Part shown: piece after piece, positions 1 to 64,000 of the stretch
How the letters are laid out: each line of letters opens with the position of its first letter
Position numbering within the stretch: position 1 is the stretch's first letter
Assembly: GCF_002283555.1 (NCBI RefSeq)
Contig: NZ_MVOI01000015.1
Location: 124,001 to 188,000, forward strand
Origin: Rubrivirga sp. SAORIC476
GTDB lineage: Bacteria; Bacteroidota; Rhodothermia; Rhodothermales; Rubricoccaceae
Direction of reading: 5' to 3'
Length of the DNA stretch: 64,000 bases
Program-made: the position numbers and the translations under genes
Notes under the pieces: model-generated
What the model saw: only the letters and a program-made list of their open reading frames with translations
The model's database searches: none
What the model was told of the DNA's origin: nothing

Positions 1-711
1 CGGCCCGAGGCGGTCCACCTCGGCGCGGTCGATCCGGCGCATCACCCAGATGCCCTTGGCGCGGTCGAGCCCGTCGGGCAGCGCGTCCAGGGCCGTGTCG
101 AACTCCGGGTGCCCCTCGGGCTTCGTGACGTGGGGCGCGAACGACAGCCGGTAGCCCCGGTCGATGAGCGCATTCAGAATGGGGAGCGACACCTCGGGCT
201 CCTCCACCAGCCGACGCCGGGCCGGACCGAACAGCCCCTTCGCATAGTCGCCGATGTAGAGGCCCCACCGAAAGGCGTCGGCGTGGATGGCGTGGCTCAG
301 TTGGACGTCGGTCAGCCGCTTTCGGGGCCGGCGGTAGAAGCTCATCCACAGGTGACTGTGCGAACCGCCGCGGCCGAAGTCGTTCTTGAGGATGCGGCTG
401 AAGACGTTCCTCTCGGTCTCGAACGGCAGCCCGTTCGGCAGCACCCAGTTGACGGCGAGGTCGTCGCGGTACCGCTTGAACGGCGCGGTGACGGCGCGGT
501 CCAGCACGGCCTTCTCCTTCTGGTAGCGCCCGATGTGCGGCTCGGCGCGGAGCCGCGCGAGCGCCTCGAACCCCTCGGCCGGAAACCCCTCGAACGTCAG
601 GTCCAGCGGCTGTGGGCGAGCGAACGGCGGGGCGGCAGCGGGGACGAGCGGCAGGTCGGGCGTCACGATGTCAAAGGGGGAGGACCGCTCTTCCCAACCG
701 GCGCCGACCAT
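1..711 (-). CDS. Partial hypothetical protein, DUF2461-like
   Basis: The minus strand is open from the ATG at 711 to the window edge, giving 237 codons with no stop, so the C-terminus is missing. The stretch FEGFPAEGFEAL, then a YRDDLAVN segment, then NDFGRGGSHSHLW and WMSFYRR, resembles the DUF2461 layout. That domain also occurs as the N-terminal part of some McrB-like AAA ATPases. Codon third positions are GC-rich, as in neighbouring genes. The function is unknown. The gene diverges from the small heat-shock gene, with 135 bp between the starts. Confidence 0.65.
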   Translation of the reverse strand, partial: MVGAGWEERSSPFDIVTPDLPLVPAAAPPFARPQPLDLTFEGFPAEGFEALARLRAEPHIGRYQKEKAVLDRAVTAPFKRYRDDLAVNWVLPNGLPFETERNVFSRILKNDFGRGGSHSHLWMSFYRRPRKRLTDVQLSHAIHADAFRWGLYIGDYAKGLFGPARRRLVEEPEVSLPILNALIDRGYRLSFAPHVTKPEGHPEFDTALDALPDGLDRAKGIWVMRRIDRAEVDRLGP

Positions 712-722
712 GCCGGGTTCTG

Positions 723-739
723 GCTGTCAGCCTGACAGC
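723..739. promoter_or_regulatory. Perfect 8-bp palindrome, possible operator
   Basis: The sequence GCTGTCAG-C-CTGACAGC is an exact inverted repeat with a one-base centre. It lies between two divergent start codons, 12 nt from one and 107 nt from the other. A dimeric repressor site controlling one or both genes is an inference. It does not match the CIRCE or HAIR heat-shock operator patterns. Confidence 0.35.
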
Positions 740-846
740 GGAACCGCACCTCCGGTGACAACTTGTTCCAATAACGGATCTGGCACAGGACTTGAAAGGC
801 CGCTCCCTGCCTCCGGGCATCCTGTTTCATCCATCCCCTTCCTCCC

Positions 847-1344
847 ATGACGACGTTCCCGTTCCGACCCGGCCGCGACTTCGCCATCCTGCGCCGGGAG
901 ATGGACCGTCTCTTCGACGACGCCACCGCGGGCGATCGCTCCAGTGCCCAGACGGTCTGGAGCCCCCGGGCCGACGTGGCCGAGGCCGACGACGCCTACT
1001 TCCTCACGCTCGACCTGCCGGGCATCGACCGCGACGCCCTCGACGTGACCTTCGACGACGGCACGCTCAAGATCTCCGGCGAGCGCCAGCATACTGCCGA
1101 GCGGACCGGCGCCCGCGCCCACCGCGTCGAGCGCGCCCATGGCCGCTTCTTCCGCTCGTTCGTGCTCGGCACCGACGTGGACCCCGAGGCGATCGAGGCG
1201 ACCTATGACGACGGCGTGCTCTCGGTCCGCATCGGCAAGAGTGAGGCGCGCCAGCCGCGCCGCATCGAGATCGGCTCGCGCGGCGCCCGCCAGCTTCATG
1301 AGGGCGACGGCCACACTCGCGAGCCCGAGGTGATGGAGGCGTAG
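847..1344 (+). CDS. Small heat shock protein, Hsp20/alpha-crystallin family
   Basis: A 165-residue ATP-independent chaperone that would hold unfolding proteins in the cytoplasm. A short N-terminal arm (about 1-40) with a MDRLF segment precedes the alpha-crystallin domain (about 40-145). Visible family hallmarks are the LDLPGIDRDAL strand, the GERQ segment, and the closing Gly-x-Leu motif in YDDGVLSVRI. The C-terminal tail is acidic. The length is usual for bacterial class A Hsp20. It is monocistronic, with a good terminator immediately downstream and a palindrome upstream. Confidence 0.93.
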   Translation: MTTFPFRPGRDFAILRREMDRLFDDATAGDRSSAQTVWSPRADVAEADDAYFLTLDLPGIDRDALDVTFDDGTLKISGERQHTAERTGARAHRVERAHGRFFRSFVLGTDVDPEAIEATYDDGVLSVRIGKSEARQPRRIEIGSRGARQLHEGDGHTREPEVMEA

Positions 1345-1370
1345 TCTCTCCCCTGCTCCCCGTTCGTCCT

Positions 1371-1403
1371 GCCCCGGTCGCTCCTGCGGCCGGGGCGTTT
1401 TTA
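1371..1403 (+). terminator. Rho-independent terminator after hsp20
   Basis: GCCCCGGTCG pairs with CGGCCGGGGC (one G-T wobble) around a 6-nt loop. It is followed by a run of five T. It ends the heat-shock transcript. Confidence 0.8.
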
Positions 1404-1487
1404 TCCCCCTGAGTGGACGCCGTTGTGGGTCGCGATCGCCCCCCCGTCGGCGCGTAGCCTGTGCGCTCTGCCCGGTCCCCCTTTCCC

Positions 1488-2000
1488 ATGCGTGCGCTCG
1501 TCCTCCTCGTCCTTCTCGTCACCGCCGTCCCGCTGGCGGCGCAGGTCCACGTTCGCGGCCTCGCCAACGCGGGGTACGACGCCGGATACGCAGCGCCGTC
1601 GGTCGGCCTCGGTGCCGAGGTGGAGTGGGCCCGCCCGGAGTCCCCCCTCTCGGTCGCCCTCCGTCCTTCCGTCGATGTCGTGTTCGCCGAGTCGATCCCG
1701 TTCGTCTCGCTGGACGCCACCCGCCCGGCGCGGTCCGACGCGAGCGACTCCGACGTGACCCGGCTCGGCGCGGAAGTGCTGGTCCGCTGGACGGCTGCGC
1801 CCGGCCCCGCGGTGCCCTACCTGAAAGCCGGCGTCGTCAATGAGTACGAGCGCATCCGATCGGGCGACCTCGTGTTCTCCTACTGGCAGGCCGGCGCGGT
1901 CGCAGGGGCGGGTGGCGCCGTCGGCCCCCTCTATCTCGAAGGGACGATCGGCTTCGGGGACGCCAGCCGCCACCGTCTGGCGCTGGGCGTCCGGTTCTGA
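1488..2000 (+). CDS. Secreted outer-membrane beta-barrel-like protein
   Basis: 170 residues with a clear signal peptide (MRALVLLVLLVTAVPLAAQ). Alternating amphipathic strands follow, and the protein ends in RLALGVRF, an aromatic-terminated strand typical of outer-membrane barrels. An upstream in-frame GTG at 1461 would add nine residues before the hydrophobic core, so the ATG at 1488 is preferred. A small eight-strand-type barrel of unknown function is likely. It converges on fbp. Confidence 0.75.
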   Translation: MRALVLLVLLVTAVPLAAQVHVRGLANAGYDAGYAAPSVGLGAEVEWARPESPLSVALRPSVDVVFAESIPFVSLDATRPARSDASDSDVTRLGAEVLVRWTAAPGPAVPYLKAGVVNEYERIRSGDLVFSYWQAGAVAGAGGAVGPLYLEGTIGFGDASRHRLALGVRF

Positions 2001-2032
2001 GTGGTCCCGCCTCGACGCCGAGGCCAGGCGGA

Positions 2033-3103
2033 TCAGTCGCGGCTGGTGCGCTCGCCGGACAGGAACGCCAGCGCGTCCTCCACCATCGCCGGGCTGCCGA
2101 TGTAGACCGGGCAGCGGTCGTGCAACGCCTCGGGCTCCACGTCCAGGATCGGCCCGTTGCCGGTCTCCGCGCGCCCGCCCGCCTGCTCCACGATGAAGGC
2201 CATCGGGTTGGCCTCGTACATCAGGCGCAGCTTGCCGTTCGGGTTGCGGGTGTTGGCCGGGTAGATGTAGACGCCCCCCTTCATCAGGTTGCGGTGGAAG
2301 TCGGCCACGAAGGAGCCGATGTAGCGCGTCGTGTAGGGGCGCGCGGGCGCATCGTCGGGCGCCTCCTGCTGCATCCACTTGATGTACTCCTTGAGGCCTG
2401 GCTCCCAAGAGTTGTAGTTGCCCTCGTTGATGGAGTAGATGTTGCCGCGGTCCGGCGTGGTGATGTCGGGGTGCGAGAGCAGGAACTCGCCGATGGACGG
2501 GTCGAGCGTGAAGCCGTTGACGCCGTTGCCGGTCGTGTAGACGAGGATGGTGGACGAGCCGTAGACGATGTAGCCCGCCGCGACCTGCTGGCGCCCGCAC
2601 TGGAGCGCGCTCTCGATGGTCACCTTGCCGACGTGGTCGTCGGGGATGCGGTAGATCGAGAAGATGGTCCCGATGGAGATGTTGACGTCGATGTTGGACG
2701 AGCCGTCGAGCGGGTCGAACAGGACGACGTACTTGCCCTGGCAGTCGTCGAAGAGCAGCGGGATGGCCTCGGCGTGCTCCTCGGAGCCGATCAGGCAGAC
2801 CTCGCCGCCACGCCGGAGCGCCCTCACGAAGGCCTCGTGGGCGAGCACGTCGAGCTTCTTCTGCTCCTCGTCCTGCACGTTGATCTCGCCGGTCTCGCCG
2901 AACAGGTCCACGAGCCCAGCCTTGCGGACGTCCCGCTCGACCATCTTCGCGGCCACGGCCATGTCGCGCAGCAGACGCGAGAACTGGCCCTTCGACCCGG
3001 GCGACTCCGCCTCGCGCTCGATGATGAACTGCTCCAGGGTGATGAACGAGCTGCCCCCCGTCGCGAGGGTCGCCCCAGCGGCGCCATTGTGGGAGAACGT
3101 CAT
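2033..3103 (-). CDS. fbp: Fructose-1,6-bisphosphatase class I
   Basis: Hydrolyses fructose 1,6-bisphosphate to fructose 6-phosphate, the gluconeogenic step in the cytoplasm. 356 residues, near the family's usual 330-350. The metal-binding signature DPLDGSSNIDVN starts at D130, and an SEEH motif near 107-110 supplies the acidic metal ligands. Later motifs include GGVYIYPAN and NPMAFIVEQAGG. It lies 42 bp downstream of the DUF2064 gene. A TAGCTT element overlaps that gene's stop codon and could give fbp its own promoter. Confidence 0.97.
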   Translation of the reverse strand: MTFSHNGAAGATLATGGSSFITLEQFIIEREAESPGSKGQFSRLLRDMAVAAKMVERDVRKAGLVDLFGETGEINVQDEEQKKLDVLAHEAFVRALRRGGEVCLIGSEEHAEAIPLLFDDCQGKYVVLFDPLDGSSNIDVNISIGTIFSIYRIPDDHVGKVTIESALQCGRQQVAAGYIVYGSSTILVYTTGNGVNGFTLDPSIGEFLLSHPDITTPDRGNIYSINEGNYNSWEPGLKEYIKWMQQEAPDDAPARPYTTRYIGSFVADFHRNLMKGGVYIYPANTRNPNGKLRLMYEANPMAFIVEQAGGRAETGNGPILDVEPEALHDRCPVYIGSPAMVEDALAFLSGERTSRD

Positions 3104-3142
3104 GGGATCGGAAGCGCTTTCAGGAGGCGGCGGGTCGCGAGG

Positions 3143-3148
3143 AAGCTA
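3143..3148 (-). promoter_or_regulatory. TAGCTT promoter-like element before fbp
   Basis: TAGCTT on the minus strand, 39 nt before the fbp start. The same hexamer recurs upstream of several other genes in this window. Here its TAG is also the stop codon of the upstream gene, so the match could be coincidental. Confidence 0.3.
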
Positions 3149-3823
3149 CGGGCCAAGGTCGTACCGCTCGGTGAGGGTTGCGAGCATGCGGGCCGTACGG
3201 GGACCCGTATCGGCACCACCGCGCCACTCCTCAATGAGCCGCCGGAGCGTCGCCACGTCGTCCACGTCGTAGTGAGGCGGGAGGACCACCGGCGTGAGGT
3301 CCACCTCCATGACGCGCTCCAGGGTGTCCTCGAACACGTCCGGATGGCTGTACGCCATGTCGAAGAGGTCCGGCACGATGTCGTTGAGGCCGAGCAAGTA
3401 GTAGCCGCCGTCGTCGCTCGGCCCGAGGACCGCCGTCAGCGGGTCGTCCAGCGCCTCGAAGGTGAGCCCGAAAAAGGCCTCCGGCAGCGTCGGGTGGTCG
3501 GTGCCGACCACGATGGCGCGGTCGTGCCCGGCCGCGAAGGTCTCGACGAAGGCGCGCAGCATCCGCTCGCCCAGCCCGTCGCCCCGCTGGGGGTGGACGC
3601 TGACGCCGTCGGGCACGAGGTCGCCGGGGTCGCCGGCGAGGTAGAGCCGCACCGCAGGTCCCCCGGCCTCGGCGCCGAGGCGGGCGTAGCGGTCGAGTGC
3701 GTCGCGCAGGAACGCCTCGTAGAGCGCCGCCGCATCGGCGGGCGTGAGCGCGGGCGACAGGCGCGTCTTGACCCGCCCCGCCTCGGGCGCCTTGGCGAAC
3801 ACGATCAGGGCCGGACGGCTCAT
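3146..3823 (-). CDS. TIGR04282-type glycosyltransferase (DUF2064)
   Basis: 225 residues with a GT-A nucleotidyltransferase-like fold. The N-terminal FAKAPEAGRVKTRLSP is the DUF2064 signature, followed by VVGTDHPTLP and GPSDDGGYYLLGL. Family members are annotated as arsenosugar-type glycosyltransferases, but the substrate is rarely known, and no arsenosugar radical-SAM partner is seen here. Its ATG overlaps the PAS-protein stop (ATGA), so the two are probably translationally coupled. fbp follows in the same direction. Confidence 0.9.
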   Translation of the reverse strand: MSRPALIVFAKAPEAGRVKTRLSPALTPADAAALYEAFLRDALDRYARLGAEAGGPAVRLYLAGDPGDLVPDGVSVHPQRGDGLGERMLRAFVETFAAGHDRAIVVGTDHPTLPEAFFGLTFEALDDPLTAVLGPSDDGGYYLLGLNDIVPDLFDMAYSHPDVFEDTLERVMEVDLTPVVLPPHYDVDDVATLRRLIEEWRGGADTGPRTARMLATLTERYDLGP

Positions 3824-6402
3824 GGGGTCGGGCGCTCGCGGAACTGGACCATCGCGCCGGTCAGCGCGCCCTGCTCGCGGATCGGCGTGACGCTGTAGCG
3901 CACCGGCAACGGCGTCCCGTCGTGACGCCAGAACACCTCATCGTCGCACACGCGGGGCTCGCCGTCTCGCAGCGTCTGGTAGATGGGGCAGGTCTCGACC
4001 GGGTAGTCCGTGCCGTCGGCGTGGCGGTGGTGGATCAGCGCGTGCTGGCGGGCGCCCATCTGCTCGGCGGCAGGCCAGCCCGTGAGCGCGACCGCGGCCT
4101 CGTTGACGAACGTGGTCCGCCCCTCCAGATCGAGGCCGTAGATGCCGTCCGAGACGGCGTCGAGGACGGACCGGAGGCGGTGCTCGGCGTCGGCCGCGCT
4201 GCGCGTCATCTCGCGGAAGTCGGTCACGTCGTGGAACGAGACCACGACCACCTCGGGCGTGCCGTCGCGGTCCTGGTCGATGGGCGTCGCGTTGACGCGG
4301 TACCAGCGGGTCGGCTCGCCAGGCGGCGTGACCCCCTGGATGACCCCGCGAACCGGCGTGCCGGTCCGCATCACCTCGCTCTCCGGGAGCGCCTCCGGGG
4401 TGACGGGTTGCCCGTCGGCGTCGATCATCGGCCACCGGTCGGCCATGTGGTCCGTCTCGCCCTCTCCCCCGCCGGGTTCCGAGAGACCGAGGAACGTGCG
4501 CGCCGAGGGATTCGACATGATCACGTGGAGGTCGGCGTCGACGACGATGACGCCCGAATCCACCGTCTCGACGATGGTGCGGTAGCGCTCGCGCGCGTCC
4601 CGCTCGGCGTCGGTCGCCCGGTCGGCCTCGATGCGGCGGCCGACAGCCTGCCCCATGACCTCGATGAGGTCCCGCTCGGACGCCGAGAAGCCGCCCGGAC
4701 GAGCCTCTGGAGACACGAAGTTGAGCGTCCCGACCACCTCGGCGTCCACCAGCACCGGCGTCCCGATGAACGCCCGGAGACCGCGTGAGACGCAGGCCGG
4801 GTGGTCGGGCGCCTCCGCGATGGCATCTGCGTAGGTCACCGTCGCGCCCGTCTCCACGACGGCGTCGCAGAACGCCTCGCCGATGGGGACCGTCAGGCCG
4901 GGCTCCAGCGCGGGATCGGGCGAGACGACGGCCTCGATGCGGTAGAGCCGCTCGCCGGTCGCAGGGTCGAGTGGCGTCGCGGACAGGATGCCGATGGGCA
5001 GCTCGAACATCTGGCACCCGGCCTGGAGGTAGGCCTCGAAGCGCGCCTCGGGCGACGGGTGCTCGGCCGTCGTGATGCCGTGGAGGATCTTGAGGTCCTC
5101 CGCGAACGCCTCCAACTGGGCCGTCCGGTCGGCGACGGCGGATTCCAGCTGTCGGTTGGACCGGGCCAGCTGGCGCCGAAACTGGCGGCGGTCCGAATCA
5201 TCCCGGCACAGGGCCACCACGCACAGCCGCCCGTCGTACTCGACGAGGCGGGCGTTGGTGGACATCGCCAGCCGCGTGCCGTCGCGCGTGATGTGGGTCG
5301 AGTCGAACGTCGACCGACGGGTCCGCCGGAGCTCCGTCAGAGCGGATGCCACGTCCACGGCACCAGGAGCCATGATGTCGGCGACGGTCTTCGTCCGGAG
5401 CTCGTCGGCCGTCCAGCCGTAGGTGGCGACGGCCGCCTGGTTGAAGGCCAGGAACGGCTCCGGCCCGTCCGTCCCGATCGGGTAGACGAGGACCACATCG
5501 TCGAGGGCGTCGAACAGCGTCCGGAAGCGCGCCTCGCTGGCGGCCAGCGCCATCGCAGCGGCCGTCTGCTCCTCGATGTCGGTGTGGATGCCCACCCACT
5601 CGGCGACCGCCCCATCGGCGTCCCGGACCGGGGTGGCGCGGGCGGTCATGCGGCGGTAGCCGCCGTCGGCCTGGCGGAGGCGGTGCTCGACCTGGTAGGG
5701 CGTCTCCGTCGCGACGGCGTGCGTCCAGGCAGCCTGCGTGGCCTCGCGGTCCTCCGGGTGGATGGCCTCGACCCAGCCCCAGCCCGCGGCCTCCTCGGGG
5801 GTCTGCCCGGTGACCGCGTGCCACTGGCGGGCGTCGAGCCGAAGCTCGCCGGAAGGAGGCGTCGTCCAGACGATGGCGGCGGTCGCCTCGACCAGCGAGC
5901 GGTACCGCGCCTCCTCGCGGCCGAGCTCAGACTGGGCCGCCTGGAGAGCCTGAACCTCGGCCCGGTCGGCCACATTCTGGAACACGACCGCGAGCACCTC
6001 CGCGTCGAGCGGCACGGCTTGCAGGGCGTACGTGGCCGTATCGATGCGGTTGTCGCCGTAGACGACCGTCCCGAGGTCGCGGGGCTCGCCCGCACGCAGC
6101 ACGTCCCGGTAGGTCTCCAGGATGCCCGTCGCCCCGATCCCAGGAACCACCTCCACGACCCGCCGCCCGACCTCGGCGGAGGTCTCCAGCCCGGTGATCG
6201 CGGCACTGGCGGGGTTGCTGTAGATGAGCCGGAACGACGCCACATCGGCCGGATCCTCCAGTCGGTAGACGGAGATGCCGAGCGGCAGGCGGTCGAGGAG
6301 GTCGGGTCCGAAGCGCTCGGCGGGCGACGTAGTAAACAGTCCCATAGAGGAGGCTGGCGAGTCGGTTGAATGGGCAGGTCGAGGCGGCGTTCCGTCTGTC
6401 AC
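3820..6402 (-). CDS. Multi-PAS/GAF sensor protein without an output domain
   Basis: 860 residues. Recognisable units are a PAS at about 30-155, a PAS_3/PAC unit at 165-290 (ending GIHTDIEEQ), a PAS at 292-410, a coiled coil at 410-440, a GAF at about 445-590, a PAS at 610-735 and a final PAS/PAC at 740-860. No histidine-kinase H/N/G boxes, GGDEF, EAL, HTH or receiver domain is present. It may sense ligands or redox state and act through a partner, or it may be a kinase remnant. No membrane segments are evident, so it is probably cytoplasmic. An internal start at Met20 is possible. Confidence 0.88.
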   Translation of the reverse strand: MTDGTPPRPAHSTDSPASSMGLFTTSPAERFGPDLLDRLPLGISVYRLEDPADVASFRLIYSNPASAAITGLETSAEVGRRVVEVVPGIGATGILETYRDVLRAGEPRDLGTVVYGDNRIDTATYALQAVPLDAEVLAVVFQNVADRAEVQALQAAQSELGREEARYRSLVEATAAIVWTTPPSGELRLDARQWHAVTGQTPEEAAGWGWVEAIHPEDREATQAAWTHAVATETPYQVEHRLRQADGGYRRMTARATPVRDADGAVAEWVGIHTDIEEQTAAAMALAASEARFRTLFDALDDVVLVYPIGTDGPEPFLAFNQAAVATYGWTADELRTKTVADIMAPGAVDVASALTELRRTRRSTFDSTHITRDGTRLAMSTNARLVEYDGRLCVVALCRDDSDRRQFRRQLARSNRQLESAVADRTAQLEAFAEDLKILHGITTAEHPSPEARFEAYLQAGCQMFELPIGILSATPLDPATGERLYRIEAVVSPDPALEPGLTVPIGEAFCDAVVETGATVTYADAIAEAPDHPACVSRGLRAFIGTPVLVDAEVVGTLNFVSPEARPGGFSASERDLIEVMGQAVGRRIEADRATDAERDARERYRTIVETVDSGVIVVDADLHVIMSNPSARTFLGLSEPGGGEGETDHMADRWPMIDADGQPVTPEALPESEVMRTGTPVRGVIQGVTPPGEPTRWYRVNATPIDQDRDGTPEVVVVSFHDVTDFREMTRSAADAEHRLRSVLDAVSDGIYGLDLEGRTTFVNEAAVALTGWPAAEQMGARQHALIHHRHADGTDYPVETCPIYQTLRDGEPRVCDDEVFWRHDGTPLPVRYSVTPIREQGALTGAMVQFRERPTP

Positions 6403-6477
6403 AGCATGCCCCGACCCCTCCCCAGAGAACGCTGTGCCACGGGCCCGGCACAGCCTCTCTCCACGCGCTCTTCCCGC

Positions 6478-7842
6478 TCAATCCCGGTTCCAGGCCGACA
6501 GGAGGGCCTCCAGCGGACCGATGCCGGCGCTGTCGGCGCGGGCCTGTCCGAGTGCGTGGTCGAGGGCGTCCACCCCAGCCTCCCAGGCCGCCGTGTCGGC
6601 GCCGAGTTGGTTGTGCCACAGGACGACGGCCACCCCTCCCGACTCGCGCGCGGCGGCGAACACGGCGGCGATCCGCTCCCCCATCGCCTTCGGTCCGAGG
6701 CCGAGGTAGTCGGTCAGCGTCGCATCCATGAGGGCCAGCGGCATCTCCCAGAGGTCCGTCACGCGGTCGGCGACGGGGTCGAAGAGACGGAACGGCTGCG
6801 CGGTGCCGCGCCGGAAGCCCGGGTGCTCGGCGAACCCCAGCGTGCTGTCCAGGCGGACCCCCGAGGCGGCCAGCGTACGAGGCGTGTCGGGTTCCGTCCA
6901 CCGGAGGAAGTGCGTCCGCGCCAGGGTGGGCAGGCGACCGAACGCGGTCTCGAACCGGTCCGCCTCGGTGGCCCAGCGGGCGGGGTGTCCGTACGTGCCG
7001 TACCCCGGGTGCCAGCCGACCTCGTGGCCCTCGGCCTCCCACCGGCGCAGCCGCCTCACGAGCCAGGGGTCGAGCCCGCCCGGCACGTCCTCGGACGTCC
7101 AGGCCCCAGGCTTGACGAACCACGTGGCAGGCGTTCCGTGGCGGGCGGCGAGGGCGTGGAGCGCGTCGATGCTGGCGCGGCGGCGGTCAGGGCCGAGGGC
7201 ACGGCGCAAGGCGGCGACAGGGCGCCCACGGCGGAGGTCTCCAGCGAGGGCACGCATGCGGCGGGTGCGGACCGCGTCCAGGTCATGCGTCAAGGCGACG
7301 CTCCAGGGAGCCCCGCCCCACGTCCGCCCGGGCGTCTCGATGCCGTGGGCGCGCAGCGCGGCGCCGAGGTGAGCGCGATAGGCGTCCACGGCCGGGCGGA
7401 GGGGGCCGCCAGGCGCGTCACCGAGGGCCGCCTGGAGCGAGGCATCGAACGGGACCCGCCCGTGCCGGTCGCGGGCGCCCGTGGCGTGCTCCTGGAGACC
7501 CGCCAGCCACCACGCGCTCCCCGCGACGAGGTCGCCCAGCCTGTCCGTCCGGCCAGGGGAGCCGACGGGGACGGGCCAGCGCTCGCCCCGGACGTCCACC
7601 CGGCCCAGGTCGGCGACGGCTGGAAGGTGAGGGGCCGCGAGGTCGGCCAGAGCGCGTGACGCCACCTGGAGCCCGAGCGGCCCCGCCTCGGCTGCACCGT
7701 CGGCGGACACAACGAGGCGGGCGTCGCCCCGGCGCACCCAGTCGGGCGTGAGCCCCAGCCCGCGCAGCAATTCCGTGAGTCCGTAGCGCAGCAACGCCTC
7801 CGCAGCAGGCACGTCGACGCAGCAGGGGATGGGGGGCGGCAT
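6478..7842 (-). CDS. Polysaccharide deacetylase family protein with DUF7033-like N-terminus
   Basis: 454 residues from the ATG at 7842; frame upstream of it is Arg/Gly noise. The N-terminal 150 residues resemble DUF7033. The catalytic NodB-like region begins with LTHDLDAV (metal-binding Asp/His) and includes GHEVGWHPGYGTY, which supplies further His ligands, then a late VVLWHNQ segment. Such proteins probably deacetylate cell-surface polysaccharide, but no signal peptide is seen. It begins 20 bp after nadD, so the two probably share a transcript. Confidence 0.87.
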   Translation of the reverse strand: MPPPIPCCVDVPAAEALLRYGLTELLRGLGLTPDWVRRGDARLVVSADGAAEAGPLGLQVASRALADLAAPHLPAVADLGRVDVRGERWPVPVGSPGRTDRLGDLVAGSAWWLAGLQEHATGARDRHGRVPFDASLQAALGDAPGGPLRPAVDAYRAHLGAALRAHGIETPGRTWGGAPWSVALTHDLDAVRTRRMRALAGDLRRGRPVAALRRALGPDRRRASIDALHALAARHGTPATWFVKPGAWTSEDVPGGLDPWLVRRLRRWEAEGHEVGWHPGYGTYGHPARWATEADRFETAFGRLPTLARTHFLRWTEPDTPRTLAASGVRLDSTLGFAEHPGFRRGTAQPFRLFDPVADRVTDLWEMPLALMDATLTDYLGLGPKAMGERIAAVFAAARESGGVAVVLWHNQLGADTAAWEAGVDALDHALGQARADSAGIGPLEALLSAWNRD

Positions 7843-7862
7843 AGGTCGAGTCCAGCGGTGCG

Positions 7863-8447
7863 CTACCGGTACAGCCCCTCCGCCTCGATCACGGCGCGGA
7901 CCGCGTCCGGCACGAGGTAGCGGACCGTCCGCCGCGCCCCGATCCGGGCGCGGATCTCGGTGCTCGACAGATCCAGCGCGGGGCCGTCCACGATGGTCAC
8001 CGCGGTCGCCAGCCAGTCCGGCAACCCGCTGAGGTCGACGGCGTCGCCGGGGCGGCGGTACACGAGCAGCCTCGCCATGCGAGCGATGGCCTCGGCCTCT
8101 CGCCACCGTGGGAAGCCTGCGAGGCTGTCTCCTCCCACGACCAACGCGAGGTCCTCGTGCCCATCCGCTCGAAGCTGACGGACGGTATCGACGGTGTAGC
8201 TGACGCCGTTCCGGGTGACCTCCAGGTCGGAGGCCGCGAACCGGTCGTTGCCCGCGATGGCGGCCTGGACCATCCGCAGGCGGGTCTCAGCGGGTGCCAG
8301 CGACGGGTCGCCCTGCTTGAACGGGGATGTGGCGGCGGGCATCCACAGCACGCGGTCGAGCCCGGCCGCCTCGGCGCACGCCTCAGCCACCGCGAGGTGC
8401 GCGAGGTGCGGGGGGTTGAAGGAGCCACCGAAGAGCGCGAGCGGCAT
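7863..8447 (-). CDS. nadD: Nicotinate-nucleotide adenylyltransferase
   Basis: Adenylates nicotinate mononucleotide to deamido-NAD in NAD biosynthesis. 194 residues from the ATG at 8447, chosen because the nucleotidyltransferase motif GGSFNPPHLAH begins at residue 7. The C-terminal STEIRARI matches the family ISSTxIR motif, and SYTVDTVRQL is also conserved. It is the first gene of a minus-strand run with the deacetylase and diverges from rplU. Confidence 0.95.
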   Translation of the reverse strand: MPLALFGGSFNPPHLAHLAVAEACAEAAGLDRVLWMPAATSPFKQGDPSLAPAETRLRMVQAAIAGNDRFAASDLEVTRNGVSYTVDTVRQLRADGHEDLALVVGGDSLAGFPRWREAEAIARMARLLVYRRPGDAVDLSGLPDWLATAVTIVDGPALDLSSTEIRARIGARRTVRYLVPDAVRAVIEAEGLYR

Positions 8448-8595
8448 GCGGGGAAGCGGGATGCGGAGACCCACAAGATGAGCGCCGAGCGCGGGATCGG
8501 CCATCTCAATCCCCTCTGCCCATTTCCATTCTCGTCTCCCGCTCCTGCGCCCCCATTCTTCGCCAAATCACCAGATCGCCCGGCCTCCCGGCCCC

Positions 8596-8601
8596 TAGCT
8601 T
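8596..8601 (+). promoter_or_regulatory. TAGCTT promoter-like element upstream of rplU
   Basis: TAGCTT followed by ATCC, matching the TAnnTT core of Bacteroidota-type -7 elements. It is 84 nt before the rplU start, leaving a leader long enough for ribosomal-protein autoregulation. No clear -33 TTG is seen. Confidence 0.4.
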
Positions 8602-8685
8602 ATCCGGCTCTGTCCCGCGCCCCTCCGCGGGCCTGCCCGGCACCCGGCCGGGACCGCCATCCGGAGGGCCACAAGCTCGCACCCC

Positions 8686-9000
8686 ATGTACGCAATCGTC
8701 GAGATCGCCGGCAAGCAGTTCAAGGTCGCCGAGGGCGACCGCCTCTACGTCCCGCGCCTCAAGGACGACGTCGGCGCCGACGTCACGTTCGACCGCGTCC
8801 TCCTGACCTCCGGTGACGCCGGCGTCTCCGTTGGCGCGCCGACGGTCGAGGGCGCCTCGGTCTCCGCGTCGGTCCTGGCCCACGTCAAGGGCGACAAGAT
8901 CATCGTCTTCAAGAAGAAGCGCCGCAAGGGCTACCGTGTCAAGAACGGCCATCGCCAGCCGTACACGCAGATCAAGATCGGCAGCCTGTCGGTCAACTAA
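8686..9000 (+). CDS. rplU: 50S ribosomal protein L21
   Basis: 104 residues, normal family length, starting [14 protein letters not shown]. The conserved C-terminal [16 protein letters not shown] segment binds 23S rRNA in the large subunit. rpmA follows after 40 bp, the usual rplU-rpmA pairing, and a strong terminator closes the pair. obgE, often the third gene, is absent. Confidence 0.99.
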
Positions 9001-9040
9001 GGCCCGCCGCCTCCCCTCGCAGCTCCAGACCCCCAACGAC

Positions 9041-9301
9041 ATGGCACATAAGAAAGGCGTCGGCTCGTCCAAGAACGGCCGCGACTCCAACCCCAACATG
9101 CTCGGCGTGAAGTCCCCCGGTGGGGCGACCATCCACGCCGGCACGATCATCGTCCGCCAGCGCGGCACCAAGTTCCACCCCGGCGTCAACGTCGGCCGTG
9201 GCAACGACGACACGCTGTTCGCGACCGCGACCGGCCGCGTCCGCTTCCAGACGAAGCGCGGCGGCCGCAAGACGGTCCACGTGGACGTGGCCGAGGCGTA
9301 G
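9041..9301 (+). CDS. rpmA: 50S ribosomal protein L27
   Basis: 86 residues beginning [16 protein letters not shown], the N-terminal extension that reaches the peptidyl-transferase centre. No Firmicutes-type cleaved leader precedes it. [15 protein letters not shown] is the conserved core. The start at 9041 is set by this N-terminus, although the frame stays open upstream. Confidence 0.99.
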
Positions 9302-9322
9302 CCCCCGGCTCGATCCGTTCGA

Positions 9323-9362
9323 GACGCCCCCGCAGCTCCGGCCGCGGGGGCGTCGTTCGTTT
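9323..9362 (+). terminator. Terminator after rplU-rpmA
   Basis: A perfect 11-bp stem (GACGCCCCCGC / GCGGGGGCGTC) with a 10-nt loop, followed by a T-rich GTTCGTTT tail. Confidence 0.8.
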
Positions 9363-9378
9363 CCGCCCCGCCCTCCCG

Positions 9379-10092
9379 ATGCCCCTCCCCCGCTTCATCG
9401 TCTTCGACCTGGACGACACGCTGCTCGACCACCGCGCGGCCGAGCGCGAAGCGCTGGCCGACGTCCACCGGATGCACGAGGCCCATCTCGGGCACCACGA
9501 CCTCGGACACCTCCAGGAGACCTACCACGCCTGCAACGTGCCACTGTGGCGCGACTTCGGAGCCGGGCGCATCACCTCGGCCGACCTGAAGCGGCTGCGA
9601 AGCGAGCGCCTGCTGGACGCCCTGGAGTGCCGGACCCTCGCGCCAGAGACGTTCAACCGCGACTACCTCGACCGCTATGCCGCGCACTGGCGTTGGGCCG
9701 AGGGCGCCCGCGCAGCCTACCACGCCATCGCCGACGTCCTGCCGGTGGGCGTGTTGACGAACGGGTTCTCGGCGCAGCAGCGGGGCAAGCTGGCGGCGCT
9801 CCCCGAGATCGCCGACCGGGCCGCGTTCGTCGTCATCTCCGAGGAGGTCGGCGTGATGAAGCCCGATCCCCGCCTGTTCGAGCACGTCCGCGGCGAAGCG
9901 GCGACGGCGCTGGGATCGGAGGTGGACGCGTCCGACCTGCTCTACGTCGGCGACTCGTACCACTCCGACGTGCTGGGGGGCACCGGCGCCGGGTGGCCGG
10001 TCGCCTGGATCCGCGGCGACGCCGAGCGCGCCCCCGAGGGCGCATTCGTGTTCGACGCCTGGACGGAGTTGATGGCCCGCCTCGAGATGTGA
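9379..10092 (+). CDS. HAD-superfamily hydrolase, YjjG/HAD-IA type
   Basis: 237 residues. The four HAD motifs are visible: FDLDDTLLD (nucleophile Asp at about 9), GVLTNGFS (Thr/Ser motif II), the Lys in VGVMKPDP (motif III), and YVGDSYHSDV (motif IV). An alpha-helical C1 cap sits between motifs I and II. The family includes house-cleaning nucleotidases and small-phosphate phosphatases; the exact substrate is not predictable. It stands alone between a terminator and a convergent lipoprotein gene. Confidence 0.9.
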   Translation: MPLPRFIVFDLDDTLLDHRAAEREALADVHRMHEAHLGHHDLGHLQETYHACNVPLWRDFGAGRITSADLKRLRSERLLDALECRTLAPETFNRDYLDRYAAHWRWAEGARAAYHAIADVLPVGVLTNGFSAQQRGKLAALPEIADRAAFVVISEEVGVMKPDPRLFEHVRGEAATALGSEVDASDLLYVGDSYHSDVLGGTGAGWPVAWIRGDAERAPEGAFVFDAWTELMARLEM

Positions 10093-10098
10093 GCCGGG

Positions 10099-10596
10099 CT
10101 AGTCCGCGAGCGTGTCGCGCTGCACCACGGCTCGGAACCGACCCACGAGTGAGAGGCGCCGGTCGCCGCCCGCGTAGAGGGCCTGCACGTCGAACGAGCC
10201 GCGGGCTTCCTGGCCGAAGGCCTCGATCTGCATCTGGCCGTCGAAGGGGGGGAGGAGGCCACTTCCCGGCCCGTCCCGTCGGAACCACACCTCGCCCGGG
10301 TCCGTGCCGAGTACGACCGTACCGGTCTCTGCCAGCGCGCCGCCCTCGCCGCCGAAGAAGAACGTGCCCTGGGGAAGCGACAGCAGGCCCCCCGAAGAGG
10401 TGACGGTCCCGTCCGCTCGGTGGAGGACGCTGTAGTGGACGCTCCCGATCACGTCGAGGGCTTCGTTCTGGTCCGGGTCCGCGGCGTTCGTGTACTCGTA
10501 GCGGGCGTCTGCCTGCCCCGGCTCGAGCGCGTCCCCGCCGAACAGGTCGCAGCCGGCGAGCAGGGCCACGAGAAGAAGGACAGAGCGGGCACGCAT
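10099..10596 (-). CDS. Hypothetical lipoprotein
   Basis: 165 residues with a lipoprotein signal (MRARSVLLLVALLAGC; lipobox LAGC). The mature part is rich in beta-strand and Gly (SLPQGTFFFGGEGG), and no family is recognised. It is probably anchored to the outer membrane and lies 40 bp downstream of the rhomboid gene on the same strand. Confidence 0.75.
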   Translation of the reverse strand: MRARSVLLLVALLAGCDLFGGDALEPGQADARYEYTNAADPDQNEALDVIGSVHYSVLHRADGTVTSSGGLLSLPQGTFFFGGEGGALAETGTVVLGTDPGEVWFRRDGPGSGLLPPFDGQMQIEAFGQEARGSFDVQALYAGGDRRLSLVGRFRAVVQRDTLAD

Positions 10597-10636
10597 GCAG
10601 AGAGAGGAGTCGTGTCCGAGGTCCCGCGCGGACGCC

Positions 10637-11290
10637 CTAGCCCAGCCCGAGTTGGCTCAGGAAGATGCTCAGCGCCGCCGGGTACAGCAGCAGCGTCAGC
10701 GCGAGGCCGCCCAGCGCGCCGCCGAGGTGGGCTTCGTGGGCGATCCGCCCGACCTCCCGCTTCGAGGCGTAGATCGACAGCCCGACGTACAGCACCGCGA
10801 ACAGGATGGCGGGCATCGGGATCGCGAAGAAGATGTAGAGCAGCGAGAACGGCTCGAAGAGGCAGAACGAGAAGAGCACCCCCGAGATCGCACCCGAGGC
10901 GCCTACCGCCGAGTACTGCGGCGCGTCCTTGTACTTCGCGTACGTCAGCGCATTCGCCAGCAGCTCCGAGCCGATGTAGATCGCCAGGAAGCGTCCCGAG
11001 CCCACGACGGTCTCCACGTACGGTCCGAAGTAGAACAGCGTGATCATGTTGAACAGCAGGTGCATGAACCCGACATGCACGAAGCCCGCCGTCAGCCACC
11101 GGCTCCACTCCTTCTCGCGGACGACCCGGAACGGCTTGAACGCCCACCGGTCGATCAGCGACGGGTCGACGAGAAGCGAGTAGGCTCCGACGGCGACGTT
11201 CATGACGAGCATGAACAGGGTCACGGGCGGGAGGGCGAGGAGCTCTTGAAGCACGGGCGCGGGGGGGAGGACGGCTACCTTACCCGTCAC
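10637..11290 (-). CDS. Rhomboid family intramembrane serine protease
   Basis: 217 residues with about six membrane helices. The nucleophile is Ser132 in GASG (130-133), and the catalytic His is most likely His188 in the HLGG motif of the last core helix. HVGFMHLLFNM (72-82) is the conserved helix-2 region with its Asn. It would cleave membrane proteins within the bilayer. It lies head-to-head, 8 bp from a divergent lipoprotein gene. Confidence 0.92.
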   Translation of the reverse strand: MTGKVAVLPPAPVLQELLALPPVTLFMLVMNVAVGAYSLLVDPSLIDRWAFKPFRVVREKEWSRWLTAGFVHVGFMHLLFNMITLFYFGPYVETVVGSGRFLAIYIGSELLANALTYAKYKDAPQYSAVGASGAISGVLFSFCLFEPFSLLYIFFAIPMPAILFAVLYVGLSIYASKREVGRIAHEAHLGGALGGLALTLLLYPAALSIFLSQLGLG

Positions 11291-11298
11291 CGCCCCCC

Positions 11299-11646
11299 GT
11301 GCTCCACCCCGTGTCCCGTTCCCGCATTCTTGTCCTCGGCGCCCTCCTGCTCGGCGCCTGCCAGGGCGACGACGCCTACGTCGGCACGTGGCGCGCGGCC
11401 GGGGCCGACTCGCTGGACATGCGCTACCAGTTCTTCGCCGACGGCACCGCGCGCATCGTCGAGCGGGGAGGCGACACGCCCCAGGTCTACGAGGCGCGCT
11501 ACGCCGTCGTCGGCGACTCCGTGCTCACGCTCCAGTGGATCGACGACCTCGGGCCGGACGGTCGCTTCCAGATCGAACTCGACGGCGACACGCTCCGCCT
11601 GGAGAACCCCGCCGGAGGTCAGCGCACGAACTGGGTCCGCCTGTAG
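11299..11646 (+). CDS. Small hypothetical lipoprotein
   Basis: 115 residues with lipobox LLGAC. The mature domain (YVGTWRA, a strand-rich middle, DTLRLENPAGG) has the pattern of small lipocalin-like or META-like folds, but no family is certain. The GTG at 11299 is used; a second in-frame GTG at 11311 gives an equally good signal peptide. It converges on engB. Confidence 0.7.
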   Translation: MLHPVSRSRILVLGALLLGACQGDDAYVGTWRAAGADSLDMRYQFFADGTARIVERGGDTPQVYEARYAVVGDSVLTLQWIDDLGPDGRFQIELDGDTLRLENPAGGQRTNWVRL

Positions 11647-11724
11647 CGACCGCGAAGGGGGCCGACTCGGCACCGAGGTGGCCACGTCTGCCACACCGCC
11701 GCCCCCGGGTCGTGCGCCAGGGCG

Positions 11725-12339
11725 CTACACCAGCACCGTGTCGATCCAGCTCCACAGCTCCCCGATGCCCTGCTTCTTCTCCGACGACGTGAGGATGGTC
11801 GGCAGTTCGAGGCCGTACGGAGCGAGATAGTCCCGGATGCCGCCGACGGCCTGCTGGCGCTTGGTGGCCGTTAGCTTATCCGACTTCGTGAGCGCGATCA
11901 GGTGGGGCGCCGGGCTCTCGCGCATGATGGCGAGCAGTTCCTCGTCCATCTTCGTCATCCCGTGGCGGCTGTCGACCAGTTGCACGACCGCCTTCAGGAC
12001 TCCCTCCTCGGCCCGCTCGGTCACGTAGCGGCCGATGAACTGCTGCCACTGCGCCCGCTGCGCCTTCGAGACCTTCGCGTAGCCATAGCCGGGCAGGTCG
12101 ACTAAAAACACGTCCGGATGGCCCTGCGGGTTGGGGTTGACCGCGTAGAAGTTGAGCGCCTGCGTCTTGCCCGGCGTGCCCGACGTCTTGGCGAGTTGCC
12201 TCCGCCCCAGGAGCGCGTTCAGCAGCGAACTCTTGCCCACGTTGGAGCGCCCCACGAACGCCACCTCGGGCGCCGTCGGGTGCGGGAGCGCCTCCCACGA
12301 CGGGGCCGCGAGGGCGAATTCAGCGTGCTTGACTTTCAT
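11725..12339 (-). CDS. engB: Ribosome biogenesis GTPase YsxC/EngB
   Basis: 204 residues from the ATG at 12339, chosen because MKVKHAEFALAAPSW is the family N-terminus; earlier frame is intergenic hairpin sequence. GTPase motifs are the P-loop GRSNVGKS (30-37), DLPGYG (G3) and TKSDK (G4). It assists late 50S subunit assembly. It is last in the run tatA-sucD-engB, separated from sucD by a long hairpin. Confidence 0.96.
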   Translation of the reverse strand: MKVKHAEFALAAPSWEALPHPTAPEVAFVGRSNVGKSSLLNALLGRRQLAKTSGTPGKTQALNFYAVNPNPQGHPDVFLVDLPGYGYAKVSKAQRAQWQQFIGRYVTERAEEGVLKAVVQLVDSRHGMTKMDEELLAIMRESPAPHLIALTKSDKLTATKRQQAVGGIRDYLAPYGLELPTILTSSEKKQGIGELWSWIDTVLV

Positions 12340-12344
12340 GGGCA

Positions 12345-12410
12345 GGGAGAATGTGGCAAGGGGCAAGAGGATGGGACTCTCGCCCCATGCCTCTTGCCCC
12401 TTCCCGCATG
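12345..12410. repeat. Long intergenic hairpin between sucD and engB
   Basis: The arm GGCAAGGGGCAAGAGGATGGG faces its near-complement CCCATGCCTCTTGCCCCTTCCC around a short centre. It fills the gap between two co-directional genes. It is one of four such elements in the window with the same architecture but different sequence. Confidence 0.7.
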
Positions 12411-12421
12411 CCCGGGCGCCG

Positions 12422-13303
<882 letters not shown>

Positions 13304-13310
13304 GCGGAAA

Positions 13311-13393
13311 TGCGGGGTACGGGGGTACGAGGTACTCGGTGCGGGGCCGTGGGCGATGAGGTTGGCGTACCCCGTACCACGCACCCCGCACCT
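13311..13393. repeat. Long intergenic hairpin between tatA and sucD
   Basis: TGCGGGGTACGGGGGTACG on the left is roughly complementary to CGTACCCCGTACCACGCACC on the right. It lies between two minus-strand genes. The GGGGTAC word family is shared with the element between ccmD and ccmE. Confidence 0.7.
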
Positions 13394-13400
13394 CTAAACA

Positions 13401-13688
13401 CTATGCCTGCGAGTCCTGCGGGGGCTCGGGAGCGGGCGACGGAGGGGCCATCTGCTCGGCGACCGGGGCGGACGCCTGCGTCTGGGCCGGAGGCCCCTGG
13501 GGCGGCTGGATGCGCTGCTGCGGACGGGTGTCGACCGTCAGCTCCTGCTTGATGTCGTTGGTGGCGTCCTTGAACTCGCGGATGCCCTTGCCGAGACCAC
13601 GCGCGATCTCAGGGATGCGCTTGGCTCCGAAAAGGAGGAGCACGACGAGGAGGATGGCGATGATCTCGAACGGACCGAGGCTGCCCAT
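13401..13688 (-). CDS. tatA: Sec-independent translocase TatA/E
   Basis: 95 residues starting [16 protein letters not shown]. One N-terminal membrane helix is followed by the [16 protein letters not shown] amphipathic-helix signature and a Pro/Gln-rich cytoplasmic tail. It forms the pore-like component of the twin-arginine exporter for folded proteins. tatB and tatC are not nearby. The ATG at 13688 is set by the helix. Confidence 0.95.
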
Positions 13689-13816
13689 GGCGGGGAGAGA
13701 GAGGAGGTGGATCGAAAGTACGTGCCCGCCCCGTTCGGGTGCCCGAGCCCATGCGTCTTCGCCGAGTCCACAGAGCGGGCCTCCTCGTGACGGCGTCCCC
13801 GCGCCTCCCTCGCCCG

Positions 13817-13822
13817 TAGCTT
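13817..13822 (+). promoter_or_regulatory. TAGCTT promoter-like element before add
   Basis: TAGCTT ends 22 nt before the add start codon. The same spacing is seen for the symporter, pyrC and pappalysin genes, which suggests a -7/-10 element with a very short leader. Confidence 0.5.
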
Positions 13823-13844
13823 CTCGGACGCTCCCCCCCGCCCG

Positions 13845-14888
13845 ATGCCGACGCCCCTCGACCGCGACACCGTCCACGCCTGGCCCAAGGCCGAGCTCCA
13901 CTGCCATCTCGACGGCTCGCTCCGCCTCGGCACGCTCCTCGAACTGGCCGAGGCGCAGGGCAAGACCGACCTCCTGCCCGCCTCCGACGAGACCGGCCTC
14001 GCCGATGAGCTCCGCAAGATCGACAGCTCGCCGACGCTGGAGGAGTACCTGAAGTGGTTCGGCTACTCGATCCCGGTCATGCAAACGCGCGACGCGCTCC
14101 ACCGGATCGCGTACGAACTGGCCGAGGACATGGCGAAGGACAACGTCCGCTACCTCGAAGTCCGGTACGGGCCGATCCTGCACACCGAGGAAGGCCTTAC
14201 GATGTGGCAGGTCAACGACGCCGTCCTGGCCGGTCTGGCGGACGCTGAGCGCGACCACGGCATCCGATCCGGCGTGATCGTGTGCGGGCTGCGCGACCGG
14301 TTCGAGAGCGCGTCGCTGGCCCAGGCCGAGCTGGCGGCCAGCTACCGCGGACGCGGGGTCATCGGGTTCGACCTCGCAGGCGGCGAACGCGGCAACCCGG
14401 CCGACCTCCACGGGTCGGCGTTCTACCTCGCGCGCAAGGAGTTGCTCAACATCACCGTCCACGCAGGCGAGAGCTTCGGCCCGGCGTCCATCCGGCAGGC
14501 GCTGTTCAAGTGCGGCGCGCATCGCATCGGCCACGGCGTCACGCTGGGCCAGGACCCCGAGTTGCTGCGCTACGTCGTCGACCGCCAGATCCCGCTGGAG
14601 GTCTGCCCGACGTCCAACGTACAGACGCACGTGGTGGCGAGCTACGAGGCGCACCCGGTCGCCGAGTACGTCCGCGCGGGCGTGCCGGTCACCATCAACA
14701 CCGACAACACGCTCTTCAGCCACACGACCACCACCGACGAGCTCTGGCTGGCGCATACCCGCTGCGGCATCCCGGCGCATGCGCTCCGCGAGATCGTGCT
14801 GAACGGCTTCCGCCACGCGTTCCTGCCGCACCGCGAGAAGCTGGCGCTGCTCGCCGAGGTCGAACCCCTCCTCTCCACGGCCGACTAG
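13845..14888 (+). CDS. add: Adenosine deaminase
   Basis: 347 residues. Deaminates adenosine to inosine in purine salvage. The zinc-binding HCHLDGS motif is at 19-25. Further metal and catalytic residues lie in [16 protein letters not shown] and TINTDN. The fold is a TIM barrel of the amidohydrolase superfamily. Motif details fit adenosine rather than adenine deaminase, though the two are similar. A lipoprotein gene follows after 5 bp. Confidence 0.93.
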
Positions 14889-14893
14889 CCACG

Positions 14894-15535
14894 ATGCGCA
14901 CGCTCCTCTGCACCCTGCTTCTCCTCGGCGCCTGCGCCGCACCGCCGTCGCCGACCGAGGCGGGCGGGCCCGAGGCTGAGACGCCCGAGGCCGCCCCCAT
15001 CGCGGTCCAGGGGTTCGACGCCGCGACGTGGCTGGCGGAGGTCCGCGCCGCCGAAACCGAGGCGGAGCGGGTCGCCCTGTCGTCCGCCCTCCTCGACGCC
15101 GTCGACTGGCGCACGGCGTGCGGCGAGGACGACCCGACGGCCACGGGCCGGGGCGACATCCGGCTGCTCGCCCTCGGGGAGGAGGACCCGCTGGTGGAGG
15201 TCGTCTGCCAGCGGTTCGCCTACCAGGCGACGTTCGCCCTGGTGGATGTCCGCCCGGATGAGACACCCCGCCTCGTGCGTGCGCTCGGCGTGTTGGAGGA
15301 CGGCACGCTCTCGGCCGACACCACGGCGAGCTTCTTCGGCGCGCTGGTCGCGTCGCCGGCGCCGGGCCGGTTCGGGGTGGTCACCAAGAGCGCGGGCCAC
15401 GGCGGCTGCGGCACCGACGCCACGTACCGCCTGCTGGCCACCGGCGGGGCCGAGGTCGAGCGCGTGCGCGCCCACACGGCGTGCGACGCGGCGCTGTCCC
15501 CGGAAGACTGGCCGGTGACGTATTCGGCGAACTAG
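14894..15535 (+). CDS. Hypothetical lipoprotein, DUF1176-like pattern
   Basis: 213 residues with lipobox LLGAC and a Pro/Glu-rich linker. The mature part has paired Cys residues and a [12 protein letters not shown] segment reminiscent of DUF1176 proteins, where GDCG precedes a closing strand. The match is weak and the function unknown. It is 5 bp from add and probably co-transcribed. Confidence 0.75.
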
Positions 15536-15675
15536 CGCCTCCCTCCCCTCGGACGACCGAGCCGCGCCCGCGCGGCGGTCGCACCGTCCCCCGGGTGGAT
15601 GGGAGATTGAGACAGAACGCCCCCTCCGCCCCTGGCGGGCAAGGTCCGCCCCCCCGATTCCTGCATTTGCCGCCC

Positions 15676-16998
15676 ATGATCGTCACCGTCCACCCCGCCG
15701 CCGCGCTCGCGGGCACCCCGTCGCTCCCGGCCGACAAGTCGGTCGCCCACCGCGCCGCCCTCTTCGCGGCCCTCGCCGACGGCGAGAGCGAGATCGTCGG
15801 ATTCTCCGACGCCGCCGACCCGCAGTCGACGGTCGCCTGCCTGCGCGCCCTCGGCGTCGAGTTCGAGGAGCGGGACGATGTGCTCGGCCCGGACGGCATC
15901 CCGAGCCTCTTCGTCCAGGGCCGCGGACTCAACGGCCTCGTGGAACCCGCGGGCCCGCTCGACTGCGGCAACTCGGGCACGACGATGCGGCTGCTCGCGG
16001 GCCTCCTCGCCGGACGCCCGTTCACGAGCACCCTCGTCGGCGACGACTCGCTGACGCCGCGGCCCATGAGCCGCGTCGCGATCCCGCTCGGCCAGATGGG
16101 CGCGCGGATCGGCATGACGGACGGCCACGCGCCGCTGGTCGTGGAGGGCGGCGCGCTGTCCGGCATCACGTACCGCCTGCCGGTTGCCTCGGCGCAGGTC
16201 AAGAGCGCCGTCCTGCTGGCGGGCCTCAGCGCCAGCGGCACCACGACCGTCATCGAGCCCGTCCGGACGCGCGATCACACGGAGCGGATGCTCGAACTGG
16301 ATGCGCTGGAGGTCGGGGGCGAGCGGCACCTGACCATCGAGCGCGGGCACCGCATCCGCGCGCGGCAGTGGGTCGTCCCCCGCGACGTGTCGGCGGCGGC
16401 CTTCTTCCTGGTGGCCGGCAGCATCGCCGAGATGGCCACGATCCAGCTCACTGGCGTCGGCCTGAACCCGACCCGCAGCGGCGTCCTCGACGTGCTCCGC
16501 GCCATGGGTGCCGACATCCGCACGTCCAACGAGCGCGAGCGCGGCGGCGAGCCGCTGGGCGACCTCCGCGTCGAAGCCCCGGCGAACGGGCTGGCCGGCG
16601 TCGAGATCGGCGGCGACATCGTGCCCAACCTGATCGACGAGATCCCGGTGCTGGCCGTCGCCGCGGCCTGCGCGCAGGGCCGGACGGTGATCCGCGACGC
16701 CGAGGAGTTGCGCGTCAAGGAGACCGACCGCATCGAGGCCATCGCGGACGTGCTCCGCGCCATGGGCGCCGACGTGGAGGAACGCCCGGACGGGCTGGTG
16801 ATCGAGGGCGGCCGTCCCCTCAAGGGCGCCGCGGTGGACGCCCGCGACGACCACCGCATCGCCATGGCCGCCGCCGTCGCCGCGCTCGTGGCCGACGGGC
16901 CGACGACGATCCACGGTGCCGAAGCCGCCGCGGTCTCCTTCCCGGCGTTCTGGGACGCGCTGGAGAGCGTCGCCGCCGGGGCCGTCGAGATGGGCTAG
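15676..16998 (+). CDS. aroA: 3-phosphoshikimate 1-carboxyvinyltransferase (EPSP synthase)
   Basis: 440 residues. Joins shikimate 3-phosphate and phosphoenolpyruvate in the shikimate pathway. Visible motifs are DKSVAHRAALFAALADG (substrate-binding Lys and Ser), the glycine-rich DCGNSGTTMRLLAGLLAG, and the late RVKETDRI and DDHRIAMA. The PEP-site NSGTT without an Ala substitution looks ordinary. The ATG at 15676 is set by the family N-terminus. The 3' end overlaps the convergent plug protein by 4 bp. Confidence 0.97.
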   Translation: MIVTVHPAAALAGTPSLPADKSVAHRAALFAALADGESEIVGFSDAADPQSTVACLRALGVEFEERDDVLGPDGIPSLFVQGRGLNGLVEPAGPLDCGNSGTTMRLLAGLLAGRPFTSTLVGDDSLTPRPMSRVAIPLGQMGARIGMTDGHAPLVVEGGALSGITYRLPVASAQVKSAVLLAGLSASGTTTVIEPVRTRDHTERMLELDALEVGGERHLTIERGHRIRARQWVVPRDVSAAAFFLVAGSIAEMATIQLTGVGLNPTRSGVLDVLRAMGADIRTSNERERGGEPLGDLRVEAPANGLAGVEIGGDIVPNLIDEIPVLAVAAACAQGRTVIRDAEELRVKETDRIEAIADVLRAMGADVEERPDGLVIEGGRPLKGAAVDARDDHRIAMAAAVAALVADGPTTIHGAEAAAVSFPAFWDALESVAAGAVEMG

Positions 16999-17720
16999 CG
17001 GTCCGACGCGACGATGCGCGTCCAGATGAGGACCGCCCCGCAGGTCTCCTGCGACTTCGTCTGGGTGTACTCCAGGGGCACCTCGGCGGGGCCGCGGTAC
17101 ACCTCGACCGCCGCGATGTCGTCGTAGGGGAACGCGTCGAGGTTGCGTGCCAGGTAGGTCATCTCGGTGCCATCGACGTACATCGCCATCAGGCACCCGC
17201 GCCGACGCGACGAGACCAGGGACGTGCCCGCCGCGTCGTGCTGCACCCGGACCCCGGCCACCCCGCCGAACACGTCCGCCACCTGCGACGCGCCCCGCTG
17301 ATCGAGCTCTTCCCGCGTCACGAACACGCCCGTCCGCTGCTGCCGCCGCGCGAAGAAACCACGGCGGCGCAGGAGCGCGTCGTTGACGGTCTCGGCCTCG
17401 ACCGTCACCTCACCGAGGTGCTCCACCTCGGGCGCGAGCGGCAGCACCGCGACGACGTGGGACTCGGCAGGGATCTGGAGCGTCGTGTCGAGGACGGCGT
17501 ACCCCGGCCCGCGCGCCACCACGCGCAACGGGCCCGGCTCGACGCCGAGCAACTCGGCCCGGCCGAAGTCGTCCGCGGTGCCCGACAGGCCCGCCACGGT
17601 CAGGGTCGCGCCCGAGACGGGACGCGACGTGAGCCCGTCCCGCACCAGAAGGGTCAGTTCGGCCGTCTGGGCCGAGGCGACCGCCGACAGGACGACTAGG
17701 AGAGCGATGGAACCACGCAT
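16995..17720 (-). CDS. Secreted carboxypeptidase-regulatory / TonB-plug domain protein without barrel
   Basis: 241 residues from the ATG at 17720. A signal peptide (MRGSIALLVVLSAVASAQ) precedes a CarboxypepD_reg-like beta domain (about 20-100), then a plug-like domain (about 115-235) with FVTREELDQRGASQVADVF and YVDGTEM. Plug domains normally lead into a 22-strand barrel, but here the chain ends after ETCGAVLIWTR. It could be a free periplasmic plug or adaptor. It lies just downstream of susD on the same strand, separated by a strong hairpin. Confidence 0.8.
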   Translation of the reverse strand: MRGSIALLVVLSAVASAQTAELTLLVRDGLTSRPVSGATLTVAGLSGTADDFGRAELLGVEPGPLRVVARGPGYAVLDTTLQIPAESHVVAVLPLAPEVEHLGEVTVEAETVNDALLRRRGFFARRQQRTGVFVTREELDQRGASQVADVFGGVAGVRVQHDAAGTSLVSSRRRGCLMAMYVDGTEMTYLARNLDAFPYDDIAAVEVYRGPAEVPLEYTQTKSQETCGAVLIWTRIVASDR

Positions 17721-17763
17721 GGCGACGGCAGGGCATCCGCGACCGGCAGGGTACGAACAGGAT

Positions 17764-17796
17764 GGGGCGGCCCGGTGCACTGCACCAGACCGCCCC
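17764..17796 (-). terminator. Strong palindromic hairpin after susD
   Basis: A nearly perfect 16-bp palindrome (GGGGCGG...CCGCCCC with the centre GGTGCACTGCACC). It lacks a T tract, so it may act as a transcript-stabilising 3' end or a terminator needing Rho. Confidence 0.55.
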
Positions 17797-17822
17797 AGAA
17801 TCACGACCTGTCGGCGAGACGC

Positions 17823-19121
17823 CTAGAGGTTCGGGTTCGCGTTCCGCTCGGTCTGCGTCAGCGGGAAGTAGCGGTAGATGCCCGGCAGCGGCTGCAGCGT
17901 GAAGCTGCCGTCGCCACCGCCTCCCCCGGCGTAGACCGCGTACTCGAACGGCAGCCCGAAGCGCCGCTGGTCCACGAGGCGCTGCCCCTGGGTGAACAGC
18001 TCCCGGTCCCGGATCTGGATCAGGGTCTCCTGGGTGAGGTCCGGGTCGGCAGCCCCGATCTCATCGAATCCGCGGTCCGCGAGGACGGGGTTGACGAAGG
18101 CCTCCGCAGCGTCCGGATCGGTGTCCTCGAGGAGGGCGACCTCCGCCTGGATGAGCGCGTTCTCCTGCCACGTGATGAAGGGCAGGTCCACGTCCGGAGT
18201 CGGGTACAGGGCCTGCTGGTAGTACGGGCGGCTGAACGTCCGGTCGAAGTTCAGCGTCTGCACGACGAGGTCCCGCGTGTCGATGGCGTCGTAGTCCGCG
18301 AAGCGGCGAGCGATCGAGATCTGGACGCGGCCGTTGCCACCCTGCGACCACCAGTCGTTGGAGGACGCAGCCGTGTAACGCCCGACGTACGGAGCGTCGC
18401 CCTCCATCATGCCCTCGGCGGCGAAGGCGCCAGCGGCTCCGCGGTCGCCCTGGAACAGCGCGATGCGCGCACGCAGCGTGTTGATCTGACGCTGCTGGGT
18501 CGCGCTGCCGAGGTCGAACGCGATGGCGAGCTTGTCCTGCGCCTGCTGGTACAGCGTCGCCGCCGGGATGACCGGCCCCGGATCGTCACGGTCCGTGCTG
18601 ATCGGGGCGCCGCCGTTGACGCCGTCCTCACTGAAGTAGGTCGCGAGGAAGTAGCGCGCGATGGCGCCGTGGAAGTTGGCCGCGAAGCGCGCCCGGGCCT
18701 CGGTCGCGACGCCGTCCGCGTCGTCCGAGAACGTGATCGTCTCGTCGATGCGGCGCAGCAGGTCGTCCGCGGCGTAGCGGTACTCGTTGACCGCGTCCGA
18801 GAGGTTGTCGACCGAGTTGTTGTCGAAGCCGATCTCCCCACGGTCGATGTCGCCGAAGGTGGGGAAGGTGGAGTTGCGGACGCCCCGGTTGAACTCGCCG
18901 ACGTCGGAGAGCAGGTCGGACAACGTCGCGATCTGGTCGTAGGCGTCGTTGAAGCCTTCCTTGATGCCGGTGATCTGGAAGTCGACCTCGCGCTGGAGGT
19001 CGAGGGAGTCGCTGTTGACGCGGTCGATGGGCTGGTCGATGCCCTCGACGAACGAGTCGCAGGCGGCGAGCGAGCCGACGGCCGCGAGGGCCAGGAGCCC
19101 GGTGAAGATGGGGTTTCTCAT
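17823..19121 (-). CDS. SusD/RagB family nutrient-binding outer-membrane lipoprotein
   Basis: 432 residues with a lipobox signal (LAAVGSLAAC). Helix-rich TPR-like repeats follow, with the SusD-like NFHGAIARYFLA and NALIQAEVALLED segments near the middle and C-terminus. It caps the SusC transporter and binds substrate at the cell surface. It lies 62 bp after the SusC gene, with a hairpin in the gap. No glycoside hydrolase or sensor is adjacent, so the ligand, sugar or peptide, cannot be told. Confidence 0.93.
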   Translation of the reverse strand: MRNPIFTGLLALAAVGSLAACDSFVEGIDQPIDRVNSDSLDLQREVDFQITGIKEGFNDAYDQIATLSDLLSDVGEFNRGVRNSTFPTFGDIDRGEIGFDNNSVDNLSDAVNEYRYAADDLLRRIDETITFSDDADGVATEARARFAANFHGAIARYFLATYFSEDGVNGGAPISTDRDDPGPVIPAATLYQQAQDKLAIAFDLGSATQQRQINTLRARIALFQGDRGAAGAFAAEGMMEGDAPYVGRYTAASSNDWWSQGGNGRVQISIARRFADYDAIDTRDLVVQTLNFDRTFSRPYYQQALYPTPDVDLPFITWQENALIQAEVALLEDTDPDAAEAFVNPVLADRGFDEIGAADPDLTQETLIQIRDRELFTQGQRLVDQRRFGLPFEYAVYAGGGGGDGSFTLQPLPGIYRYFPLTQTERNANPNL

Positions 19122-19151
19122 GGGAGAGGTGGAATCGGGGGGGGCAGAGCG

Positions 19152-19180
19152 GTCGGCGGGGAGGTCCCTCCCCTGCCGAC
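19152..19180 (-). promoter_or_regulatory. Hairpin in the SusC-SusD gap
   Basis: GTCGGCGGGGAGG pairs with CCTCCCCTGCCGAC around a tiny loop. A stable stem between the two cistrons may tune their relative expression. No T run makes full termination unlikely. Confidence 0.5.
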
Positions 19181-19183
19181 GTC

Positions 19184-22100
19184 TTAGAGGCCGAGCGTGA
19201 GGGTGAGGAAGTACTGACGCGGGTTCTGGAGCGTCAGGAAGTCCTGCCCACGGGAGAGGCTGCGCGCCCCATTGAAGTTGACTTCCGGGTCGAGGCCGCT
19301 GTAAAGCGACGTCTGGAACACGTTGCGGGCCGAGAGCGCGAGCGCGGCCGTCCGCACGAGGCCGAGCGACGGCAGCGTGCTCAGGACCGGGCCGAGGTTG
19401 TAGCGGACGGTCACCTCCCGCAGCTTCAGGTAGTCCCCGTCGCTGATGAAGTTGTCGTCCAGCGTGCCCTCCGTCCGCGCGTAGGCGTTCGCGGCATCGA
19501 TGTACTCCTGGGTGCCCGGCGCCAGGTCCGGGAAGTCGCCCTGGTCGTCGCCCGAGGTCGTGAACCCGAGTTGGTCGGCGAGCTCGTTCCGCTGGGTGAG
19601 GTTGCCGAACTGAGCGCGGAAGTTGTCCGTGTTGTTGTACACCCGGAGCCCGGTCGCCCAGTCGGCGAGGGCGTAGACGGTCAGGTTCTGGAACAGGCGC
19701 AGCGACGCCGTGAACGAGCCGTTGAAGTCCGGGTACGGGTTGCCGCGGTAGCAGCGGCCGTCCTCGACGTTGCAGTCCTCGTCGACCGGGGTGCCGTCGG
19801 CGTTCGTCTGCACGCCCACGTCGACCCCGTCGTAGACGCCGTCGGCGTCGAAGAGGGCGCCGTTGACGGGCTGCACGTAGAACGCCGCCCGGGGCAGGCC
19901 CGGCTTGAGCACGTTGATGTCGAAGCCGTCGAAGAGCGGCGGCAGCGGCTCGCCGTTGCGGTCGACGCCGACCGACTTGACCTCGTTGGTCTGATGGCTC
20001 AGGATCACGCCGAGGTCGAGCGACGCGTTGCGCGACGACAGCGGCGTCATGTTGAGCGCGAACTCGAAGCCCTGGATCGAAATCTCGCCGACGTTGAACG
20101 GCAGCGTGGACGCCACCAGACCCGTCGAGGGCGCGAGCTGGCGGCCGAAGATCGACTCCTCCGCCGTCTGGTTGTAGTACGTGAACTCGACGGCGACGCG
20201 GTCGGCGACCTCGAGGTCGATGCCGGTCTCGAACTCGCGGACCTTCTCAGGCTGGATGGCCAGGTTGCCGATCTGCTGGATCGTCGCGCCGGACCCGTCC
20301 CCCCCGACCTCGGAGGCGTAGAGCAGCGGGATGCCGTCGAACGAGCCGGGCAGCTGGCCGCTCTCGCCGTAGGCCGCGCGGACCTTCAGCAGCGAGAACA
20401 GGGCCGGGACGGCCTCGAAGCGGTCGAGCCGGACGGCCGCACGCGCCAGCGGGTACACCACGCTCGGCGCGTTGTCTCCGATGGTCGACGCGTAGTCGTT
20501 CCGCAGGCCCGCCGTCAGGAAGTACGTGTCCTGGTAGTCGAAGGACTGCTCGGCGATGATGCCCACCTGGCGGAGGTTGTTGAAGAACTCCCCGGCGCTC
20601 TGGTAGTCCGAGCCCGCACCGGCGTCGGCCAGCAGCGAGGTCCCGAAGTTCTGGATGCCGAAGCTGAACGTCCGCAGGCGACGGTCGAAGCCCTGGACGC
20701 CCACCGCGGTCGTGGCGTTGAGGCCGGTCATCGGGCGGTAGCTGTACCGCGCGTCGAGGATGAACGAGACCTGATCGTTCTCGCGGGTGTAGACATCCCG
20801 CTCGCCGCTGTTGGTGCCCGAGTACACGAACTGGGACGGGAAGGTCTGGTCCTGGCGCGTGTCCGACGCGTCGATGCCGACCTGGGCGCGGAGCGCGAGG
20901 TTCTGGATCGGCGTGTAGCGCGCCTCGGCCGAGCCGAGGTACTGGTTGGTGCGGTAGATCGTGCTGATGCTCCGGACCGCCAGCGAGTCGGTGAACTGGT
21001 ACGGGACCGGCAGGAGCAGCACGTTGCCCAGGTACCCCAGGATGTTGTTGTCGTTCTGCGGCTGCCCGATGGTGCTGAACGTGTAGGAGGTGTTCACCCC
21101 CACCGAGAGGTTGGGCAGCGGGAACGCCTCGAAGTTGCCGCGCATGGAGCGCCGGTCCTGGAAGTTGCCGAAGACGATGCCGTCCTCGTCACGGTAGTCG
21201 AACTGCGAGAAGTACCGCACCGAGGGCGACCCGCCCGAGACCGCGAAGGTGTGCTGCTGGATGCCGCCGTTCTCGAAGATGGCGTTCGCATCCTCGAAGG
21301 TCTCGCCCCCGGTCAGCGCGTCGTACTCGAACTGCTGCTCGTTGACGCCGGTGGTCCCCGAGTAGGTCACCTGGAACGGGATGGGAGCCCCCACACCGCC
21401 ACCGATGGTGCCCTTCTTGGTCGTGATCAGCACCACGCCGTTGGACGCGTCGGTGCCGTAGAGGGCCGCCGCGGCGGGCCCCTTCAGCACGTCGATGGTC
21501 GCGATGTCGTCCGGCGACAGGCTGGACAGCGCGCCGATGCCCTGACCGCCCGCGCCGAAACCAGCGTACTCCGCGTTGTCGATGCGGATGCCGTCGACGT
21601 AGATCAGCGGCTGGCCGTCTCCGTTGAGGCCGCCGCCGCCGCGCACGTTGAAGCGGATGCCGCCGCCCACGTTGCCGGAGGACGGCTGGACGCTCACCCC
21701 GGCCACCTTCCCGTTGAGGAGCTGGTTCACGTCGCCGTACTGCTGCACGTCCGCGAGCGCGGCGGCGTCGATCCGGCTGACGGAGACCTCGGACCGCGAG
21801 CGCGACCGGGACGAGAGCGCTCCCGTCACCACGACCTCTTCGAGACCCGCGAGGTCGGGGTCGAGCGTGAAGGACTGGGTCAGCGTCTGACCGGCCTGCA
21901 GGGTGAGGGTGGCTTCCTGCGGCTCGTACCCTGTGTAGGAGACGCGGAACGTGTAGGTGCCCGCCGGGACTTCCAGGCGGTACGCCCCGTTGAGATCGGT
22001 GGCCGCGCCGCGACCGGCGTCGACGGCGAGGAGGGCCGCCCCAATGAGCGGCTCGCCGGTATCGGAGGCGAGGACCGTGCCTGTGAGGGTCGCATCCTGA

Positions 22101-22192
22101 GCGGAGGCGGAGGCGGAGAACAGCAGCGCCACGGCGAGCGCCAGCAGTCCGCCGAGGGCGCCCGGCTGGACGCGTGAACGGAGATGAGTCAT
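19184..22192 (-). CDS. SusC/RagA family TonB-linked outer-membrane protein
   Basis: 1002 residues from the ATG at 22192, which places the signal peptide (ALAVALLFSASASAQ) correctly. A CarboxypepD_reg-like domain (about 30-115) carries GYEPQEATLTL, followed by the TonB box-like LEEVVVTGALSSR, a plug domain with YVDGIRIDNAEYAG and GPAAAALYGTDASNGVVLITTKKG-type sequence, and a long barrel ending QYFLTLTLGL. It imports large nutrients using TonB energy. It pairs with the SusD gene downstream. The leader upstream is rich in hairpins. Confidence 0.96.
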   Translation of the reverse strand: MTHLRSRVQPGALGGLLALAVALLFSASASAQDATLTGTVLASDTGEPLIGAALLAVDAGRGAATDLNGAYRLEVPAGTYTFRVSYTGYEPQEATLTLQAGQTLTQSFTLDPDLAGLEEVVVTGALSSRSRSRSEVSVSRIDAAALADVQQYGDVNQLLNGKVAGVSVQPSSGNVGGGIRFNVRGGGGLNGDGQPLIYVDGIRIDNAEYAGFGAGGQGIGALSSLSPDDIATIDVLKGPAAAALYGTDASNGVVLITTKKGTIGGGVGAPIPFQVTYSGTTGVNEQQFEYDALTGGETFEDANAIFENGGIQQHTFAVSGGSPSVRYFSQFDYRDEDGIVFGNFQDRRSMRGNFEAFPLPNLSVGVNTSYTFSTIGQPQNDNNILGYLGNVLLLPVPYQFTDSLAVRSISTIYRTNQYLGSAEARYTPIQNLALRAQVGIDASDTRQDQTFPSQFVYSGTNSGERDVYTRENDQVSFILDARYSYRPMTGLNATTAVGVQGFDRRLRTFSFGIQNFGTSLLADAGAGSDYQSAGEFFNNLRQVGIIAEQSFDYQDTYFLTAGLRNDYASTIGDNAPSVVYPLARAAVRLDRFEAVPALFSLLKVRAAYGESGQLPGSFDGIPLLYASEVGGDGSGATIQQIGNLAIQPEKVREFETGIDLEVADRVAVEFTYYNQTAEESIFGRQLAPSTGLVASTLPFNVGEISIQGFEFALNMTPLSSRNASLDLGVILSHQTNEVKSVGVDRNGEPLPPLFDGFDINVLKPGLPRAAFYVQPVNGALFDADGVYDGVDVGVQTNADGTPVDEDCNVEDGRCYRGNPYPDFNGSFTASLRLFQNLTVYALADWATGLRVYNNTDNFRAQFGNLTQRNELADQLGFTTSGDDQGDFPDLAPGTQEYIDAANAYARTEGTLDDNFISDGDYLKLREVTVRYNLGPVLSTLPSLGLVRTAALALSARNVFQTSLYSGLDPEVNFNGARSLSRGQDFLTLQNPRQYFLTLTLGL

Positions 22193-22240
22193 GAGATGAT
22201 GGGGTGTGTGTCTTCCGACGAAACGCATGGCAGCAAACCC

Positions 22241-22328
22241 GGAGTCGACGCGGCGACTCCACTGCCTATCTGCCCACTCCTCCCGTCCGGAGGAGCTACT
22301 GTTGCGACGAGCAACAGGGTATTGCCCT
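22241..22328 (-). promoter_or_regulatory. Structured leader upstream of SusC, four hairpins in series
   Basis: Four adjacent stem-loops fill this stretch: GGAGTCG/CGACTCC (22241-22260), CTCCTCC/GGAGGAG (22277-22295), GTTGC/GCAAC (22301-22315) and AGGG/CCCT (22316-22328). They lie 50-140 nt before the SusC start. Attenuation or a target for a small RNA is an inference. No known riboswitch pattern is recognised. Confidence 0.4.
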
Positions 22329-22406
22329 GCCTACCTGAAGAGCCTAAGGGTCTCCCCGAGGCGGTCGAATCCCGTGGTCGGACGGTCGCTCGCCCGGTGC
22401 GAACGG

Positions 22407-22763
22407 TCAGAGGTCGCCGCTGAACGGACTGCCCGCCTCGGCAGGGTCCCAGAGACACGAAACCAGCTCAACTCGGTCGGAATCAACGAATTGAACGCCC
22501 TCCGCCCGCAGCCGCTCCTCCATCAGCGACGGCGTGGCGAAGTGGCGCCGCCCGCTCAACCGCCCCTCCCGGTTGACGACACGGTGGCACGGCAGAGCCA
22601 TCGGATCGGCCCCGGCGGCGGCCTTCAGCGCCCACCCCACACCCCGCGACGCGCGGGCGGCTCCGAGCGCTCGCGCGATGTGCCCGTACGTGGTCACGCG
22701 ACCCACCGGAATCTGGGCCACCACGGCATACACACGGTCGTAAAAGGTGGGCTCGGCAGGCAT
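22407..22763 (-). CDS. MGMT-family (alkyltransferase-like) DNA-binding protein
   Basis: 118 residues from the ATG at 22763; earlier in-frame ATGs at 22775 and 22790 are possible. FYDRVYAVVAQIPVGRVTTYGHIARALG is the winged-helix part of O6-alkylguanine transferases. The reactive motif reads PCHRVVNREG, so the acceptor Cys is present, unlike PWHR-type ATL proteins. There is no N-terminal ribonuclease-like domain, giving the short single-domain architecture. It may repair, or flag for repair, O6-alkylguanine. Confidence 0.87.
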   Translation of the reverse strand: MPAEPTFYDRVYAVVAQIPVGRVTTYGHIARALGAARASRGVGWALKAAAGADPMALPCHRVVNREGRLSGRRHFATPSLMEERLRAEGVQFVDSDRVELVSCLWDPAEAGSPFSGDL

Positions 22764-22828
22764 GGTCGGCAGCATGAACCACTGGAGCATACGGCCAGGC
22801 CGTGCTGCGGTGAGGGGGGCGGCCTCGG

Positions 22829-22834
22829 TATCCT
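22829..22834 (+). promoter_or_regulatory. TATCCT promoter-like element before murB
   Basis: TATCCT lies 23 nt before the murB GTG. The same hexamer precedes ccmB and the tRNA gene. Confidence 0.4.
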
Positions 22835-22857
22835 GATGGCCCCAGTCCCCCGGCTCC

Positions 22858-23991
22858 GTGTCCCTCGTCTCCCCCGCTCCCGACGGCCCCCTCGACGCAC
22901 CCGAGCGCGCCCGCCGCGAGGCCGCCTTTCGCGACGCCCTCGCCGACCGGCTCCCCGGCCTCGACCCGTCCCGGGTCCGCGCCGAGGTGCCGCTGGCGCC
23001 GTTCACCACGTTCAAGGTCGGCGGCCCGGCGGAGGTCTTCTTCGAGGCCCACTCGGCCGACGAACTGGCCGGGGCCGTGGGCGCCGCGCGGGAGGTGGGC
23101 GTGCCGTTCTTCCTGCTCGGGCTGGGGGCCAACATCCTGGTGGGCGACGGCGGCTTCCCGGGCGTGGTCATCCGCAACCGGGCGGACCACCTCGACCTGG
23201 ACGCCGAGACCGGGCGGGTCTGGGCGGAGAGCGGTGCCATCGTCTGGCCGGGCCTCATCGAGGCGACGCTGGCGGCCGGGCTGAGCGGCGTCGAGCACTA
23301 CGCGGGCATCCCCTCCACGGTCGGCGGGGCGCTCTGGCAGAACCTCCACTTCCTCTCGCCGCCGCCGGAGCGCGAGCGGACCATGTTCATCGAGGAGGTC
23401 GTGGAGAGCGCCGTGCTGCTGGGCGCCGACGGCACCCGACGGACGGTGGACCACGCGTGGTTCGACTTCGGCTACGACTACTCGACGCTCCACGTCACCG
23501 ACGACCTCGTCCTGGGCGCGACGTTCCGCCTGGAGCCCGCCGACCCGGCCCGGCTCCAGGAGATCGTGGATGCCAACCTGGCGTGGCGCGGCGCGCGGCA
23601 CCCTCCCCTCGACACCGAGCCCTCGGCCGGGTCCATCTTCAAGAAGATCGACGGCGTCGGCGCGGGGCGGCTGGCGGACTGGTGCGGCCTCAAGGGCACG
23701 CGCATCGGCGGGGCGATGGTGACGCAGAAGCACGCCAACATCCTCATCAACGTCGGCCACATGGAGGGGCAGCCCGCCACGGCGCGCGACGTGCGGCACC
23801 TGATCGCGTACGTGCAGGAGACCGTCGAGCGCGAGCAGGGCTACCGCCTGAGCACCGAGATCGGCATGATTGGCGACTTCGGCGACCTCGGCGACCTGCC
23901 CGAGGCGGGCTGGGAGAACGCGGACGGCTTCGACGACGGCGTGCCTCCCGGCGGCCACCCGGAGGCCCACCGCGACGCCGAGCGGCGGTGA
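22858..23991 (+). CDS. murB: UDP-N-acetylenolpyruvoylglucosamine reductase
   Basis: 377 residues with a GTG start. FAD/NADPH enzyme reducing enolpyruvyl-UDP-GlcNAc to UDP-MurNAc for peptidoglycan. FAD-binding motifs are FTTFKVGGPAEVFFEA, LGLGANILVGDGGF and GIPSTVGGALWQN. The catalytic Ser lies in PSAGSIFKK, and GLKGTRIGGAMV with KHANILINVG follows. The C-terminal 40 residues (acidic, GDFGDLGDLPEAG) extend past the usual end. It stands apart from other mur genes. Confidence 0.95.
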   Translation: MSLVSPAPDGPLDAPERARREAAFRDALADRLPGLDPSRVRAEVPLAPFTTFKVGGPAEVFFEAHSADELAGAVGAAREVGVPFFLLGLGANILVGDGGFPGVVIRNRADHLDLDAETGRVWAESGAIVWPGLIEATLAAGLSGVEHYAGIPSTVGGALWQNLHFLSPPPERERTMFIEEVVESAVLLGADGTRRTVDHAWFDFGYDYSTLHVTDDLVLGATFRLEPADPARLQEIVDANLAWRGARHPPLDTEPSAGSIFKKIDGVGAGRLADWCGLKGTRIGGAMVTQKHANILINVGHMEGQPATARDVRHLIAYVQETVEREQGYRLSTEIGMIGDFGDLGDLPEAGWENADGFDDGVPPGGHPEAHRDAERR

Positions 23992-24030
23992 CGGCTTGAG
24001 TCGGCCCCCGGAGCGGCCGATCTCCCTCTG

Positions 24031-24759
24031 GTGCCCCTCCCTGCCGACCCGGACCTCGACCTCGACCTGCGCTACGCCGCAGCACGCGGCCAGCTCGTGG
24101 CGTCCTTCGAGCCCGTCGTCGCGCTCGCGACCGACGCCGTGGCCGGGTTCGTGGCCCGTGCCACGTGGCACCACCCGGCACGCGGCGTGCTCGGCCCGGA
24201 GGTCGTCCGCCCGGTGGCCGAGCGGACCGACCTGGCCGACGACCTCGACCGGTGGCTCATCCAGGCCGCCTGTGATGCCGCCACGGGCTGGGGCGCCGAA
24301 GCCCTCGATGCGCTCGGCCTGCTGGTGGTCCCGTGCGCCGCGTCGACCGCGCAGGACCCCGACGTGCCGTTCTTCGCCCGTGCCGTGGCCGACATGGCGG
24401 GGCTCCCCCCGGACCACCTCGTGCTGAATTGGCCGCAGGCCGCCCTCTCCCCGGCTCTCGCCGCGGCCCACACCGCGCTCGGCCTCGGCCTTGCGAGCGA
24501 CGACCTGCCCCCGGCGGTCTCCCTCGATGTGCTGGTGCTGGATGCATCCGCTCGTGCCGCTCGCGTGCCCACGGAGCAGACGGTGCGGCAGGCCGCCCGA
24601 CGCGGCGTCCGCGTGCTCGCCGAGGGGGTCAGCCCCGACGACATGGCCGAGGCGCTTCAGGACTGGGGCGTCACCTACGCGAGCGGTGGACTTCCGCCGG
24701 GGACAGCCGCTGACGCCCGCGCGGCCCTCACGCGACGGACCGCCCAGCCGGCCCGCTGA
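24031..24759 (+). CDS. Degenerate EAL-domain protein
   Basis: 242 residues with a GTG start. The chain follows the EAL phosphodiesterase pattern: FEPVVALATDAVAGFVARATW aligns to the segment that normally holds EAL, then the PVAERTDLADDLDRWLIQAACDA helix. EAL itself reads VAR, and the downstream catalytic Asp/Glu/Lys motifs (for example DDFG and KID) are not recognisable. It is therefore probably a c-di-GMP binder or protein-interaction domain rather than an active enzyme. It follows murB after 39 bp. Confidence 0.75.
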   Translation: MPLPADPDLDLDLRYAAARGQLVASFEPVVALATDAVAGFVARATWHHPARGVLGPEVVRPVAERTDLADDLDRWLIQAACDAATGWGAEALDALGLLVVPCAASTAQDPDVPFFARAVADMAGLPPDHLVLNWPQAALSPALAAAHTALGLGLASDDLPPAVSLDVLVLDASARAARVPTEQTVRQAARRGVRVLAEGVSPDDMAEALQDWGVTYASGGLPPGTAADARAALTRRTAQPAR

Positions 24760-24763
24760 GACC

Positions 24764-25675
24764 CTACCCGCCGAGCGCGTCCACCAGCGCCTCGGCCTCG
24801 CTGCGGAGCGCGTCGGCGTCTTCGAGCGCGCCCAGCCACTCGACCGGGAGCGCCTCCAGGCCGTGGAGCGCGCCGAGCATCGCGCCGACGCACGCCCCCA
24901 CCGCCGCCGCGTCGCCCCCGACGTTGACGGCCGCGAGCAGCGTCGACTCGACCAGCTGCGGCGAGCGGGCCACCATGGCGACCGCGAACGGGAACGCCTC
25001 GTCGGCCGCCGAGCCGGTGCCCGCACAGAGGTCCTGGAGGTCGAGCGGGTAGTCGTCGAGGTGCTCCGCCACGCGACCGAGGCGGGCGGAGACGCGGTCG
25101 TCGGCGCCGAGCAGTTTCTCGCCGTCGAGGGCCGCCGAGCGCGCCGCGGCGAGGATCTCCGGCCCGGAGAGGCTGTCGGGGTCTTTGCCGAGGCACGTCC
25201 GGATGGCCGCCACCTGTGCCGCTGCGGCGACGTGGGCAACCGGATGCGGGTCGACCGACTGGAGCAATAGCCCAGCCCAGCGGACGCTCGCGAGGTCCTT
25301 CAGGCCCCGCAACCGGGCCTGCACGCCGAGCGGAGCCGCACACGCTGCGCCCGCGCTGCTCGGCGAGTGGACCGGCCCACGGCGCAGCTCGGTGGCGCCG
25401 GGAAGCGCCGACAGGAACGCGACGCGCACTTCCTCGGGACTGTCGGGCGCGCCGGTCGTCAGCGCCTCGGTGAGCGCGCGGGCGCGCTGCGTGTCGGCCG
25501 TCCACTGGCCCGCGCCGAGGTCCTCGCGCTTCTCGTCGCCGCGGAGGTCCTTGATGCCCTTGTAGTAGGTCCGCACGTTCTGGTGGCTGAGGCCCTCGAC
25601 GGGCATCCCGAGCGCGTCGCCGAGGGCGGAGCCGAGGAGGGTGGCGACGAGACGGTCGCGGAAGGGAGCAGGCAC
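24764..25675 (-). CDS. ADP-ribosylglycohydrolase family protein with altered metal motifs
   Basis: 303 residues using the GTG at 25675, just before PAPFRDRLVATLLGSALGDALG, the family N-terminus. Helical throughout. Canonical TDDT reads TADT in GQWTADTQRA, and the C-terminal GGDTDTxG motif reads GGDAAAVG, so several magnesium ligands are lost. It may bind ADP-ribose without hydrolysing it, or act on another ligand. It converges on the EAL-like gene with a 4-bp gap and diverges from ccmB. Confidence 0.82.
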   Translation of the reverse strand: MPAPFRDRLVATLLGSALGDALGMPVEGLSHQNVRTYYKGIKDLRGDEKREDLGAGQWTADTQRARALTEALTTGAPDSPEEVRVAFLSALPGATELRRGPVHSPSSAGAACAAPLGVQARLRGLKDLASVRWAGLLLQSVDPHPVAHVAAAAQVAAIRTCLGKDPDSLSGPEILAAARSAALDGEKLLGADDRVSARLGRVAEHLDDYPLDLQDLCAGTGSAADEAFPFAVAMVARSPQLVESTLLAAVNVGGDAAAVGACVGAMLGALHGLEALPVEWLGALEDADALRSEAEALVDALGG

Positions 25676-25728
25676 GAGAGGACCGGGTGAGGAGACGGGC
25701 AAGCGCGTCGGGCGCGGGGCAGGCGTGC

Positions 25729-25734
25729 TATCCT
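25729..25734 (+). promoter_or_regulatory. TATCCT promoter-like element before ccmB
   Basis: TATCCT lies 32 nt before the GTG of ccmB at the head of the cytochrome c maturation run. It matches the hexamers before murB and the tRNA gene. Confidence 0.35.
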
Positions 25735-25766
25735 GAGGCCCCCGCCTCCGTTCCCCTGTTTCCTCT

Positions 25767-26441
25767 GTGGCCTGGCTCACCGGCGCCTGGGCCGTCGTCG
25801 CCAACGACGCCCGCCTCGAACTCCGTACGCGTGTCGCCCTGAGCGGCCTGGGGCTGTTCGTGGCCGCGTCGCTGATCCTGGTCCGCGTCGCCCTCGGCAA
25901 GGGCGTGCCGACGGTGCCCATCGCGGCGGCGCTGCTGTGGATCGTGGTCGTGTTCGCCGCGGCGGTCGGGCTGGGGCGCGCGTTCGTGGCCGAGGAGGAG
26001 CGCGGCACGTCGCTGCTGCTGCAACTCCACCTGCGGCCGAGCCAGGTGTTCGCGGGCAAGCTGGCCTTCAACGCGGCCTTGATGACGGGCGTCGTGCTGC
26101 TGGCCGGGCTGGGCTTCCGCATCCTCGTCCCCGTGCCGCTGGGCGCGCCGGGTGTCCTGCTGGCCGCGCTGGTGCTCGGCGCCACCGGCATCGCGTCTGC
26201 GACCACCCTGCTGTCGGCGCTGGTCGCGCGGGCGCGAGCCGCGGGCCCGCTCCTGCCCGTGCTGGCGTTCCCGATCCTGGTCCCGATCCTGATCCCGGCC
26301 GTGGCCCTGACCGAGCTCGCCTCGGGGAGCCCGTCGGGCGTGTGGGAGGCCGCCCGCGACGACCTGGTGCTGATCGCGTCCTACGCCGGGCTCCTCACCT
26401 CCGCGTCGTTCCTGCTGTTCGACTTCGTGTGGCGGGACTGA
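25767..26441 (+). CDS. ccmB: Heme exporter permease CcmB
   Basis: 224 residues with about six membrane helices and a GTG start. FVAEEERGTSLLLQLHLRPSQVFAGKLAFN is the CcmB cytoplasmic signature, of which the EEERG and LRP parts are diagnostic. With CcmA and CcmC it forms the ABC-type complex that loads heme onto CcmE. The ccmA ATPase gene is not seen in this window. It heads the run ccmB-ccmC-ccmD-ccmE. Confidence 0.93.
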   Translation: MAWLTGAWAVVANDARLELRTRVALSGLGLFVAASLILVRVALGKGVPTVPIAAALLWIVVVFAAAVGLGRAFVAEEERGTSLLLQLHLRPSQVFAGKLAFNAALMTGVVLLAGLGFRILVPVPLGAPGVLLAALVLGATGIASATTLLSALVARARAAGPLLPVLAFPILVPILIPAVALTELASGSPSGVWEAARDDLVLIASYAGLLTSASFLLFDFVWRD

Positions 26442-26527
26442 GCGGCTCGCGCCGGGCCAGAGGATGCCCCGAGCAGCAGCGGGCCTCCCCCTGTTTTCAC
26501 GGTCCTCGCGGGCACAGCGGCCGGATC

Positions 26528-27292
26528 ATGCACGTTGACGCCCCCACCATGGACCGCGACCTCGCCCTCCCCCGCTACGGCCTCGTGTATCGCCTCTTCG
26601 GCGTCGTCGTGGCCGTGTGGCTGACGGTCGTGCTGGTGCTCGGCGTGATGGGGCCGGTGTCCAACCTGCCGATCCTGGAGCACACCGCGCGCAACCTGTA
26701 TTTCCACGTCCCGATGTGGTTCGTGCTGTACGCGGGCGCCATTGCCGGGGCGTGGCACGCGGGGCGCTACCTCGCGACCGGCCGCACGGTCCACGACGTG
26801 CGCTCCGAGGCGGCCTGGATGGTGTCGACGGTGGCGGGCGTGACGGCGCTGGTCACGGGCGTCGTCTGGGCGCGCTTCACGTGGTACCAGGGCACGGGCC
26901 TCTGGTGGAGCCCGGAGCCGCGCCAGAACATGGTCGCCGTCCAGCTTCTGATCTCGGGCGCCTACTTCATCCTGCGCGGCTCGCTCGACCGGCCCCGGCA
27001 GCGCGCCCGCCTCTCGGCGGTGTATGCGCTCTTCGCGACCGCCTCGATGCCGTTCCTGACCTACGTGCTGCCGCGCCGCATGGCGAGCCTCCACCCCGGC
27101 GCCGAGGGGAACCCGGCGTTCAGCGAGATGGACATCGCGTCCGACATGCGGTGGATCTTCTACTCGGCGGCGGTCGGCTTCCTGCTGCTCGGCTGGTGGC
27201 TCTACACCCAGCGGGTCCGCGCCAAGGTGGCCGCGCTCCGCGTCGAGGCCCTCGCCGCGCCCGCGCCCGCCGCCGCCCCCGTCGTCACATGA
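26528..27292 (+). CDS. ccmC: Cytochrome c maturation protein CcmC
   Basis: 254 residues, six membrane helices. Handles heme for transfer to CcmE in the periplasm. ARNLYFHVPMWFVLY contains the first conserved His. The Trp-rich signature, usually WGxxWxWDxRLT, reads GLWWSPEPRQNM, a notable variant. The second His is in ASLHPGAEGNPAF. A Met at 26549 is an alternative start. The stop overlaps the ccmD start (ATGATG). Confidence 0.92.
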   Translation: MHVDAPTMDRDLALPRYGLVYRLFGVVVAVWLTVVLVLGVMGPVSNLPILEHTARNLYFHVPMWFVLYAGAIAGAWHAGRYLATGRTVHDVRSEAAWMVSTVAGVTALVTGVVWARFTWYQGTGLWWSPEPRQNMVAVQLLISGAYFILRGSLDRPRQRARLSAVYALFATASMPFLTYVLPRRMASLHPGAEGNPAFSEMDIASDMRWIFYSAAVGFLLLGWWLYTQRVRAKVAALRVEALAAPAPAAAPVVT

Positions 27293-27513
27293 TGCTGCTC
27301 CAGGCCGACACCACCATCGCCGTCGTCGACGAGTCCGCCCTGCAGGCGACGACGGCCCAGCCGCAGGGCATCGAGCGGGTCATGCTCGCCGACGACAAGC
27401 TGCCCGTCGTGCTGGCGGTCGTGCTGATCGTCTGGCTGGGCGTGCTCCTGCTGCTCTTCCGCACCGATCGGCGGCTGGCGCGCATCGAGCGCGACCTGGA
27501 CGACCGAGCGTGA
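27289..27513 (+). CDS. ccmD: CcmD-like small membrane protein
   Basis: 74 residues. One membrane helix (about 39-57, LPVVLAVVLIVWLGVLLLLF) is followed by the basic RTDRRLARIERDLDD tail, the usual CcmD form. CcmD helps release holo-CcmE from the CcmABC complex. Its start overlaps the ccmC stop. The N-terminal 35 residues are longer than in proteobacterial CcmD. Confidence 0.85.
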   Translation: MMLLQADTTIAVVDESALQATTAQPQGIERVMLADDKLPVVLAVVLIVWLGVLLLLFRTDRRLARIERDLDDRA

Positions 27514-27516
27514 GAT

Positions 27517-27582
27517 TGGTACGGGGTACACGGTACGAGGTACCCCGCTCACCGTACCCTGTCCCCTCGTACCCCGTCTCCT
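27517..27582. repeat. Long intergenic hairpin between ccmD and ccmE
   Basis: GGTACGGGGTACACGGTACG on the left faces CGTACCCTGTCCCCTCGTACC on the right. It fills the gap between two co-directional ccm genes. It shares the GGGGTACG word with the element between tatA and sucD. Confidence 0.7.
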
Positions 27583-27589
27583 CCCTGCC

Positions 27590-28024
27590 ATGCGCCTCCC
27601 GACCCTCCTCGGCCTCGCCTTCGTCGGCATCTTCGGGTTCTTCGTCGTCAACAGCTTCGGAGACCAGGTCTCCGGCTGGGAGACGTTCGAGGACGCTGCG
27701 GAGAGCGGCCGCAAGGCGCACGTCGTCGGGACGTGGGACCGCGAGGCGCCGTCGACCTACGACCCGTCGCGGAACGTCTTCACGTTCGTGATGACCGACA
27801 CGTCCGGCACGACGCGCCCCGTCATCTACGCCAACCCCAAGCCTGCCAACTTCGAGGACGCCGAGCGCGTGGTCGTGCAGGGCCGGATGACGACGGCCGC
27901 CCAGGGCGACGTGTTCGAGGCCGAGCACATCCTGGTCAAGTGCCCGTCGAAGTACAACGATGGCGCCGAGTTCGAGGCGGCCGAGCCGGGCGTGCCCGTC
28001 ACGCAGACGTCGGCGGGCTCGTGA
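27590..28024 (+). CDS. ccmE: Heme chaperone CcmE, CxxxY type
   Basis: 144 residues: an N-terminal membrane anchor (5-22), then an OB-fold domain. CcmE carries heme covalently to apocytochromes in the periplasm. The heme attachment site reads C118-P-S-K-Y122, so the usual HxxxY His is a Cys, as in the archaeal and Desulfovibrio form of system I. The preceding AEHILVK is conserved. The stop overlaps the next gene's GTG. Confidence 0.93.
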   Translation: MRLPTLLGLAFVGIFGFFVVNSFGDQVSGWETFEDAAESGRKAHVVGTWDREAPSTYDPSRNVFTFVMTDTSGTTRPVIYANPKPANFEDAERVVVQGRMTTAAQGDVFEAEHILVKCPSKYNDGAEFEAAEPGVPVTQTSAGS

Positions 28025-28572
28025 GCCGTCGCCGACGCCGGTCCTCCGCTCCCTCCTCGTCGGGCACGACCGGCCGACGCCGGAGGCGAAAGCGCTGGAC
28101 GCTCCCGAAGATCTCGCGGCGGACGTGGATCGGGCTGGGGGTCGGCCTGCTGGCCCTCGGCGCGGTAGGCGAGTTCATGGGCTCGCGCCCCGAGGCCACC
28201 GAGGTGGACGCGCCCGTGCCGCCCTGCCCGAGCACGCCCAACTGCGCGCGGCTCCGCGTCGCGGTCGGCGCCACGCCCCTGACCGTCACCGAGGCGGTCC
28301 AGAACGTCTTCAACGGCCTCGGCGACTCCGGCCTGGGCGAGCCGACGGCCTACGTCCCAACGCCGGGCGGCGCGCTGGCGTCGTTCTCGGTCGGCCCCTT
28401 CGAGGACGACGTAGTGATCGAGGTGGAGCCTGCGCCCCAGGGCTCGATCCTGTGGGTCCGCAGCGCCTCGCGCTCCGGCCGCTCCGACCTCGGCGTCAAC
28501 GCGCGCCGGGCCGATCGCATCGTGGCCGCGATCGCGTCGTGGCTACCGCCGGAGGCGATGCCGACGGACTGA
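28021..28572 (+). CDS. DUF1499 family membrane-anchored protein
   Basis: 183 residues. A basic Arg/Ser-rich N-terminus (1-30) is followed by one membrane helix (about 38-55) and a DUF1499 domain with PCPSTPNCARL near its start and the signature RSASRSGRSDLGVNARR near its end. Function unknown. The GTG start overlaps the ccmE stop (GTGA), so it is translationally coupled to cytochrome maturation, an unusual neighbour for DUF1499. Confidence 0.85.
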   Translation: MSRRRRRSSAPSSSGTTGRRRRRKRWTLPKISRRTWIGLGVGLLALGAVGEFMGSRPEATEVDAPVPPCPSTPNCARLRVAVGATPLTVTEAVQNVFNGLGDSGLGEPTAYVPTPGGALASFSVGPFEDDVVIEVEPAPQGSILWVRSASRSGRSDLGVNARRADRIVAAIASWLPPEAMPTD

Positions 28573-28660
28573 GCGGTCAGGGTTCTCACGTGTGCCCACG
28601 GGTGAACCTTTCGGGGGCGTCATCGTCTCGCCTGCTCGTACTGCCCCCCGCTTCGCCCCG

Positions 28661-29131
28661 ATGTCCGTCCCCTCCCCCCTCGACCTGTCCGGCATGATGG
28701 AGCGCATGAAGGCGCTCGGCGCGGGCGACCTCAAGCTGCCCCCGCCCGTGCTGGAGGAGATGGAGGCCGAGATCCGCGACTACCGGCCCGCCGGACCCGA
28801 CGGCGTCGGCGCGGCGCTGGTGGTGCGGTTCCCGGTGCTGGAGCGCTACCAAAACCCGATGGGGATCATGCAGGGCGGCATGGTGGCCGCAGCGGTCGAC
28901 AACGTCGTCGGCCCGCTGAGCTACCTCGTCGCGCCGCCCAGCGTGACGGCGCAGCTCACGATGACGTACCTCGCGCCCGTCACCCCCGACCTCGGGCACA
29001 TCACGGTCGAGGCCACGCTCGTCACCCGCGCTGGCCGCCAGTTGGTGTTCGACGCGACGGTGACCGCGCCCGACGGGACGGCGCTCGCGATGGCCCGGGC
29101 GACCCAGACGATCGTGCGGAAGGCGGCCTAG
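28661..29131 (+). CDS. PaaI-type hotdog-fold thioesterase
   Basis: 156 residues from the ATG at 28661. The hotdog signature is NPMGIMQGGMVAAAVDNVVG, with the catalytic Asp in the long helix (AAVDN). LTMTYLAPVTPD and a closing AMARATQTIV strand follow. It probably hydrolyses acyl-CoA or aryl-CoA esters; the exact substrate is unknown. Confidence 0.87.
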   Translation: MSVPSPLDLSGMMERMKALGAGDLKLPPPVLEEMEAEIRDYRPAGPDGVGAALVVRFPVLERYQNPMGIMQGGMVAAAVDNVVGPLSYLVAPPSVTAQLTMTYLAPVTPDLGHITVEATLVTRAGRQLVFDATVTAPDGTALAMARATQTIVRKAA

Positions 29132-29190
29132 GTGTCCGGCGAGCCTGGGCGCGCGACGGCAGAATCCTGACGGGACGGAGCGCCCGTCGA

Positions 29191-29196
29191 TAGCTT
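29191..29196 (+). promoter_or_regulatory. TAGCTT promoter-like element before the symporter
   Basis: TAGCTT ends 21 nt before the symporter ATG. A CTGACG hexamer lies 18 nt further upstream and could be a -33 box. Confidence 0.45.
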
Positions 29197-29217
29197 CGGG
29201 CTCCTCGCCACGCCGCC

Positions 29218-31056
29218 ATGAGTCCGCTCGACTGGGTCATCGTCCTCGCCGTCCTCGGCCTCACGCTGGGGCTGGCGGCCGTGTTCGCCCGCCGTGCGAG
29301 CCGGTCCACCGACGAGTTCTTCGCGGGCGGCCGGTCGATGCCGTGGTGGCTGGCCGGGACGAGCATGGTCGCGACGACGTTCGCCGCCGACACCCCGCTG
29401 GCCGTCGCCGAGTTGGTCGCCCAGTCGGGCGTGGCCGGCAACTGGCTCTGGTGGTACGCCGCCCTCGGCGGCATGCTGACGGTGTTCTTCTTCGCGCGCC
29501 TCTGGCAGCGGAGCGGCGTGCTGACGGACGTCGAGTTCGTCGAGATGCGGTACGCCGGGCCGCCCGCGGCCTGGCTGCGCGGCGTCAAGGCGGTCTACTT
29601 CGGCCTGTTCGCCAACGCCATCGTGATCGGCTGGGTGGTGCTGGCGATGTCGACCGTCTTCCGGGTCCTCTTCCCCGACATGACCGTGTTCGGGCAGACC
29701 GAGATGCTCGGCCTCGACGCGCCGACGCTGGCGGTCGGCGGGCTGATGCTGCTCGTGGGCGTCTACTCGCTGATCTCCGGGCTCTGGGGGATCACGGTCA
29801 CCGACTCGTTCCAGTTCGTGCTCGCCATGACGGGCTCGATCGCGCTGGCGTGGTTCGCCCTCGACCTGCCCGAGGTGGGCGGCATCGCCGGGTTGAAGGC
29901 GGCGCTCCCGGCCGAGGCGTTCCGCTTCACGCCTGTGCTCGGCAACCCGGTCGAGGGCGCAGCCACGCTGGCGCTCTCGGGGGTCGCCTTCGCGGCCTAC
30001 ATGGGCGTCCAGTGGTGGGCGAGCTGGTACCCTGGCGCCGAGCCCGGCGGCGGCGGCTACGTCGCCCAGCGGATGCTCTCGACGCGCTCCGAGACCGACT
30101 CCGTGCTCGCCGTCCTGTGGTTCGCCATCGCGCACTACTGCCTGCGGCCGTGGCCCTGGATCCTGGTCGGCCTGGCCGCGCTCGTCCTCTACCCCGGCCT
30201 GGAGAACCCCGGCGAGGGCTACGTGATGGTGATGCGCGACGCGCTCCCGTCGGGACTGCTCGGCCTGCTGTTCGCCGCCTTCCTGGCGGCCTTCATGTCG
30301 ACCATCTCGACGCAACTCAACTGGGGCACCAGCTACCTCGTCAACGACCTCTACCGGCGCTTCGCAGTGACCGACCGCGACGAGCGCCACTACGTCCTCG
30401 TCTCGCGCATCCTGACGTTCGCGCTCGCCATCAGCGGCTTTCTGGTGGCGACACAGCTCGACTCGGTCTCGGGCGCGTGGGGCCTGCTGCTGGCCGCGTC
30501 CGCCGGCATGGGGCTCGTGCTGATCCTGCGCTGGTACTGGTGGCGAATCAACGCCTGGAGCGAGCTCGTGGCGACCGTCGTGCCGCTGCTGCTTGTCCTG
30601 ATCCAGCTCGTCGCCAACGCGCTCGGGACGACGGGCGCCGACGGCGACACGATCCCGGCGTTCGTGGTCCCCTTCCTGACCTCACCGTTCCCGACCAACC
30701 TCTTCGGCATCGCCGCCGTGACGACGGCCTGCTGGCTCCTCGCGACGTTCGTGACCCGACCGACGCCCGGCCCGGTGCTGGACGCGTTCTACCGCCGCGT
30801 CCGCCCTGGAGGCCCCGGCTGGCGGCCGGTCGCCGCGCGCAACGCCGACGTGGTGCCCGACGCGGGCATGATGCGCCTCACGGCCATGTGGCTCCTCGGC
30901 AGCGCCTCCATCTACGCCGCCTTGTTCGGCGTCGGGTGGACCGTCCTCGGCGAGACGCTCAAGGGGCTCGTGACGCTCGCCATCGCCGCCGCCACCATCG
31001 CCTTCCTGGTGCGCTCCCTGCGCGCCCAGGACACGCCGTCGATCAGCGCAGAATGA
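29218..31056 (+). CDS. Sodium:solute symporter (SSS) family transporter
   Basis: 612 residues with about 13 membrane helices. The N-terminal STDEFFAGGRSMPWWLAGTSM and TTFAADTPLAV are typical of SSS helix TM1, and QLNWGTSYLVNDLYRRF is the conserved TM8-9 loop. Its closest general resemblance is to sodium/proline or sodium/sugar types; the substrate cannot be assigned. A large Trp-rich loop sits in the middle. The 3' end overlaps the convergent protease gene by 14 bp. Confidence 0.93.
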   Translation: MSPLDWVIVLAVLGLTLGLAAVFARRASRSTDEFFAGGRSMPWWLAGTSMVATTFAADTPLAVAELVAQSGVAGNWLWWYAALGGMLTVFFFARLWQRSGVLTDVEFVEMRYAGPPAAWLRGVKAVYFGLFANAIVIGWVVLAMSTVFRVLFPDMTVFGQTEMLGLDAPTLAVGGLMLLVGVYSLISGLWGITVTDSFQFVLAMTGSIALAWFALDLPEVGGIAGLKAALPAEAFRFTPVLGNPVEGAATLALSGVAFAAYMGVQWWASWYPGAEPGGGGYVAQRMLSTRSETDSVLAVLWFAIAHYCLRPWPWILVGLAALVLYPGLENPGEGYVMVMRDALPSGLLGLLFAAFLAAFMSTISTQLNWGTSYLVNDLYRRFAVTDRDERHYVLVSRILTFALAISGFLVATQLDSVSGAWGLLLAASAGMGLVLILRWYWWRINAWSELVATVVPLLLVLIQLVANALGTTGADGDTIPAFVVPFLTSPFPTNLFGIAAVTTACWLLATFVTRPTPGPVLDAFYRRVRPGGPGWRPVAARNADVVPDAGMMRLTAMWLLGSASIYAALFGVGWTVLGETLKGLVTLAIAAATIAFLVRSLRAQDTPSISAE

Positions 31057-32788
31057 CGACCCGCCCCACGGCCGCCTCGGTGGCCGTGCGGACGCGGACG
31101 AGGTAGAGGCCCGCCGCCGCGCCCGTCGCGTCCCAGATCAGCTCCGGGTAGCCGACCGGCAGCGTCTCGCCCTCGGCGATCTGCGCCACGACGCGCCCGC
31201 GGAGGTCGGCCACGTCGGCCCAGACGGCGAGGTCGTCCGGCAGGGCCAGCGGGACCGCGATCCGCCCGCGGCCAGGGTTCGGGTAGACGGCGCCGACGCC
31301 GAGCGCGGTCGGGCGCACGAGCACGTCGAGGCCGAGCGGGAGCGACACGGTCGGGCGGACCGGGTCGTTGGTGGCGAACACGAGCGGCGCCGAAAGCGCC
31401 CCCGGCGGCACGCCCGACGGGTCGAAGGCGACCGTGAGCGCCTGCGACCCACCGCCTGGGATGGTCCCGGCCGACGGCGTCACGGCGTCCACCCAGGCCG
31501 GCTGATCGGTGAGGTCGAACCGGAGCGTCCCCTCGCCGTCGTTGGCGAGCACGACCGTCCGCTCGGTCGTCCCGCCCTCGACGACGCGGGCCGCCAGCGT
31601 CGGCGACCCGAGGCGAGCGGTGGGCGCGACGACGGCCGTCCCGGACACCGCGAGGAGATCCGGCGTGACGCCGGTGTCGGTCGCGAGGCGGATCGTGACG
31701 GGACCCGAGCGCGCCGGACGGACCCTGGCCGCCAGCCGGGCGACGGCGCCAGGCGCGATGGTGACGGGGCCGGGCAGGCTCACCTCCGCCCCCGTCGCCG
31801 TGGCGCCCGTCACCGTGACGGGCCCGTCGGTCGTGTTCGTCACCCACACCGGCACAGTCGTGTCGATGCCGACGTACAGTTCGTCGAGCACCGGACGCGG
31901 CGCGGTCGCCAGCGCGAAGCCACCCGCGAGCAGCGTCGGGCGGAAGGCCGCCAGCATCGCCTCCGCCCGCACGTCCTGGCCGTCGGTGAAGCCCGTCATG
32001 CACCGGTCGTCCGAGTAATCCATGTAGTTGTGGACCGGGTCGAGGCCGGGGTCGGAGGGGCACGAGTCGGGGGCGGGCCGCGGGCACCCCGAGGTGCCGT
32101 CGCGCTGCTGGGGCGTGTCGGCGACGCCGTCGTTTGGCGACGTGCAGCCGCCCGAGAACGTGTGGTACAGCCCCGCCCAGTGGCCGACCTCGTGGGTGCC
32201 GGTGTGCCCCAGGTTGTACGGCGCCCGCGCCCCGCCCGGCAGCGACTGGTTCAGCAGGACGACGCCCTGGTAGTCGTCCGTCTCGGCCGCCGTCTCCGGG
32301 AGCGTCGCCCACCCGAGGTAGTCCAGCCCGAGCGACGCCGTGTACAGGTTCAGCACGCGCGCCGGGTCGAGCGCGAGCGCCTCTTTCATGTCGCGCTCGT
32401 TCTCAGACCCCAGCGTCAGCCCGACCGCCCAGTCGGGGTTGTCGACCCGCTCCACCAGCGCCAGCACGAACCGGAGGTCGGTCGCGGCGAAGGCGGCGTT
32501 CAGGGTGTCCACCTGCGCCTCGATCCAGGCGTCGGGGACGTCGCCCTGCCCGGCGCCCGGCCCCGACCGGAGGACGTGCACCGCGACGGGCACGGTCACC
32601 GACCCGGCCCGACGCCGCTGGCCGAGCGCGGTCGCCATGCGGTACTGCTCCACGATGCGCGCCGTCGAGAACGCCTGCGCGAGAGTCGGCTCCGGCGTGG
32701 CGCAGCGGCGGGCGTCCGACAGCCCTCCCTGCGCCGACGCGCCGAGGGCACACAAGAGACCGAGGACCAGGACGAGCGCGAGACGCAC
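31043..32788 (-). CDS. Pappalysin-like (M43B) secreted zinc metalloprotease
   Basis: 581 residues from the GTG at 32788, supported by an immediate signal peptide (RLALVLVLGLLCALGASAQ) and a TAGCTT element 23 nt upstream. The catalytic motif is HEVGHWAGLYH with zinc ligands His199, His203, His209 and Glu200, and NYMDYSDDRCM is the Met-turn. Two or three beta domains follow, then a C-terminal GLYLVRVRT...VVILR region resembling type IX secretion sorting domains. Likely a secreted protease. Confidence 0.92.
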   Translation of the reverse strand: MRLALVLVLGLLCALGASAQGGLSDARRCATPEPTLAQAFSTARIVEQYRMATALGQRRRAGSVTVPVAVHVLRSGPGAGQGDVPDAWIEAQVDTLNAAFAATDLRFVLALVERVDNPDWAVGLTLGSENERDMKEALALDPARVLNLYTASLGLDYLGWATLPETAAETDDYQGVVLLNQSLPGGARAPYNLGHTGTHEVGHWAGLYHTFSGGCTSPNDGVADTPQQRDGTSGCPRPAPDSCPSDPGLDPVHNYMDYSDDRCMTGFTDGQDVRAEAMLAAFRPTLLAGGFALATAPRPVLDELYVGIDTTVPVWVTNTTDGPVTVTGATATGAEVSLPGPVTIAPGAVARLAARVRPARSGPVTIRLATDTGVTPDLLAVSGTAVVAPTARLGSPTLAARVVEGGTTERTVVLANDGEGTLRFDLTDQPAWVDAVTPSAGTIPGGGSQALTVAFDPSGVPPGALSAPLVFATNDPVRPTVSLPLGLDVLVRPTALGVGAVYPNPGRGRIAVPLALPDDLAVWADVADLRGRVVAQIAEGETLPVGYPELIWDATGAAAGLYLVRVRTATEAAVGRVVILR

Positions 32789-32811
32789 GGGCGCAGGGAG
32801 ACGAGGAGGCC

Positions 32812-32817
32812 AAGCTA
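32812..32817 (-). promoter_or_regulatory. TAGCTT promoter-like element before the pappalysin gene
   Basis: TAGCTT on the minus strand ends 23 nt before the GTG chosen as start. This supports that start over upstream in-frame codons. Confidence 0.5.
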
Positions 32818-32928
32818 CGCGCCACCCCGGCGGCTTCGTGCCCGCGCGCAATCTCGTCGAAGCCGTCCGACACGCCGGAACCGGAGCCCGCCACGATCCA
32901 TCCCCCTGCCTCACACCTACTGCACGCC

Positions 32929-33357
32929 ATGACTGCCCAGCCCGGCGACGTCGTCTCCGTCCACTACGCCGGCCGTCTCGACGACGGCACCCCGTTCGAC
33001 TCCTCCGAGGGCCGCGCGCCGCTCTCCTTCACCCTCGGCGCGGGCCAGGTCGTCGCAGGCTTCGACGAGGCCGTGACCGGCATGTCGATCGACGAGCAGA
33101 AGACGGTCCGCATGGAGCCCGAGGCGGCCTACGGCGCCCGCCGGGACGACCTCGTGCTGACGGTCCCCACGGACGCGTTCCCCGGCGATGCGCCGCCGCC
33201 GGTGGGCCAGGGCGTCCGCCTCGGGATGCAGGGCGGCGGGTCCATCGAGGCCCAGGTGGTGGACGTGTCCGACGAGGGCATCACGCTCGACGCCAACCAC
33301 CCGCTCGCCGGGCAGGCGCTCACGTTCGACCTGACGCTGGTGGACGTGGCGCGGTGA
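32929..33357 (+). CDS. FKBP-type peptidyl-prolyl isomerase, SlyD-like
   Basis: 142 residues. VSVHYAGRLDDGTPFDSS starts the FKBP fold, and an IF (insert-in-flap) domain follows EPEAAYGARRDD. The closing segment DANHPLAGQALTFDLTLVDV is the SlyD hallmark. It catalyses proline isomerisation as a folding helper. There is no His-rich metal tail, so nickel handling is unlikely. Confidence 0.95.
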   Translation: MTAQPGDVVSVHYAGRLDDGTPFDSSEGRAPLSFTLGAGQVVAGFDEAVTGMSIDEQKTVRMEPEAAYGARRDDLVLTVPTDAFPGDAPPPVGQGVRLGMQGGGSIEAQVVDVSDEGITLDANHPLAGQALTFDLTLVDVAR

Positions 33358-33418
33358 CGGCCCCCGGGCTCCATGTTGGTGAGCCCGACCCCATCGCGAG
33401 CACGACCTCCCTGCTCTG

Positions 33419-33487
33419 AACCACCGCAACGCTCCCTCTGGGGCTGGCCGAGCCTAGAAGGCTGGCGCCGGAGGTCGGGGTGGGTCT
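33419..33487 (-). repeat. Cassette-associated palindromic repeat D (attC-like)
   Basis: About 69 bp of imperfect palindrome immediately after the stop of the 33486-33950 gene, with AAC at one end and GGGTCT at the other. On the minus strand it shares GGCGCCAGC, a TTCT loop and GCCAGCCCC with repeat B. It is a shortened relative of repeats A and B. Confidence 0.5.
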
Positions 33488-33950
33488 ACGGCATCTCGGC
33501 ACGCGCGCGCTGGACCCTGTCTGTCAAGCGGTCCAGCGCATTGAACGGGAACGGCTCGCGCCAGTGGGACCGGTACCCTTCTGCCCGCACTCGACTCGCC
33601 AGCTCCTGAAGCCCGCGCCAGAATGGGAGCACGATCTCGAGCGGAGCGCCCCACGTCTCCGCTCGGACCTCGGCTTCGCTCCTGGTGCGGCGACCCGACG
33701 GGTAGCTGATGACCCGAAACGAGACGGCGGAGGAGTCCGATGACTGGAACCGCCAGTCATGCTCGGAGGGCTCCTCGCAGATCCGCGCGACGTACTCGCC
33801 CGGGTCGCCCAGAACACCCGAGAGAGCAGCGACGAGCTCGCTGACGAAATCGTACGGGATGTACGACACGTCGAACCGGAGTTCTTGGCCCTCTACTTCG
33901 AGGACGGTCGGCAACCAGCCGCGGTGTGCCTTCCCGAATCGGAGCTTCAT
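33486..33950 (-). CDS. Hypothetical cassette protein 4
   Basis: 154 residues, MKLRFGKAHRGWLPT onward, with mixed alpha/beta character and a Trp/Arg-rich C-terminus (GYRSHWREPFPF). No family is recognised. GC content is visibly lower than in flanking core genes. It is the last of four minus-strand genes, each followed by an attC-like repeat, and its own repeat touches the stop codon. The gene is probably mobile. Confidence 0.65.
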   Translation of the reverse strand: MKLRFGKAHRGWLPTVLEVEGQELRFDVSYIPYDFVSELVAALSGVLGDPGEYVARICEEPSEHDWRFQSSDSSAVSFRVISYPSGRRTRSEAEVRAETWGAPLEIVLPFWRGLQELASRVRAEGYRSHWREPFPFNALDRLTDRVQRARAEMP

Positions 33951-33965
33951 GACGAAGGCGCTTGG

Positions 33966-34024
33966 CCAACCGCTGAGTGAGCAGAGAGCGCCCTCGCCCC
34001 ACGGTCAGCGGGCAGCGGCGGGTC
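33966..34024 (-). repeat. Cassette-associated palindromic repeat C (attC-like, about 59 bp)
   Basis: AACCGCTGAG on the left, GCGCCC near the centre, and TCAGCGGGCAGCGGCGGGT on the right, overlapping the stop codon of the next gene. It is the shortest element, close to the classic 59-base-element length. Confidence 0.45.
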
Positions 34025-34376
34025 AGGAGTCATGCCGCAGCACGCCGAGTTGGGGGTCCTCGCTCCTCCAGAACGCATCAACGGTGCCCTCGAAATCGAA
34101 CTGAATCTGGAGAAGACCAGCTCCATCAGGCTTCATGTAGTCCCACCCCCAGAGGTGCCGTCGCTGTCCGTCGTAATCGTGTGACCACAGGTCGTGCCCG
34201 AGACCTCTAAGTTCCTCGACGATGCGCTGGGCCTGCTGCCAATAGGTGTTCCAGTCATACTGATGTTCCGAGAGCCTCGATGTCAGCGCTTGCTCTAGTT
34301 CCCTCAGCCGCGAGCCTCTCTCGGTCTCAGGAAGGCTCTCGATGATCTGTCTGCTGAACTTGGGGTCTACCGGCAT
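34023..34376 (-). CDS. Hypothetical cassette protein 3
   Basis: 117 residues. The N-terminal half (about 15-65) is helical (LPETERGSRLRELEQALTSR), and the C-terminal half is Trp/Asp-rich and probably beta (HDYDGQRRHLWGWDYM). No family recognised. Low GC and placement between two palindromic repeats suggest a gene cassette. Confidence 0.65.
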   Translation of the reverse strand: MPVDPKFSRQIIESLPETERGSRLRELEQALTSRLSEHQYDWNTYWQQAQRIVEELRGLGHDLWSHDYDGQRRHLWGWDYMKPDGAGLLQIQFDFEGTVDAFWRSEDPQLGVLRHDS

Positions 34377-34393
34377 TCCAGTCCACGACGCGT

Positions 34394-34516
34394 AACAAGT
34401 TTGCCGCTTAGCCTCCGGGGCTGGCGGTGCGGCGGTTGGACGAGCGAAAGTAGGCGCTGACGTTCGGACGAACCAAGAACGCTGGCGCCCCCGGTCGGCC
34501 TACAGCGGTGGGTTCT
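34394..34516 (-). repeat. Cassette-associated palindromic repeat B (attC-like, 123 bp)
   Basis: Outer ends AAC (34394-34396) and GTT (34512-34514) bracket complementary arms: GCCGCTTAGCCTCCGGGGCT against GCGCCCCCGGTCGGCCTACA. The AAC side sits in GCGTAAC, one mismatch from the attC RYYYAAC box. It is strongly similar over its full length to repeat A. Confidence 0.6.
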
Positions 34517-34530
34517 GCGGCCGTCCTGGT

Positions 34531-34911
34531 TCAGATCACCAGCTGGATCAGCACCCCGATCCCCGCGCCGAGCAGCGCGAACGACACGAAGAGTAGGAGT
34601 CGGGCCGTCTGTGTCCGTCCCTTCCCCGCCTCCAAACCCTCGACCAGTTTGTCCTGCCCGAACAATGCCAGTGAGGCCGAGAGTGCGAAGGCAGCGACGA
34701 CTGCCCCGGACTTGAAGGTCGATTCGACGTAGCCCGCTTGGAGCAAGATGAGGACGCCGCCCGCGGCTGCCACGGCGAGCGTAGCGATCTGCTTGAACTG
34801 CTCGAACCGAAGCTGGTAGGTCAGACCGGACGGAACGTTGGGCTCTGAGGGCATCGGTTCCACACCGTTCGGCTCCGGCTCAACGAGATCGGGAAGTGGT
34901 TGCTCTTCCAA
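34531..34911 (-). CDS. Hypothetical small membrane protein (cassette 2)
   Basis: 126 residues. An acidic Pro/Glu-rich N-terminus (1-30) is followed by three likely membrane helices (about 42-60, 68-85, 104-124). No family recognised. Small three-helix membrane proteins of this kind are frequent among integron cassettes. It is flanked by repeats A and B. Confidence 0.65.
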   Translation of the reverse strand: MEEQPLPDLVEPEPNGVEPMPSEPNVPSGLTYQLRFEQFKQIATLAVAAAGGVLILLQAGYVESTFKSGAVVAAFALSASLALFGQDKLVEGLEAGKGRTQTARLLLFVSFALLGAGIGVLIQLVI

Positions 34912-34938
34912 AACGTTTGGGGCTATCGCGTAGGCCGC

Positions 34939-35063
34939 AGAACAGGGGGCCGCTCAGCCGCCCAAAGCTGACGACTGGCGGTTGGAAAGAAGCACAGGAT
35001 ACGCCGACGCTCGGATGAGCCGAGAACGCTCACGCTTTGGGTCGGCCTGCAGCGGCGGGTTCT
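34939..35063 (-). repeat. Cassette-associated palindromic repeat A (attC-like, 125 bp)
   Basis: AGAAC at one end and GTTCT at the other. Inside, GGGCCGCTCAGCCGCCCAAAGC is complementary, with two small bulges, to GCTTTGGGTCGGCCTGCAGCGG. The right arm overlaps the last codons of the HEPN gene, as attC sites often overlap cassette ORFs. It is homologous to repeat B. Confidence 0.6.
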
Positions 35064-35794
35064 ACCGCAGGCTTTAGGGCTGAGAGGTGCCTGTCTACAT
35101 CTGGTTTCAGCTTGTCGAACAAGTGGCTGCAAGCGGTCGTCAGCTTGTCCGCGACCTGGTCGATCTCCTCTTGCTTGGCCGCTACATACCGATCCGATCG
35201 GAGCTTGTAATGGTGATATCTCGCTTCGTCTGTTGGCTCGATCCTTACCACTAGATCAAACAGTATCACATCGTCCAACTCGTCGTCCGTGTGCCGAGCA
35301 CGATGGGCGATGAGATTCCGCTGGTTCCGGTATGGCTTGACGATGGCGTTGATTTCTCCAAGGACCCCTTGGACTGGAGAGCGTTTGACGTGACTGATAG
35401 TGCGGATGAGACGGTGGGTACAGTCCTCTGGCTGGAGACCCAAATCAAGAGCGTCGTTCACGAGAACCAAACAGCGGTCGAGACACCCCGTGGTGCGGAG
35501 GAAGAAGTTCTCGACGTGGTATACAATGTGATCTAGCCGAGTGATCTCGTGTTCTTTGAGGCGCTTGGTCGTGCGGAAGCCGGACAGGAAAAGGCCCGCC
35601 TGCCTGATTTGATTCAAATTGTCAATGACCGCAGGCACGGACGAGAAAAGGCGTTGTGCGTACTTCTCGTCCGAGTTGAGTTCTCGGGTCCACTCGACCT
35701 CGCGCCCGGTTCGCTTGGTCGCGCTTTGAAACGCAGCGTAATAGCCATCGCTGACGGCTGTGACCAGCGGATGTGTCAAAAGCGATTGCTTCAA
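35030..35794 (-). CDS. HEPN-domain protein, Cthe_2314-like (cassette 1)
   Basis: 254 residues, nearly all helical. RNLIAH at 159-164 fits the RX4-6H active-site motif of HEPN ribonucleases, within a Cthe_2314-like region (RLDHIVYHVENFFLRT, then NAIVKPYRNQRNLIAHR). HEPN proteins often act as RNA-cleaving toxins or defence effectors. No MNT-type antitoxin is adjacent, although an unrelated nucleotidyltransferase lies 411 bp away. GC is much lower than in the flanks. Its 3' end lies inside repeat A. Confidence 0.75.
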   Translation of the reverse strand: MKQSLLTHPLVTAVSDGYYAAFQSATKRTGREVEWTRELNSDEKYAQRLFSSVPAVIDNLNQIRQAGLFLSGFRTTKRLKEHEITRLDHIVYHVENFFLRTTGCLDRCLVLVNDALDLGLQPEDCTHRLIRTISHVKRSPVQGVLGEINAIVKPYRNQRNLIAHRARHTDDELDDVILFDLVVRIEPTDEARYHHYKLRSDRYVAAKQEEIDQVADKLTTACSHLFDKLKPDVDRHLSALKPAVEPAAAGRPKA

Positions 35795-35822
35795 TTGCTA
35801 CGGGCCTGCGGTAGAACCAGGA

Positions 35823-35847
35823 GTTATCCGGCACCGCGCCGGATAAC
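35823..35847. repeat. Perfect 10-bp stem-loop upstream of the HEPN gene
   Basis: GTTATCCGGC / GCCGGATAAC around a 5-nt loop. It marks the boundary between the cassette region and the tandem array. A short reading frame on the minus strand here (a membrane helix then VPDNSWFYRR) may be a remnant of another cassette. The rest of the 411-bp gap from 35795 to 36205 is the 21-bp tandem array. Confidence 0.5.
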
Positions 35848-35946
35848 GCGCAGAGCCAGACGACGAAGAACCCCGCAACGATACCCACGGATCGCCTCGC
35901 TGACAGCCCCGCCTAGCCCCGCACCCGGCAATTGTGAAGGCAATCC

Positions 35947-36198
35947 GACACGGCATCGGAGACCTCCGACATGGCATCGGAGACCTCCGACATGGCATCG
36001 GAGACCTCCGACATGGCATCGGAGACCTCCGACATGGCATCGGAGACCTCCGACACGGCATCGGAGACCTCCGACATGGCATCGGAGACACCCGACACGC
36101 CATCGGAGCCGTCCGACACGCCACCAGAGCATTCCGGCCCGGCCCCAGAGACCTCCGACGCGCCCCACGACGCCCCGGACACGCGTCCGGAGCCCGCA
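35947..36198. repeat. Tandem array of a 21-bp unit, 12 copies
   Basis: The unit GACAYGGCATCGGAGACCTC-C is repeated in exact 21-bp register twelve times. Copies 1-6 differ only at one T/C position, copies 7-9 carry a few changes, and copies 10-12 are strongly diverged. It lies between the nucleotidyltransferase stop and the cassette region. Read forwards in one frame it gives Asp-x-x-Ser-Glu-Thr-Ser repeats, but no convincing gene contains it. Confidence 0.9.
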
Positions 36199-36205
36199 AA
36201 CGCGA

Positions 36206-37021
36206 TCACCCGCCAGTCCGACTCCAGAACGGATCGTCCGGCCAGACCGCCTTCAAGGACGCGACCAGGAACGCATTCAACGGCTCGACCGAGCGCGGCG
36301 GCTTCGGCTGGTCGCCCGCACGCACCGCGAGATCGGCCAACTCGTCCTCCAGGTACGCGTGGAGCGCGGGCAGCCGCGGCCCCGCATCCGCCTCGGTGCC
36401 CGCCCGCTTCGCCACCAGCAGCCGGTCCACCTCCTCGCGGACCGGGCCGTCCGGAAGGAACCGCTCCACGAGCGGCTGAAGCTCCATCGGAGGCGTCGTC
36501 CCGTCCGCGTCGATCCAGAGGCACGAGAGGACGGGACGGAGCACGTAGAAGTACTTCTTGTGCCGGATCCGCTCCTTCCGAAGCTCCGCCCGGACGTTGC
36601 TCTCCGCCATGTGGAGGGAATGGTGGAAGCCCGCTCGCGGGTCGTAAAACGCCGACGCCAGCCCGCGCAACCCCTCCGCGACCGGCCCGACCTCCCGGTA
36701 GACCAGCGGCGACCGAAGCCACTCGAACAGCGGCGGGTTGGACTTGAAGAACAGCCCGAGCGCCTTCGGCAGGTCCCACCCCGCGAGGTCGATCTCGTCC
36801 ACGATGGCGTACTCGATCACGTCCCTCCGCTTATCGATCGCGAGGTACCACGCCGGGCGGTGGAGGTACAGAAACCGCACGTCGAAGTCGCTGTCGGCCG
36901 AGGCGAAGCCCCACGCCCGGCTCCCCGACTCGACCGCGTACACGATCCGCACGTCGTGCTCGGCCTCGACCGCGTCCAGCCGCCGCGCGACCTCGTCCCG
37001 TGGCAACCCGTCCGCCGTCAC
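36206..37021 (-). CDS. Predicted nucleotidyltransferase (YcgL/COG3541 type)
   Basis: 271 residues. ESGSRAWGFASADSDFDVRFLYL is the nucleotidyltransferase-superfamily signature: the GSRAWG glycine motif, then the metal-binding DSDFDV pair. The rest is helical (MAESNVRAELRKERIRHKKYFYVLRP). The GTG start overlaps the pyrC stop (GTGA), so it is translationally coupled. The role is unknown; related proteins AMPylate or modify other molecules. The gene ends just before the 21-bp tandem array. Confidence 0.87.
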   Translation of the reverse strand: MTADGLPRDEVARRLDAVEAEHDVRIVYAVESGSRAWGFASADSDFDVRFLYLHRPAWYLAIDKRRDVIEYAIVDEIDLAGWDLPKALGLFFKSNPPLFEWLRSPLVYREVGPVAEGLRGLASAFYDPRAGFHHSLHMAESNVRAELRKERIRHKKYFYVLRPVLSCLWIDADGTTPPMELQPLVERFLPDGPVREEVDRLLVAKRAGTEADAGPRLPALHAYLEDELADLAVRAGDQPKPPRSVEPLNAFLVASLKAVWPDDPFWSRTGG

Positions 37022-38316
37022 GCCTCCGCCTCCACGAACTGTCCGCGGTTCACGATGGCCCACGCCCGCCCCACCATCGGCGCCCCCACGAACGGCGTGT
37101 TGTGCGACTTCGACCGGATGTGGCGTTGTTCGAACGTCCACTCCGTCGAGTCGTCGAACACGGTCAGGTTGGCCTCCGCGCCCACCTCCACCGACGGCAC
37201 GTCGAGGCCGAGGATCTCGCGCGGCGCCACCGCCAGCTTGTGGACCGCCTGCGCCAGCGTCAGCACGCCCGGCCGCACGAGGTCGCGGACGGTCAGCCCC
37301 CAGCACGTCTCCAGGCCCAGAATGCCGAACGGCGCCTCGATGAACTCGACCTCCTTCTCGAAGCCCGCGTGCGGCGCGTGGTCGGTCGCGATCACGTCGA
37401 TGGTGCCATCGGCCAGCCCGTCCTTGATGGCCTGCACGTCGGCGGCCGTGCGGAGCGGCGGGTGCATCTTGGTGTGCGTGTCGTAACTGGACGCCTCGAC
37501 CGCGGCGTCCGTCAGCGCCCAGTGGTGCGGGCACGCCTCGGTCGTGATCGGCACGCCGCGCGCCTTCGCCCGCCGCACGATGTCGACCGCCTCGGCGGTC
37601 GAGATGTGGCAGACGTGGACGCGCCCGCCCGTGAAGCCCGCCAGCAGCGCGTCCCGCGCGATCATGGCCTCCTCCGCCAGTCCGGGGATGCCGGGCAGGC
37701 CGAGGCGCGTCGCGACCGCCCCCTCGTTCATGTGGCCGTGCGGGTTGAGCGTCAGGTCCTCCTCGTGGCCCAGGATCGGCTTGTCGAGCGTCCGCGCGTA
37801 CTCCAGGGCGCGGCGCATCAGGCCGCCGTGCTGGACCGGCGAGCCGTCGTCGGAGAAGGCCACCGCGCCGCCCGCGGCCATGTCCGCCATCTCGGCCAAC
37901 TCCTCGCCCTTGCGCCCCTTCGAGACCGTCCCGATGGGGTACACGTCGACGGCGAGCCCCTCGGCCCGCTTGCGGACGAACTCCGCCACGTCGCGCGTCG
38001 CGATGGGCGGCTCGGTGTTGGGCATGCACGCGACCGCCGTGAACCCGCCGAAGGCCGCCGCCCGCGCGCCCGTCTCGATGGTCTCCTTGTGCTCCTGCCC
38101 CGGCTCGCGGAAGTGGACGTGCATGTCCATCCAGCCCTGCGAGATCGTCTTGCCGGACGCGTCGTAGACCGCGACCCCGTCCGCCTCGGGCGCGCCGCCG
38201 AGGTCATCGCCCACCGCGGCGATCTTGCCGTCGCGGATCAGCACGTCGGCGCGGCGCGTGTCGCCCGTTCGAGCGTCGAGGAGGGTGCCGCCGGAGAGGA
38301 GGAGGTCGAGAGCCAT
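37018..38316 (-). CDS. pyrC: Dihydroorotase
   Basis: 432 residues. Cyclises carbamoyl-aspartate to dihydroorotate in pyrimidine synthesis. The zinc motif MDMHVHFREPG lies at about 62-72. Further conserved parts are CMPNTEPP, HVCHIST, TEACPHHW, KMHPPLR and IATDHAPH. It belongs to the long, type I-like dihydroorotases (PyrC/AllB branch). The start is supported by a TAGCTT element 22 nt upstream. Confidence 0.95.
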   Translation of the reverse strand: MALDLLLSGGTLLDARTGDTRRADVLIRDGKIAAVGDDLGGAPEADGVAVYDASGKTISQGWMDMHVHFREPGQEHKETIETGARAAAFGGFTAVACMPNTEPPIATRDVAEFVRKRAEGLAVDVYPIGTVSKGRKGEELAEMADMAAGGAVAFSDDGSPVQHGGLMRRALEYARTLDKPILGHEEDLTLNPHGHMNEGAVATRLGLPGIPGLAEEAMIARDALLAGFTGGRVHVCHISTAEAVDIVRRAKARGVPITTEACPHHWALTDAAVEASSYDTHTKMHPPLRTAADVQAIKDGLADGTIDVIATDHAPHAGFEKEVEFIEAPFGILGLETCWGLTVRDLVRPGVLTLAQAVHKLAVAPREILGLDVPSVEVGAEANLTVFDDSTEWTFEQRHIRSKSHNTPFVGAPMVGRAWAIVNRGQFVEAEA

Positions 38317-38338
38317 CGGACTGTTGGGGGACTTCCCT

Positions 38339-38344
38339 AAGCTA
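38339..38344 (-). promoter_or_regulatory. TAGCTT promoter-like element before pyrC
   Basis: TAGCTT on the minus strand ends 22 nt before the pyrC ATG. It is not part of any recognised coding frame. Confidence 0.5.
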
Positions 38345-38467
38345 CCCGAGGCGGGGCATCTCAGGGGGACCTCCACGGATGGGTGTTGTACATATCCATC
38401 TCCTCTCTCCTCCTCTCTCTTCCGATGACTCACTTCCGTCCGTTCCGATTCGTCGCCCTTCTCGCCC

Positions 38468-39076
38468 TTGCCGCCCTCGCTGCCGGTTTCCTCCCCCTCT
38501 AACCGACACCGACGCGGTCTCCTCTGGGGCCTCGCCCTGCTCGTCTGCGGGTGCCTCCCCGCGCTTCCGCACATAGATTCCGGGGAGGCCCCCGCCTTCG
38601 ACGCCGTCGCCTTTTTCGAGGGCTCCACCGAGGGCCTCGGCACGCTCACCATCCGGACCCGCTCGCCGCAGACCGTCCGGGTCCGGAGCGTCGGCACGCG
38701 GACGCCCGGCGGCGGGCTGACGCTCGTGCAGTCGGTCCGCCTCGGGGACGCCCCACCCTCCGAGCGGACGTGGGTCCTTCGCCCCGCCGGCCCCGCACGC
38801 TGGACCGGCACGCTGACCGATGCCGACGGGCCGGTCGAGGCCTGGGCCGAGGGCGACCGCCTCTGGATCCGCTACTCGATGCCGAGGGGCCTCTCGATGC
38901 ACCAGGAACTCTCGCTCCAGCCTGGCGGCGGCCTCGCCCTCAACCTCGCCACCGTCCGCTTCTGGGGCTTCCCCATCGCACGCCTCACCGAGCAGATCTG
39001 GCGGATGGAGTCGAAATCGGGCGATTCCTTACCCGATCCCGCCCCCGAAGACCCGGCGAACCGGGACCCGCGATGA
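38468..39076 (+). CDS. DUF3833-like lipoprotein
   Basis: 202 residues if the TTG at 38468 is used; the start is uncertain, because a purine-poor region without ATG precedes the lipobox (LLVCGC). The mature part begins with FFEGSTEGLGTLTIRT, like the DUF3833 opening FxGxxxGwG, and ends RFWGFPIARLTEQIWRM. DUF3833 proteins are beta-rich envelope lipoproteins of unknown role. It precedes a DJ-1-like gene by 44 bp. Confidence 0.7.
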   Translation: MPPSLPVSSPSNRHRRGLLWGLALLVCGCLPALPHIDSGEAPAFDAVAFFEGSTEGLGTLTIRTRSPQTVRVRSVGTRTPGGGLTLVQSVRLGDAPPSERTWVLRPAGPARWTGTLTDADGPVEAWAEGDRLWIRYSMPRGLSMHQELSLQPGGGLALNLATVRFWGFPIARLTEQIWRMESKSGDSLPDPAPEDPANRDPR

Positions 39077-39120
39077 GCCCCGCCCGTGGAACCCCTTCCC
39101 CTCTCCACACTCCCCCTTCT

Positions 39121-39684
39121 ATGTCTACGCAACTCCAGAACCGCACCCTCGCCATCCTCGCCACCGACGGCTTCGAGCAGTCCGAGCTGATGCAGCCCAA
39201 GGCCGATCTCGAAGCGGCGGGCGCCACGGTCCACGTCGTCTCGCTGAAGGACGGCGAAATCAAGGGCTGGGACCAGGACGACTGGGGCCAGTCGGTCGCC
39301 GTCGACAAGACGGTCTCCGAAGCCACCGTGTCCGACTACGATGCGCTCGTCCTCCCCGGCGGCCAGATCAACCCGGACCTGCTCCGCGCCGACGCCGACG
39401 CGGTCGCGTTCGTGAAGGCCTTCGCCGAGGCGGGCATGCCCATCGCGGCCGTCTGCCACGCGCCCTGGGTGGTCATCGAGGCGGGCCTCGCCGAGGGTCG
39501 CGACATGACCTCCTACATGTCCATCCGGACCGACCTCAAGAACGCCGGCGCGACCGTTCACGACAAGGAAGTCGTCGTCTGCCAGAACGGCCCGTTCACG
39601 CTCATCACGAGCCGCAAGCCTGAGGATCTCGACGCCTTCGGCAAGGCGATCATCGAGACCGTCGCGTCGATGGAAGCAGCGTAA
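39121..39684 (+). CDS. DJ-1/PfpI family protein
   Basis: 187 residues. NRTLAILATDGFEQSELMQPKADLEAAG is the PfpI-type opening with the conserved Glu in FEQSE. The nucleophile elbow is AVCHAPW (Cys then His). DALVLPGGQ supplies the oxyanion segment. Members act as general stress proteins, deglycases or glyoxalases; a true protease role is doubtful. A strong terminator follows. Confidence 0.93.
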   Translation: MSTQLQNRTLAILATDGFEQSELMQPKADLEAAGATVHVVSLKDGEIKGWDQDDWGQSVAVDKTVSEATVSDYDALVLPGGQINPDLLRADADAVAFVKAFAEAGMPIAAVCHAPWVVIEAGLAEGRDMTSYMSIRTDLKNAGATVHDKEVVVCQNGPFTLITSRKPEDLDAFGKAIIETVASMEAA

Positions 39685-39707
39685 GCCACGCCTTCCGCAG
39701 AAACGAC

Positions 39708-39745
39708 GAACGCCCCGCCGACCTCGGTCAGCGGGGCGTTCCTGC
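39708..39745. terminator. Bidirectional terminator between the PfpI and LEA-like genes
   Basis: A perfect 11-bp stem (GAACGCCCCGC / GCGGGGCGTTC) with a 12-nt loop between convergent genes. Short T or A runs flank both sides. Confidence 0.75.
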
Positions 39746-39760
39746 ATCGGGCCGGTCGGT

Positions 39761-40351
39761 TCAGCCGCCGACGGGGAACTCGATCGAGATCACCCCGGGG
39801 TAACGGATCGGGCCGAACTGCGTGTTGATCGAGGGCCGGGCGTCCAGGCGGATCGTCTGGCGCTGGCTGCTGACCCCGGCCACGTTGGCCGCGAGCGTCG
39901 CCAGCGACTGGATGTTGGAGCCGAAGAAGTCGGTCAGGTTGAGCTCCATCGAGATGGGCAGGTCCACGGAGCCGCCGGGCGGGATCTGGCGGTCGTCGTT
40001 GTAGATGCCCGACACCGTCTCGGTGCCGTCGAGGAAGAGCGTCCAGTCGAGCGAGACGAGCTGCGCGGGCACGCTGTTGCCGTCTGGGTTCTCGGCGCCG
40101 ACGTGGAGGACGAAGCTCAGGGGCACGTCGTCGCGGGCGACGGCGGTGCCGAGGCGGGCGAGGTCGAGCGCGCCCAGCGAGCCGCCGCCGCGGAGGCGGT
40201 CCAGGTCCACGCCCGCGACGAAGGCGTTCGAGACGCGGTCCAGCTGGAACTCGACGTTCTGGAGGCTGGCGAGCTGCTGGAGCGTCGTGCAGCCGGGGAT
40301 GGTGAGAAGGACGCCCAGCAGGGCGACAGAGAGAGAGGCGAGACGGGGCAT
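39761..40351 (-). CDS. LEA14/WHy-domain lipoprotein
   Basis: 196 residues with lipobox IPGC. The mature chain starts TTLQQLASLQNVEFQLDRVS and contains paired beta strands typical of the late-embryogenesis-abundant type 2 (WHy) fold: VPAQLVSLDWTLFLDGTET, then IPPGGSVDLPISMEL. Such proteins are envelope-located, with an unclear stress role. The ATG at 40351 places the signal peptide at once. Confidence 0.8.
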   Translation of the reverse strand: MPRLASLSVALLGVLLTIPGCTTLQQLASLQNVEFQLDRVSNAFVAGVDLDRLRGGGSLGALDLARLGTAVARDDVPLSFVLHVGAENPDGNSVPAQLVSLDWTLFLDGTETVSGIYNDDRQIPPGGSVDLPISMELNLTDFFGSNIQSLATLAANVAGVSSQRQTIRLDARPSINTQFGPIRYPGVISIEFPVGG

Positions 40352-40438
40352 GGCGGGAGAGAGAGCGAGATTGCATGTACGCGCGAGCCGGAGTCGGGTC
40401 CCGCGTCCCTCAGCCGCCTCTCCCCGCGCCCCGGTCAC

Positions 40439-40924
40439 GTGCCTCCCCATCCCCTCGTCGTCGTCGCCCACGACATCCGCTCGGCCCACAACGTCGGCTC
40501 CATCTTCCGCACGGCCGACTGCGCCGGGCTGGCGGGCGTGGTGCTGGCGGGCTTCACCGCGACGCCCGACCACCGCGGGGTCGCCAAGACGGCGCTCGGC
40601 GCCGAGGACGCGGTCCCGTGGCGCCACGTCGAGGACGTGCACACGGCGGTGGCCGACCTCCGGGCCGAGGGCTACACGATCGCCGCGCTGGAGCGCATGC
40701 CCGAGGCCGTCGAGCCCCCCTCGGTGCCCGCGTCGGCGTTCCCGCTCGCGCTCGTGCTGGGCAACGAGGTCCACGGCGTCCCCGCCGATGTGCTCGCCGA
40801 GGCGGACCTCGTGGTGGGGCTCCCGCAGTACGGCGTCAAGGCGTCGCTGAACGTGTCGGTGGCGTTCGGGGTCGCCGCCTACGGGCTCGTGGCGCGCGCG
40901 CGCGCCGTGCTCGGATCCGGCTGA
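40439..40924 (+). CDS. SPOUT (TrmH/SpoU) family RNA methyltransferase
   Basis: 161 residues with a GTG start. The three SpoU motifs are present: NVGSIFRTAD (motif 1), LVLGNEVHGVP (motif 2) and SLNVSVAFGVAAY (motif 3), forming the trefoil knot that binds S-adenosylmethionine. It lacks the N-terminal L30e-like substrate-binding domain, so it resembles TrmL-type minimal tRNA 2'-O-methyltransferases. The target is unknown. Confidence 0.92.
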   Translation: MPPHPLVVVAHDIRSAHNVGSIFRTADCAGLAGVVLAGFTATPDHRGVAKTALGAEDAVPWRHVEDVHTAVADLRAEGYTIAALERMPEAVEPPSVPASAFPLALVLGNEVHGVPADVLAEADLVVGLPQYGVKASLNVSVAFGVAAYGLVARARAVLGSG

Positions 40925-40968
40925 CCGCCCGCCGCGTTGGCCCTGCCCCTCTCTTCGCACCCGTCCCC

Positions 40969-41772
40969 ATGCTGATCCGCCCTGGCCGTTCCTCTGGTAA
41001 CCTCATCGACCGTCGCGGCAGCAGCGGCGGCGGCGGGCGCGGCGTCGGCATCGGGCTCGGCGGGATGCTGCTCGTGCTGATCGCGTCGTTCTTCTTCGGC
41101 GTCGACATCCGCCCCCTGCTGGGCGGTGGCGGGTCCTCGGCACCTCCGGCCAACGAGCAGGCGTCCGACCCGACCGACGAGGCGGGCCAGATGATCGACG
41201 CCATCCTCGTCGAGACCGAGGAGGTCTGGGGCGACCTCTACCGCCAGTCCGGCGAGACGTACCGTGAGCCCAACCTCGTGCTCTACACCGATCTCACGCC
41301 GACCAGCTGCGGCACCGGTCAGGCCGCGATGGGCCCCTTCTACTGCCCCAACGACCAGACGGTCTACATCGACCTGTCGTTCTTCCGCCAGCTCCAGCGG
41401 ATGGGCGCGCAGGGCGAGTTCGCCATCGCCTACGTGATCGCCCACGAGGTGGCCCACCACGTCCAGAACCTGGAAGGGCTGCTGTCGGCCTCGCGCTCCA
41501 ACCAGATGTCGGTCCAGACGGAGCTCCAGGCCGACTGTCTCGCGGGCATCTGGGCCAATCACGCGCGGGATGAGCGCGGCCGGATCGTGCTCAACGAGAC
41601 CGACATCCAGTCCGGCATCTCGGCCGCCGCCGCCGTCGGCGACGACGCGATCCAGCGCGGCGCCGGGCAGGCCGTCCGCCCGGAGTCGTTCACCCACGGC
41701 TCGTCGCAGCAGCGTGTGGACGCGTTCGTGGGCGGATATCGCTCCGGAGACTACCGGGTCTGCTTCTCCTGA
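40969..41772 (+). CDS. Neutral zinc metallopeptidase, YpfJ family
   Basis: 267 residues. A Gly-rich N-terminus and one membrane anchor (about 28-46) precede the peptidase domain. The active site is HEVAHHVQ with the distal Glu in QTELQADCLAG. Conserved C-terminal GSSQQRVDAFVGGYRSGD is typical of YpfJ. The substrate is unknown; it faces the periplasm. Its 3' end overlaps the convergent phosphopantetheinyl transferase gene by 22 bp. Confidence 0.93.
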   Translation: MLIRPGRSSGNLIDRRGSSGGGGRGVGIGLGGMLLVLIASFFFGVDIRPLLGGGGSSAPPANEQASDPTDEAGQMIDAILVETEEVWGDLYRQSGETYREPNLVLYTDLTPTSCGTGQAAMGPFYCPNDQTVYIDLSFFRQLQRMGAQGEFAIAYVIAHEVAHHVQNLEGLLSASRSNQMSVQTELQADCLAGIWANHARDERGRIVLNETDIQSGISAAAAVGDDAIQRGAGQAVRPESFTHGSSQQRVDAFVGGYRSGDYRVCFS

Positions 41773-42431
41773 TCCTCGGGTGCCTGCCACGCGACGGCCA
41801 GCCACAGGTCGCCGTCGCGACGAAAGGCGACGGTCCACGCCCCCGACCCATCCGCATCGGCGGTAGCCCGGCCGTGGTCGGCTGGCCGGCCGTCAGCGTC
41901 GAGCGCGAGGCGGACAGAACGGCCCCCTGCGCGGAAGCCCGTCCGCTGCCCCTTGAGCACGGCCTCCTTGAGCGTCCAGAGGAGCGTCTGGGCGTCGTCG
42001 GTGGGGCCACCCAGAGCCTCCAGCACGCCGTACTCGTCGGGACGGAGGATGCGGCGCCAGAGGTCGGGACGCCGCCGCGCGACGCGCTCCAGGTCCACGC
42101 CGACGGGCCCGGCTGCCACTGCCGCCGCCGCTGCGACGGACTCCGCGTGCCCCGTGTGGGCGATCGAGAGGCGCACGCCGTCCACGACCGGCGCGCCGTC
42201 CGCCCCGACGCGGAGCACGACGGCCTCGGGCCGTGTGGCGAGCGTTGCGCCGACCAGCGACCGCGCGGCGGTCCGCCCGAGGAGAAACTGGCGCTGCCGG
42301 TCCGGGTGGCCGAACGTCGCCATTCGCTCGCGCTCCGTGTGGGACAGCAGCGCGGGGTCTGCCTCCGGGGCGCGAAGCAGCGAGGCCGCCACGTTGGCAC
42401 CGGGCCTCCACGCCAGATCGAGAGCCGTCAT
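41751..42431 (-). CDS. 4'-phosphopantetheinyl transferase superfamily protein
   Basis: 226 residues. Transfers the phosphopantetheine arm of CoA to carrier proteins. The key motifs are VGVDLERV (magnesium-binding Asp) and WTLKEAVLKG (WxxKEA). The upstream LSIAHTGHAE motif is also conserved. The two-lobed Sfp-like length suggests a secondary-metabolite or general carrier role; no polyketide or nonribosomal genes are nearby. Confidence 0.92.
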   Translation of the reverse strand: MTALDLAWRPGANVAASLLRAPEADPALLSHTERERMATFGHPDRQRQFLLGRTAARSLVGATLATRPEAVVLRVGADGAPVVDGVRLSIAHTGHAESVAAAAAVAAGPVGVDLERVARRRPDLWRRILRPDEYGVLEALGGPTDDAQTLLWTLKEAVLKGQRTGFRAGGRSVRLALDADGRPADHGRATADADGSGAWTVAFRRDGDLWLAVAWQAPEDQEKQTR

Positions 42432-42550
42432 AGTCGCGTCCTGGCGGTGCGAAGAAGTGCCTGTGACACGCAGGATCTCCCCGAGGGGACCCCACGGGGC
42501 GCGTCGTAAGTTATGCCCACCCAGACTCCGGCCTTATGTGTGCCCTCCCG

Positions 42551-44098
42551 ATGTCTTCCCTCCCTATGCCGTCTGCGCCTCCCGTCGTCCAGCGCGCTCG
42601 CGAGTCGTTCTCAGACTTCGTCTCCGCCTACCGTGACCGGCTGACGCACCTCTTCGGCACGCGCCATGACGTGGACGCCACCGGGACCGAGCGCGGAGTG
42701 CCCCCGTTCGTGATCCAGCGCTTCCGCGACGTGGACCCCCTGTCGGTGTTCGTGCCCCAGGAGTACGGCGGCCGAGGCGGGCCGATCGGCCACGGGCTGA
42801 CGATGCTCGAAGAGACGAGCTACCACTCGCTGCCGCTGAGCCTGATCGTGGGCATCAACGGCGGCCTGTTCCTGCAGCCGGTCGTGAAGTACGGCACCGA
42901 GGAGGCCAAGCAGCGCGTGCTGCCGTCGTACGTCCGCGACCGCAAGCTGGCGGGGCTCATGATCACCGAGCCGGACTACGGCTCGGAGGCCCTCTCGATG
43001 GAGACCGGCTGGCGTGCGACCGACCACGACACGGTCAAGATCGAGGGCACGAAGCACTGGGCCGGCCTCACCGGCTGGGCCGACTACTGGCTCCTGACCG
43101 CTCGCCCGCGGACCAAGGACGGCGGCCTGCGCCGCGACGTGGACTTCTTCATCGCCGACCAGAACCAGCCCGGAGAGCACGTCGACGTGGAGGAGCTCTA
43201 CCCGAACCTGGGGCTCAAGATGCTGCCCTACGGCCTCAACCGCGTCGACGTGGAGGTGCCCACCTCGTCGCGCCTGGAGCCGACCTCCACGGGCGTCAAG
43301 ATGATGCTCGACACGCTCCACCGGAGCCGTCTCCAGATCCCCGGCATGGGGATGGGGTACCTCCGGCGCATTCTCGACGACGCCCTCGTGCACGCTCGCG
43401 AGCGGTTCGTCGGCGGGAAGGCGCTCTTGGACTACGACCAGGTCAAGGCGCGGCTCGCGCGGCTCCAGTCGTTCGTGACCGGCACCGCGGCCATGTGCAT
43501 GGAGACGGCCGGCACCGCGGGCATCGACCGCGACCTGTTCGGCGACGGCCTCAAGGCGAATGCGTTCAAGACGGTCGTGACGGATTGGATGCAGGAGGCG
43601 GCACAGTCGTTCCTCCAGCTCTCCGGCGCGCAGGGATACCGGGAGGACCACCGCGCCGGCCGCGCGCTCGTCGACAGCCGCCCGTACCAGATCTTCGAGG
43701 GCTCCAACGACATCCTCTACCAGCAGGTCACCGAGTCGGTGGTGAAGGCCATGCGGCGCCTCAAGCAGGTCGACCTCGGCGCCTACCTCCGCGCCGAGCC
43801 GCTGACGGCCCGCGCCGCGAGCACGTTCGGCGAGTCGCTCGCCTTCGACATCGACTGGTCGATGCCGCAGCGCAAGCTGGTCGACCTCGGCAAGGCCATC
43901 AGCCGGATCGTGACCATGGAGATGACCATCGAGCTGGGCGAGCGTGGGTACTCGGCCGAGTTGGTCCAGAACATGCTCGCCGAGACGCGCGCCGAGGTGC
44001 GCTCGCTGCTGGAGACCTACCGCTCGGGCGGCCTGACGGCCGTCGTGGAGGACACCGTGGCGCCCGACTGGCTCTCCCGCGTTCGCCTCGCCGGATGA
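42551..44098 (+). CDS. Acyl-CoA dehydrogenase-like flavoprotein
   Basis: 515 residues. FVPQEYGGRGGPIGHGLTMLEETSY and LAGLMITEPDYGSEAL are the family N-terminal and FAD-binding middle regions. The C-terminal part includes LQLSGAQGYREDHRAGRALVDSR and PYQIFEGSNDILYQQV, the usual FEGxNDI signature. About 120 extra C-terminal residues exceed the typical 380. An in-frame ATG at 42536 is possible. It is coupled to the DinB-like gene by an ATGA overlap. Confidence 0.92.
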   Translation: MSSLPMPSAPPVVQRARESFSDFVSAYRDRLTHLFGTRHDVDATGTERGVPPFVIQRFRDVDPLSVFVPQEYGGRGGPIGHGLTMLEETSYHSLPLSLIVGINGGLFLQPVVKYGTEEAKQRVLPSYVRDRKLAGLMITEPDYGSEALSMETGWRATDHDTVKIEGTKHWAGLTGWADYWLLTARPRTKDGGLRRDVDFFIADQNQPGEHVDVEELYPNLGLKMLPYGLNRVDVEVPTSSRLEPTSTGVKMMLDTLHRSRLQIPGMGMGYLRRILDDALVHARERFVGGKALLDYDQVKARLARLQSFVTGTAAMCMETAGTAGIDRDLFGDGLKANAFKTVVTDWMQEAAQSFLQLSGAQGYREDHRAGRALVDSRPYQIFEGSNDILYQQVTESVVKAMRRLKQVDLGAYLRAEPLTARAASTFGESLAFDIDWSMPQRKLVDLGKAISRIVTMEMTIELGERGYSAELVQNMLAETRAEVRSLLETYRSGGLTAVVEDTVAPDWLSRVRLAG

Positions 44099-44607
44099 TC
44101 GGCCGCCCGGCGCCCGACGAGTTCGGCGACTTCTACCGCCGCTACATCGACCTCGTGGAGGGCGACGACCTGCTCGCCGCCCTCCGCATGCCGGTCCTCG
44201 CGAACGCGCTCCAGGACCTCGACCCTGCGCTCGGGGCGCACGCCTACGCCCCCGGAAAGTGGACGCTGGCGCAGTCGGTCCAGCACGTGATCGACACGGA
44301 GCGGATCTTCGCCACCCGCGCGCTCCGCATCGCCCGCGGCGACGCGACCCCGCTCCCCGGCTTCGACCAGGACGCCTACGTGCCGCTCGCGCCGGTCTGT
44401 CCCCTCTCCACTCTCGCGGACACCCTCGACCGGCTCCGCGCGGCCACGCTCGACCTCTTCGAGGCGTTCTCCGAGGCGGACGCGCGGCGCGTGGGGACGG
44501 CCAGTGGCAGCCCACTCTCGGCGCGTGCGGCGGGCTGGATCGTCGCCGGGCACGAGCGGCACCATGTCCAGATTCTGCACGAGCGGTACCTCGCCCCGCG
44601 GACGTAG
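44095..44607 (+). CDS. DinB-like four-helix protein
   Basis: 170 residues. The DinB/YfiT fold is shown by KWTLAQSVQHVIDTERIFATRALRIARGD and the closing HERHHVQILHERYL, giving the metal-binding His triad (HVIDTE His, then HERHH). Members include mycothiol- or bacillithiol-linked transferases, but many have unknown function. The start overlaps the acyl-CoA dehydrogenase stop. Confidence 0.9.
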   Translation: MIGRPAPDEFGDFYRRYIDLVEGDDLLAALRMPVLANALQDLDPALGAHAYAPGKWTLAQSVQHVIDTERIFATRALRIARGDATPLPGFDQDAYVPLAPVCPLSTLADTLDRLRAATLDLFEAFSEADARRVGTASGSPLSARAAGWIVAGHERHHVQILHERYLAPRT

Positions 44608-44688
44608 GGTTTTTCCGCCATCTGAGCGCCCCAGGCCTCTTCCGCGCGCCGCCGGGGACCCTCCGCCGACGGCCCGGGTTGGCGGAGC

Positions 44689-46107
44689 ATGCGTTACACG
44701 TCCCGCCTCGCCGTCCCGGTGCCCGCCGCCGACCTCTTCCGCTGGCACGAGCGGCCGGGCGCCTTCCAGCGACTCACCCCGCCCTGGCAGCCGGTCTCGC
44801 TGACGAGCCACGAGGGCATCCGTGACGGCGACCGCGCGGTGATCCGCCTCGGCACGCGGCTCGTCGGCCTCGACTGGGTGGCCGAGCACGGCGGGTACGA
44901 CGATGCCTGCCTCCGCGGCGACGGCGCGTGCCAGTTCGAGGACACCCAGCTCAGCGGCCCGTTCGGCGCGTGGCACCACCGCCACTCGATGCGGCCGACC
45001 GCGGAGGGCTCCATTCTGGAGGACGACATCACGTACGAACTGCCCCTCGCGCCCCTCTCAGGCGTCGTGGCCGGGGTCGGGGAGGCACAGATCGAGCGGA
45101 TGTTCGCCTACCGCCACCGGATCACACACGAGGACCTCCGCCGCCACGCCGAGGCCGGCGCGGAGCCGATGACAGTCGCCATAACGGGCTCCTCTGGACT
45201 GATCGGCCGCGCGCTGACGGCGTTCCTCCAGGGCGGCGGCCACACGGTCGTCCGCCTCGTGCGCCGCCGGGAAGATGCAGCGTCGCGAGGGCCCCAGGAC
45301 GAGGCGGTCTACTGGGACGTCGAGGCGGGTGAGATCGACGCCGACGCGCTCGCGCGGCTGGCACCGGACGCGGTCGTCCACCTCGCCGGCGAGCCGGTGA
45401 CCTCGCTCGACGGCAGCGCGGAGGCGCGGCGGCGCATCTGGGAGAGCCGGACGAAGGGGACGCAGTTGCTCTCTCGCGCCCTCGCCGCCCTGCCCTCCCC
45501 GCCGCGCGTGCTCGTCTCCGCGTCGGCCAGCGGCATCTACGGCGACCGGGGCGACGAGGTGCTGACGGAGGCCTCGCTGCCGGGCGAGGGCTTCCTCGCC
45601 GAGGTCTGCCAGGCCTGGGAGGCCTCGACTGCCGAGGCCGAGGCGGCCGGGATCCGCGTCGTCCACACGCGCATCGGGCTGGTGGCGACGCCTGCGGGCG
45701 GGTTCCTCCAGATGCTCCTCCCGATCACCACGCTCGGCCTCGGCGGCTGGCCCGGCGCCGGCGCCAGCTACATGCCATGGATCGCCCTCGACGATGTCCT
45801 CTACGCGATCCACCACGCGATCCTGGACGACGAGCTAGCGGGGCCGGTCAACCTCTCGGCCCCGGCCCCGGCGACCTCGAAGGCGTTCGTGAAGACGCTG
45901 GCGTCGGTGCAGAACCGACCGGCCGTGCTGCGTGTGCCCGAGGGGCTCCTCCGCCTGGTGGGCGGCGAGTTGGTCCGCAAGGAGGCGCTGAAGAGCGTCC
46001 GCATGCGCCCAGCCGCTCTTCTGGATCGCGGATTCCGGTTCGCCACACCCGACCTCCGGCTCGCGCTCGCGCACCTGACCGGCCACCTCGACAGCCACAC
46101 CCTCTGA
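44689..46107 (+). CDS. SRPBCC-NAD(P) epimerase fusion (TIGR01777 family)
   Basis: 472 residues. The first 150 residues form a SRPBCC ligand-binding domain (MRYTSRLAVPVPAADLFRWHERPGAFQRL). From about 162 an NAD(P)-dependent epimerase domain follows, with ITGSSGLIGRALTAFL as the nucleotide-binding glycine motif, VHLAGEPV and the ASASGIYGDRG segment. The TIGR01777 role is unclear, with cell-division links proposed for some members. The stop overlaps the next start by one base. Confidence 0.93.
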   Translation: MRYTSRLAVPVPAADLFRWHERPGAFQRLTPPWQPVSLTSHEGIRDGDRAVIRLGTRLVGLDWVAEHGGYDDACLRGDGACQFEDTQLSGPFGAWHHRHSMRPTAEGSILEDDITYELPLAPLSGVVAGVGEAQIERMFAYRHRITHEDLRRHAEAGAEPMTVAITGSSGLIGRALTAFLQGGGHTVVRLVRRREDAASRGPQDEAVYWDVEAGEIDADALARLAPDAVVHLAGEPVTSLDGSAEARRRIWESRTKGTQLLSRALAALPSPPRVLVSASASGIYGDRGDEVLTEASLPGEGFLAEVCQAWEASTAEAEAAGIRVVHTRIGLVATPAGGFLQMLLPITTLGLGGWPGAGASYMPWIALDDVLYAIHHAILDDELAGPVNLSAPAPATSKAFVKTLASVQNRPAVLRVPEGLLRLVGGELVRKEALKSVRMRPAALLDRGFRFATPDLRLALAHLTGHLDSHTL

Positions 46108-46721
46108 TGCTTCGCGCCCTCGTACTCGCGGCCCTCCTCACCACTCCTGCCTTCGCCCAGTCGGATCCCGCGCTGGCGCCGACGGCCGACCGGTTCCGCG
46201 CCGACCTGACCACGGTGACAGCCGTGCTGGCCACGGCGGCTCTCGTCCACGATGCGAGCGGCACGTTCCCGAGCACGCCCTACGCCCTGCTCGGCAGCGC
46301 GGAAGCTGGCCGGACAGGCCTTCGCGCCGCTTCGCTGTCGGAGATCTCGGTGTCGCGCGATGGCGACGGGGTCGCCGTCCGCTACGTCCCGCTTCCCATC
46401 GCGCCGTACACGCGCGACGATGAGGTGGTGACGCTCGACATCACGCGAGATGACGACGGCACCTATTCAGGAGCGTACCGCATCACGCGCCGGGCCGACC
46501 CGGACGATGGCGGGCGGACGCTCCCCTACGACACCGCAGGCCGCTACCGAGTCGACCTCGCCAGCGGGACCGCGTGCGTCGACGTGGCGACCGTCCGCGA
46601 GCAACTCGCTGCGGGGACCTACACCAACACGCCCGGCACCCTCGGCCCGCAGCCACTGACGGTCCGTGTCGTCCCGCTGGGAGGAGACACGCCCGTCTAT
46701 TATCAGGAGGGCAGCCGATGA
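46107..46721 (+). CDS. Secreted hypothetical protein
   Basis: 204 residues with a signal peptide (MLRALVLAALLTTPAFAQ). The mature chain has a pilin-like or fold-unknown pattern (YALLGSAEAGRTGLR, then a beta-rich half and TACVDVATVREQL). No family recognised. Its ATG shares a base with the preceding stop, and its stop overlaps the next start, so it is embedded in the operon with the TIGR01777 and FAD genes. Confidence 0.78.
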   Translation: MLRALVLAALLTTPAFAQSDPALAPTADRFRADLTTVTAVLATAALVHDASGTFPSTPYALLGSAEAGRTGLRAASLSEISVSRDGDGVAVRYVPLPIAPYTRDDEVVTLDITRDDDGTYSGAYRITRRADPDDGGRTLPYDTAGRYRVDLASGTACVDVATVREQLAAGTYTNTPGTLGPQPLTVRVVPLGGDTPVYYQEGSR

Positions 46722-47959
46722 GCGCGCCCATCGTCATCGTCGGCGCGGGCCTGTCGGGCCTCGCGTGTGCTCGCGCCCTGACCGCACGCGGCGTCGAGAC
46801 CGTCGTGCTGGAGGCTGACGACGCCGTGGGGGGGCGGGTACGGACGCAGCGCCAGGACGGCTTCCTGATCGACCGCGGCTTCCAGGTTCTGCTGACTGCC
46901 TATCCGGAGGCGCAGGCCGTGTTCGACTACGACGCCCTCCGTCTCGGCGCGTTCGCGCCCGGCGCCTGGGTGCGCGTCGGGGGCCAGTTTCAGACCATCG
47001 GGGACCCCTTCCGGCGCCCGTCGCAGGCGATCCCGACGCTGCTCGCCGGCGTCGGCTCCCTGGCTGACAAGCTGAAGGTGCTCCGCCTCCGCCAGTCCGT
47101 CCGCGCGGGGACGGTGGACGACCTGTGGCGCCGTCCCGAGATGACGACCGAGGCGGCCCTGCGCGAGCGCTACGGGTTCTCGGAGCGCATGATTGAGCGC
47201 TTCTTCCGCCCGTTTCTGGGCGGCGTGCTGCTGGACGCGTCGCTCGGCGCGTCGAGCCGGGCCTTCGAGATGTACTTCAGGCGGTTCTCCGAAGGCGATG
47301 CCGCTCTGCCTGCGGAGGGCATCCAGGCGCTGCCGGAGCAGTTGGCCGCAGCCCTGCCCGACGGCACCGTCCGCCTCGGCGCTCGCGTGAGCGGGGTGAC
47401 GCGTGGCGAGGTGCGAGTCGAGGGCGGAGACGCCATCCCAGCACGCGCCGTCGTCGTGGCGGCGGACGCGACTGGCGCGGGCGCGCTGCTCGGGCAGGAG
47501 ACGCCAGCCTGGAAGGGCACCGTCCAGATCGCCTGGGCAGCAGACGCTGCGCCGGTCGACGCGCCGGTGCTGCTGCTCGACGGGGAGGCCGGCGGCCCGC
47601 TCAACAACGTGCAGGTCGTTAGTGCCGTGCAGCCGACGTACGCGCCTGCCGGACAGGCGCTCGTCACCGGCAGCGTGCTCGGCACGCCGTCCCTGGGCGA
47701 CGACGCGCTCGACGCCGCCGCCCGCACCCAGCTCCGCGGATGGTTCGGCGACACAGTCGACGGGTGGCGGACGCTGCGCGTGGACCGGGTCCCGAACGCG
47801 CTCCCCGACCTCCCCTCCCTCGACCCACCGGAGCGCCCGCCGTGGGTGCGTGAGGGCATTTACGTCACCGGCGACTGGCGACGCAACGGCTCTATCAATG
47901 GGGCGCTCACGGCAGGCCGACATGCCGCGGAAGCGATCCTGGCTGACCTCGGGGTCTGA
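46718..47959 (+). CDS. FAD-dependent amine oxidase-type oxidoreductase
   Basis: 413 residues. The N-terminal Rossmann dinucleotide motif is IVIVGAGLSGLACARAL, followed by VVLEADDAVGGRVRTQ. The C-terminal YVTGDWRRNGSINGALTAGRHAAE closes the FAD site. It resembles protoporphyrinogen-oxidase/phytoene-desaturase-like NAD(P)/FAD proteins; the substrate is unknown. An AGGAGG ribosome site about 10 nt upstream and the overlap with the preceding stop set the start. Confidence 0.92.
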   Translation: MSAPIVIVGAGLSGLACARALTARGVETVVLEADDAVGGRVRTQRQDGFLIDRGFQVLLTAYPEAQAVFDYDALRLGAFAPGAWVRVGGQFQTIGDPFRRPSQAIPTLLAGVGSLADKLKVLRLRQSVRAGTVDDLWRRPEMTTEAALRERYGFSERMIERFFRPFLGGVLLDASLGASSRAFEMYFRRFSEGDAALPAEGIQALPEQLAAALPDGTVRLGARVSGVTRGEVRVEGGDAIPARAVVVAADATGAGALLGQETPAWKGTVQIAWAADAAPVDAPVLLLDGEAGGPLNNVQVVSAVQPTYAPAGQALVTGSVLGTPSLGDDALDAAARTQLRGWFGDTVDGWRTLRVDRVPNALPDLPSLDPPERPPWVREGIYVTGDWRRNGSINGALTAGRHAAEAILADLGV

Positions 47960-47960
47960 C

Positions 47961-48395
47961 ATGCCGCTTCCCTTCCTCGTCCACCTCGGCGCGACGCTCC
48001 TGATGGTGGGCGTCATCTGGGTGATCCAGATGGTCCACTACCCCCTGTTCTCAGGGGTGGGCGCCGAGGGCTGGGCGGCGTACGAGGCGGCGCACCAATC
48101 GCGGATCACGCTCATCGTCGGGCCGCTGATGCTGGCCGAGTTGGCGACGGCCGTCTGGCTCGTGGCCGCGCGCCCGGCGGCACTCCCGGCGTGGGCGCCC
48201 CTGGCCGGCGTGGTCTTGGTCGGCGTGATCTGGCTGTCGACGGCGTTTGTCCAGGTGCCGCTTCACAGTGCCCTCGGCGGTGCTTTCGACGCCGACGCGC
48301 ACGGGCGTCTCGTGGCGACCAACTGGATCCGCACGCTCGCGTGGACGCTCCGCGGTGGCCTCGTGCTCTGGATGACCGCGCGACTGGCCGGCTGA
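47961..48395 (+). CDS. Four-helix membrane protein, unknown function
   Basis: 144 residues with about four membrane helices (5-25, 50-70, 78-98, 122-140). VHLGATLLMVGVIWVIQMVHYPLF and PLHSALGGAFDADAHGRLVATNWIRT carry conserved-looking His, Tyr and Trp residues. It starts one base after the FAD enzyme's stop and may act with it, for example as a small membrane redox partner. This is a guess. Confidence 0.8.
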   Translation: MPLPFLVHLGATLLMVGVIWVIQMVHYPLFSGVGAEGWAAYEAAHQSRITLIVGPLMLAELATAVWLVAARPAALPAWAPLAGVVLVGVIWLSTAFVQVPLHSALGGAFDADAHGRLVATNWIRTLAWTLRGGLVLWMTARLAG

Positions 48396-48447
48396 CACCA
48401 GACGAGCCGTTGCATGGGCTCACGTTCGACGAGGTCCCAGACACGAC

Positions 48448-48479
48448 GCGCCCCGCCGACTCGAAAGCCGACGGGGCGC
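48448..48479. terminator. Terminator between the membrane-protein operon and the LysM gene
   Basis: GCGCCCCGCCG pairs with CGACGGGGCGC (one wobble) around a 9-10 nt loop between convergent genes. Confidence 0.65.
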
Positions 48480-48507
48480 TTGCCGAACGGTCCAATGACC
48501 GATGGGG

Positions 48508-48969
48508 TCAGGCCGGGATGCGGATCTGCTGGCCCGGGTAGATCTTGTCGGGGTCACCGATGACCTCGCGGTTGGCCTCGAAGATCTTCTTGTACTGGTT
48601 GGCGTCCCCGTACTGCTCCTTGGCGATTTTCGAGAGCGTGTCGCCGCTCTTGATGGTGTAGTACCGGCTCGCGGTGGCCGTGCCCGCAGTGGCGGTGGCA
48701 GCCGGAGCACCGGCGACCGTCAGGCCGTCGTCGTGGACGCTGGCGACGCCCTTGACGTTGCCCGCGATGAGGGCCGCCTTCTCCTTGGCAGCGACGCTCT
48801 TGGCCTGGCCCTGGAGCGTGACCGTGCCGTTGTCGAAGCGGACGCCGAGGTTGGAGACGTTGTCACCGAGCGCCTTTTCGATCTCGCTCTTGATCGTCTC
48901 GGCCTCGTTGCCGGACTTGCCGCCGAAGAGGTCCTTGCCGGTGTCTTTCAGAAAATCGAGGAGTCCCAT
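48508..48969 (-). CDS. BON-LysM domain protein, Kbp/YgaU-like
   Basis: 153 residues from the ATG at 48969 (MGLLDFLKDTGKDLFGG). A BON domain (about 25-85) with VRFDNGTVTLQGQAKS is followed by a LysM domain (about 103-152), YYTIKSGDTLSKIAKEQYGD to YPGQQIRIP. E. coli Kbp has this order and binds potassium in the cytoplasm. There is no signal peptide, which fits that role. Confidence 0.93.
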   Translation of the reverse strand: MGLLDFLKDTGKDLFGGKSGNEAETIKSEIEKALGDNVSNLGVRFDNGTVTLQGQAKSVAAKEKAALIAGNVKGVASVHDDGLTVAGAPAATATAGTATASRYYTIKSGDTLSKIAKEQYGDANQYKKIFEANREVIGDPDKIYPGQQIRIPA

Positions 48970-49196
48970 GGTCAGGGTAGTGGTTGGTGAAGAAGCGTCA
49001 GAGGGACGCCTCTCTGCCACGCCAGCGGCCGCCCCGCTGTTCCGCCGGAGGGGCAGCCCACTGGCGTGCAGAGGAGACCGAAGGCATTCAATTCCCCGTC
49101 CGGGTATGAAGTCAGGACAATGAGCGCGACAGATCGAGGAGTGCTGAGAGACGGCAGGGGGTTGTCCACACCCACGGGAGCCCACTCCCCTCCTCC

Positions 49197-49835
49197 ATGC
49201 GTCTCCACTTTGTCATTGGCCTCACCATCGGCCTGGGTCTCGCCCTCACTGGATGCGACACGACCGGACTCGACGATCCTGGCACCTGCTATTCCTGTTC
49301 CGGCGGTGACCACACTGGTGGAGGTGCCTCTGGAGGTGGCACGACGGGTGGTGGCACGACGGGTGGGGGGACCTCGAACGCCACGTTTATCCCGGTCAAC
49401 CCGCGCCAGACCTACCTCCGCACCTTCAAGGACAACGCGCTCGACGCGCCCGCCGTCCGCCTGTCGGACTTCAACGCGGAGCCCGGCGAGCAGGTCTGCG
49501 GCTTCGCGGTCGGCGACTTCAACTCGGGAGGTGGGGTCCTGGCGAGCAGCACAGGCAGCCCGCTCATCACGGCCGTCTTCAGTTCCGATGACCGCCTCCT
49601 CGGCAGTGACCAGCTCGACCGCGTCCCCGGTGCGCTCGACGTCGACCCCGACGTGGTGACGCCAGTCACAGGCGTCGACCAGTACACGACGGACATCGCC
49701 GAGGACTTCGACGCGACCAACACGTGCGTCACGATCCCGGCGGGAGCGACCCACGTCTTCTTCAGCGCCTTCGACGGGTTCTACGCCGACAACGCGCCGA
49801 CCAGCGGGCCGACGTTCGGCATCCAGATCAAGTAG
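49197..49835 (+). CDS. Lipoprotein with Gly/Thr repeat linker
   Basis: 212 residues with lipobox LTGC. A flexible linker of GGGTT-type repeats (about 38-60) leads to a beta-rich domain with two Cys residues (QVCGFAVGDFNS and NTCVTIPAGA) and a closing HVFFSAFDGFYADN segment. It is probably a surface-exposed lipoprotein of unknown role. The upstream 227 bp holds one imperfect hairpin (CTCTCTGCCACGCCAG facing CTGGCGTGCAGAGGAG) and no other feature. Confidence 0.78.
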   Translation: MRLHFVIGLTIGLGLALTGCDTTGLDDPGTCYSCSGGDHTGGGASGGGTTGGGTTGGGTSNATFIPVNPRQTYLRTFKDNALDAPAVRLSDFNAEPGEQVCGFAVGDFNSGGGVLASSTGSPLITAVFSSDDRLLGSDQLDRVPGALDVDPDVVTPVTGVDQYTTDIAEDFDATNTCVTIPAGATHVFFSAFDGFYADNAPTSGPTFGIQIK

Positions 49836-49861
49836 CGGAGTCGGGACGGCACGGATCGCGC

Positions 49862-49895
49862 GGGGGCGTCGGGAGACTGGCGTCCCCGTGTTGCG
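49862..49895 (+). terminator. Weak terminator before aroB
   Basis: GGGGGCGTC pairs with GGCGTCCCC with two wobbles around an 8-nt loop. A mixed GT-rich tail follows. Confidence 0.5.
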
Positions 49896-49946
49896 TTCTG
49901 GTGCATCGGGCAGAGCGATCTTGGCCAGCCCGCCCGCCCTGCCGCC

Positions 49947-51086
49947 GTGTCCCACTCGCCCCCCGCCGTCCACGTTGCCCTGTCTGGAGGACGGAGCTAC
50001 GCCGTCCACTTCGAGCCCCTCGCGGCGACGCCGATGCACCTCCGCGAGGCGGGGGTGGCCGGGTCGCGCGTGCTGGTGGTGACCGACGACACCGTCGGCC
50101 CGCTCCACCTCGGCACGCTGACGGACGCGCTCCGGGCCAGCGAGTGGCAGGTCGAGACCGTGTCCGTCCCGGCCGGGGAGGCGTCGAAGTCGCTCGACCA
50201 GTTGTCGGCGCTCTACGACTGGGCGCTCGGGCTCGGCATCGACCGCGGGACGCCGGTGCTGGCGCTCGGCGGGGGCGTCGTGGGCGACCTGGCCGGGTTC
50301 GCCGCGGCGACGCTGCTGCGCGGCCTGCCGCTGGTCCACCTGCCCACCACCACCATCTCGCAGGTCGACAGCGCCATCGGCGGCAAGACGGGCATCAACC
50401 ACGCGACGGGCAAGAACCTGCTCGGGGCCTTCCACCAGCCGCTCCTGGTCCTGGCCGACCCGGCGACGCTGGACACGCTCCCTGACCGCGCCTTCCGGAG
50501 CGGCCTCGCGGAGGCAGTCAAGCACGCGCTGATCTCCGACACCGACCTCGCCCCGCGACTGGCCCGCGACTGGGACGCGCTGATGGCCCACGACCCGGCC
50601 GTGCTCGGGCCGCTCGTCCGCGACGCGGCGGCGGTCAAGGCGGCCGTCGTGGAGGCCGACGAGTTGGAGGCGGGCGAGCGGGCGTTCCTCAACTTCGGCC
50701 ACACGTTCGGGCACGCGCTGGAGCGCGAGGCGGGCTACGGCACGCTGACGCATGGGGAAGCGGTCGCCCTCGGGATGCGAGCTGCCCTGCACCTCTCGGC
50801 CTCGCTCCGCCTCGACCGCGTCGCCGACGACCTCGGGGACTTCGCCGAGGCGGACCGTCTCGTCCGGCGCGTCGCGCCCGCCCCGCCCGCTCTCGACCCG
50901 GCGACGCTCACGGCCGCCATGGCGACCGACAAGAAGCGCACGGCGAGCGGGCTGCGGTTCGTCGTGCTCGATGCCGTCGGCGTCCCCCGGCTGGCCGACG
51001 GTGTGCCGCCGGAGATGGTGGAGGCGGCGTGGCGATTCGCGCTGAGGGATCCCGACGCCGCCGAGGCTGCGTCGCCCGTCGCCTGA
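49947..51086 (+). CDS. aroB: 3-dehydroquinate synthase
   Basis: 379 residues with a GTG start. Makes dehydroquinate from DAHP using NAD and zinc or cobalt, step two of the shikimate pathway. Motifs are LALGGGVVGDLAGFAAAT (NAD binding), LPTTTISQVDSAIGGKTGIN, GLAEAVKHALI and the metal His residues in NFGHTFGHALE. It is far from aroA in this window. Confidence 0.97.
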   Translation: MSHSPPAVHVALSGGRSYAVHFEPLAATPMHLREAGVAGSRVLVVTDDTVGPLHLGTLTDALRASEWQVETVSVPAGEASKSLDQLSALYDWALGLGIDRGTPVLALGGGVVGDLAGFAAATLLRGLPLVHLPTTTISQVDSAIGGKTGINHATGKNLLGAFHQPLLVLADPATLDTLPDRAFRSGLAEAVKHALISDTDLAPRLARDWDALMAHDPAVLGPLVRDAAAVKAAVVEADELEAGERAFLNFGHTFGHALEREAGYGTLTHGEAVALGMRAALHLSASLRLDRVADDLGDFAEADRLVRRVAPAPPALDPATLTAAMATDKKRTASGLRFVVLDAVGVPRLADGVPPEMVEAAWRFALRDPDAAEAASPVA

Positions 51087-51143
51087 GTCCCAACCCGGGT
51101 TTCCTCGACAAACCTTGGATTGTCGCCGCCCGGACGCCCGGCG

Positions 51144-51149
51144 TATCCT
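51144..51149 (+). promoter_or_regulatory. TATCCT promoter element of the tRNA gene
   Basis: TATCCT lies 10 nt before the tRNA 5' end, the expected -10 position, with TTGTCG 18 nt further upstream as a -35/-33 box. Confidence 0.6.
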
Positions 51150-51159
51150 GTGGGCCATC

Positions 51160-51233
51160 GGCGTGGTAGCTCAGCTGGTTAGAGCGCACGACTCATAATC
51201 GTGAGGTCGAGAGTTCAAGTCTCTCCCACGCCA
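51160..51233 (+). tRNA. tRNA with CAU anticodon (Met, or Ile2 after lysidine)
   Basis: A complete 74-nt cloverleaf: acceptor GGCGTGG/CCACGCC, D-stem GCTC/GAGC, anticodon stem CACGA/TCGTG with loop CTCATAA, T-stem GAGAG/CTCTC with TTCAAGT, discriminator A. The CCA end is not fully encoded. The acceptor's first base pairs, so it is not an initiator. Elongator Met or TilS-modified Ile cannot be told apart here. Confidence 0.97.
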
Positions 51234-51294
51234 CCGATGCCCCCCGGCTCCCGCGCCCGGCCCTCCCGCCGGGCGCGACTCGTTTCGGCCCGTC

Positions 51295-52509
51295 ATGCGG
51301 ATCTACCTCCACGACTACGGCGGCCACGCCTTCCTCGTCGGCCTCGCGCGGCACCTCGCGCGACGCGGGCACACCGTCCGCTACGGGTTCTCGGCGACCA
51401 ACGAGGCGCCCCAGGGCGATCTCGCCCCCCGCCCCGACGACCCGCCAACGTTCTCGCTGGACCCGGTCGTGACGCCGCCGGTCGACAAGCGGGCACGGTC
51501 GCTGATGGGGCTGGTGAAGCGAAAGCGGGCCGAGGCGCGGTTCGGGCGGGCCGCCGCCGCGCACCTCCGCCGGTGGGACGCCGACGTCGTGGTGTGTGCG
51601 AACGGCTCGCTCGACGTGATCGCCCCGCTCATGGCCGCGGCGCGAGACCAGGACGCCGCGTTCGTGAACTGGCTCCAGGACGTGCTGTCGGTCGGCACGC
51701 GGTCCGTGCTCGCCCGGCGCTTCGGCCTGCCCGGCGACCTGCTCGGCCGCACGTTCGAGGCGAAGGAGGGCCGGATGCTGCGCGGCGCCGATGCTGTGAT
51801 CGGCATCACGGACGCGTTCCGTCCGCTGCTCGACGGCTGGGGCGTCGACCCGGCCCGGGTGGCCATCATTGAGAACTGGGCGCCCCTCGCCGAGCTGCCC
51901 CAGCGCCCGCGCGACACGGCCTGGGCGCGAGCGCACGGGCTGGATGCGCACCCCGTCGTGCTGTACTCCGGCACGCTGGGCATGAAGCACGACCCGGCCA
52001 GCCTCGGCCACGTCGCGGGCGTCCTCGCCGACCGGATGCCGGAGGCGCGCATGGTCGTCGTGTCGTCCGGCCAGGGCGCCGACTGGCTCGCCGAGCGGGC
52101 GGCCGGGCTCCCGAACCTCGTGCTCCTCCCCTTCCAGCCGTTCGATGTGTTTCCCGACGTGCTCGGTGCGGCCGACGTGTTCGTGGCCATCCTCGAGCCC
52201 GACGCGAGCGCCGTCTCGGTGCCGTCGAAGGTGCTGGCGTACCTCTGTGCGGGGCGCCCGGCCGTCCTGTCGGTCCCGGCCGACAACCTCGCCGCGCAGG
52301 TCGTGACGCGCGAGGACGCCGGGGTGGTGGTGCCCCCCGGCGACGCCGACGCATTGGCCGAGGCGGTCCTGTCGCTTCTGGCCGCCCCGGCACAGCGCGA
52401 GCGGATGGGCGGCGCCGGACGCGCCTACGCCGAGCGGGCCTTCGACCTCGACGCCGTCGCCGAGCGCATCGAGGCGGTGCTCCAGAACGCACTCACGCGC
52501 ATCGGCTAG
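51295..52509 (+). CDS. Glycosyltransferase, GT4/WcaI-like
   Basis: 404 residues with a GT-B fold. The C-terminal sugar-nucleotide domain starts at about 210 with VVLYSGTLGMKHDP. ADVFVAILEPDASAVSVPSKVLAYLCAGRPAV contains the acidic motif and PSKxL typical of group 1 transferases. The N-terminal acceptor domain starts MRIYLHDYGGHAFL. It probably acts in exopolysaccharide assembly, but no such cluster is adjacent. Confidence 0.9.
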   Translation: MRIYLHDYGGHAFLVGLARHLARRGHTVRYGFSATNEAPQGDLAPRPDDPPTFSLDPVVTPPVDKRARSLMGLVKRKRAEARFGRAAAAHLRRWDADVVVCANGSLDVIAPLMAAARDQDAAFVNWLQDVLSVGTRSVLARRFGLPGDLLGRTFEAKEGRMLRGADAVIGITDAFRPLLDGWGVDPARVAIIENWAPLAELPQRPRDTAWARAHGLDAHPVVLYSGTLGMKHDPASLGHVAGVLADRMPEARMVVVSSGQGADWLAERAAGLPNLVLLPFQPFDVFPDVLGAADVFVAILEPDASAVSVPSKVLAYLCAGRPAVLSVPADNLAAQVVTREDAGVVVPPGDADALAEAVLSLLAAPAQRERMGGAGRAYAERAFDLDAVAERIEAVLQNALTRIG

Positions 52510-52517
52510 TTTTCGAC

Positions 52518-53447
52518 ATGCCCGACGCCGTCCCCGCCCTCGACCCCGACCGCCCGACGCCCGAGGGATTCCGACCTGTCGGGCAGGGCATCCGGCGCCG
52601 CCTCTTCGAGATCGTCTTCCACGCCGACGACCCGGCGGCCAAGGGGTTCGACGTGGTCCTGATCGTCGCCATCCTGACGAGCGTCCTCGTGGTGATGCTG
52701 GAGAGCGTCGCCTCGATCCAGTCGCAGTACGCGAGGGAGCTGCTCGCCGCGGAGTGGTTCTTCACGGTCCTCTTCACGGCCGAGTACCTGCTTCGACTGT
52801 GGGTCCTCCAGACGCCCCTCCGCTACGCACGGAGCTTCTTCGGCGTCGTCGACCTGCTCTCGATCCTGCCCACGTACCTCAGCCTGCTCATCCCCGGGGC
52901 CCAGGTGCTGCTCACGGTCCGCATCCTGCGGGCGCTCCGCATCTTCCGCGTCCTCAAGCTGGCCAACTACCTCGACGAGGCCGACCAGCTCCGACGCGCG
53001 CTGGCCGCCAGCCGCCGCAAGATCCTGGTGTTCATCTTCGTCGTGCTGACGCTGGTCACCATCGCCGGGTCGATGATGTACCTGATCGAGGGCGGCGAGA
53101 ACGGCTTCGACTCGATCCCGCGGAGCGTCTACTGGGCGGTCATTACGGTCACGACGGTCGGCTACGGCGACATCGCCGCGCAGACGCCCGTCGGGCAGCT
53201 CCTGACGGTGGCGCTCGTGATCGTCGGCTACGGCATCATCGCGGTGCCCACGGGCATCGTGACGGTCGAGTTGGGCAAGGAGCGAGCGACATCGATGGCG
53301 GAGACGCTGGCCGGGGCTGCCGTCCAGGCGGTCACCGTCCAGCTCTCGACGTGCCCGCGCTGCGGCCTCAGCGAACACGACACGGACGCGAGCTACTGCA
53401 AGTGGTGCGGCGAGCCGCTCCTCGTGGAGGCCCGCCCGACGACCTGA
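52518..53447 (+). CDS. Voltage-gated-type potassium channel with C-terminal zinc ribbon
   Basis: 309 residues, six membrane helices. S4 carries regularly spaced Arg residues (VRILRALRIFRVLKL, 134-148). The selectivity filter is TVGYGD (213-218). After S6 a soluble tail holds CPRC...CKWC with Cys279, Cys282, Cys294 and Cys297, a zinc-ribbon layout. It is probably a potassium-selective channel, with the ribbon as an added regulatory or assembly module. It starts 8 bp after the glycosyltransferase stop. Confidence 0.93.
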   Translation: MPDAVPALDPDRPTPEGFRPVGQGIRRRLFEIVFHADDPAAKGFDVVLIVAILTSVLVVMLESVASIQSQYARELLAAEWFFTVLFTAEYLLRLWVLQTPLRYARSFFGVVDLLSILPTYLSLLIPGAQVLLTVRILRALRIFRVLKLANYLDEADQLRRALAASRRKILVFIFVVLTLVTIAGSMMYLIEGGENGFDSIPRSVYWAVITVTTVGYGDIAAQTPVGQLLTVALVIVGYGIIAVPTGIVTVELGKERATSMAETLAGAAVQAVTVQLSTCPRCGLSEHDTDASYCKWCGEPLLVEARPTT

Positions 53448-53456
53448 CCTCCCTCG

Positions 53457-53885
53457 CTACCCGAACCGCGACGCGGTGGGACGCACGGGGCGCGCTCCGG
53501 AGACGGCACCACGGGCCTGTCGCTCCGTGACCTCCGCTCGCCACGCCCGCGTGAGGAAGGCGTAGTCGAGATCCTCGGCCGCCTCGCCGAGGTCGCCGAC
53601 GGCCTGGAACCCGAGGTCGACCGGCGAGACGAACCGCGTCGGGGCGCTGGAGAGGTCCAGCACGCGGGCTCGGCCGAGGCCGAGGCGGTACTCACCCCAG
53701 AGCTGGCCCAGGACGCACGCCGCGCCGTCCCCCAGCGCCAGCCCGTCCGTGTCGATGCGAGCGGCCCAGCCGGGGTCGCGGTCGTCGAGGAGCGCCGCGC
53801 CTCGCGCGGCACGGCTGCGCGCGGCGTCGGCAGTGAGCGCGGCGAGACGGCGCGCGCGACGGCGGAGGCGGAGACGTCGGAGCAT
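53457..53885 (-). CDS. Hypothetical protein
   Basis: 142 residues from the ATG at 53885; a Met 12 residues earlier is possible. A strongly basic N-terminus (MLRRLRLRRRARRL) is followed by WAARIDTDGLALGDGAACVLGQLWG, which looks like a folded alpha/beta domain. No family recognised. It converges on the channel gene and could be membrane- or nucleic-acid-associated. Confidence 0.6.
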   Translation of the reverse strand: MLRRLRLRRRARRLAALTADAARSRAARGAALLDDRDPGWAARIDTDGLALGDGAACVLGQLWGEYRLGLGRARVLDLSSAPTRFVSPVDLGFQAVGDLGEAAEDLDYAFLTRAWRAEVTERQARGAVSGARPVRPTASRFG

Positions 53886-53957
53886 GAGGCAGGGGGCCGT
53901 TGAATGCAGTGTACGCCCCACGGCCGGATTCCGTGCCCCGGGGACGCCTGACTCGCC

Positions 53958-55382
53958 TCAGGGCACCAGCAACGCCAGCAGCCCCAGCGCGGAGAGCGGC
54001 CCGACGATGCCCGCGCGGAAGACGCGCCCCTCGAAGTCCGTCGTGTCGAGGTCGATCCGCTGTTTCCACCGCGCCAGGATGGCCGCCGAGGCGGCGGTCG
54101 CGAGCAGCGCGAGCGCCACGATGGCGAGCGTCAGCAGGATGGGCCGATCGGGGACCGGCGCCCCGCCCTCGGCCTCCCCCGCCACGCGGACCGCCCAAAC
54201 GCGGAGCCACACCACCAGCAGCACCGGCCCGACGCCCACCAGGGTCGCGCGCCACGCCGCGCGCCACGCGAGTTGCCCGACGCTCCACTCCGGCCGCGCG
54301 ACCCGCATCCGGTCGACCCCCAGAAAGGAGAACGTGACGGCCCAGGCGAGGGCGTACGGGAAGAGCAGTTCGAGGTCCAGCGCGCTCGACACCAGCAGCC
54401 ACAACACCCCCACCGACGACACGCTGAACACGTTGTGCGCCGTGTGCGGGCGCCGGCTGGGATCGTGCGGAAGGCCATCCGCTTCGCGAGCGGCGGGCCA
54501 CACGCGCGTGTAGAGGAGGTACACCAGCACCGGCGGCAGCAGCCACGCCGTCCCCCCCAGCGCCCATGCGAGGTAGCCGACCAGCACGGCCCCGAAGACC
54601 CCCGCGCCGCCGACCGTCGTCTCGCGCCGCATCGACGACGCGAGCAGGATCAGCAGCAGCATCACCACGGCGTGGCCCGCCAGCAGCGGCGCCGGGAACG
54701 TCAGCAGACGCATCAGGATGGCGACCGTGCCGAGCGGGAGGAACAGGTTGTCGAGCCCGCGCCACGACACCGCTTCCACGATGGTCGCCAGGGCCGCCGC
54801 GATGGCCGCGATCCAGAGCCCCTCTACCCGACCGACAGGCGTGAAGAGCACCAGGGGCACATGGACGCACAGAAACGCCAGCACCGCGAACGCCGCTGTG
54901 CCCTCACGGCTCTTCGGCCCCTCCACGGTCGAGTACGCAGTCTGCCCCATCCGCACGCCGACGAGCGCAGCCAGCGGCCCCGCGACGCCGAGCAGCAGCA
55001 GCGGGATCGTGTAGAGCACCGGCGAGTCGCCCACGAACAGGTACAGGCCACACACGGCGACCGGGAAGCAGAGGTCCCCCACCGACGGCTGGTCCGAGAC
55101 GTGGAGGACGCCCCCGAGCGCGTCGCGGACCGTCGGCACCATCCGGATCGCCAGCATCGTCCCCACGCCGAGCACGGCGAGCGCGATGACCGGCCAGTCG
55201 GCATCGAACAGCCACGGAAACGTGAGCGCGACCGCGCTCATGGACGCGTGCAGGATCTCGCGCGTCACCTCCGGCGCCAGCCGACGCACCACCTGGAGCC
55301 GACGCAGCGCGACCAGGGTCAGCACCAGCGTAACGAGCACGGCGACCACCGTCAGCCCGACCGGGAGCACCGACGCCGTCAC
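53958..55382 (-). CDS. CTP-dependent lipid kinase-like membrane protein (dolichol/phytol kinase fold)
   Basis: 474 residues with about 12 membrane helices, using the GTG at 55382; the start is uncertain. VRMGQTAYSTVEGPKSREGTAAFAV matches the loop of phytol kinase/dolichol kinase/CDP-diglyceride synthetase proteins (GPKSxEG signature), which use CTP to phosphorylate isoprenoid alcohols. The protein is roughly twice the length of phytol kinases, so a second membrane half of unknown role is present. It diverges from the amidohydrolase operon. Confidence 0.75.
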   Translation of the reverse strand: MTASVLPVGLTVVAVLVTLVLTLVALRRLQVVRRLAPEVTREILHASMSAVALTFPWLFDADWPVIALAVLGVGTMLAIRMVPTVRDALGGVLHVSDQPSVGDLCFPVAVCGLYLFVGDSPVLYTIPLLLLGVAGPLAALVGVRMGQTAYSTVEGPKSREGTAAFAVLAFLCVHVPLVLFTPVGRVEGLWIAAIAAALATIVEAVSWRGLDNLFLPLGTVAILMRLLTFPAPLLAGHAVVMLLLILLASSMRRETTVGGAGVFGAVLVGYLAWALGGTAWLLPPVLVYLLYTRVWPAAREADGLPHDPSRRPHTAHNVFSVSSVGVLWLLVSSALDLELLFPYALAWAVTFSFLGVDRMRVARPEWSVGQLAWRAAWRATLVGVGPVLLVVWLRVWAVRVAGEAEGGAPVPDRPILLTLAIVALALLATAASAAILARWKQRIDLDTTDFEGRVFRAGIVGPLSALGLLALLVP

Positions 55383-55546
55383 GCCATCGCTGGCCAGAGC
55401 CAGGACATCGACCGGAGGCCGACTGGGAGCATGGCTGGAGTCATGTGCGATCGATGGCGTCGCACAAGGTAGCCCGCTCCCCGACCGGGGAGGGCCCACG
55501 AACCCGTGCCGCCCGGCCGCGTAGGCCTCAGCCCCTCTCCGACACC

Positions 55547-56332
55547 ATGTCTGCCCCGTTCTCGATCACCGTCGGCCCTGGCGCCCTCGTCGCCACCGCC
55601 GTCCACGACGGCCACGCGATCCACCCGGAGACGCTCCCCCACGTCTCCCTGCCCGACGCCGAGCGGCTCCGCGAGGAAGACCCGTTCACGGGCCGACTGA
55701 CGGACGTCGCGCCGACGCGCGTCGTCGGCGGGCGCTCCCGCTTCGAGGTCGACCTGAACCGCCCCCGCGACCGCGCCGTCTACCGCACCCCCGACGACGC
55801 CTGGGGCCTGCAGGTGTGGATGGACACCGTCCCAGACGCCGTCGTCGCCCGCTCTCTGGCTCTCTACGACGCGTTCTACACCGCCCTGGGCGACCTGCTC
55901 CGGCTCAAGATCGAGGAGCACGGGTCGGTCGTCGTATACGACCTCCACACCTACAACCACCGCCGGGACGGCCCGGATGGCCCCGTAGCCAAGCCGGAGG
56001 GGAATCCCGAGGTCAACCTCGGCACGGGGACGCTCGACCGGGAGCGCTGGGGCGCCCTGGTGGACGGGTTCATGGCCGACCTCAGAGAGGGTGCCGCCCA
56101 GGCCGGCCTCCCCGACCTGGACGTACGCGAGAACGTCAAGTTCGAGGGGGGTCACGTGTCACAGTGGATCCACGAGACGTTCGGGAGCGATGCATGCGTG
56201 CTGGCGGTGGAGTTCAAAAAGACGTTCATGGACGAGTGGAGCGGGGAGCTCGACGAGGGCCACCTCGGGCAACTTCGCGAGGCCCTCGCCCACACCGTCC
56301 CCGGCGTGCTCGCCGCCCGGTCGGCGTCGTGA
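55547..56332 (+). CDS. N-formylglutamate amidohydrolase family protein
   Basis: 261 residues. A zinc amidohydrolase/carboxypeptidase-like fold: RFEVDLNRPRDRAVY, VVVYDLHTYNHRRDG and KFEGGHVSQWIHETFG supply the conserved acid and His residues. Family members release formate from N-formylglutamate in histidine breakdown, but no hut genes are nearby. Its stop overlaps the next gene's GTG (GTGA), forming a set with the QEGLA peptidase and the ATP-grasp ligase. Confidence 0.9.
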   Translation: MSAPFSITVGPGALVATAVHDGHAIHPETLPHVSLPDAERLREEDPFTGRLTDVAPTRVVGGRSRFEVDLNRPRDRAVYRTPDDAWGLQVWMDTVPDAVVARSLALYDAFYTALGDLLRLKIEEHGSVVVYDLHTYNHRRDGPDGPVAKPEGNPEVNLGTGTLDRERWGALVDGFMADLREGAAQAGLPDLDVRENVKFEGGHVSQWIHETFGSDACVLAVEFKKTFMDEWSGELDEGHLGQLREALAHTVPGVLAARSAS

Positions 56333-58200
56333 CGGCAGACGCCCTCCGGCGTGTGCTCCGTACCGGCTTGGACGCGGGGAGGCCCGTCCGCCTCGACCTG
56401 GGCGGCCTCGGGACCGTGTTCGTGGATCACGCCGTCCCGATCCTGGCCGTCCACCGGTGCCCCGGCGGTGCCACCGGCGACCCGGCCCTGGACGCCCGCG
56501 CGGCCTGCGACCAGGCTCATCAACTCGTCACGACCCAGCCCGCCTACGTCCTCACCTCTGACCCCGACCCCGGCGCTGCGCGCGAGACCGTCCGCATCGT
56601 CGCCGAGGCGCTGGAGGCTGCCTGTGGCGGGCTCCTGCTGGTCGAGGTCTGGTCGCCGCTCGACGATGCCCACGACGACGACGTCGACCCGTTCGACCGC
56701 GCGCCGGGGTTCACGATCTACACCTCCGAGGATGGCCCACCGGCCGAGGCGGTCGACGCGCTGTGCGACGCGCTGTCGGGGATCGAGGAAGCGGGTCAGG
56801 GAGCCAGCGTGGACCACGTGGTGACCCCGACCGTGGCACCGCCCGGCCTTCCGCCCCTGGACCGGCCCCATACCATCGGGCTCGCCGTCGACGCCATCTT
56901 CCACAACGCTCGCGACGACGAGTTCTACCCGCGTGTGCTGGCCCACCTGCGCGAGAGGATCGCGCCGGCGCTGCGCCAGGCTGCCGCCGACGCGACTCAG
57001 GTCTCCCCGACCATGCTGGCGCGCACGGCGCTGGAGCCTGCCGCCGTGGAGGTGGACCGGGGCCTCTCGGATGTCGCCCGCTCGTTCGGCTTCCTCCTCC
57101 AGGTGACGCCCGTCAACACCGACGCTGCCTGGGACGACTTCAAGGGGGGGGGCTGCGAGCACGCCCCGGAGCTGCTCTATCGTCCGCTCACGTTCGACCC
57201 CGACCAGGCCCGGCGCGACCTGTTCGCTCTGCCTCTCGACGACGTGGAGGACCCGGTCGTGGAAGGTCTGCTGCGCGAGTGCCGCGACGAGCTCGCGTCG
57301 CACGTCCGGATGGTGCTCGACATCGACACGCCCCAGTTCCTGCCCGAGAGCCTGCGCGTCTTCGGCGCCCCCGACGACGACCTGATCGACCTGGCGCACC
57401 GCGTCGTCTCGGCCGTCGACGCCCGGCCTCGACGCACGACGGGCCAGGAGACGGTCGGCGCGACCGTGTTCGCCGCTCAGGCGCGGGCTCAGTTGGAGGC
57501 CTACCATACGCTCTCCGAGCACGTCCCTGTCACTGTCGACATCCGCCAGGATCTGCCGAGCAGCCTGATGGTGTCGAGCGGCGAGCTGCTGATCGGCGCC
57601 CGGTACCAGGTCTCCGAGGCGCGCGTCGCCCCGCTGCTGGCGCACGAGATCGGCACGCACGTGCTGACGTACGCCAACGGCTGCGCCCAGTCGATCGAGC
57701 AGTTCCGCCATGGGCTGGCGGGGTACGAGGACCTTCAGGAGGGGCTGGCCGTCTTCGCCGAGTGGCTCGTGGGCGGCCTGACCGGCGGGCGGTTCCGGAC
57801 CCTGGCTGCGCGCGTGCTCGGTGCCCGCGCCGTGGCCGACGGGGCCGAGTTCGTGGACACGTACCGGCTGCTGAGACGTGACGCGGGCCTGAGCGAGCGC
57901 GGCGCGTTCGGCGTGGCCGTCCGGCTCCACCGCGGCGGCGGGCTGACCAAGGACATGGTGTACCTGCGCGGCCTGCGCGACCTGCTCCGCCACCTCGCCG
58001 AGGGCGGCCCGTTCCGGGCGCTGTTCGCGGGCAAGATGGCCCTCCGCCACCTCGACGCCGTCGCCGACCTGACCGACCGGGGCATCCTGCGCCCCCCACG
58101 ACTTCTTCCCCTTCACCTCGACGACCCCTCTGCGGTCGCCCGCCTCGGCCGTGCCCGCGACGGACTGACGGTCACCGACCTCCTCTCCCCAGACGCGTAG
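56329..58200 (+). CDS. QEGLA-motif (DUF1704/TIGR02421) metallopeptidase, MATCAP-like
   Basis: 623 residues with a GTG start. The metallopeptidase motif is His439-Glu440-x3-His444 (HEIGTH), followed by the family name motif QEGLA at 470-474, supplying a further Glu. TIGR02421 proteins are annotated as flavohemoglobin expression modulators; the same DUF1704 domain forms the eukaryotic MATCAP tubulin carboxypeptidases. A likely function is carboxypeptidase trimming of a peptide or protein tail. Coupled to the upstream amidohydrolase; the ligase follows after 29 bp. Confidence 0.9.
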   Translation: MTADALRRVLRTGLDAGRPVRLDLGGLGTVFVDHAVPILAVHRCPGGATGDPALDARAACDQAHQLVTTQPAYVLTSDPDPGAARETVRIVAEALEAACGGLLLVEVWSPLDDAHDDDVDPFDRAPGFTIYTSEDGPPAEAVDALCDALSGIEEAGQGASVDHVVTPTVAPPGLPPLDRPHTIGLAVDAIFHNARDDEFYPRVLAHLRERIAPALRQAAADATQVSPTMLARTALEPAAVEVDRGLSDVARSFGFLLQVTPVNTDAAWDDFKGGGCEHAPELLYRPLTFDPDQARRDLFALPLDDVEDPVVEGLLRECRDELASHVRMVLDIDTPQFLPESLRVFGAPDDDLIDLAHRVVSAVDARPRRTTGQETVGATVFAAQARAQLEAYHTLSEHVPVTVDIRQDLPSSLMVSSGELLIGARYQVSEARVAPLLAHEIGTHVLTYANGCAQSIEQFRHGLAGYEDLQEGLAVFAEWLVGGLTGGRFRTLAARVLGARAVADGAEFVDTYRLLRRDAGLSERGAFGVAVRLHRGGGLTKDMVYLRGLRDLLRHLAEGGPFRALFAGKMALRHLDAVADLTDRGILRPPRLLPLHLDDPSAVARLGRARDGLTVTDLLSPDA

Positions 58201-58229
58201 GACCTCCTCGCGGCCCCCTCCCCACGCCC

Positions 58230-59270
58230 ATGCGCATCGCCTTCCTGATCAACTCCTACGACACGGAGAAAGCCGTCTACACCACGACGCGCCTCGCACT
58301 CGCCGCCCACAAGGCCGGCCACGACGTGCTCTATCTATCGGTCGAGGACTTCATCTGTGACCCCGACGAGACCATGCGCGTTCGCGTGCGGCGACCCGGC
58401 GGGACTTATAAGACCACCAAGACCTTCTGGGCAGGCGTCCACGACGACGGCGTCGAGGAGCGGATGGCGGTCGAGGAGATCGACGCGCTCCTGCTCCGCA
58501 ACGACCCTGCCGACGACGCCTCCGCCCGCCCGTGGGCCCAGTCGGCCGGCATCGTGTTCGGGCAGATGCTCGCTCGCCGGGGCGTGATCGTGCTCAACGA
58601 CCCCGACGGGCTGGCGAAGGCCGTCAACAAGGTCTACTTCCAGCGCTTCCCGCAGGAGGTGCGGCCCAAGACGCTCGTCACCCGTCACGCCGACGACGTG
58701 CGGCGGTTCATCGACGACCACGGCGGGGACGCCGTCATCAAGCCGTTCCAGGGCTCGGGCGGCGAGGGCGTGTTCGTGGTCCGGGGCGACGACAAGGCGA
58801 ACCTCAACCAGATCATCGATGCGGTCTGCACGAGCGGCTACATGGTGGTCCAGGAGTTCCTCGCCGAGGCGGCCGGGGCCGACACCCGGATGTACCTCGT
58901 CAACGGCGAGCCCCTCGTGCAGGACGGCGTTTATGCGGCGTTCCGCCGCGAAGGTCAGGGCGACGACGTGCGGAGCAACATCAGCGCGGGCGGCCAGGTC
59001 GCGAAGGCGGAGATCGGGGAGCGCGAACTCGAGATCGCCGAGATGGTCCGTCCCCAGTTGGTCCAGGACGGCATGTTCCTGGTCGGCCTCGACATCGCGG
59101 GCGGCATCTTGCTCGAAGTGAACGTGTTCAGCCCCGGCGGCATCGGCGGCATCGAGAAGACGACCGGCGTGGACTTCGCACCGGCCATCATCGAGGCCAT
59201 CGACCGCAAGGTGCGGGCCAAGGGGCGCTACACCCAGCACTTCTCGAACGTCACGCTGGCGACCCTGTAG
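58230..59270 (+). CDS. ATP-grasp ligase, glutathione synthetase-like
   Basis: 346 residues. The ATP-grasp core is shown by VIKPFQGSGGEGVFVV (glycine-rich loop), MVVQEFLAEAAGADTRMYLVNGEP and LVGLDIAGGILLEVNVFSPGG (metal-binding Glu/Asn). The N-terminal MRIAFLINSYDTEKAVYTT matches GshB-type proteins. It probably forms a peptide bond with an amino acid at a carboxyl group. No gshA is adjacent, and the operon partners suggest a substrate other than glutathione. A perfect hairpin terminator follows. Confidence 0.92.
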   Translation: MRIAFLINSYDTEKAVYTTTRLALAAHKAGHDVLYLSVEDFICDPDETMRVRVRRPGGTYKTTKTFWAGVHDDGVEERMAVEEIDALLLRNDPADDASARPWAQSAGIVFGQMLARRGVIVLNDPDGLAKAVNKVYFQRFPQEVRPKTLVTRHADDVRRFIDDHGGDAVIKPFQGSGGEGVFVVRGDDKANLNQIIDAVCTSGYMVVQEFLAEAAGADTRMYLVNGEPLVQDGVYAAFRREGQGDDVRSNISAGGQVAKAEIGERELEIAEMVRPQLVQDGMFLVGLDIAGGILLEVNVFSPGGIGGIEKTTGVDFAPAIIEAIDRKVRAKGRYTQHFSNVTLATL

Positions 59271-59291
59271 ACGCGCCGCGCCCGAACGGCA

Positions 59292-59334
59292 GCAGGCCCA
59301 CCCCGGACACGGATCGGAGTGGGCCTGCCTTGAA
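59292..59334 (+). terminator. Terminator after the ATP-grasp gene
   Basis: A perfect 10-bp stem (GCAGGCCCAC / GTGGGCCTGC) with a 17-nt loop and a short CTTGAA tail. It closes the three-gene operon. Confidence 0.65.
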
Positions 59335-59459
59335 TCGGAGTTCGCCGTTGGCGAGAGACTCCCAGCCACGGCCGGAGCCGTTGCACAAGGGTAGGCATGG
59401 CCGCCGCCGCCTCCATGACCCCCGACGGCCATTCTGCTAGTGCGCCAGGACTACCGGCC

Positions 59460-59675
59460 TCAATCGCGCCGGAACCGCATGCGGTCGCGCGGGCGGACGC
59501 GGCCCCACGGCTTCCTGTCTACCGCCACCTGTCGCCAGCCCGAGCCCGCCTCGGCGTCCCCGAGCACCACCTCGCCCGACGCGTCGCCGAGGTGGCGGGT
59601 GACCGCGTCCAGGTCGGCCCGTGCGCGGACCATGACGGACGGCTGGCCGGTCGGCTCGATCTCGAACTGGGGCAT
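59460..59675 (-). CDS. Small hypothetical protein
   Basis: 71 residues (MPQFEIEPTGQPSVMVRARA onward) ending in a basic RVRPRDRMRFRRD tail. The pattern is a short beta hairpin plus helix; no family recognised. Codon third-position GC is high, and a CTTCTAGATACG sequence lies 100 bp upstream. It lies between the ATP-grasp terminator and hppD on the opposite strand. Confidence 0.55.
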   Translation of the reverse strand: MPQFEIEPTGQPSVMVRARADLDAVTRHLGDASGEVVLGDAEAGSGWRQVAVDRKPWGRVRPRDRMRFRRD

Positions 59676-59850
59676 GGGCGGGGTGCTCGGGGGCTCTCTC
59701 CACGACCCGCCCTCCCCCCCTGTTCCGGGACGCCGAGCACGCGCGACCGGAAACGCCTCCGGCTGCGCGACGTATCTAGAAGCAGCCCGGAACGAGGGGC
59801 CGGAGTGAGCCGCGCCCCCCGTCAACGGTACGACGATCTCACGACCTCCG

Positions 59851-61089
59851 ATGAGCACGCATCTTTCCTCCGGCGATGGCGCCGGTAGCGCTTCCGACAG
59901 CACCGTCGACATCCTCGACGCCGTCACCACTGAAGCCGCCATGCCCGGCTCGGGCCTGCCGGACCTCACCACCGCCCCCGACGCCGTCGCCCCTGGCGAC
60001 GACTTCCTCCCTCTCAAGGGCACCGACTACGTCGAGTTCTGGGTCGGCAACGCCCGCCAGGCGGCCCACTACTACGCCCATGCGTTCGGCTTTGACGTGA
60101 TCGCCTATCTGGGACCCGAGACGGGCCACCGCGACCGGATGAGCTACCTCGTCACCCAGGGGAAGGTCCGCTTCGTCCTGACCTCGCCCATGGGCCCCGA
60201 GGGCGAGATCGCGGACCACGTCCGCCTCCACGGCGACGGCGTGCGCGACCTCGCGCTCTGGGTCGACGATGCGGTGTCGGCCTTCGAGGAGACGACCAAG
60301 CGTGGCGGCGTGCCCGTCCGCGAGCCCGAGGTACTGGAGGACGAGCACGGCACCGTCACCGTCTCTGCCATCGGCACCTACGGCGACACCATCCACACGT
60401 TCGTGGACCGCTCTGCCTACGACGGCCCCTTCCTGCCCGGCTACGAGGCCATCCAGGACGACTACTTCACGCCCAACCCGGTCGGCCTCAAGTACGTCGA
60501 CCACTGCGTCGGCAACGTGGACCTGGGCGACATGAACAGGTACGTCCAGTACTACGCGGACGTAATGGGCTTCAAAAACCTCATCTCGTTCGACGACCAG
60601 GACATCTCCACCGAGTACACGGCGCTGATGTCGAAGGTGATGTCGAACGGCAACGAGCGGGTCAAATTCCCGATCAACGAGCCCGCCGAGGGCAAGAAGA
60701 AGAGCCAGATCGAGGAGTACCTCGACTTCTACCGCGGCCCCGGCGTGCAGCACATCGCGCTCGCCACCGACAACATCCTGGAGACGGTTTCCAAGCTCCG
60801 CAGCCGCGGCGTCGACTTCCTGACCGTCCCGACGACCTACTACGACGAGCTGACCGAGCGCGTCGGCGAGATCGACGAGGACCTGTCGGAGCTCGCCGAG
60901 TTGGGCATCCTGGTCGACCGCGATCCGGACGGCTACCTGCTGCAGATCTTTACCAAGCCCATCGGCAACCGCCCGACGGTGTTCTTCGAGATCATCCAGC
61001 GCAAGGGGGCCCGCTCGTTCGGCAAGGGCAACTTCAAGGCGCTCTTCGAGGCCATCGAGCGCGAGCAGGAGCGCCGAGGAAACCTCTAA
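59851..61089 (+). CDS. hppD: 4-hydroxyphenylpyruvate dioxygenase
   Basis: 412 residues. Converts 4-hydroxyphenylpyruvate to homogentisate with iron(II) and oxygen, in tyrosine breakdown. Iron ligands are the His in KYVDHCVGN, the His in GVQHIALAT and the Glu in VFFEIIQRKG. The first 50 residues form an acidic extension. hmgA, the next pathway step, follows after 144 bp in the same direction, with a hairpin between. Confidence 0.97.
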   Translation: MSTHLSSGDGAGSASDSTVDILDAVTTEAAMPGSGLPDLTTAPDAVAPGDDFLPLKGTDYVEFWVGNARQAAHYYAHAFGFDVIAYLGPETGHRDRMSYLVTQGKVRFVLTSPMGPEGEIADHVRLHGDGVRDLALWVDDAVSAFEETTKRGGVPVREPEVLEDEHGTVTVSAIGTYGDTIHTFVDRSAYDGPFLPGYEAIQDDYFTPNPVGLKYVDHCVGNVDLGDMNRYVQYYADVMGFKNLISFDDQDISTEYTALMSKVMSNGNERVKFPINEPAEGKKKSQIEEYLDFYRGPGVQHIALATDNILETVSKLRSRGVDFLTVPTTYYDELTERVGEIDEDLSELAELGILVDRDPDGYLLQIFTKPIGNRPTVFFEIIQRKGARSFGKGNFKALFEAIEREQERRGNL

Positions 61090-61233
61090 GGTTCGGGGTT
61101 GAGGGGTTCAGGGTTCAAGTGCTCTGACCTCTCGCCCGGCGACCTGGACTCCGCTCGGCGGGGCTGTGCCGCGGTGTCTCGCATCGCTCCTCCCGTTCGC
61201 CCTTGCGAACCCTGAACCACGAACTCTGAACCC
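61090..61233. repeat. Long intergenic hairpin between hppD and hmgA
   Basis: GGGGTTCAGGGTTCAAG near the left end is complementary to GCGAACCCTGAACCACG near the right end, around a 90-nt centre. The GGGTTCAG word recurs in both arms. It spans the whole gap between the two co-directional genes. Confidence 0.7.
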
Positions 61234-62514
61234 ATGTCTTTTTACGTCCAGCGCGGGCAGATCCCGCCGAAGCGTCACACCCAGTTCCAGCGCCCCGACG
61301 GCGCCCTGTACACCGAGGAAGTCCTCGGCGAGGAGGGCTTCCACGGGATCGGCAGCATCGCCTACCACATCCACCCACCGACGCTGGTCGAAGCGGTCGG
61401 CGAGCCGGAGGACGTGACGGTAGAGTACGCCGAGGAGGCGTTTCTGGCGCACCGCCACTTTCTGGGACCGAAGGTCGAGCCCGGCGGCGACTGGCTGACC
61501 GGCCGCGTGCCCATCATGGGCAACAACGACATCGTGATGTCGATGTGCGTGCCGACGGACGGCATGCCCGAGGACACGTTCTACAAGAACGCGACCCACG
61601 ACGAGCTGATCTACGTCCACGACGGCGAGGGCACGCTCCACACCGTCTTGGGCGACGTCGAGTTTCGGCAGGGCGACTACGTCCACGTGCCGCGGACACT
61701 GATCCACCGGTGGTCCTTCACCGGCGACGTCCAGCCGCGCCTGCTGGTGATGGAGTCGCCCACCGAGTTCCGCCCGCCGAAGCGGTACCGCAACGACATG
61801 GGCCAGCTGCTGGAGCACAGCCCGTACTGCGAGCGCGACTTCCGGCCGCCCGGCGACCCGCCGGCGATCGACCAGGAGGGCCGGTTCACGGTCAAGATTA
61901 AAAAGCACGGCAAGCTCTTCCCATTCGTGTACCGCTACCACCCGTTCGACGTCGTCGGGTGGGACGGCTACATGTACCCGACGGCCTTCTCGATCCACGA
62001 CTTTGAGCCCATCACGGGGCGCATCCACCAGCCGCCGCCGGTCCACCAGACCTTCGAGGCGCGCGGGTTCGTGGTGTGCTCCTTCGTGCCCCGCCTGTTC
62101 GACTACCACCCGGACTCGATCCCGGCGCCGTACAACCACTCGAACATCGACTCGGACGAGGTGCTGTACTACGCCGAGGGCGACTTCATGTCGCGCAAGG
62201 GCATCGGCCGGGGCAGCTTCACGCTCCACCCCGGTGGCATCCCGCACGGCCCGCACCCCGGCACCACCGAGGCGAGCATCGGCGCCAGAGAGACGCACGA
62301 GCTGGCGGTCATGGTGGACACCTTCGCGCCGCTCAAGCTGACCAAGCAGGCGCTCGCCATCGAGTCGCCGGACTACGTGCTGTCCTGGCAACCCGAGAAG
62401 CACGGTCACCCGCTCCCGGACGCGGCCCCCATCCCGCCGGGCGCGACGATCTCGGGCGACGGCGCCGCGGGGGCGCTCCCCGACTCGCCGCCCCTCGACG
62501 CCGCGCGCGGCTGA
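61234..62514 (+). CDS. hmgA: Homogentisate 1,2-dioxygenase
   Basis: 426 residues. Opens the homogentisate ring to maleylacetoacetate using iron(II). The active-site region holds EVLYYAEGDFMSRKG and HPGGIPHGPHPG, with ligands in HG-rich segments, and RYHPFDVVGWDGYMYPTAF is conserved. Downstream maleylacetoacetate isomerase and fumarylacetoacetase genes are not in this window. A perfect 12-bp terminator stem follows. Confidence 0.96.
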   Translation: MSFYVQRGQIPPKRHTQFQRPDGALYTEEVLGEEGFHGIGSIAYHIHPPTLVEAVGEPEDVTVEYAEEAFLAHRHFLGPKVEPGGDWLTGRVPIMGNNDIVMSMCVPTDGMPEDTFYKNATHDELIYVHDGEGTLHTVLGDVEFRQGDYVHVPRTLIHRWSFTGDVQPRLLVMESPTEFRPPKRYRNDMGQLLEHSPYCERDFRPPGDPPAIDQEGRFTVKIKKHGKLFPFVYRYHPFDVVGWDGYMYPTAFSIHDFEPITGRIHQPPPVHQTFEARGFVVCSFVPRLFDYHPDSIPAPYNHSNIDSDEVLYYAEGDFMSRKGIGRGSFTLHPGGIPHGPHPGTTEASIGARETHELAVMVDTFAPLKLTKQALAIESPDYVLSWQPEKHGHPLPDAAPIPPGATISGDGAAGALPDSPPLDAARG

Positions 62515-62542
62515 CCGCCTCGGCACGAACGCTGACGGACCC

Positions 62543-62584
62543 GCGCGGGCCGCTTCCTCCGGGGAGCGGCCCGCGCCCGTTTGT
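62543..62584 (+). terminator. Terminator after hmgA
   Basis: A perfect 12-bp stem (GCGCGGGCCGCT / AGCGGCCCGCGC) with a 10-nt loop, then CCGTTTGT. Confidence 0.8.
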
Positions 62585-62664
62585 CTGCTCCCCAAGGAGA
62601 CGCGGCGTGGCGGGCACCGCGCCGCGCCGCCCTCCGTGAGACGGCTCCCTCTCCCCTCCTCTCC

Positions 62665-63294
62665 ATGACCGTTCTCGTAGCAGGTGCCCACGGCGCCGTC
62701 GGACAGCACGTTGTCCAGATCCTCGCTGAGGCCGGGCACCACGTGCTGGCCCTCATCCGCAATGCCGATCAGAGCGCGCTGCTCCGCACCCTCGGCGGCC
62801 ACCCCATCGTGGGCGACCTCACCGGCGACGTGTCGGACGCCCCCTCGGGATGCGACGCGGTGATCTTCGCGGCTGGCTCTGGCGGAGACGCCGTGGAAGC
62901 GGTGGACCGCGACGGTGCCATCCAGTTGATCGACGCCGCCGTGACGCACAGCGTCCGCCGGTTCGTGATGCTGAGTTCCATCGGCGCCGATGCTCCGGAA
63001 GAGGCCGACCAGCTGCAGGACTACCTCCGCGCCAAGCACGAGGCGGACCAGCACCTTCTCGACAGCGGGCTCACCTACACCATCCTGCGCCCGACGACCC
63101 TCACGAACGGCGCGGGAGTCGGCACGGCTACGTTCGCAGCGTCCCTCGATCTGAAAGAAGGCTCCAGCGAGGTCGCTCGGGAGGACGTGGCTGCGGCACT
63201 CGCCGCCATCGTGACGATCTCGGAGACCGAGCACGCCGTCATCGAGATGACCGCCGGCCCGACCCCGATCCGCGAGGGACTGGCAGCGACCTGA
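62665..63294 (+). CDS. NAD(P)-binding SDR-like protein, YwnB/NmrA type
   Basis: 209 residues. The N-terminal VLVAGAHGAVGQHVVQIL is an atypical-SDR dinucleotide motif (GAxGxVG). FVMLSSIGADAPEE and YLRAKHEADQHLLDSGLTYTILRP are characteristic of the YwnB/YhfK-type NAD(P)H-binding family, with Lys in YLRAKHEAD. A substrate is not known; such proteins may be redox sensors. A long hairpin follows. Confidence 0.92.
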   Translation: MTVLVAGAHGAVGQHVVQILAEAGHHVLALIRNADQSALLRTLGGHPIVGDLTGDVSDAPSGCDAVIFAAGSGGDAVEAVDRDGAIQLIDAAVTHSVRRFVMLSSIGADAPEEADQLQDYLRAKHEADQHLLDSGLTYTILRPTTLTNGAGVGTATFAASLDLKEGSSEVAREDVAAALAAIVTISETEHAVIEMTAGPTPIREGLAAT

Positions 63295-63309
63295 TCCTCC
63301 GAAACGAGA

Positions 63310-63346
63310 CTCGCCCGTCCCGGGGTACCAAGCCGGGACGGGCGAG
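63310..63346. terminator. Perfect 14-bp bidirectional hairpin
   Basis: CTCGCCCGTCCCGG / CCGGGACGGGCGAG around a 9-nt loop. It has a T-rich flank on the minus-strand side (TCTCGTTTC) and separates two convergent genes. The rest of 63347-63580 shows nothing recognisable. Confidence 0.7.
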
Positions 63347-63580
63347 CAGTAGGGCCGGGCGGGCAGCAGCGAGTGCCTCGGCTGATCAGTGCCATTCCCA
63401 GCCCCGTGCCAGTCCGTGCCCGCACCATACGGACCAGCCCTGGGTCATCCTGGGACGACATGGGACGACAGTGAAACGCCCTCTCGTCGGATCGTCTCGA
63501 TCTGATCCACGGCAGCGGCTGGGTCGGGTGCCCGGTATCTGCACGCACGATGCGCTCTGGACGCGACGGCCTGGGTGGCC

Positions 63581-64000
63581 TCACTTGAGCATTCGAATCC
63601 CCCAGTACACCAACCCGCCGACATCGTGGAGCCCGATCGTGAGGTACGGCTGCCGGAGCATCCTCGTCGGAACGTCTGACGCACCGGCCCACTGCGGCGC
63701 GAACGGGGTCGCCTCGACGCCCACCGACAGGACGTGGCCGAGCCGCAGGTACGCCTCTCCACCCGTCCCGTACCCCTGGTCGAATGCCTGCGTCGCGCGA
63801 ACGTGGTGGGCCCGAAACCCGAGCGCGACCCAGGGCGCCTTGAGGGGAAACTCGACGCCCACATGGGCGCTCATCGACGGAAGCGTCTGGTCGCCCTCCC
63901 GATCGACGCGAGTGCTCCGGAGAGGGGCTAGTTCGAGGGACAACAGAGCCCAGGGCATCCGGTACGACGCACCCCAGGTGGCATACTGGGCTCCCGTCGA
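63581..64000 (-). CDS. Outer-membrane beta-barrel protein, 5' end outside window
   Basis: 140 codons open to the window edge, so the N-terminus is missing. Alternating strands (YATWGASYRMPWALLSLELAPL, GFRAHHVRATQAFDQGYGTGGEAYLRLGHVLSVGVEATPF) and the closing LHDVGGLVYWGIRMLK point to a beta barrel. No family is recognised. Reading begins beyond 64000; an internal ATG at 63958 is unlikely to be the true start. Confidence 0.6.
   Translation of the reverse strand, partial: STGAQYATWGASYRMPWALLSLELAPLRSTRVDREGDQTLPSMSAHVGVEFPLKAPWVALGFRAHHVRATQAFDQGYGTGGEAYLRLGHVLSVGVEATPFAPQWAGASDVPTRMLRQPYLTIGLHDVGGLVYWGIRMLK

What the first reader, a model, noticed from the sequence alone, without database searches (positions are those of the whole stretch)
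27590..28024. CcmE with a Cys heme-attachment site
The site reads C118-P-S-K-Y122 instead of HxxxY. This is the CxxxY variant described for archaea and Desulfovibrio system I*. It suggests a thioether or other non-histidine heme chaperone link here, perhaps with changed CcmC handling as well.
Basis: partly seen in the sequence, partly recalled or inferred. Interest (0 to 1): 0.5.

Follow-up and report, generated by a model that had tools for sequence, protein, structure and literature searches.

The report
Cysteine-type heme chaperone CcmE
The bacterium uses a cysteine instead of the textbook histidine on the small protein that carries heme to cytochromes c; this is a published variant and appears to be the normal form in its phylum, so the finding is real but largely ordinary.

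Summary
CcmE at 27590-28024 (+) carries C118-PSK-Y122, has no other [C/H]xxxY site and is the only ccmE found in the genome. It ends a ccmB-C-D-E cluster. ccmF lies on another contig; no CcmH or ResB reaches threshold.

It is not unusual for its lineage. All 68 genomes read (own plus 67), of 134 in the phylum sample with a CcmE, have CPSKY. The exact motif, with or without CcmH, is in a 2011 review (PMC3601427).

Two additions. Among 77 named loci found through CcmF, blind to the motif, 31 are Cys-type (11 named phyla plus 4 unassigned) and 46 His-type; two trees each need one Cys/His switch, with modest support. Cys-type does not go with loss of CcmH: 30 of 31 such genomes have it, while the window's phylum almost lacks it. 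And CcmC of this order has a four-residue insertion in its tryptophan-rich heme motif, reading WWSPEPRQ in the window; this is not tied to the cysteine.

Verdict: new member of a known kind (System I*).

The parts
27590..28024 (+). ccmE, 144 aa, Cys-type heme chaperone: one N-terminal helix (3-25) and an OB-type beta barrel
   Evidence: PF03100 E 1.7e-13; AlphaFold model mean pLDDT 86.3, pTM 0.66; Foldseek best hit 8ce8_E, CcmE of the CcmABCDE complex, E 1.1e-4, TM-score under 0.5; 2kct also listed, among many other OB folds
27941..27955 (+). C118-P-S-K-Y122, presumed heme attachment site (CxxxY in place of HxxxY)
   Evidence: C118 and Y122 invariant in an alignment of 13 Cys-type CcmE (window and 12 named loci) that I chose
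25767..26441 (+). ccmB, 224 aa
   Evidence: PF03379 E 2e-15
26528..27292 (+). ccmC, 254 aa (start at 26528 or 26549)
   Evidence: PF01578: 29.7 bits, just under the cut-off of 29.9, for the protein from 26549; 30.5 bits, over the cut-off, in the genome search. 90-93% identical in two same-genus and 65-77% in five same-family genomes
26882..26926 (+). CcmC tryptophan-rich (WWD) heme motif, here WYQGTGLWWSPEPRQ: four-residue insertion, third Trp missing, Asp replaced by Glu; flanking His60 and His189 kept
27289..27513 (+). ccmD-like, 74 aa
   Evidence: PF20077 CcmD_alt E 2.3e-7, for the protein read from 27292; start at 27289

Best explanation
This is the heme chaperone of a System I* (Cys-type Ccm) cytochrome c maturation pathway, most likely the inherited form of its phylum. 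CcmC (with CcmABD) loads heme onto C118 of CcmE, Y122 probably ligates the iron, and CcmF takes the heme and attaches it to CXXCH apocytochromes. Shown here by sequence: the site, its conservation, the partner genes ccmB, C, D, F, cytochrome c domains in the genome, and no CcmH, ResB or second ccmE found. Inferred from published Cys-type systems: that heme binds the Cys, and that CcmF works without CcmH. Not decided: whether the Cys-heme bond is a thioether or only iron-thiolate ligation, and which protein is CcmA.
For: PF03100 and OB-type fold. CPSKY in all 68 genomes read of 134 with a CcmE and in 29 of 29 loci of a close-relative search. ccmB, C, D, E together in 16 of 16 order-level loci with up to 4 kb flanks (L045-L060). 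ccmF 831 aa with PF01578 and PF16327; its WWD motif and four His that I recall as functional in E. coli are present in the alignment. Five matches of the cytochrome c family PF13442. No ResB; CcmH only at E 0.18 or worse. Experimental precedents: the Cys of CXXXY is needed for heme binding in Methanosarcina (PMC9084895, passages); a Desulfovibrio Cys-type operon works without CcmH and CcmG (PMC3601427, section 8).
Against: No biochemical evidence from this phylum was seen. ccmA was not identified: 46 ABC matches, none over the ccmA cut-off, and no ABC ATPase in the flanks of 20 loci by motif search. The CcmC heme motif departs from the norm, so heme hand-off may differ from the model. D. vulgaris CcmE is reported to bind heme non-covalently. 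One genome (G062) has a second CcmE-like gene, L073, without the motif.
Confidence: 0.9

Rival explanations
1. Cys-CcmE in this lineage binds heme only by iron-thiolate ligation, not by a covalent vinyl bond, so it is a reversible carrier.
For: D. vulgaris CcmE (2KCT), the best-scoring PDB chain by sequence, is reported to bind ferric heme non-covalently through its Cys (PMC3884852 passage). Stevens 2011 notes that a thioether would not be easily broken.
Against: D. desulfuricans CcmE is reported covalent; Methanosarcina CcmE stains for heme on gels and the C120A mutant does not.
Confidence: 0.25
2. A recent, locus-specific His-to-Cys change, possibly disabling, with another chaperone doing the work.
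For: None found.
Against: CPSKY in all genomes read; the only ccmE found; no ResB found; neighbouring ccm genes open and matched by their families.
Confidence: 0.01
3. Loss of CcmH made, or required, the Cys-type CcmE (the two go together as one system).
For: In the window's genome both hold, and in its phylum sample CcmH matches are rare.
Against: 30 of 31 Cys-type genomes of the named set have a PF03918 match; Stevens 2011 reports CcmH in about a third of Cys-type bacteria.
Confidence: 0.05

Closest known systems
System I* of Desulfovibrio (Allen 2006 and Goddard 2010, not read; as told in Stevens 2011, PMC3601427)
   Same: [quoted passage not shown] CcmD-like gene present; no CcmH found in this genome
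   Different: ccmF on another contig and no ABC ATPase beside ccmB here; CcmC heme motif altered in this order (not compared with Desulfovibrio CcmC). The 2KCT chain cannot be compared past KCP: what follows looks like an expression tag (my reading)
Archaeal Ccm of Methanosarcina acetivorans (CcmABCEF; PMC9084895, passages)
   Same: CXXXY CcmE, no CcmH
   Different: Reported to lack CcmD and to have a split CcmF; here a CcmD-like gene and one 831-aa CcmF are present
Escherichia coli System I (HxxxY CcmE, CcmABCDEFGH)
   Same: Same CcmE family; the two CcmC histidines that flank the WWD motif are kept
   Different: His instead of Cys at the attachment site; CcmH present in E. coli (control); different CcmC WWD motif

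Membership tests
CcmE (PF03100) | Profile match above the curated cut-off | tested here: met
   51.1 bits against 24.6
CcmE (PF03100) | N-terminal membrane helix plus OB-fold barrel | tested here: met
   Predicted model with helix 3-25 and strands 43-116, mean pLDDT 86.3; CcmE chains 8ce8, 1lm0, 1j6q and 2kct in the Foldseek list, beside many other OB folds with similar scores
[quoted passage not shown]
   C118-PSK-Y122, no HxxxY; aligned with the 2KCT Cys
System I* / Cys-type Ccm | CcmH absent (original description; not characteristic according to Stevens 2011) | tested here: met
   No PF03918 match over the cut-off at E up to 10; best E 0.18, partial; genome 97.5% complete
System I* / Cys-type Ccm | CcmG absent | not tested
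   Thioredoxin-like proteins were not searched
System I* / Cys-type Ccm | CcmA, B, C, D, F present | tested here: inconclusive
   B, C, D-like and F found; CcmA not pinned down among 46 ABC matches, none over the ccmA cut-off
System I* / Cys-type Ccm | Heme bound through the CcmE Cys | not testable with these tools
   Needs heme stain and mass spectrometry
Canonical System I (His-type) | HxxxY in CcmE | tested here: not met
System II (CcsBA) | ResB present | tested here: not met
   0 matches of PF05140; the same search rings in 5 of 14 control genomes

The most novel reading that the evidence does not exclude
The Cys/His difference marks one deep division of Ccm systems. Cys-CcmE is the type of many bacterial phyla (and, per the literature, of archaea), and the textbook His is the derived state of one branch (Pseudomonadota, Acidimicrobiia and a few more). 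CcmH loss is a separate event in the window's phylum, and the window's order has in addition remodelled the CcmC heme-binding loop (four-residue insertion, third Trp mostly lost, in two genera Asp to Glu), so heme hand-off there runs through a non-standard CcmC.
Probability: 0.35. Interest if true: 0.45.

Novelty: new member of a known kind. Interest (0 to 1): 0.22.

Why it matters
System I is taught from His-type E. coli. If the Cys type is spread over many phyla, the puzzle of how heme leaves such a stable bond concerns many Ccm systems, not a rarity. The window's phylum offers Cys-type systems that appear to run without a standard CcmH. The order's altered CcmC motif is a natural test of which WWD residues heme transfer needs.

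Tried and rejected
Rejected: 'Cys-type means no CcmH'. A regular expression for LRCxxC[QM] in the loci suggested it. Whole-genome PF03918 searches showed that it had missed divergent or unlinked CcmH; the idea was dropped.

Rejected: 'altered CcmC goes with the Cys'. The 16 Cys-type CcmC of named loci aligned all keep the third Trp (9 with Asp, 7 with Glu) and lack the insertion, and L061 in the same class has WWNWD. Glu in place of Asp was seen only with Cys-type CcmE (0 of 25 His-type), which I did not follow up.

Led nowhere: identifying ccmA. The ATPase in L009 stands without an obvious permease beside it and is a candidate only; 38 of the 46 ABC matches were not looked at. NCBIfam gave CcmE matches far under cut-off (29.2 bits against 126). 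Paper searches for CcmE with Bacteroidetes or Rhodothermus gave 0, 1 and 2 listings, not opened, none on CcmE by title; this says nothing about papers not held, and the Goddard 2010 paper was not held.

Weak points. The CcmE-tree split has support 52 and the CcmF-tree split 92, neither starred. The root is unknown, so direction is inference. Some PF03918 matches cover only part of the profile or may be NrfF-type paralogues.

Full report
Observation. The ORF at 27590-28024 (+) is CcmE (PF03100, 51.1 bits against a cut-off of 24.6) and reads C118-P-S-K-Y122, encoded at 27941-27955. There is no other [C/H]xxxY in the protein and no other ccmE match in the genome. Weak sequence alignments (E 0.035 and 0.34) put C118 on the Cys of D. 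vulgaris CcmE (2KCT) and on the His of 1SR3. The model (mean pLDDT 86.3) has an N-terminal helix and a barrel; the best Foldseek hit is CcmE of 8CE8 (E 1.1e-4, TM-score under 0.5), other CcmE structures (1LM0, 1J6Q, 2KCT) are listed, and so are many unrelated OB folds with similar scores.

Surroundings. ccmB (25767-26441), ccmC (26528-27292), a CcmD_alt protein (27289-27513) and ccmE form a cluster. ccmF is on another contig (locus L089), 831 aa with PF01578 and PF16327. In the 16 loci of the same order fetched with up to 4 kb flanks (L045-L060), ccmB, C, D and E lie together in all 16; in four loci of other groups of the class (L061-L064) ccmF follows ccmE. No CcmH (best E 0.18, partial) and no ResB were found. 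Five matches of the cytochrome c family PF13442 show likely targets. ccmA could not be identified.

Is it unusual? In the phylum sample 134 of 198 genomes have a CcmE. I read 70 loci (68 distinct genes from 67 genomes, since two genomes were fetched twice) plus the window's own: 68 genomes, each with a CPSKY CcmE. The single locus without it is L073, a second, motif-less copy in G062, which also has a CPSKY copy. The set read was the 30 best-scoring loci, the 17 other genomes of the order, and a choice of others that includes the lowest-scoring ones; 66 of the 134 were not read. Of 30 genomes (own and 29 relatives) searched with CcmC, 29 had it, and all 29 loci carry a CPSKY CcmE; the one without is 81% complete. 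PF03918 (CcmH) matched in 6 of 198 genomes at E <= 0.001, one over the cut-off. I looked at two of the six (G116, G188): zinc-ribbon proteins with a CcmH-like stretch, which in a scan of the whole protein do pass the PF03918 cut-off (25.2 and 36.7 bits against 25). So a divergent CcmH-like protein exists in part of the phylum; none was found in the window's genome.

Across phyla. A CcmE could be read for 77 of 80 (three without: L102, L112, L127): 67 in the locus itself, 10 elsewhere in the genome. 31 are Cys-type: Acidobacteriota 7, Gemmatimonadota 4, Fidelibacterota 4, Bacillota 3, Chloroflexota 3, one each of Nitrospinota, Myxococcota, Eiseniibacteriota, Poribacteria, Actinomycetota and one filed as Thermodesulfobacteriota, and 4 unassigned; one of them, L105, has F in place of Y. 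46 are His-type: Pseudomonadota 35, Actinomycetota 8, one each of Gemmatimonadota, Myxococcota and SAR324. On a CcmE tree built without the motif (100 rows: 77 named, 23 of the window's phylum) the label needs one change, split support 52. On a CcmF tree (80 rows, 34 Cys and 46 His; 75 of them named) it again needs one change, support 92. Neither split is starred, and the root is unknown.

CcmH. Of the 79 genomes behind these loci that could be searched, 75 have PF03918: 30 of 31 Cys-type, 42 of 45 His-type, 3 of 3 without a CcmE (L171 not held). So Cys-type CcmE and CcmH absence are separate traits; my earlier regex impression was wrong.

CcmC. The 35 distinct genomes of the order whose CcmC was aligned all have a four-residue insertion in the WWD motif (46 rows with repeats). 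All but one (L189) lack the third Trp. In the window, two same-genus genomes and two genomes of another genus of the family the motif reads WWSPEPRQ, Asp replaced by Glu; three further genomes of the family keep Asp. CcmC was in hand for 41 of the 80 named loci: none has the insertion and all keep the third Trp (25 His-type, all with Asp; 16 Cys-type, 9 with Asp and 7 with Glu). The first axial His is kept in all 91 rows. His60 and His184 flanking the WWD motif are the heme ligands in E. coli according to PMC6204919 (passages).

Literature. The section on System I* in Stevens 2011 (PMC3601427, section read) states that most variant CcmE have CPSKY (25 of 36 genomes), names delta-proteobacteria, chloroflexi and firmicutes, and says CcmH absence is not characteristic. 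That section does not name Bacteroidetes. Gupta 2022 (PMC9084895, passages) shows that the Cys is needed in Methanosarcina and speaks of 'a few bacteria' with the variant. PMC3884852 (passages) reports conflicting binding modes for two Desulfovibrio CcmE. A search of the held library for 'CPSKY' gave two papers, of which only Stevens 2011 is on this subject.

Verdict. A correct observation of a published variant; here it was found in every phylum-mate read. What is added is the motif-blind cross-phylum count with a single switch on two trees, the uncoupling from CcmH, and the altered CcmC motif of the order. The names Rhodothermales and Bacteroidota for the window's order and phylum are my inference; no call gives them.

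Noticed in passing
26882-26926: CcmC heme motif with a four-residue insertion, no third Trp and Asp replaced by Glu (WWSPEPRQ); the insertion is in all 35 order genomes aligned.
   Followed up: partly
28021-28572: A DUF1499 protein directly after ccmE, with a possible GTG start overlapping the ccmE stop; a relative lies beside ccmE in 7 of the 16 order loci L045-L060 (L047, L051, L053, L056, L058, L059, L060).
   Followed up: no
L073 157-504 (+): Second CcmE-like gene in G062 that lacks the CxxxY end.
   Followed up: no
L091 4456-5220 and L092 5042-5953: Zinc-ribbon proteins with CcmH-like stretches bearing CxCGxCG motifs, near an ABC transporter in both loci and, in L091, a ccmF-like gene; possible CcmH substitutes in part of the phylum.
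   Followed up: partly
L009 1453-2532 (-): ABC ATPase of the window's genome without an obvious permease beside it, an unproven candidate for the missing CcmA.
   Followed up: partly
L123, L148, L150: Bacillaceae genomes with a Cys-type ccmE and a ccmF-like gene in one locus.
   Followed up: no
L099, L103, L104, L123, L128, L148, L150: CcmC with Glu in place of the Asp of the WWD motif; among named loci seen only beside a Cys-type CcmE (7 of 16) and not a His-type one (0 of 25).
   Followed up: no
35934-36200: Repeated 'RHGIGDL' type units, open in several frames.
   Followed up: no

Follow-up and report, generated by a model that had tools for sequence, protein, structure and literature searches.

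A small cassette array of the CALIN type with an attI-like head in Rubrivirga sp. SAORIC476

The window analysed here, a stretch of 64,000 nucleotides of Rubrivirga sp. SAORIC476 (G000:C15:124001-188000), belongs to a genome of 4.48 Mb in 19 contigs. Four minus-strand open reading frames (35030-35794, 34531-34911, 34023-34376 and 33486-33950) lie in it, all between an FKBP-type gene and an RlaP-type nucleotidyltransferase gene. The GC contents of their cassettes (57%, 64%, 61% and 67%) are below the 71% of the window, in agreement with the sequence-only reading that had described four minus-strand genes of lower GC at this place. The features of the locus are listed below; the bit scores of the intact sites were obtained with R1, a covariance model trained on 35 attC sites from the source genome, A and B among them.

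33445-33478, minus strand: C, decayed attC site, a portion of the 5' half (local match over 34 nt with score 43, reached in 0 of 300 shuffles)
33486-33950, minus strand: coding sequence of former cassette 4 (154 aa; found in 1 of 114 genomes of the order, the source genome only)
33979-34026, minus strand: D, decayed attC site, 5' half only (48-nt local match, score 39, reached in 0 of 300 shuffles)
34023-34376, minus strand: coding sequence of former cassette 3 (117 aa; found in 1 of 114 genomes of the order, the source genome only)
34390-34518, minus strand: attC A, intact (R1 113.9 bits, E 4e-34 over the window)
34396-34942, minus strand: cassette 2 (small hydrophobic protein), with complementary ends GTTCTGCGGCC and GGCCGCAGAAC
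34531-34911, minus strand: coding sequence of a small membrane-like protein (126 aa, hydrophobic segments, no family assigned)
34937-35065, minus strand: attC B, intact (R1 131.2 bits, E 1e-39 over the window)
34943-35816, minus strand: cassette 1 (HEPN), extending from the TT in its own R' as far as the G in attC B
35030-35794, minus strand: coding sequence of the HEPN_Cthe2314 family (254 aa, TTG start, contains RNLIAH (Rx4H); Pfam PF18730)
35818-35850, minus strand: attI-like array head, a 10-bp palindrome GTTATCCGGC/GCCGGATAAC followed by the core ATAACTCCTG^GTT
35944-36159, no strand: 21-bp tandem repeat (TRF), beyond the array head and only a neighbour of it

The FKBP-type gene (FKBP_C, 78.6 bits) has its stop at 33357; L078 is its ortholog, as judged by the ORF. 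The RlaP-family nucleotidyltransferase gene at 36206-37000 (stop at 36206; Pfam PF10127, 278 bits) adjoins the array and was without a match among the other genomes of the family at E 1e-40. An empty site was sought in the relatives. In G003, the FKBP gene is followed by an unrelated gene without cassettes, and the RlaP neighbour was not found in relatives, so that no clean empty site was obtained.

The protein of the first cassette was assigned to the HEPN (Cthe_2314-like) family, as its PF18730 score of 47.7 bits exceeds the curated cut-off of 27.1 and the Rx4-6H motif is present in the form RNLIAH. With the Rx4H motif kept, it is probably an RNase of the toxin or defence type carried as cassette cargo. 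The final codons of its reading frame fall within attC B, and the overlap between a repeat arm and the end of the HEPN gene, recognised earlier, is therefore real. The HEPN, 117-aa and 154-aa proteins had no match when 113 further genomes of the order were searched, which fits the expectation for cassette cargo. None of the four array proteins was matched by PADLOC, and a tRNA was the sole Rfam match in the window.

Sites A and B are homologous imperfect palindromes of 129 nt each with outer AAC...GTT triplets, which bears out what had been claimed of their kinship and triplets. Their outer boxes read GCAGAAC...GTTACGC and GTAGAAC...GTTCTGC, respectively. Among the 39 sites of this attC family, 38 have AAC in R'' and 38 have GTT in R'. 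The fit to the general consensus RYYYAAC/GTTRRRY is only partial, as had been noticed, since the boxes of this lineage, such as GTAGAAC and GCATAAC, often differ from it and, within an array, the R' box is part of the cassette that follows. Meanwhile, the complementary arms of 30 nt proposed earlier proved to be a 20-bp stem with bulges plus terminal R-box pairing.

The known attC layout comprises R and L boxes, extrahelical bases and a variable terminal structure (PMC11641012). The consensus of the 35 aligned sites of the family shows a stem of 20 pairs, 13 of them with compensatory changes, and single-base bulges at columns 16, 20 and 24 on one side of the stem only; these one-sided bulges are the extrahelical bases that folding had been suggested to reveal. 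Both A and B contain the R and L stems, an unpaired spacer, 2-3 one-sided extrahelical bases and a variable terminal structure. It should be noted that R1 is a model of this lineage and not a published attC model; the cassette-end test, the adjacency to IntI genes in relatives and the random-genome control support the assignment independently of it. R1 gave 0 hits in 400 kb of random sequence of the same genome. The sequence-only reading had named failure of covariance models, together with a gene order conserved in relatives, as signs of ordinary intergenic repeats. Instead, A and B scored strongly with R1, and the gene order is not conserved, three of the four array proteins being without a match in the 113 genomes.

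A cassette inserted via a folded circle should have two ends that pair with each other and not with those of its neighbour. For this, the R' of site n was compared with the R'' of site n+1, which are the ends of one cassette, in 32 consecutive site pairs. The complementarity beyond GTT/AAC reached a mean of 7.9 nt, and a match of at least 4 nt was seen in 29 of the 32 pairs, while the controls gave means of 1.3 nt inside one attC and 1.5 nt in 10,000 permutations (maximum 3.2). The upstream attC carries the R' of the following cassette, and this R' pairs with the R'' at the other end of the same cassette. The ends of the HEPN cassette share 11 complementary nt and those of the small-protein cassette 8, and the former include a 15-nt exact inverted pair (35058-35072 / 35804-35818). 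The circle form of the HEPN cassette gives a complete attC fold, whose R-box stem has 14 bp, at -46.7 kcal/mol, compared with -34.7 kcal/mol for the linear site (12 better). Such pairing of cassette ends is unexpected for ordinary repeats and matches a G^TT exchange through a folded circle.

The claim of a palindrome after each of the four genes held for A and B, which are intact, but not for C and D, of which only half remnants are left. The latter two had been taken for shorter, complete relatives of A and B. As whole sites under R1 they scored 6.3 bits (E 0.5) and 9.4 bits (E 0.05) and did not form complete, foldable attC sites; what is present are 5'-half remnants of 34 nt and 48 nt. The local scores of these remnants nevertheless exceeded 300 of 300 shuffles and all of the approximately 290 background windows each. 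As C and D keep the 5'-half remnants only, the two distal cassettes are without a working attC. We conclude that the array consists of two intact cassettes, encoding the HEPN protein and the small membrane-like protein, and two dead ones.

The same attC family is found elsewhere in the genome. A search with repeat A hits 24 places, nhmmer with A and B as queries yields 39 sites, and R1 over the whole genome gives 42, most of them in one large array. The nhmmer sites are located on C11 (a tandem run of 24 at one end, four at the other), C12, C2, C3 and C9 and in the window. The array on C11 (L060 1-14650, G000:C11) has 24 attC sites and a mean cassette length of 630 bp. Since an identical attC lies inverted at both ends of C11, the assembly is probably broken there, and since array ends coincide with contig ends on C4, C9, C11 and C12, the main array was probably split by the assembly.

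The array was described earlier as having no visible integrase. This is true of the window, where tblastn gave no significant match to IntI and the array head held no remnant of it, but the genome does encode one integron integrase on contig C4 (C4:236-1246). It lies 235 bp from the contig start, scores 428.9 bits with TIGR02249 (cut-off 265) as the sole match above the cut-off in the genome, contains the Phage_integrase and SAM-like domains and is 51% identical to IntI1. Sites of the family are present in 9 of 9 family genomes and adjoin IntI loci in G002, G003, G004, G014, G019 and G031. In relatives, tandem R1 sites start directly beside a TIGR02249 integrase and are divergent from it, as in two arrays of G003; the earlier suggestion to look in relatives for the same repeats next to integrases was thus answered. 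In G002, three distinct integron integrases are found (L067, L068 and L085), each with a different attI type. Considering the sequence family, the one-sided bulged stem with covariation, the cassette-end complementarity and the IntI adjacency in relatives, we conclude that A and B are attC sites.

A and B lie 418 nt apart, no integrase is adjacent to them, and the window lacks the intI beside attI and array that makes up a complete integron. In known CALINs (clusters of attC sites lacking an integrase), at least two attC lie within 4 kb, no intI is nearby and an integrase is encoded elsewhere in the genome, and the array of the window is alike in this. The locus is almost certainly a CALIN, that is, a remnant or satellite cassette array that reads leftwards on the minus strand, starting at about 35.82 kb. 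The original CALIN reading therefore holds for A and B, with the qualification that two of the four sites are intact. The array differs from a typical CALIN in that the other two sites are decayed and an attI-like element stands at its start. As an array it is of the ordinary CALIN type already known; the attI-like start is its less ordinary part. According to established integron biology, the IntI from contig C4 would bind the folded strand of A and B and exchange at G^TT. Acting in trans, it could release the HEPN and small-membrane-protein cassettes as circles or bring in others, and the two distal genes would be frozen because their attC sites are no longer foldable.

The complement of the R'' of attC B places the beginning of the first cassette at 35816/35817, the presumed crossover. 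In the 13 nt before this GTT, the window head agrees with the integrase-adjacent attI at 9 of 13 positions (p=0.0067 against 5,637 own-genome GTT sites) and with the head of a dispersed array in G003 at 11 of 13, with 0 of the 5,637 GTT sites being as good. Local alignment with the longer attI was only borderline (1 of 300 shuffles). The heads of the short arrays on C2, C3 and C9, those being the ones that could be placed, begin at CGCAYAAKYACTG^GTT, which occurs nowhere else in the genome and matches the attI of a G002 integrase. A match to the motif CGCAYAAKYACTGGTT in G004 was rejected as chance, as it sits inside a cassette gene.

In G004, 119-134 bp of its own intI2 attI recur at three further loci with 92-97% identity, and the flanks fall to random. 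These copies (L206, L208 and L210, at about 242, 1424 and 2153 kb of C1) head integrase-less arrays. In G001, an identical 60-nt element is found at two loci (L229 on C214 and L230 on C516) with unrelated flanks and integrase-less arrays. No integrase was found by tblastn in the 18 dispersed loci. A follow-up set consisted of arrays retrieved while their heads were still unread; of its 7 usable heads, 6 resemble integrase-adjacent attI (p at most 0.033). G002_C1, among these seven, was on an earlier list, and an eighth head, G001_C648, was set aside for its attC-end-like upstream sequence (p=0.36). The heads L063, L229 and L230 resemble degenerate palindromic units of about 20-21 bp.

For some relatives the attI-headed reading is clear; for the window its support is moderate. 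The position of the array at an attI-like site suggests, with the same moderate support, that it may have formed by normal cassette insertion at an attI copy without intI and not at a random site. We tentatively propose that in Rubricoccaceae attI disperses without intI, as elements of 60-130 bp at several chromosomal sites with unrelated flanks, and that each may found an array served in trans by a distant IntI ("satellite integrons"), the window being one of them.

It is less probable that the cassettes were inserted at a non-classical genomic attG site without the involvement of attI. Insertion at attG is an established route into genomes (Loot et al. 2024, as cited in PMC11023631 and PMC12444791), and the lack of an intI remnant in the window and the only moderate likeness of its head to attI agree with it. 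However, the dispersed heads of the family resemble integrase-adjacent attI far past the GTT core, namely over 60 nt in G001, over 119-134 bp in G004 and with CGCAYAAKYACTG^GTT at three arrays of the source genome. As described in the papers that cite Loot et al. 2024, attG insertions are alike in placing cassettes away from the integrase locus, whereas the present sites share a long attI-like sequence and not a minimal core. We also consider it less probable that a complete integron (intI-attI-cassettes) lost its intI by deletion. CALINs are commonly taken as degraded integrons (PMC9024848), and the attI-like head, the decay of C and D and the 21-bp repeat at the place expected for intI would suit such a loss; however, no trace of intI is seen in the window or the 18 other dispersed loci, and in every copy the sequence shared in G004 and G001 gives out short of intI, at about 60-130 bp upstream from the crossover. 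Ordinary intergenic palindromic repeats (REP/BIME-like) can be dismissed in spite of the recurrence of imperfect palindromes of like size in the genome, as the sites form tandem arrays with one gene between repeats, have IntI neighbours in relatives, are absent from 400 kb of random own genome and show the G^TT cassette-end complementarity, which is unlike REP elements and refutes this explanation.

Salinibacter ruber belongs to the Rhodothermales. A complete integron has been reported in its strain M1, listed under Bacteroidetes (PMC9024848); it comes from the same wider group. The chromosomal integrons of Xanthomonas are alike in having an integrase locus and separate CALINs at other chromosomal sites, and CALINs near integrase-bearing loci are said there to be mobilisable in trans (PMC12444791). 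Unlike them, the separate arrays of the present family have attI-like heads, some in multiple near-identical copies. No account of dispersed attI elements was found in the literature searched, which, given its partial journal coverage, is weak evidence of novelty.

The CALIN of the window adds one small array in a group with few integrons described. If it is true that attI copies without intI found arrays at numerous sites, one integrase could serve many platforms per genome, and for Rubricoccaceae the view that CALINs are no more than degraded integrons would have to be revised.

Tandem repeats of 21 bp also occur at L009 1279-1358, L064 3062-3260, L186, L188, L192 and L203; one follows intI immediately on C4, and two others lie close to the array heads of C3 and of the window. 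Their tie to the integron loci (window, C4 and C3) is unproven, as four similar arrays were seen in 400 kb of random genome. Meanwhile, a filled and an unfilled state of one locus can be compared between two genomes: the LolD-type ABC and nadA-like genes, which are conserved neighbours, are 45 bp apart in G003 (L175), and a 2-kb cassette array lies between them in G000:C2 (L062 2309-4339).

Follow-up and report, generated by a model that had tools for sequence, protein, structure and literature searches.

Three genes, encoding an N-formylglutamate-amidohydrolase-like zinc enzyme (FG), a two-domain MATCAP/QEGLA protein (QEG) and a GshB/RimK-class ATP-grasp ligase (AG), are grouped in bacterial genomes far more often than is expected by chance. 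We propose, with somewhat less than even confidence, that they constitute a single conserved cassette by which an amide (peptide) bond is formed and broken on a common substrate, and that cells employ this cassette when adapting to low osmolarity or to changes in ion levels. The trio looks like an undescribed salt-related modification system, not the glutathione genes as which it is labelled. No earlier description of the trio was found in literature searches, which left out the 2009 article of Iyer et al., reportedly a survey of ATP-grasp amidoligases.

Gene organization and domain structure

The genes are located on the plus strand of the window, which is the whole 64,000-nucleotide stretch of Rubrivirga sp. 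SAORIC476 DNA that was analysed. FG (55547..56332, ATG start, 261 aa) is followed by QEG (56329..58200, GTG start, 623 aa) and by AG (58230..59270, 346 aa), a member of the PRK12458 subfamily (NF009110). The FG stop and the QEG start overlap by 4 nt and QEG is separated from AG by 29 nt, indicating that the genes are as tightly packed as the earlier note had claimed. The family identities that it had assigned are confirmed by matches to the PF05013, PF08014 and GshB-like PF02955 profiles. A strong hairpin (59292..59328, plus strand; RNAfold, −30.5 kcal/mol for 59276-59335) lies 3’ of AG and may mark the end of the transcription unit; it has no T-run, and scans for consensus terminators with a T-run and for sigma-70 promoters found none at the locus. 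An ion-channel gene (52518..53447, plus strand; Pfam Ion_trans 123.6 bits, Ion_trans_2 51.8 bits) is located 2.1 kb upstream and is given as context only, not as part of the operon.

FG matches PF05013 with 70.1 bits (cut-off 28.9). Its candidate active-site residues, H20, E43, E44, D45, D132, H134 and E222, are intact, and H20 and H134 are invariant in an alignment of 65 relatives. The best PDB match of its AlphaFold2 model (pLDDT 96.5) is the N-formylglutamate amidohydrolase 2q7s (Foldseek E 3.4e-13), though the FG sequence profile gives no match in the PDB at 1e-3. Neither FG nor QEG matches PHROGs, where AG gives a weak RimK-like match.

QEG matches the MATCAP profile PF08014 with 284.8 bits (cut-off 27) and TIGR02421 with 318.6-320.4 bits, slightly under the cut-off of 338.65. 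Its HEIGTH (HExxxH) metal motif at residues 439-444 (57643..57660, plus strand) and its QEGLA motif at residues 470-474 (57736..57750, plus strand) are found at the residues that had been read from the sequence before. An alignment of 73 long QEG proteins shows no variation at H439, E440, G442, H444, Q470, E471 and G472, and E471 aligns with the glutamate of EEGLA in human MATCAP (7z5g). The same HExxxH motif is carried by TMCP/MATCAP (PMC10499314). In the QEG model (pLDDT 93.8), the C-terminal domain (residues ~236-623; 57034..58197, plus strand), a MATCAP-like carboxypeptidase domain, is superimposed on MATCAP (7z6s/7z5g) with a Z score of 23.7 and an rmsd of 3.4 over ~293 residues by VIA-align 2, the next-best matches being DUF885 and M32 carboxypeptidases. 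MATCAP is ranked first by VIA-align 2, unlike by Foldseek, where it is absent among the 50 best matches listed for the full-length model. In hmmsearch, QEG matches 7z5g with an E value of 4e-16. Thus, the relation of QEG to MATCAP that had been suggested is real in both sequence and predicted fold.

The N-terminal domain of QEG (~residues 1-235; 56329..57033, plus strand) is related to the FG family (hhalign 96.6-97.5%, E 5.5e-10 local and 3e-11 global, as compared with 0.1-12% for the controls), and residues 25-226 match 2q7s with a Z score of 13.7 and an rmsd of 4.3 over 186 residues (VIA-align 2). A histidine at the position of FG H134 is kept in none of 89 QEG N-terminal domains. QEG residues 1-235 therefore represent a degenerate FG domain that has lost the invariant histidine, a finding that is new here. 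This domain is probably non-catalytic. FG and QEG are also fused to each other in Vibrionaceae and in one Bacteroidota genome, likewise a new observation of the present analysis. These fusions adjoin AG at two loci (L019 and L195) and in two Photobacterium records, the Photobacterium relatives carrying exactly a pair of AG and fused FG-QEG; in Vibrio sp. HDW18, the fusion has no AG within 6 kb.

Conservation of the trio and its ion-related neighbours

In a gene-neighbourhood survey of 80 GTDB loci distributed over many phyla, QEG is accompanied by both FG and AG at 69, and both are within 300 bp of QEG at 61. In the sequence covered, AG is present at 78 of these loci and absent at two; FG is absent at nine, three of which have less than 250 bases of upstream sequence. 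Of 81 QEG-AG pairs that are consecutive on the plus strand, 80 have a spacing of at most 50 nt. The trio is also found in the laboratory model Sinorhizobium meliloti, on pSymB. Conversely, the AG subfamily is detected in 19 of 497 genomes from two evenly drawn samples and adjoins QEG in 18. Among 198 genomes of the phylum of the window, 11 carry it, all beside QEG, and the scores drop directly from 396 to 215 bits; among 299 Pseudomonadota genomes, eight carry it, seven of them beside QEG, and the scores drop from 461 to 241 bits. The remaining AG, the eighth in Pseudomonadota and the 19th overall, starts 48 bases from a contig end. These results indicate that the AG subfamily occurs almost only beside QEG.

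The co-occurrence of the three families that the earlier note had anticipated is thus found for the long or fused QEG subfamily; it does not extend to TIGR02421 as a whole, because, of the 34 TIGR02421 matches in the Pseudomonadota sample, 21 belong to a different subfamily of stand-alone genes that have neither partner. A general rule that QEGLA proteins go with an ATP-grasp ligase was rejected, because the pairing is limited to the long or fused subfamily. Three further Pseudomonadota QEG loci that are not stand-alone lack AG (L200, L203 and L210, the last a fragment).

MscS channel genes are enriched approximately 20-fold beside the trio, which is also new here: 15 are found at 14 of 50 loci, chosen by similarity to the QEG of the window, where 0.66 are expected from the genome-wide density, and none is found at 21 stand-alone QEGLA loci. 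CorA is found four times as compared with 0.18 expected, and the tally of Pfam families among the nearest neighbours is headed by MscS (9 of 241 ORFs), followed by CorA, amino-acid permease and MgtE, from which the osmotic theme was picked out after all neighbour families had been viewed. Most of the loci (36/50) have no MscS in the examined flank.

In an RNA-seq comparison of Photobacterium damselae at 1% and 3% NaCl, in which 1,808 genes changed, a gene named ‘GshB’ (RS17020) is up-regulated 38.4-fold and one named ‘QEGLA’ (RS17025) 27.5-fold at the lower salinity (PMC10308900). These two genes are very probably the AG/QEG operon. The joint rise of a ligase and a peptidase at low salt does not by itself demonstrate that they act in opposition. 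The cassette genes are annotated as glutathione synthetase, N-formylglutamate amidohydrolase and flavohemoglobin-modulating protein, and transcriptome papers therefore interpret them as genes of glutathione or nitrogen metabolism, as this salinity study explicitly did (PMC10308900).

Proposed function and alternative readings

The cassette model is based on the gene order, the exclusivity of AG, the homologies, the FG-QEG fusion, the pseudo-FG domain and the enrichment of the neighbours, from which we infer opposing activities, a shared substrate and an osmotic role. AG would activate a carboxyl group with ATP and join an amino acid to it by GshB/RimK chemistry; residues at a C-terminus would be trimmed by the MATCAP-like domain of QEG; and the amide cleaved by FG would be of the N-acyl or gamma-glutamyl type. 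The front domain of QEG, FG-like but presumably inactive, probably recognizes end-groups of this kind as well and docks QEG either on FG or on the substrate. The substrate would be a small peptide or a protein tail, and the cassette would be deployed when the cell adapts to low osmolarity or to changes in ion levels. The cassette may lie beside genes for mechanosensitive channels and for Mg/ion transport, and be induced at low salt in Photobacterium, because it has a role in this adaptation. Viewed as one system, it would be an osmotic/ion-adaptation module present across many phyla, S. meliloti included, and the MATCAP family, the members of which remove tyrosine from tubulin in eukaryotes, would be placed in a bacterial setting in which it is paired with a ligase. 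A more speculative extension, which we consider unlikely, is that the cassette is a widespread bacterial writer/eraser equivalent to the eukaryotic tubulin tyrosination cycle, in which AG adds a C-terminal residue to a peptide or protein, QEG removes it under the guidance of its pseudo-domain and FG edits the other end, in such a way that the low-osmolarity response is set through or alongside MscS; the eukaryotic tubulin eraser would then descend from such an enzyme.

It is possible, but somewhat unlikely, that AG extends the C-terminus of one particular host protein by residues that QEG takes off again, as in RimK-RimB or TTL-MATCAP. The MATCAP fold and the HExxxH motif of QEG, the match of AG to the RimK profile PF08443 (76.6 bits) and a C-terminal SPGxxGIEKTTG stretch in the AG of the window, which resembles that of E. 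coli RimK, are consistent with such a protein-tail code. ATP-grasp/protease pairs with osmotic phenotypes are known as well, the mutants of the Rlo operon being reported as sensitive to low osmolarity (PMC12239564). However, the operon has no candidate target protein, and AG scores higher against GshB (205 bits) than against the RimK models (95 and 72 bits).

Alternatively, AG may build a small charged or neutral peptide that serves as a solute or counter-ion, as in the NAGGN trio, and FG and QEG may degrade it when the salt concentration falls. The ion and osmotic neighbour genes suit this reading, as does the low-salt induction, when an osmolyte would need to be removed. Clustering of neighbouring ORFs of at least 70 aa, which shorter genes could escape, revealed no recurrent small gene for a co-encoded carrier or RiPP precursor near the trio, which is likewise consistent with this reading. 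We nevertheless regard this reading as improbable: AG is the most strongly induced of the genes at low salt (38-fold), the opposite of what is expected for an osmolyte synthase, and it scores 17.9 bits against the NAGGN synthetase model TIGR03103 (cut-off 569).

Ordinary glutathione metabolism, in which AG would be a glutathione synthetase partnered by a distant gshA, with QEG and FG recycling glutathione or gamma-glutamyl peptides, is very unlikely. AG is annotated as a glutathione synthetase, and its best PDB match is E. coli GshB (1gsa), with which it aligns over the full length with retention of the R, R, N and E-N residues of the catalytic region. In seven Bacteroidota-phylum genomes, AG1 relatives score 278-294 bits and pass the GshB cut-off of 272, and the single GCS2 protein of the own genome scores 457.5 bits against NF010043 (cut-off 409), which bears the name glutamate-cysteine ligase. 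However, the AG of the window is below both GshB cut-offs (205.1 bits against 272 for NF003573 and 190.6 against 299.05 for TIGR01380), and a separate canonical GshB (443-474 bits) is present besides AG in eight of ten proteobacterial carriers examined (all except G205 and G234). The GCS2 protein also exceeds the YbdK-family model TIGR02050, and a gene for the bacillithiol synthesis protein BshC is present in the own genome. Because of these results and the exclusivity of AG to QEG, a glutathione operon was rejected as the main reading. The earlier note had considered that the idea of a system fails if the ligase is an ordinary glutathione synthetase acting with a distant gshA; AG does not behave like such an enzyme, and the idea is therefore retained. 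An ATP-grasp protein tree of 37 rows, one of them (L016) in the wrong frame, was used only loosely.

A catabolic cluster, in which FG would be a HutG-type enzyme of histidine breakdown, as its PF05013 family and HutG-like fold allow, and QEG and AG would be bystanders, is extremely improbable, given the conservation of the trio across phyla, the FG-QEG fusions in several genomes, the absence of hut genes among the recurrent neighbours and the lack of any NCBIfam match for FG.

Comparison with known systems

AG exceeds the cut-off of the PRK12458/NF009110 ‘glutathione synthetase’ subfamily (420.7 bits, cut-off 408), but this subfamily tracks QEG and not glutathione synthesis, suggesting that its name is probably wrong. 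TIGR02421, the ‘flavohemoglobin expression-modulating QEGLA motif protein’, shares the catalytic domain and motif with QEG, but most of its members in the Pseudomonadota sample are short and stand-alone, with no FG, AG or MscS neighbours.

RimK-RimB acts on the C-terminus of ribosomal protein S6, and TTL-MATCAP acts on tubulin. The tubulin tyrosination cycle likewise combines an ATP-grasp ligase (TTL) with a MATCAP-family HExxxH carboxypeptidase (MATCAP/TMCP), whose fold and metal motif are shared by the C-terminal domain of QEG. Within the ATP-grasp superfamily, however, AG falls on the GshB/RimK side: its only Pfam matches at E ≤0.001 are GSH-S_ATP (PF02955, 162 bits), RimK, GSH-S_N and YheCD, with none to the tubulin-tyrosine-ligase profile, so that its membership of the TTL family was rejected. 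The parallel to TTL drawn earlier for the ligase is therefore an analogy of logic only. The bacterial set further differs by a third enzyme, FG, by the pseudo-FG domain and by a substrate other than tubulin. RimK-RimB and Rlo (RloA-RloB-RloC) resemble the trio in pairing an ATP-grasp ligase with a peptidase, but their peptidases are retropepsin-like aspartic enzymes, whereas those of the trio are a gluzincin carboxypeptidase (PF08014) and an M14-like amidohydrolase (PF05013). The NAGGN osmoprotectant trio, with its ATP-grasp synthase and peptidase, follows the same three-gene logic in osmotic adaptation, but AG does not match its synthetase and its peptidases are of other families.

The trio and its grouping in other genomes

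The genes for FG, an N-formylglutamate-amidohydrolase-like enzyme (55547-56332; Pfam FGase, 70.1 bits), QEG, the MATCAP/QEGLA protein (56329-58200; Pfam MATCAP, 284.8 bits), and AG, a GshB-like ATP-grasp ligase (58230-59270; Pfam prokaryotic glutathione synthetase, 162 bits, and RimK, 76.6 bits), lie on the plus strand of the window. The first two overlap by 4 nt, and a gap of 29 nt separates QEG from AG. The motif positions that the earlier note assigned in QEG prove exact in the alignment. Scans for consensus promoters and terminators around the trio find nothing; a strong hairpin without a T-run lies 3' of AG at 59292-59328. The closest relative among the matches listed is a Rubrivirga MAG (74% identity). 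An Ion_trans-type channel gene, probably for potassium (52518-53447), is located 2.1 kb 5' of the trio on the same strand, and its product ends in a zinc-ribbon-like C-terminal tail. Divergent from the trio, 53958-55499 (minus strand) encodes a 512-aa multi-membrane protein without a match in Pfam or NCBIfam, the middle of which resembles, by eye, phosphatidate cytidylyltransferase/polyprenol kinase proteins. Hydroxyphenylpyruvate-dioxygenase-like and homogentisate-dioxygenase-like genes of tyrosine degradation follow 3' on the trio's strand (59851-62514), the latter marginally below one of the two Pfam HgmA cut-offs (HgmA_C, 20.6 versus 21 bits).

A search of 198 genomes from the window's phylum for the QEG catalytic family (model TIGR02421) gives matches in 13, of which one is very weak. 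At the 12 good loci (11 fetched and the window), AG is nearby in 11 and FG in 10, the exceptions being genomes G053 (no FG) and G186 (neither). NF009110, the AG subfamily model, gives at least 396 bits in 11 of the same 198 genomes (next score, 215), and all 11 carry QEG, with AG at the same locus. AG exceeds the NF009110 cut-off in eight of 299 Pseudomonadota genomes (next score, 241 bits) and adjoins QEG in seven of them; the eighth AG starts 48 bases from a contig end. Among the best 80 of at least 568 confirmed GTDB candidates, which are ranked by likeness to the window QEG and therefore biased towards its long form, AG is present at 78 loci, FG at 71 and both at 69, so that the grouping proposed by the earlier note extends beyond the window. 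Both lie within 300 bp of QEG at 61 of these 80 loci. Multiple AG matches are detected at 10 of them, although those at L040 and L074 seem to be pieces of a single split gene. L036, L042, L045, L053 and L088 contain two or three copies of AG, and L045, L053 and L088 also two of QEG, as if a QEG-AG unit were duplicated.

The same proposal does not hold for TIGR02421 as a whole. Its co-occurrence with FG and AG is restricted to one subfamily, because 21 of the 34 Pseudomonadota matches (29 genomes) stand alone; nine adjoin AG, three are QEG-like without AG and one is a short fragment. The QEG-like matches without AG are L200, L203 and L210 (a fragment). The stand-alone QEGLA genes, defined by a low score with the trio QEG profile, no N-domain and no FG or AG in the fetched flank, are a separate subfamily. 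They (L182-L194, L196-L199, L201, L207-L209) score highly with TIGR02421 and have no FG, AG or MscS nearby.

Domains of QEG and architectures of the cassette

Residues 256-622 of the AlphaFold2 model of QEG (pLDDT 93.8) match MATCAP at Z 23.7, a predicted structure that supports the earlier note's MATCAP relation. Residues 1-235 of long QEG are without a Pfam match. Profile comparison of this N-domain with FG gives 96.6% (E 5.5e-10) in local and 97.5% (E 3e-11) in global mode; three control profiles give 0.1, 0.1 and 12.2%. In the model, residues 25-226 align structurally with 2q7s, an N-formylglutamate amidohydrolase (Z 13.7 and rmsd 4.3 over 186 residues), and M14 carboxypeptidases rank behind it. 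FG His134 is kept in 77 of 77 FG sequences and in none of 89 QEG N-domains, where Trp is usual (65/89). Arg140, Lys225 and Glu230 of FG are mostly lost as well, Asp69 is kept and Glu222 is kept in 44 of 89, in a mapping that leaves out the first part of FG, including His20. Judged from these profiles and the model, the N-terminal domain is most simply read as a non-catalytic FG copy.

The order is FG, long QEG (about 610-640 aa) and AG2 in Type A, to which the window belongs, and AG1, FG and short QEG in Type B, AG1 and AG2 being the two ATP-grasp types. Both types are present at L020, L022 and L100, with AG1 5' of a single FG and AG2 after QEG. Direct evidence that FG and QEG are functionally linked comes from their fusion in several genomes (Type B: L019, L195, two Photobacterium records and Vibrio sp. 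HDW18). The Vibrio sp. HDW18 fusion (L226) lies immediately 3' of maoP, and no ATP-grasp gene is found in its 6-kb flanks.

Glutathione and low salt

NF003573, a GshB (glutathione synthetase) equivalog model, gives a match over its cut-off in 15 of 26 trio-carrying genomes. In seven, all of the Bacteroidota phylum, the match is the cassette's own upstream AG1. AG1 is nearer to GshB than AG is, because it scores over this cut-off (278-294 bits), and this likeness is the strongest argument left for a glutathione-like substrate. The other eight are proteobacterial, and besides AG (about 196-219 bits) each contains a separate, canonical GshB at 443-474 bits; proteobacterial G205 and G234, also among the 26, have AG alone, with no separate GshB over the cut-off. 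In the window's genome, AG is the sole strong GSH-S_ATP match, a GCS2 protein passes the glutamate-cysteine ligase and YbdK models alike, and BshC (bacillithiol synthesis) is encoded. A glutathione operon is rejected as the leading explanation, because AG scores below the cut-offs of both GshB equivalog models and the eight proteobacterial carriers possess a separate canonical GshB. Failure of AG at these cut-offs also leaves the system idea unrefuted by the earlier note's alternative, an ordinary glutathione synthetase.

In the accessible text of a study on Photobacterium damselae, A0J47_RS17020 ('Glutathione synthase GshB') is up 38.42-fold and A0J47_RS17025 ('Flavohemoglobin expression-modulating QEGLA motif protein') 27.51-fold at 1% versus 3% NaCl, and the former is discussed as glutathione synthetase (PMC10308900). 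Judged from these tags, the pair is very probably the cassette operon, because AG1 overlaps a fused FG-QEG in two further Photobacterium records.

Neighbouring genes, mechanism and precedents

MscS is the commonest Pfam family among the 241 nearest-neighbour ORFs of cassettes (6/117 and 3/124), followed by CorA and amino-acid permease (four apiece among the first 117 ORFs) and by SDF, BrkB and MgtE (3 each). Against a background of 264 PF00924 matches in 50 genomes (about 250 Mb), 587 kb of cassette flank (50 loci) contains 15 MscS genes in 14 loci, as compared with 0.66 expected; the Poisson probability, about 1e-14, ignores shared ancestry and concerns a pattern noticed before the test. The 14 loci belong to Planctomycetota, Calditrichota, Poribacteria, Acidobacteriota, Gemmatimonadota, Kiritimatiellae, Magnetococcales, Polyangiaceae and Bacteroidota. 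MscS is found near none of the 21 stand-alone QEGLA loci (Fisher P 0.007 versus cassettes). CorA, with 75 matches in the same 50 genomes, occurs four times in cassette flanks versus 0.18 expected.

ATP-grasp ligases form an acyl phosphate, which is then attacked by an amine, and FG-type enzymes split N-acyl glutamate amides. MATCAP/TMCP enzymes are described, in the accessible part of the source, as HExxxH carboxypeptidases (PMC10499314). The cassette would most likely run a make-and-trim cycle whose shared target is a peptide or a protein tail. This cycle may be linked to low osmolarity; the direction in which it is controlled and its connection with MscS are inferential at most. No description of the trio is found in the literature searched, which excludes Iyer et al. 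2009, where an earlier account would be likeliest. We file the trio among cassettes of an ATP-grasp ligase and a peptidase. According to the accessible text on the Pseudomonas Rlo operon, which encodes an ATP-grasp protein together with secreted peptidases, its products are required in hypo-osmotic medium, and loss of the ATP-grasp gene rescues the peptidase mutant (PMC12239564). As far as that text describes it, the Rlo operon is a precedent for the cassette in logic, but not a relative.
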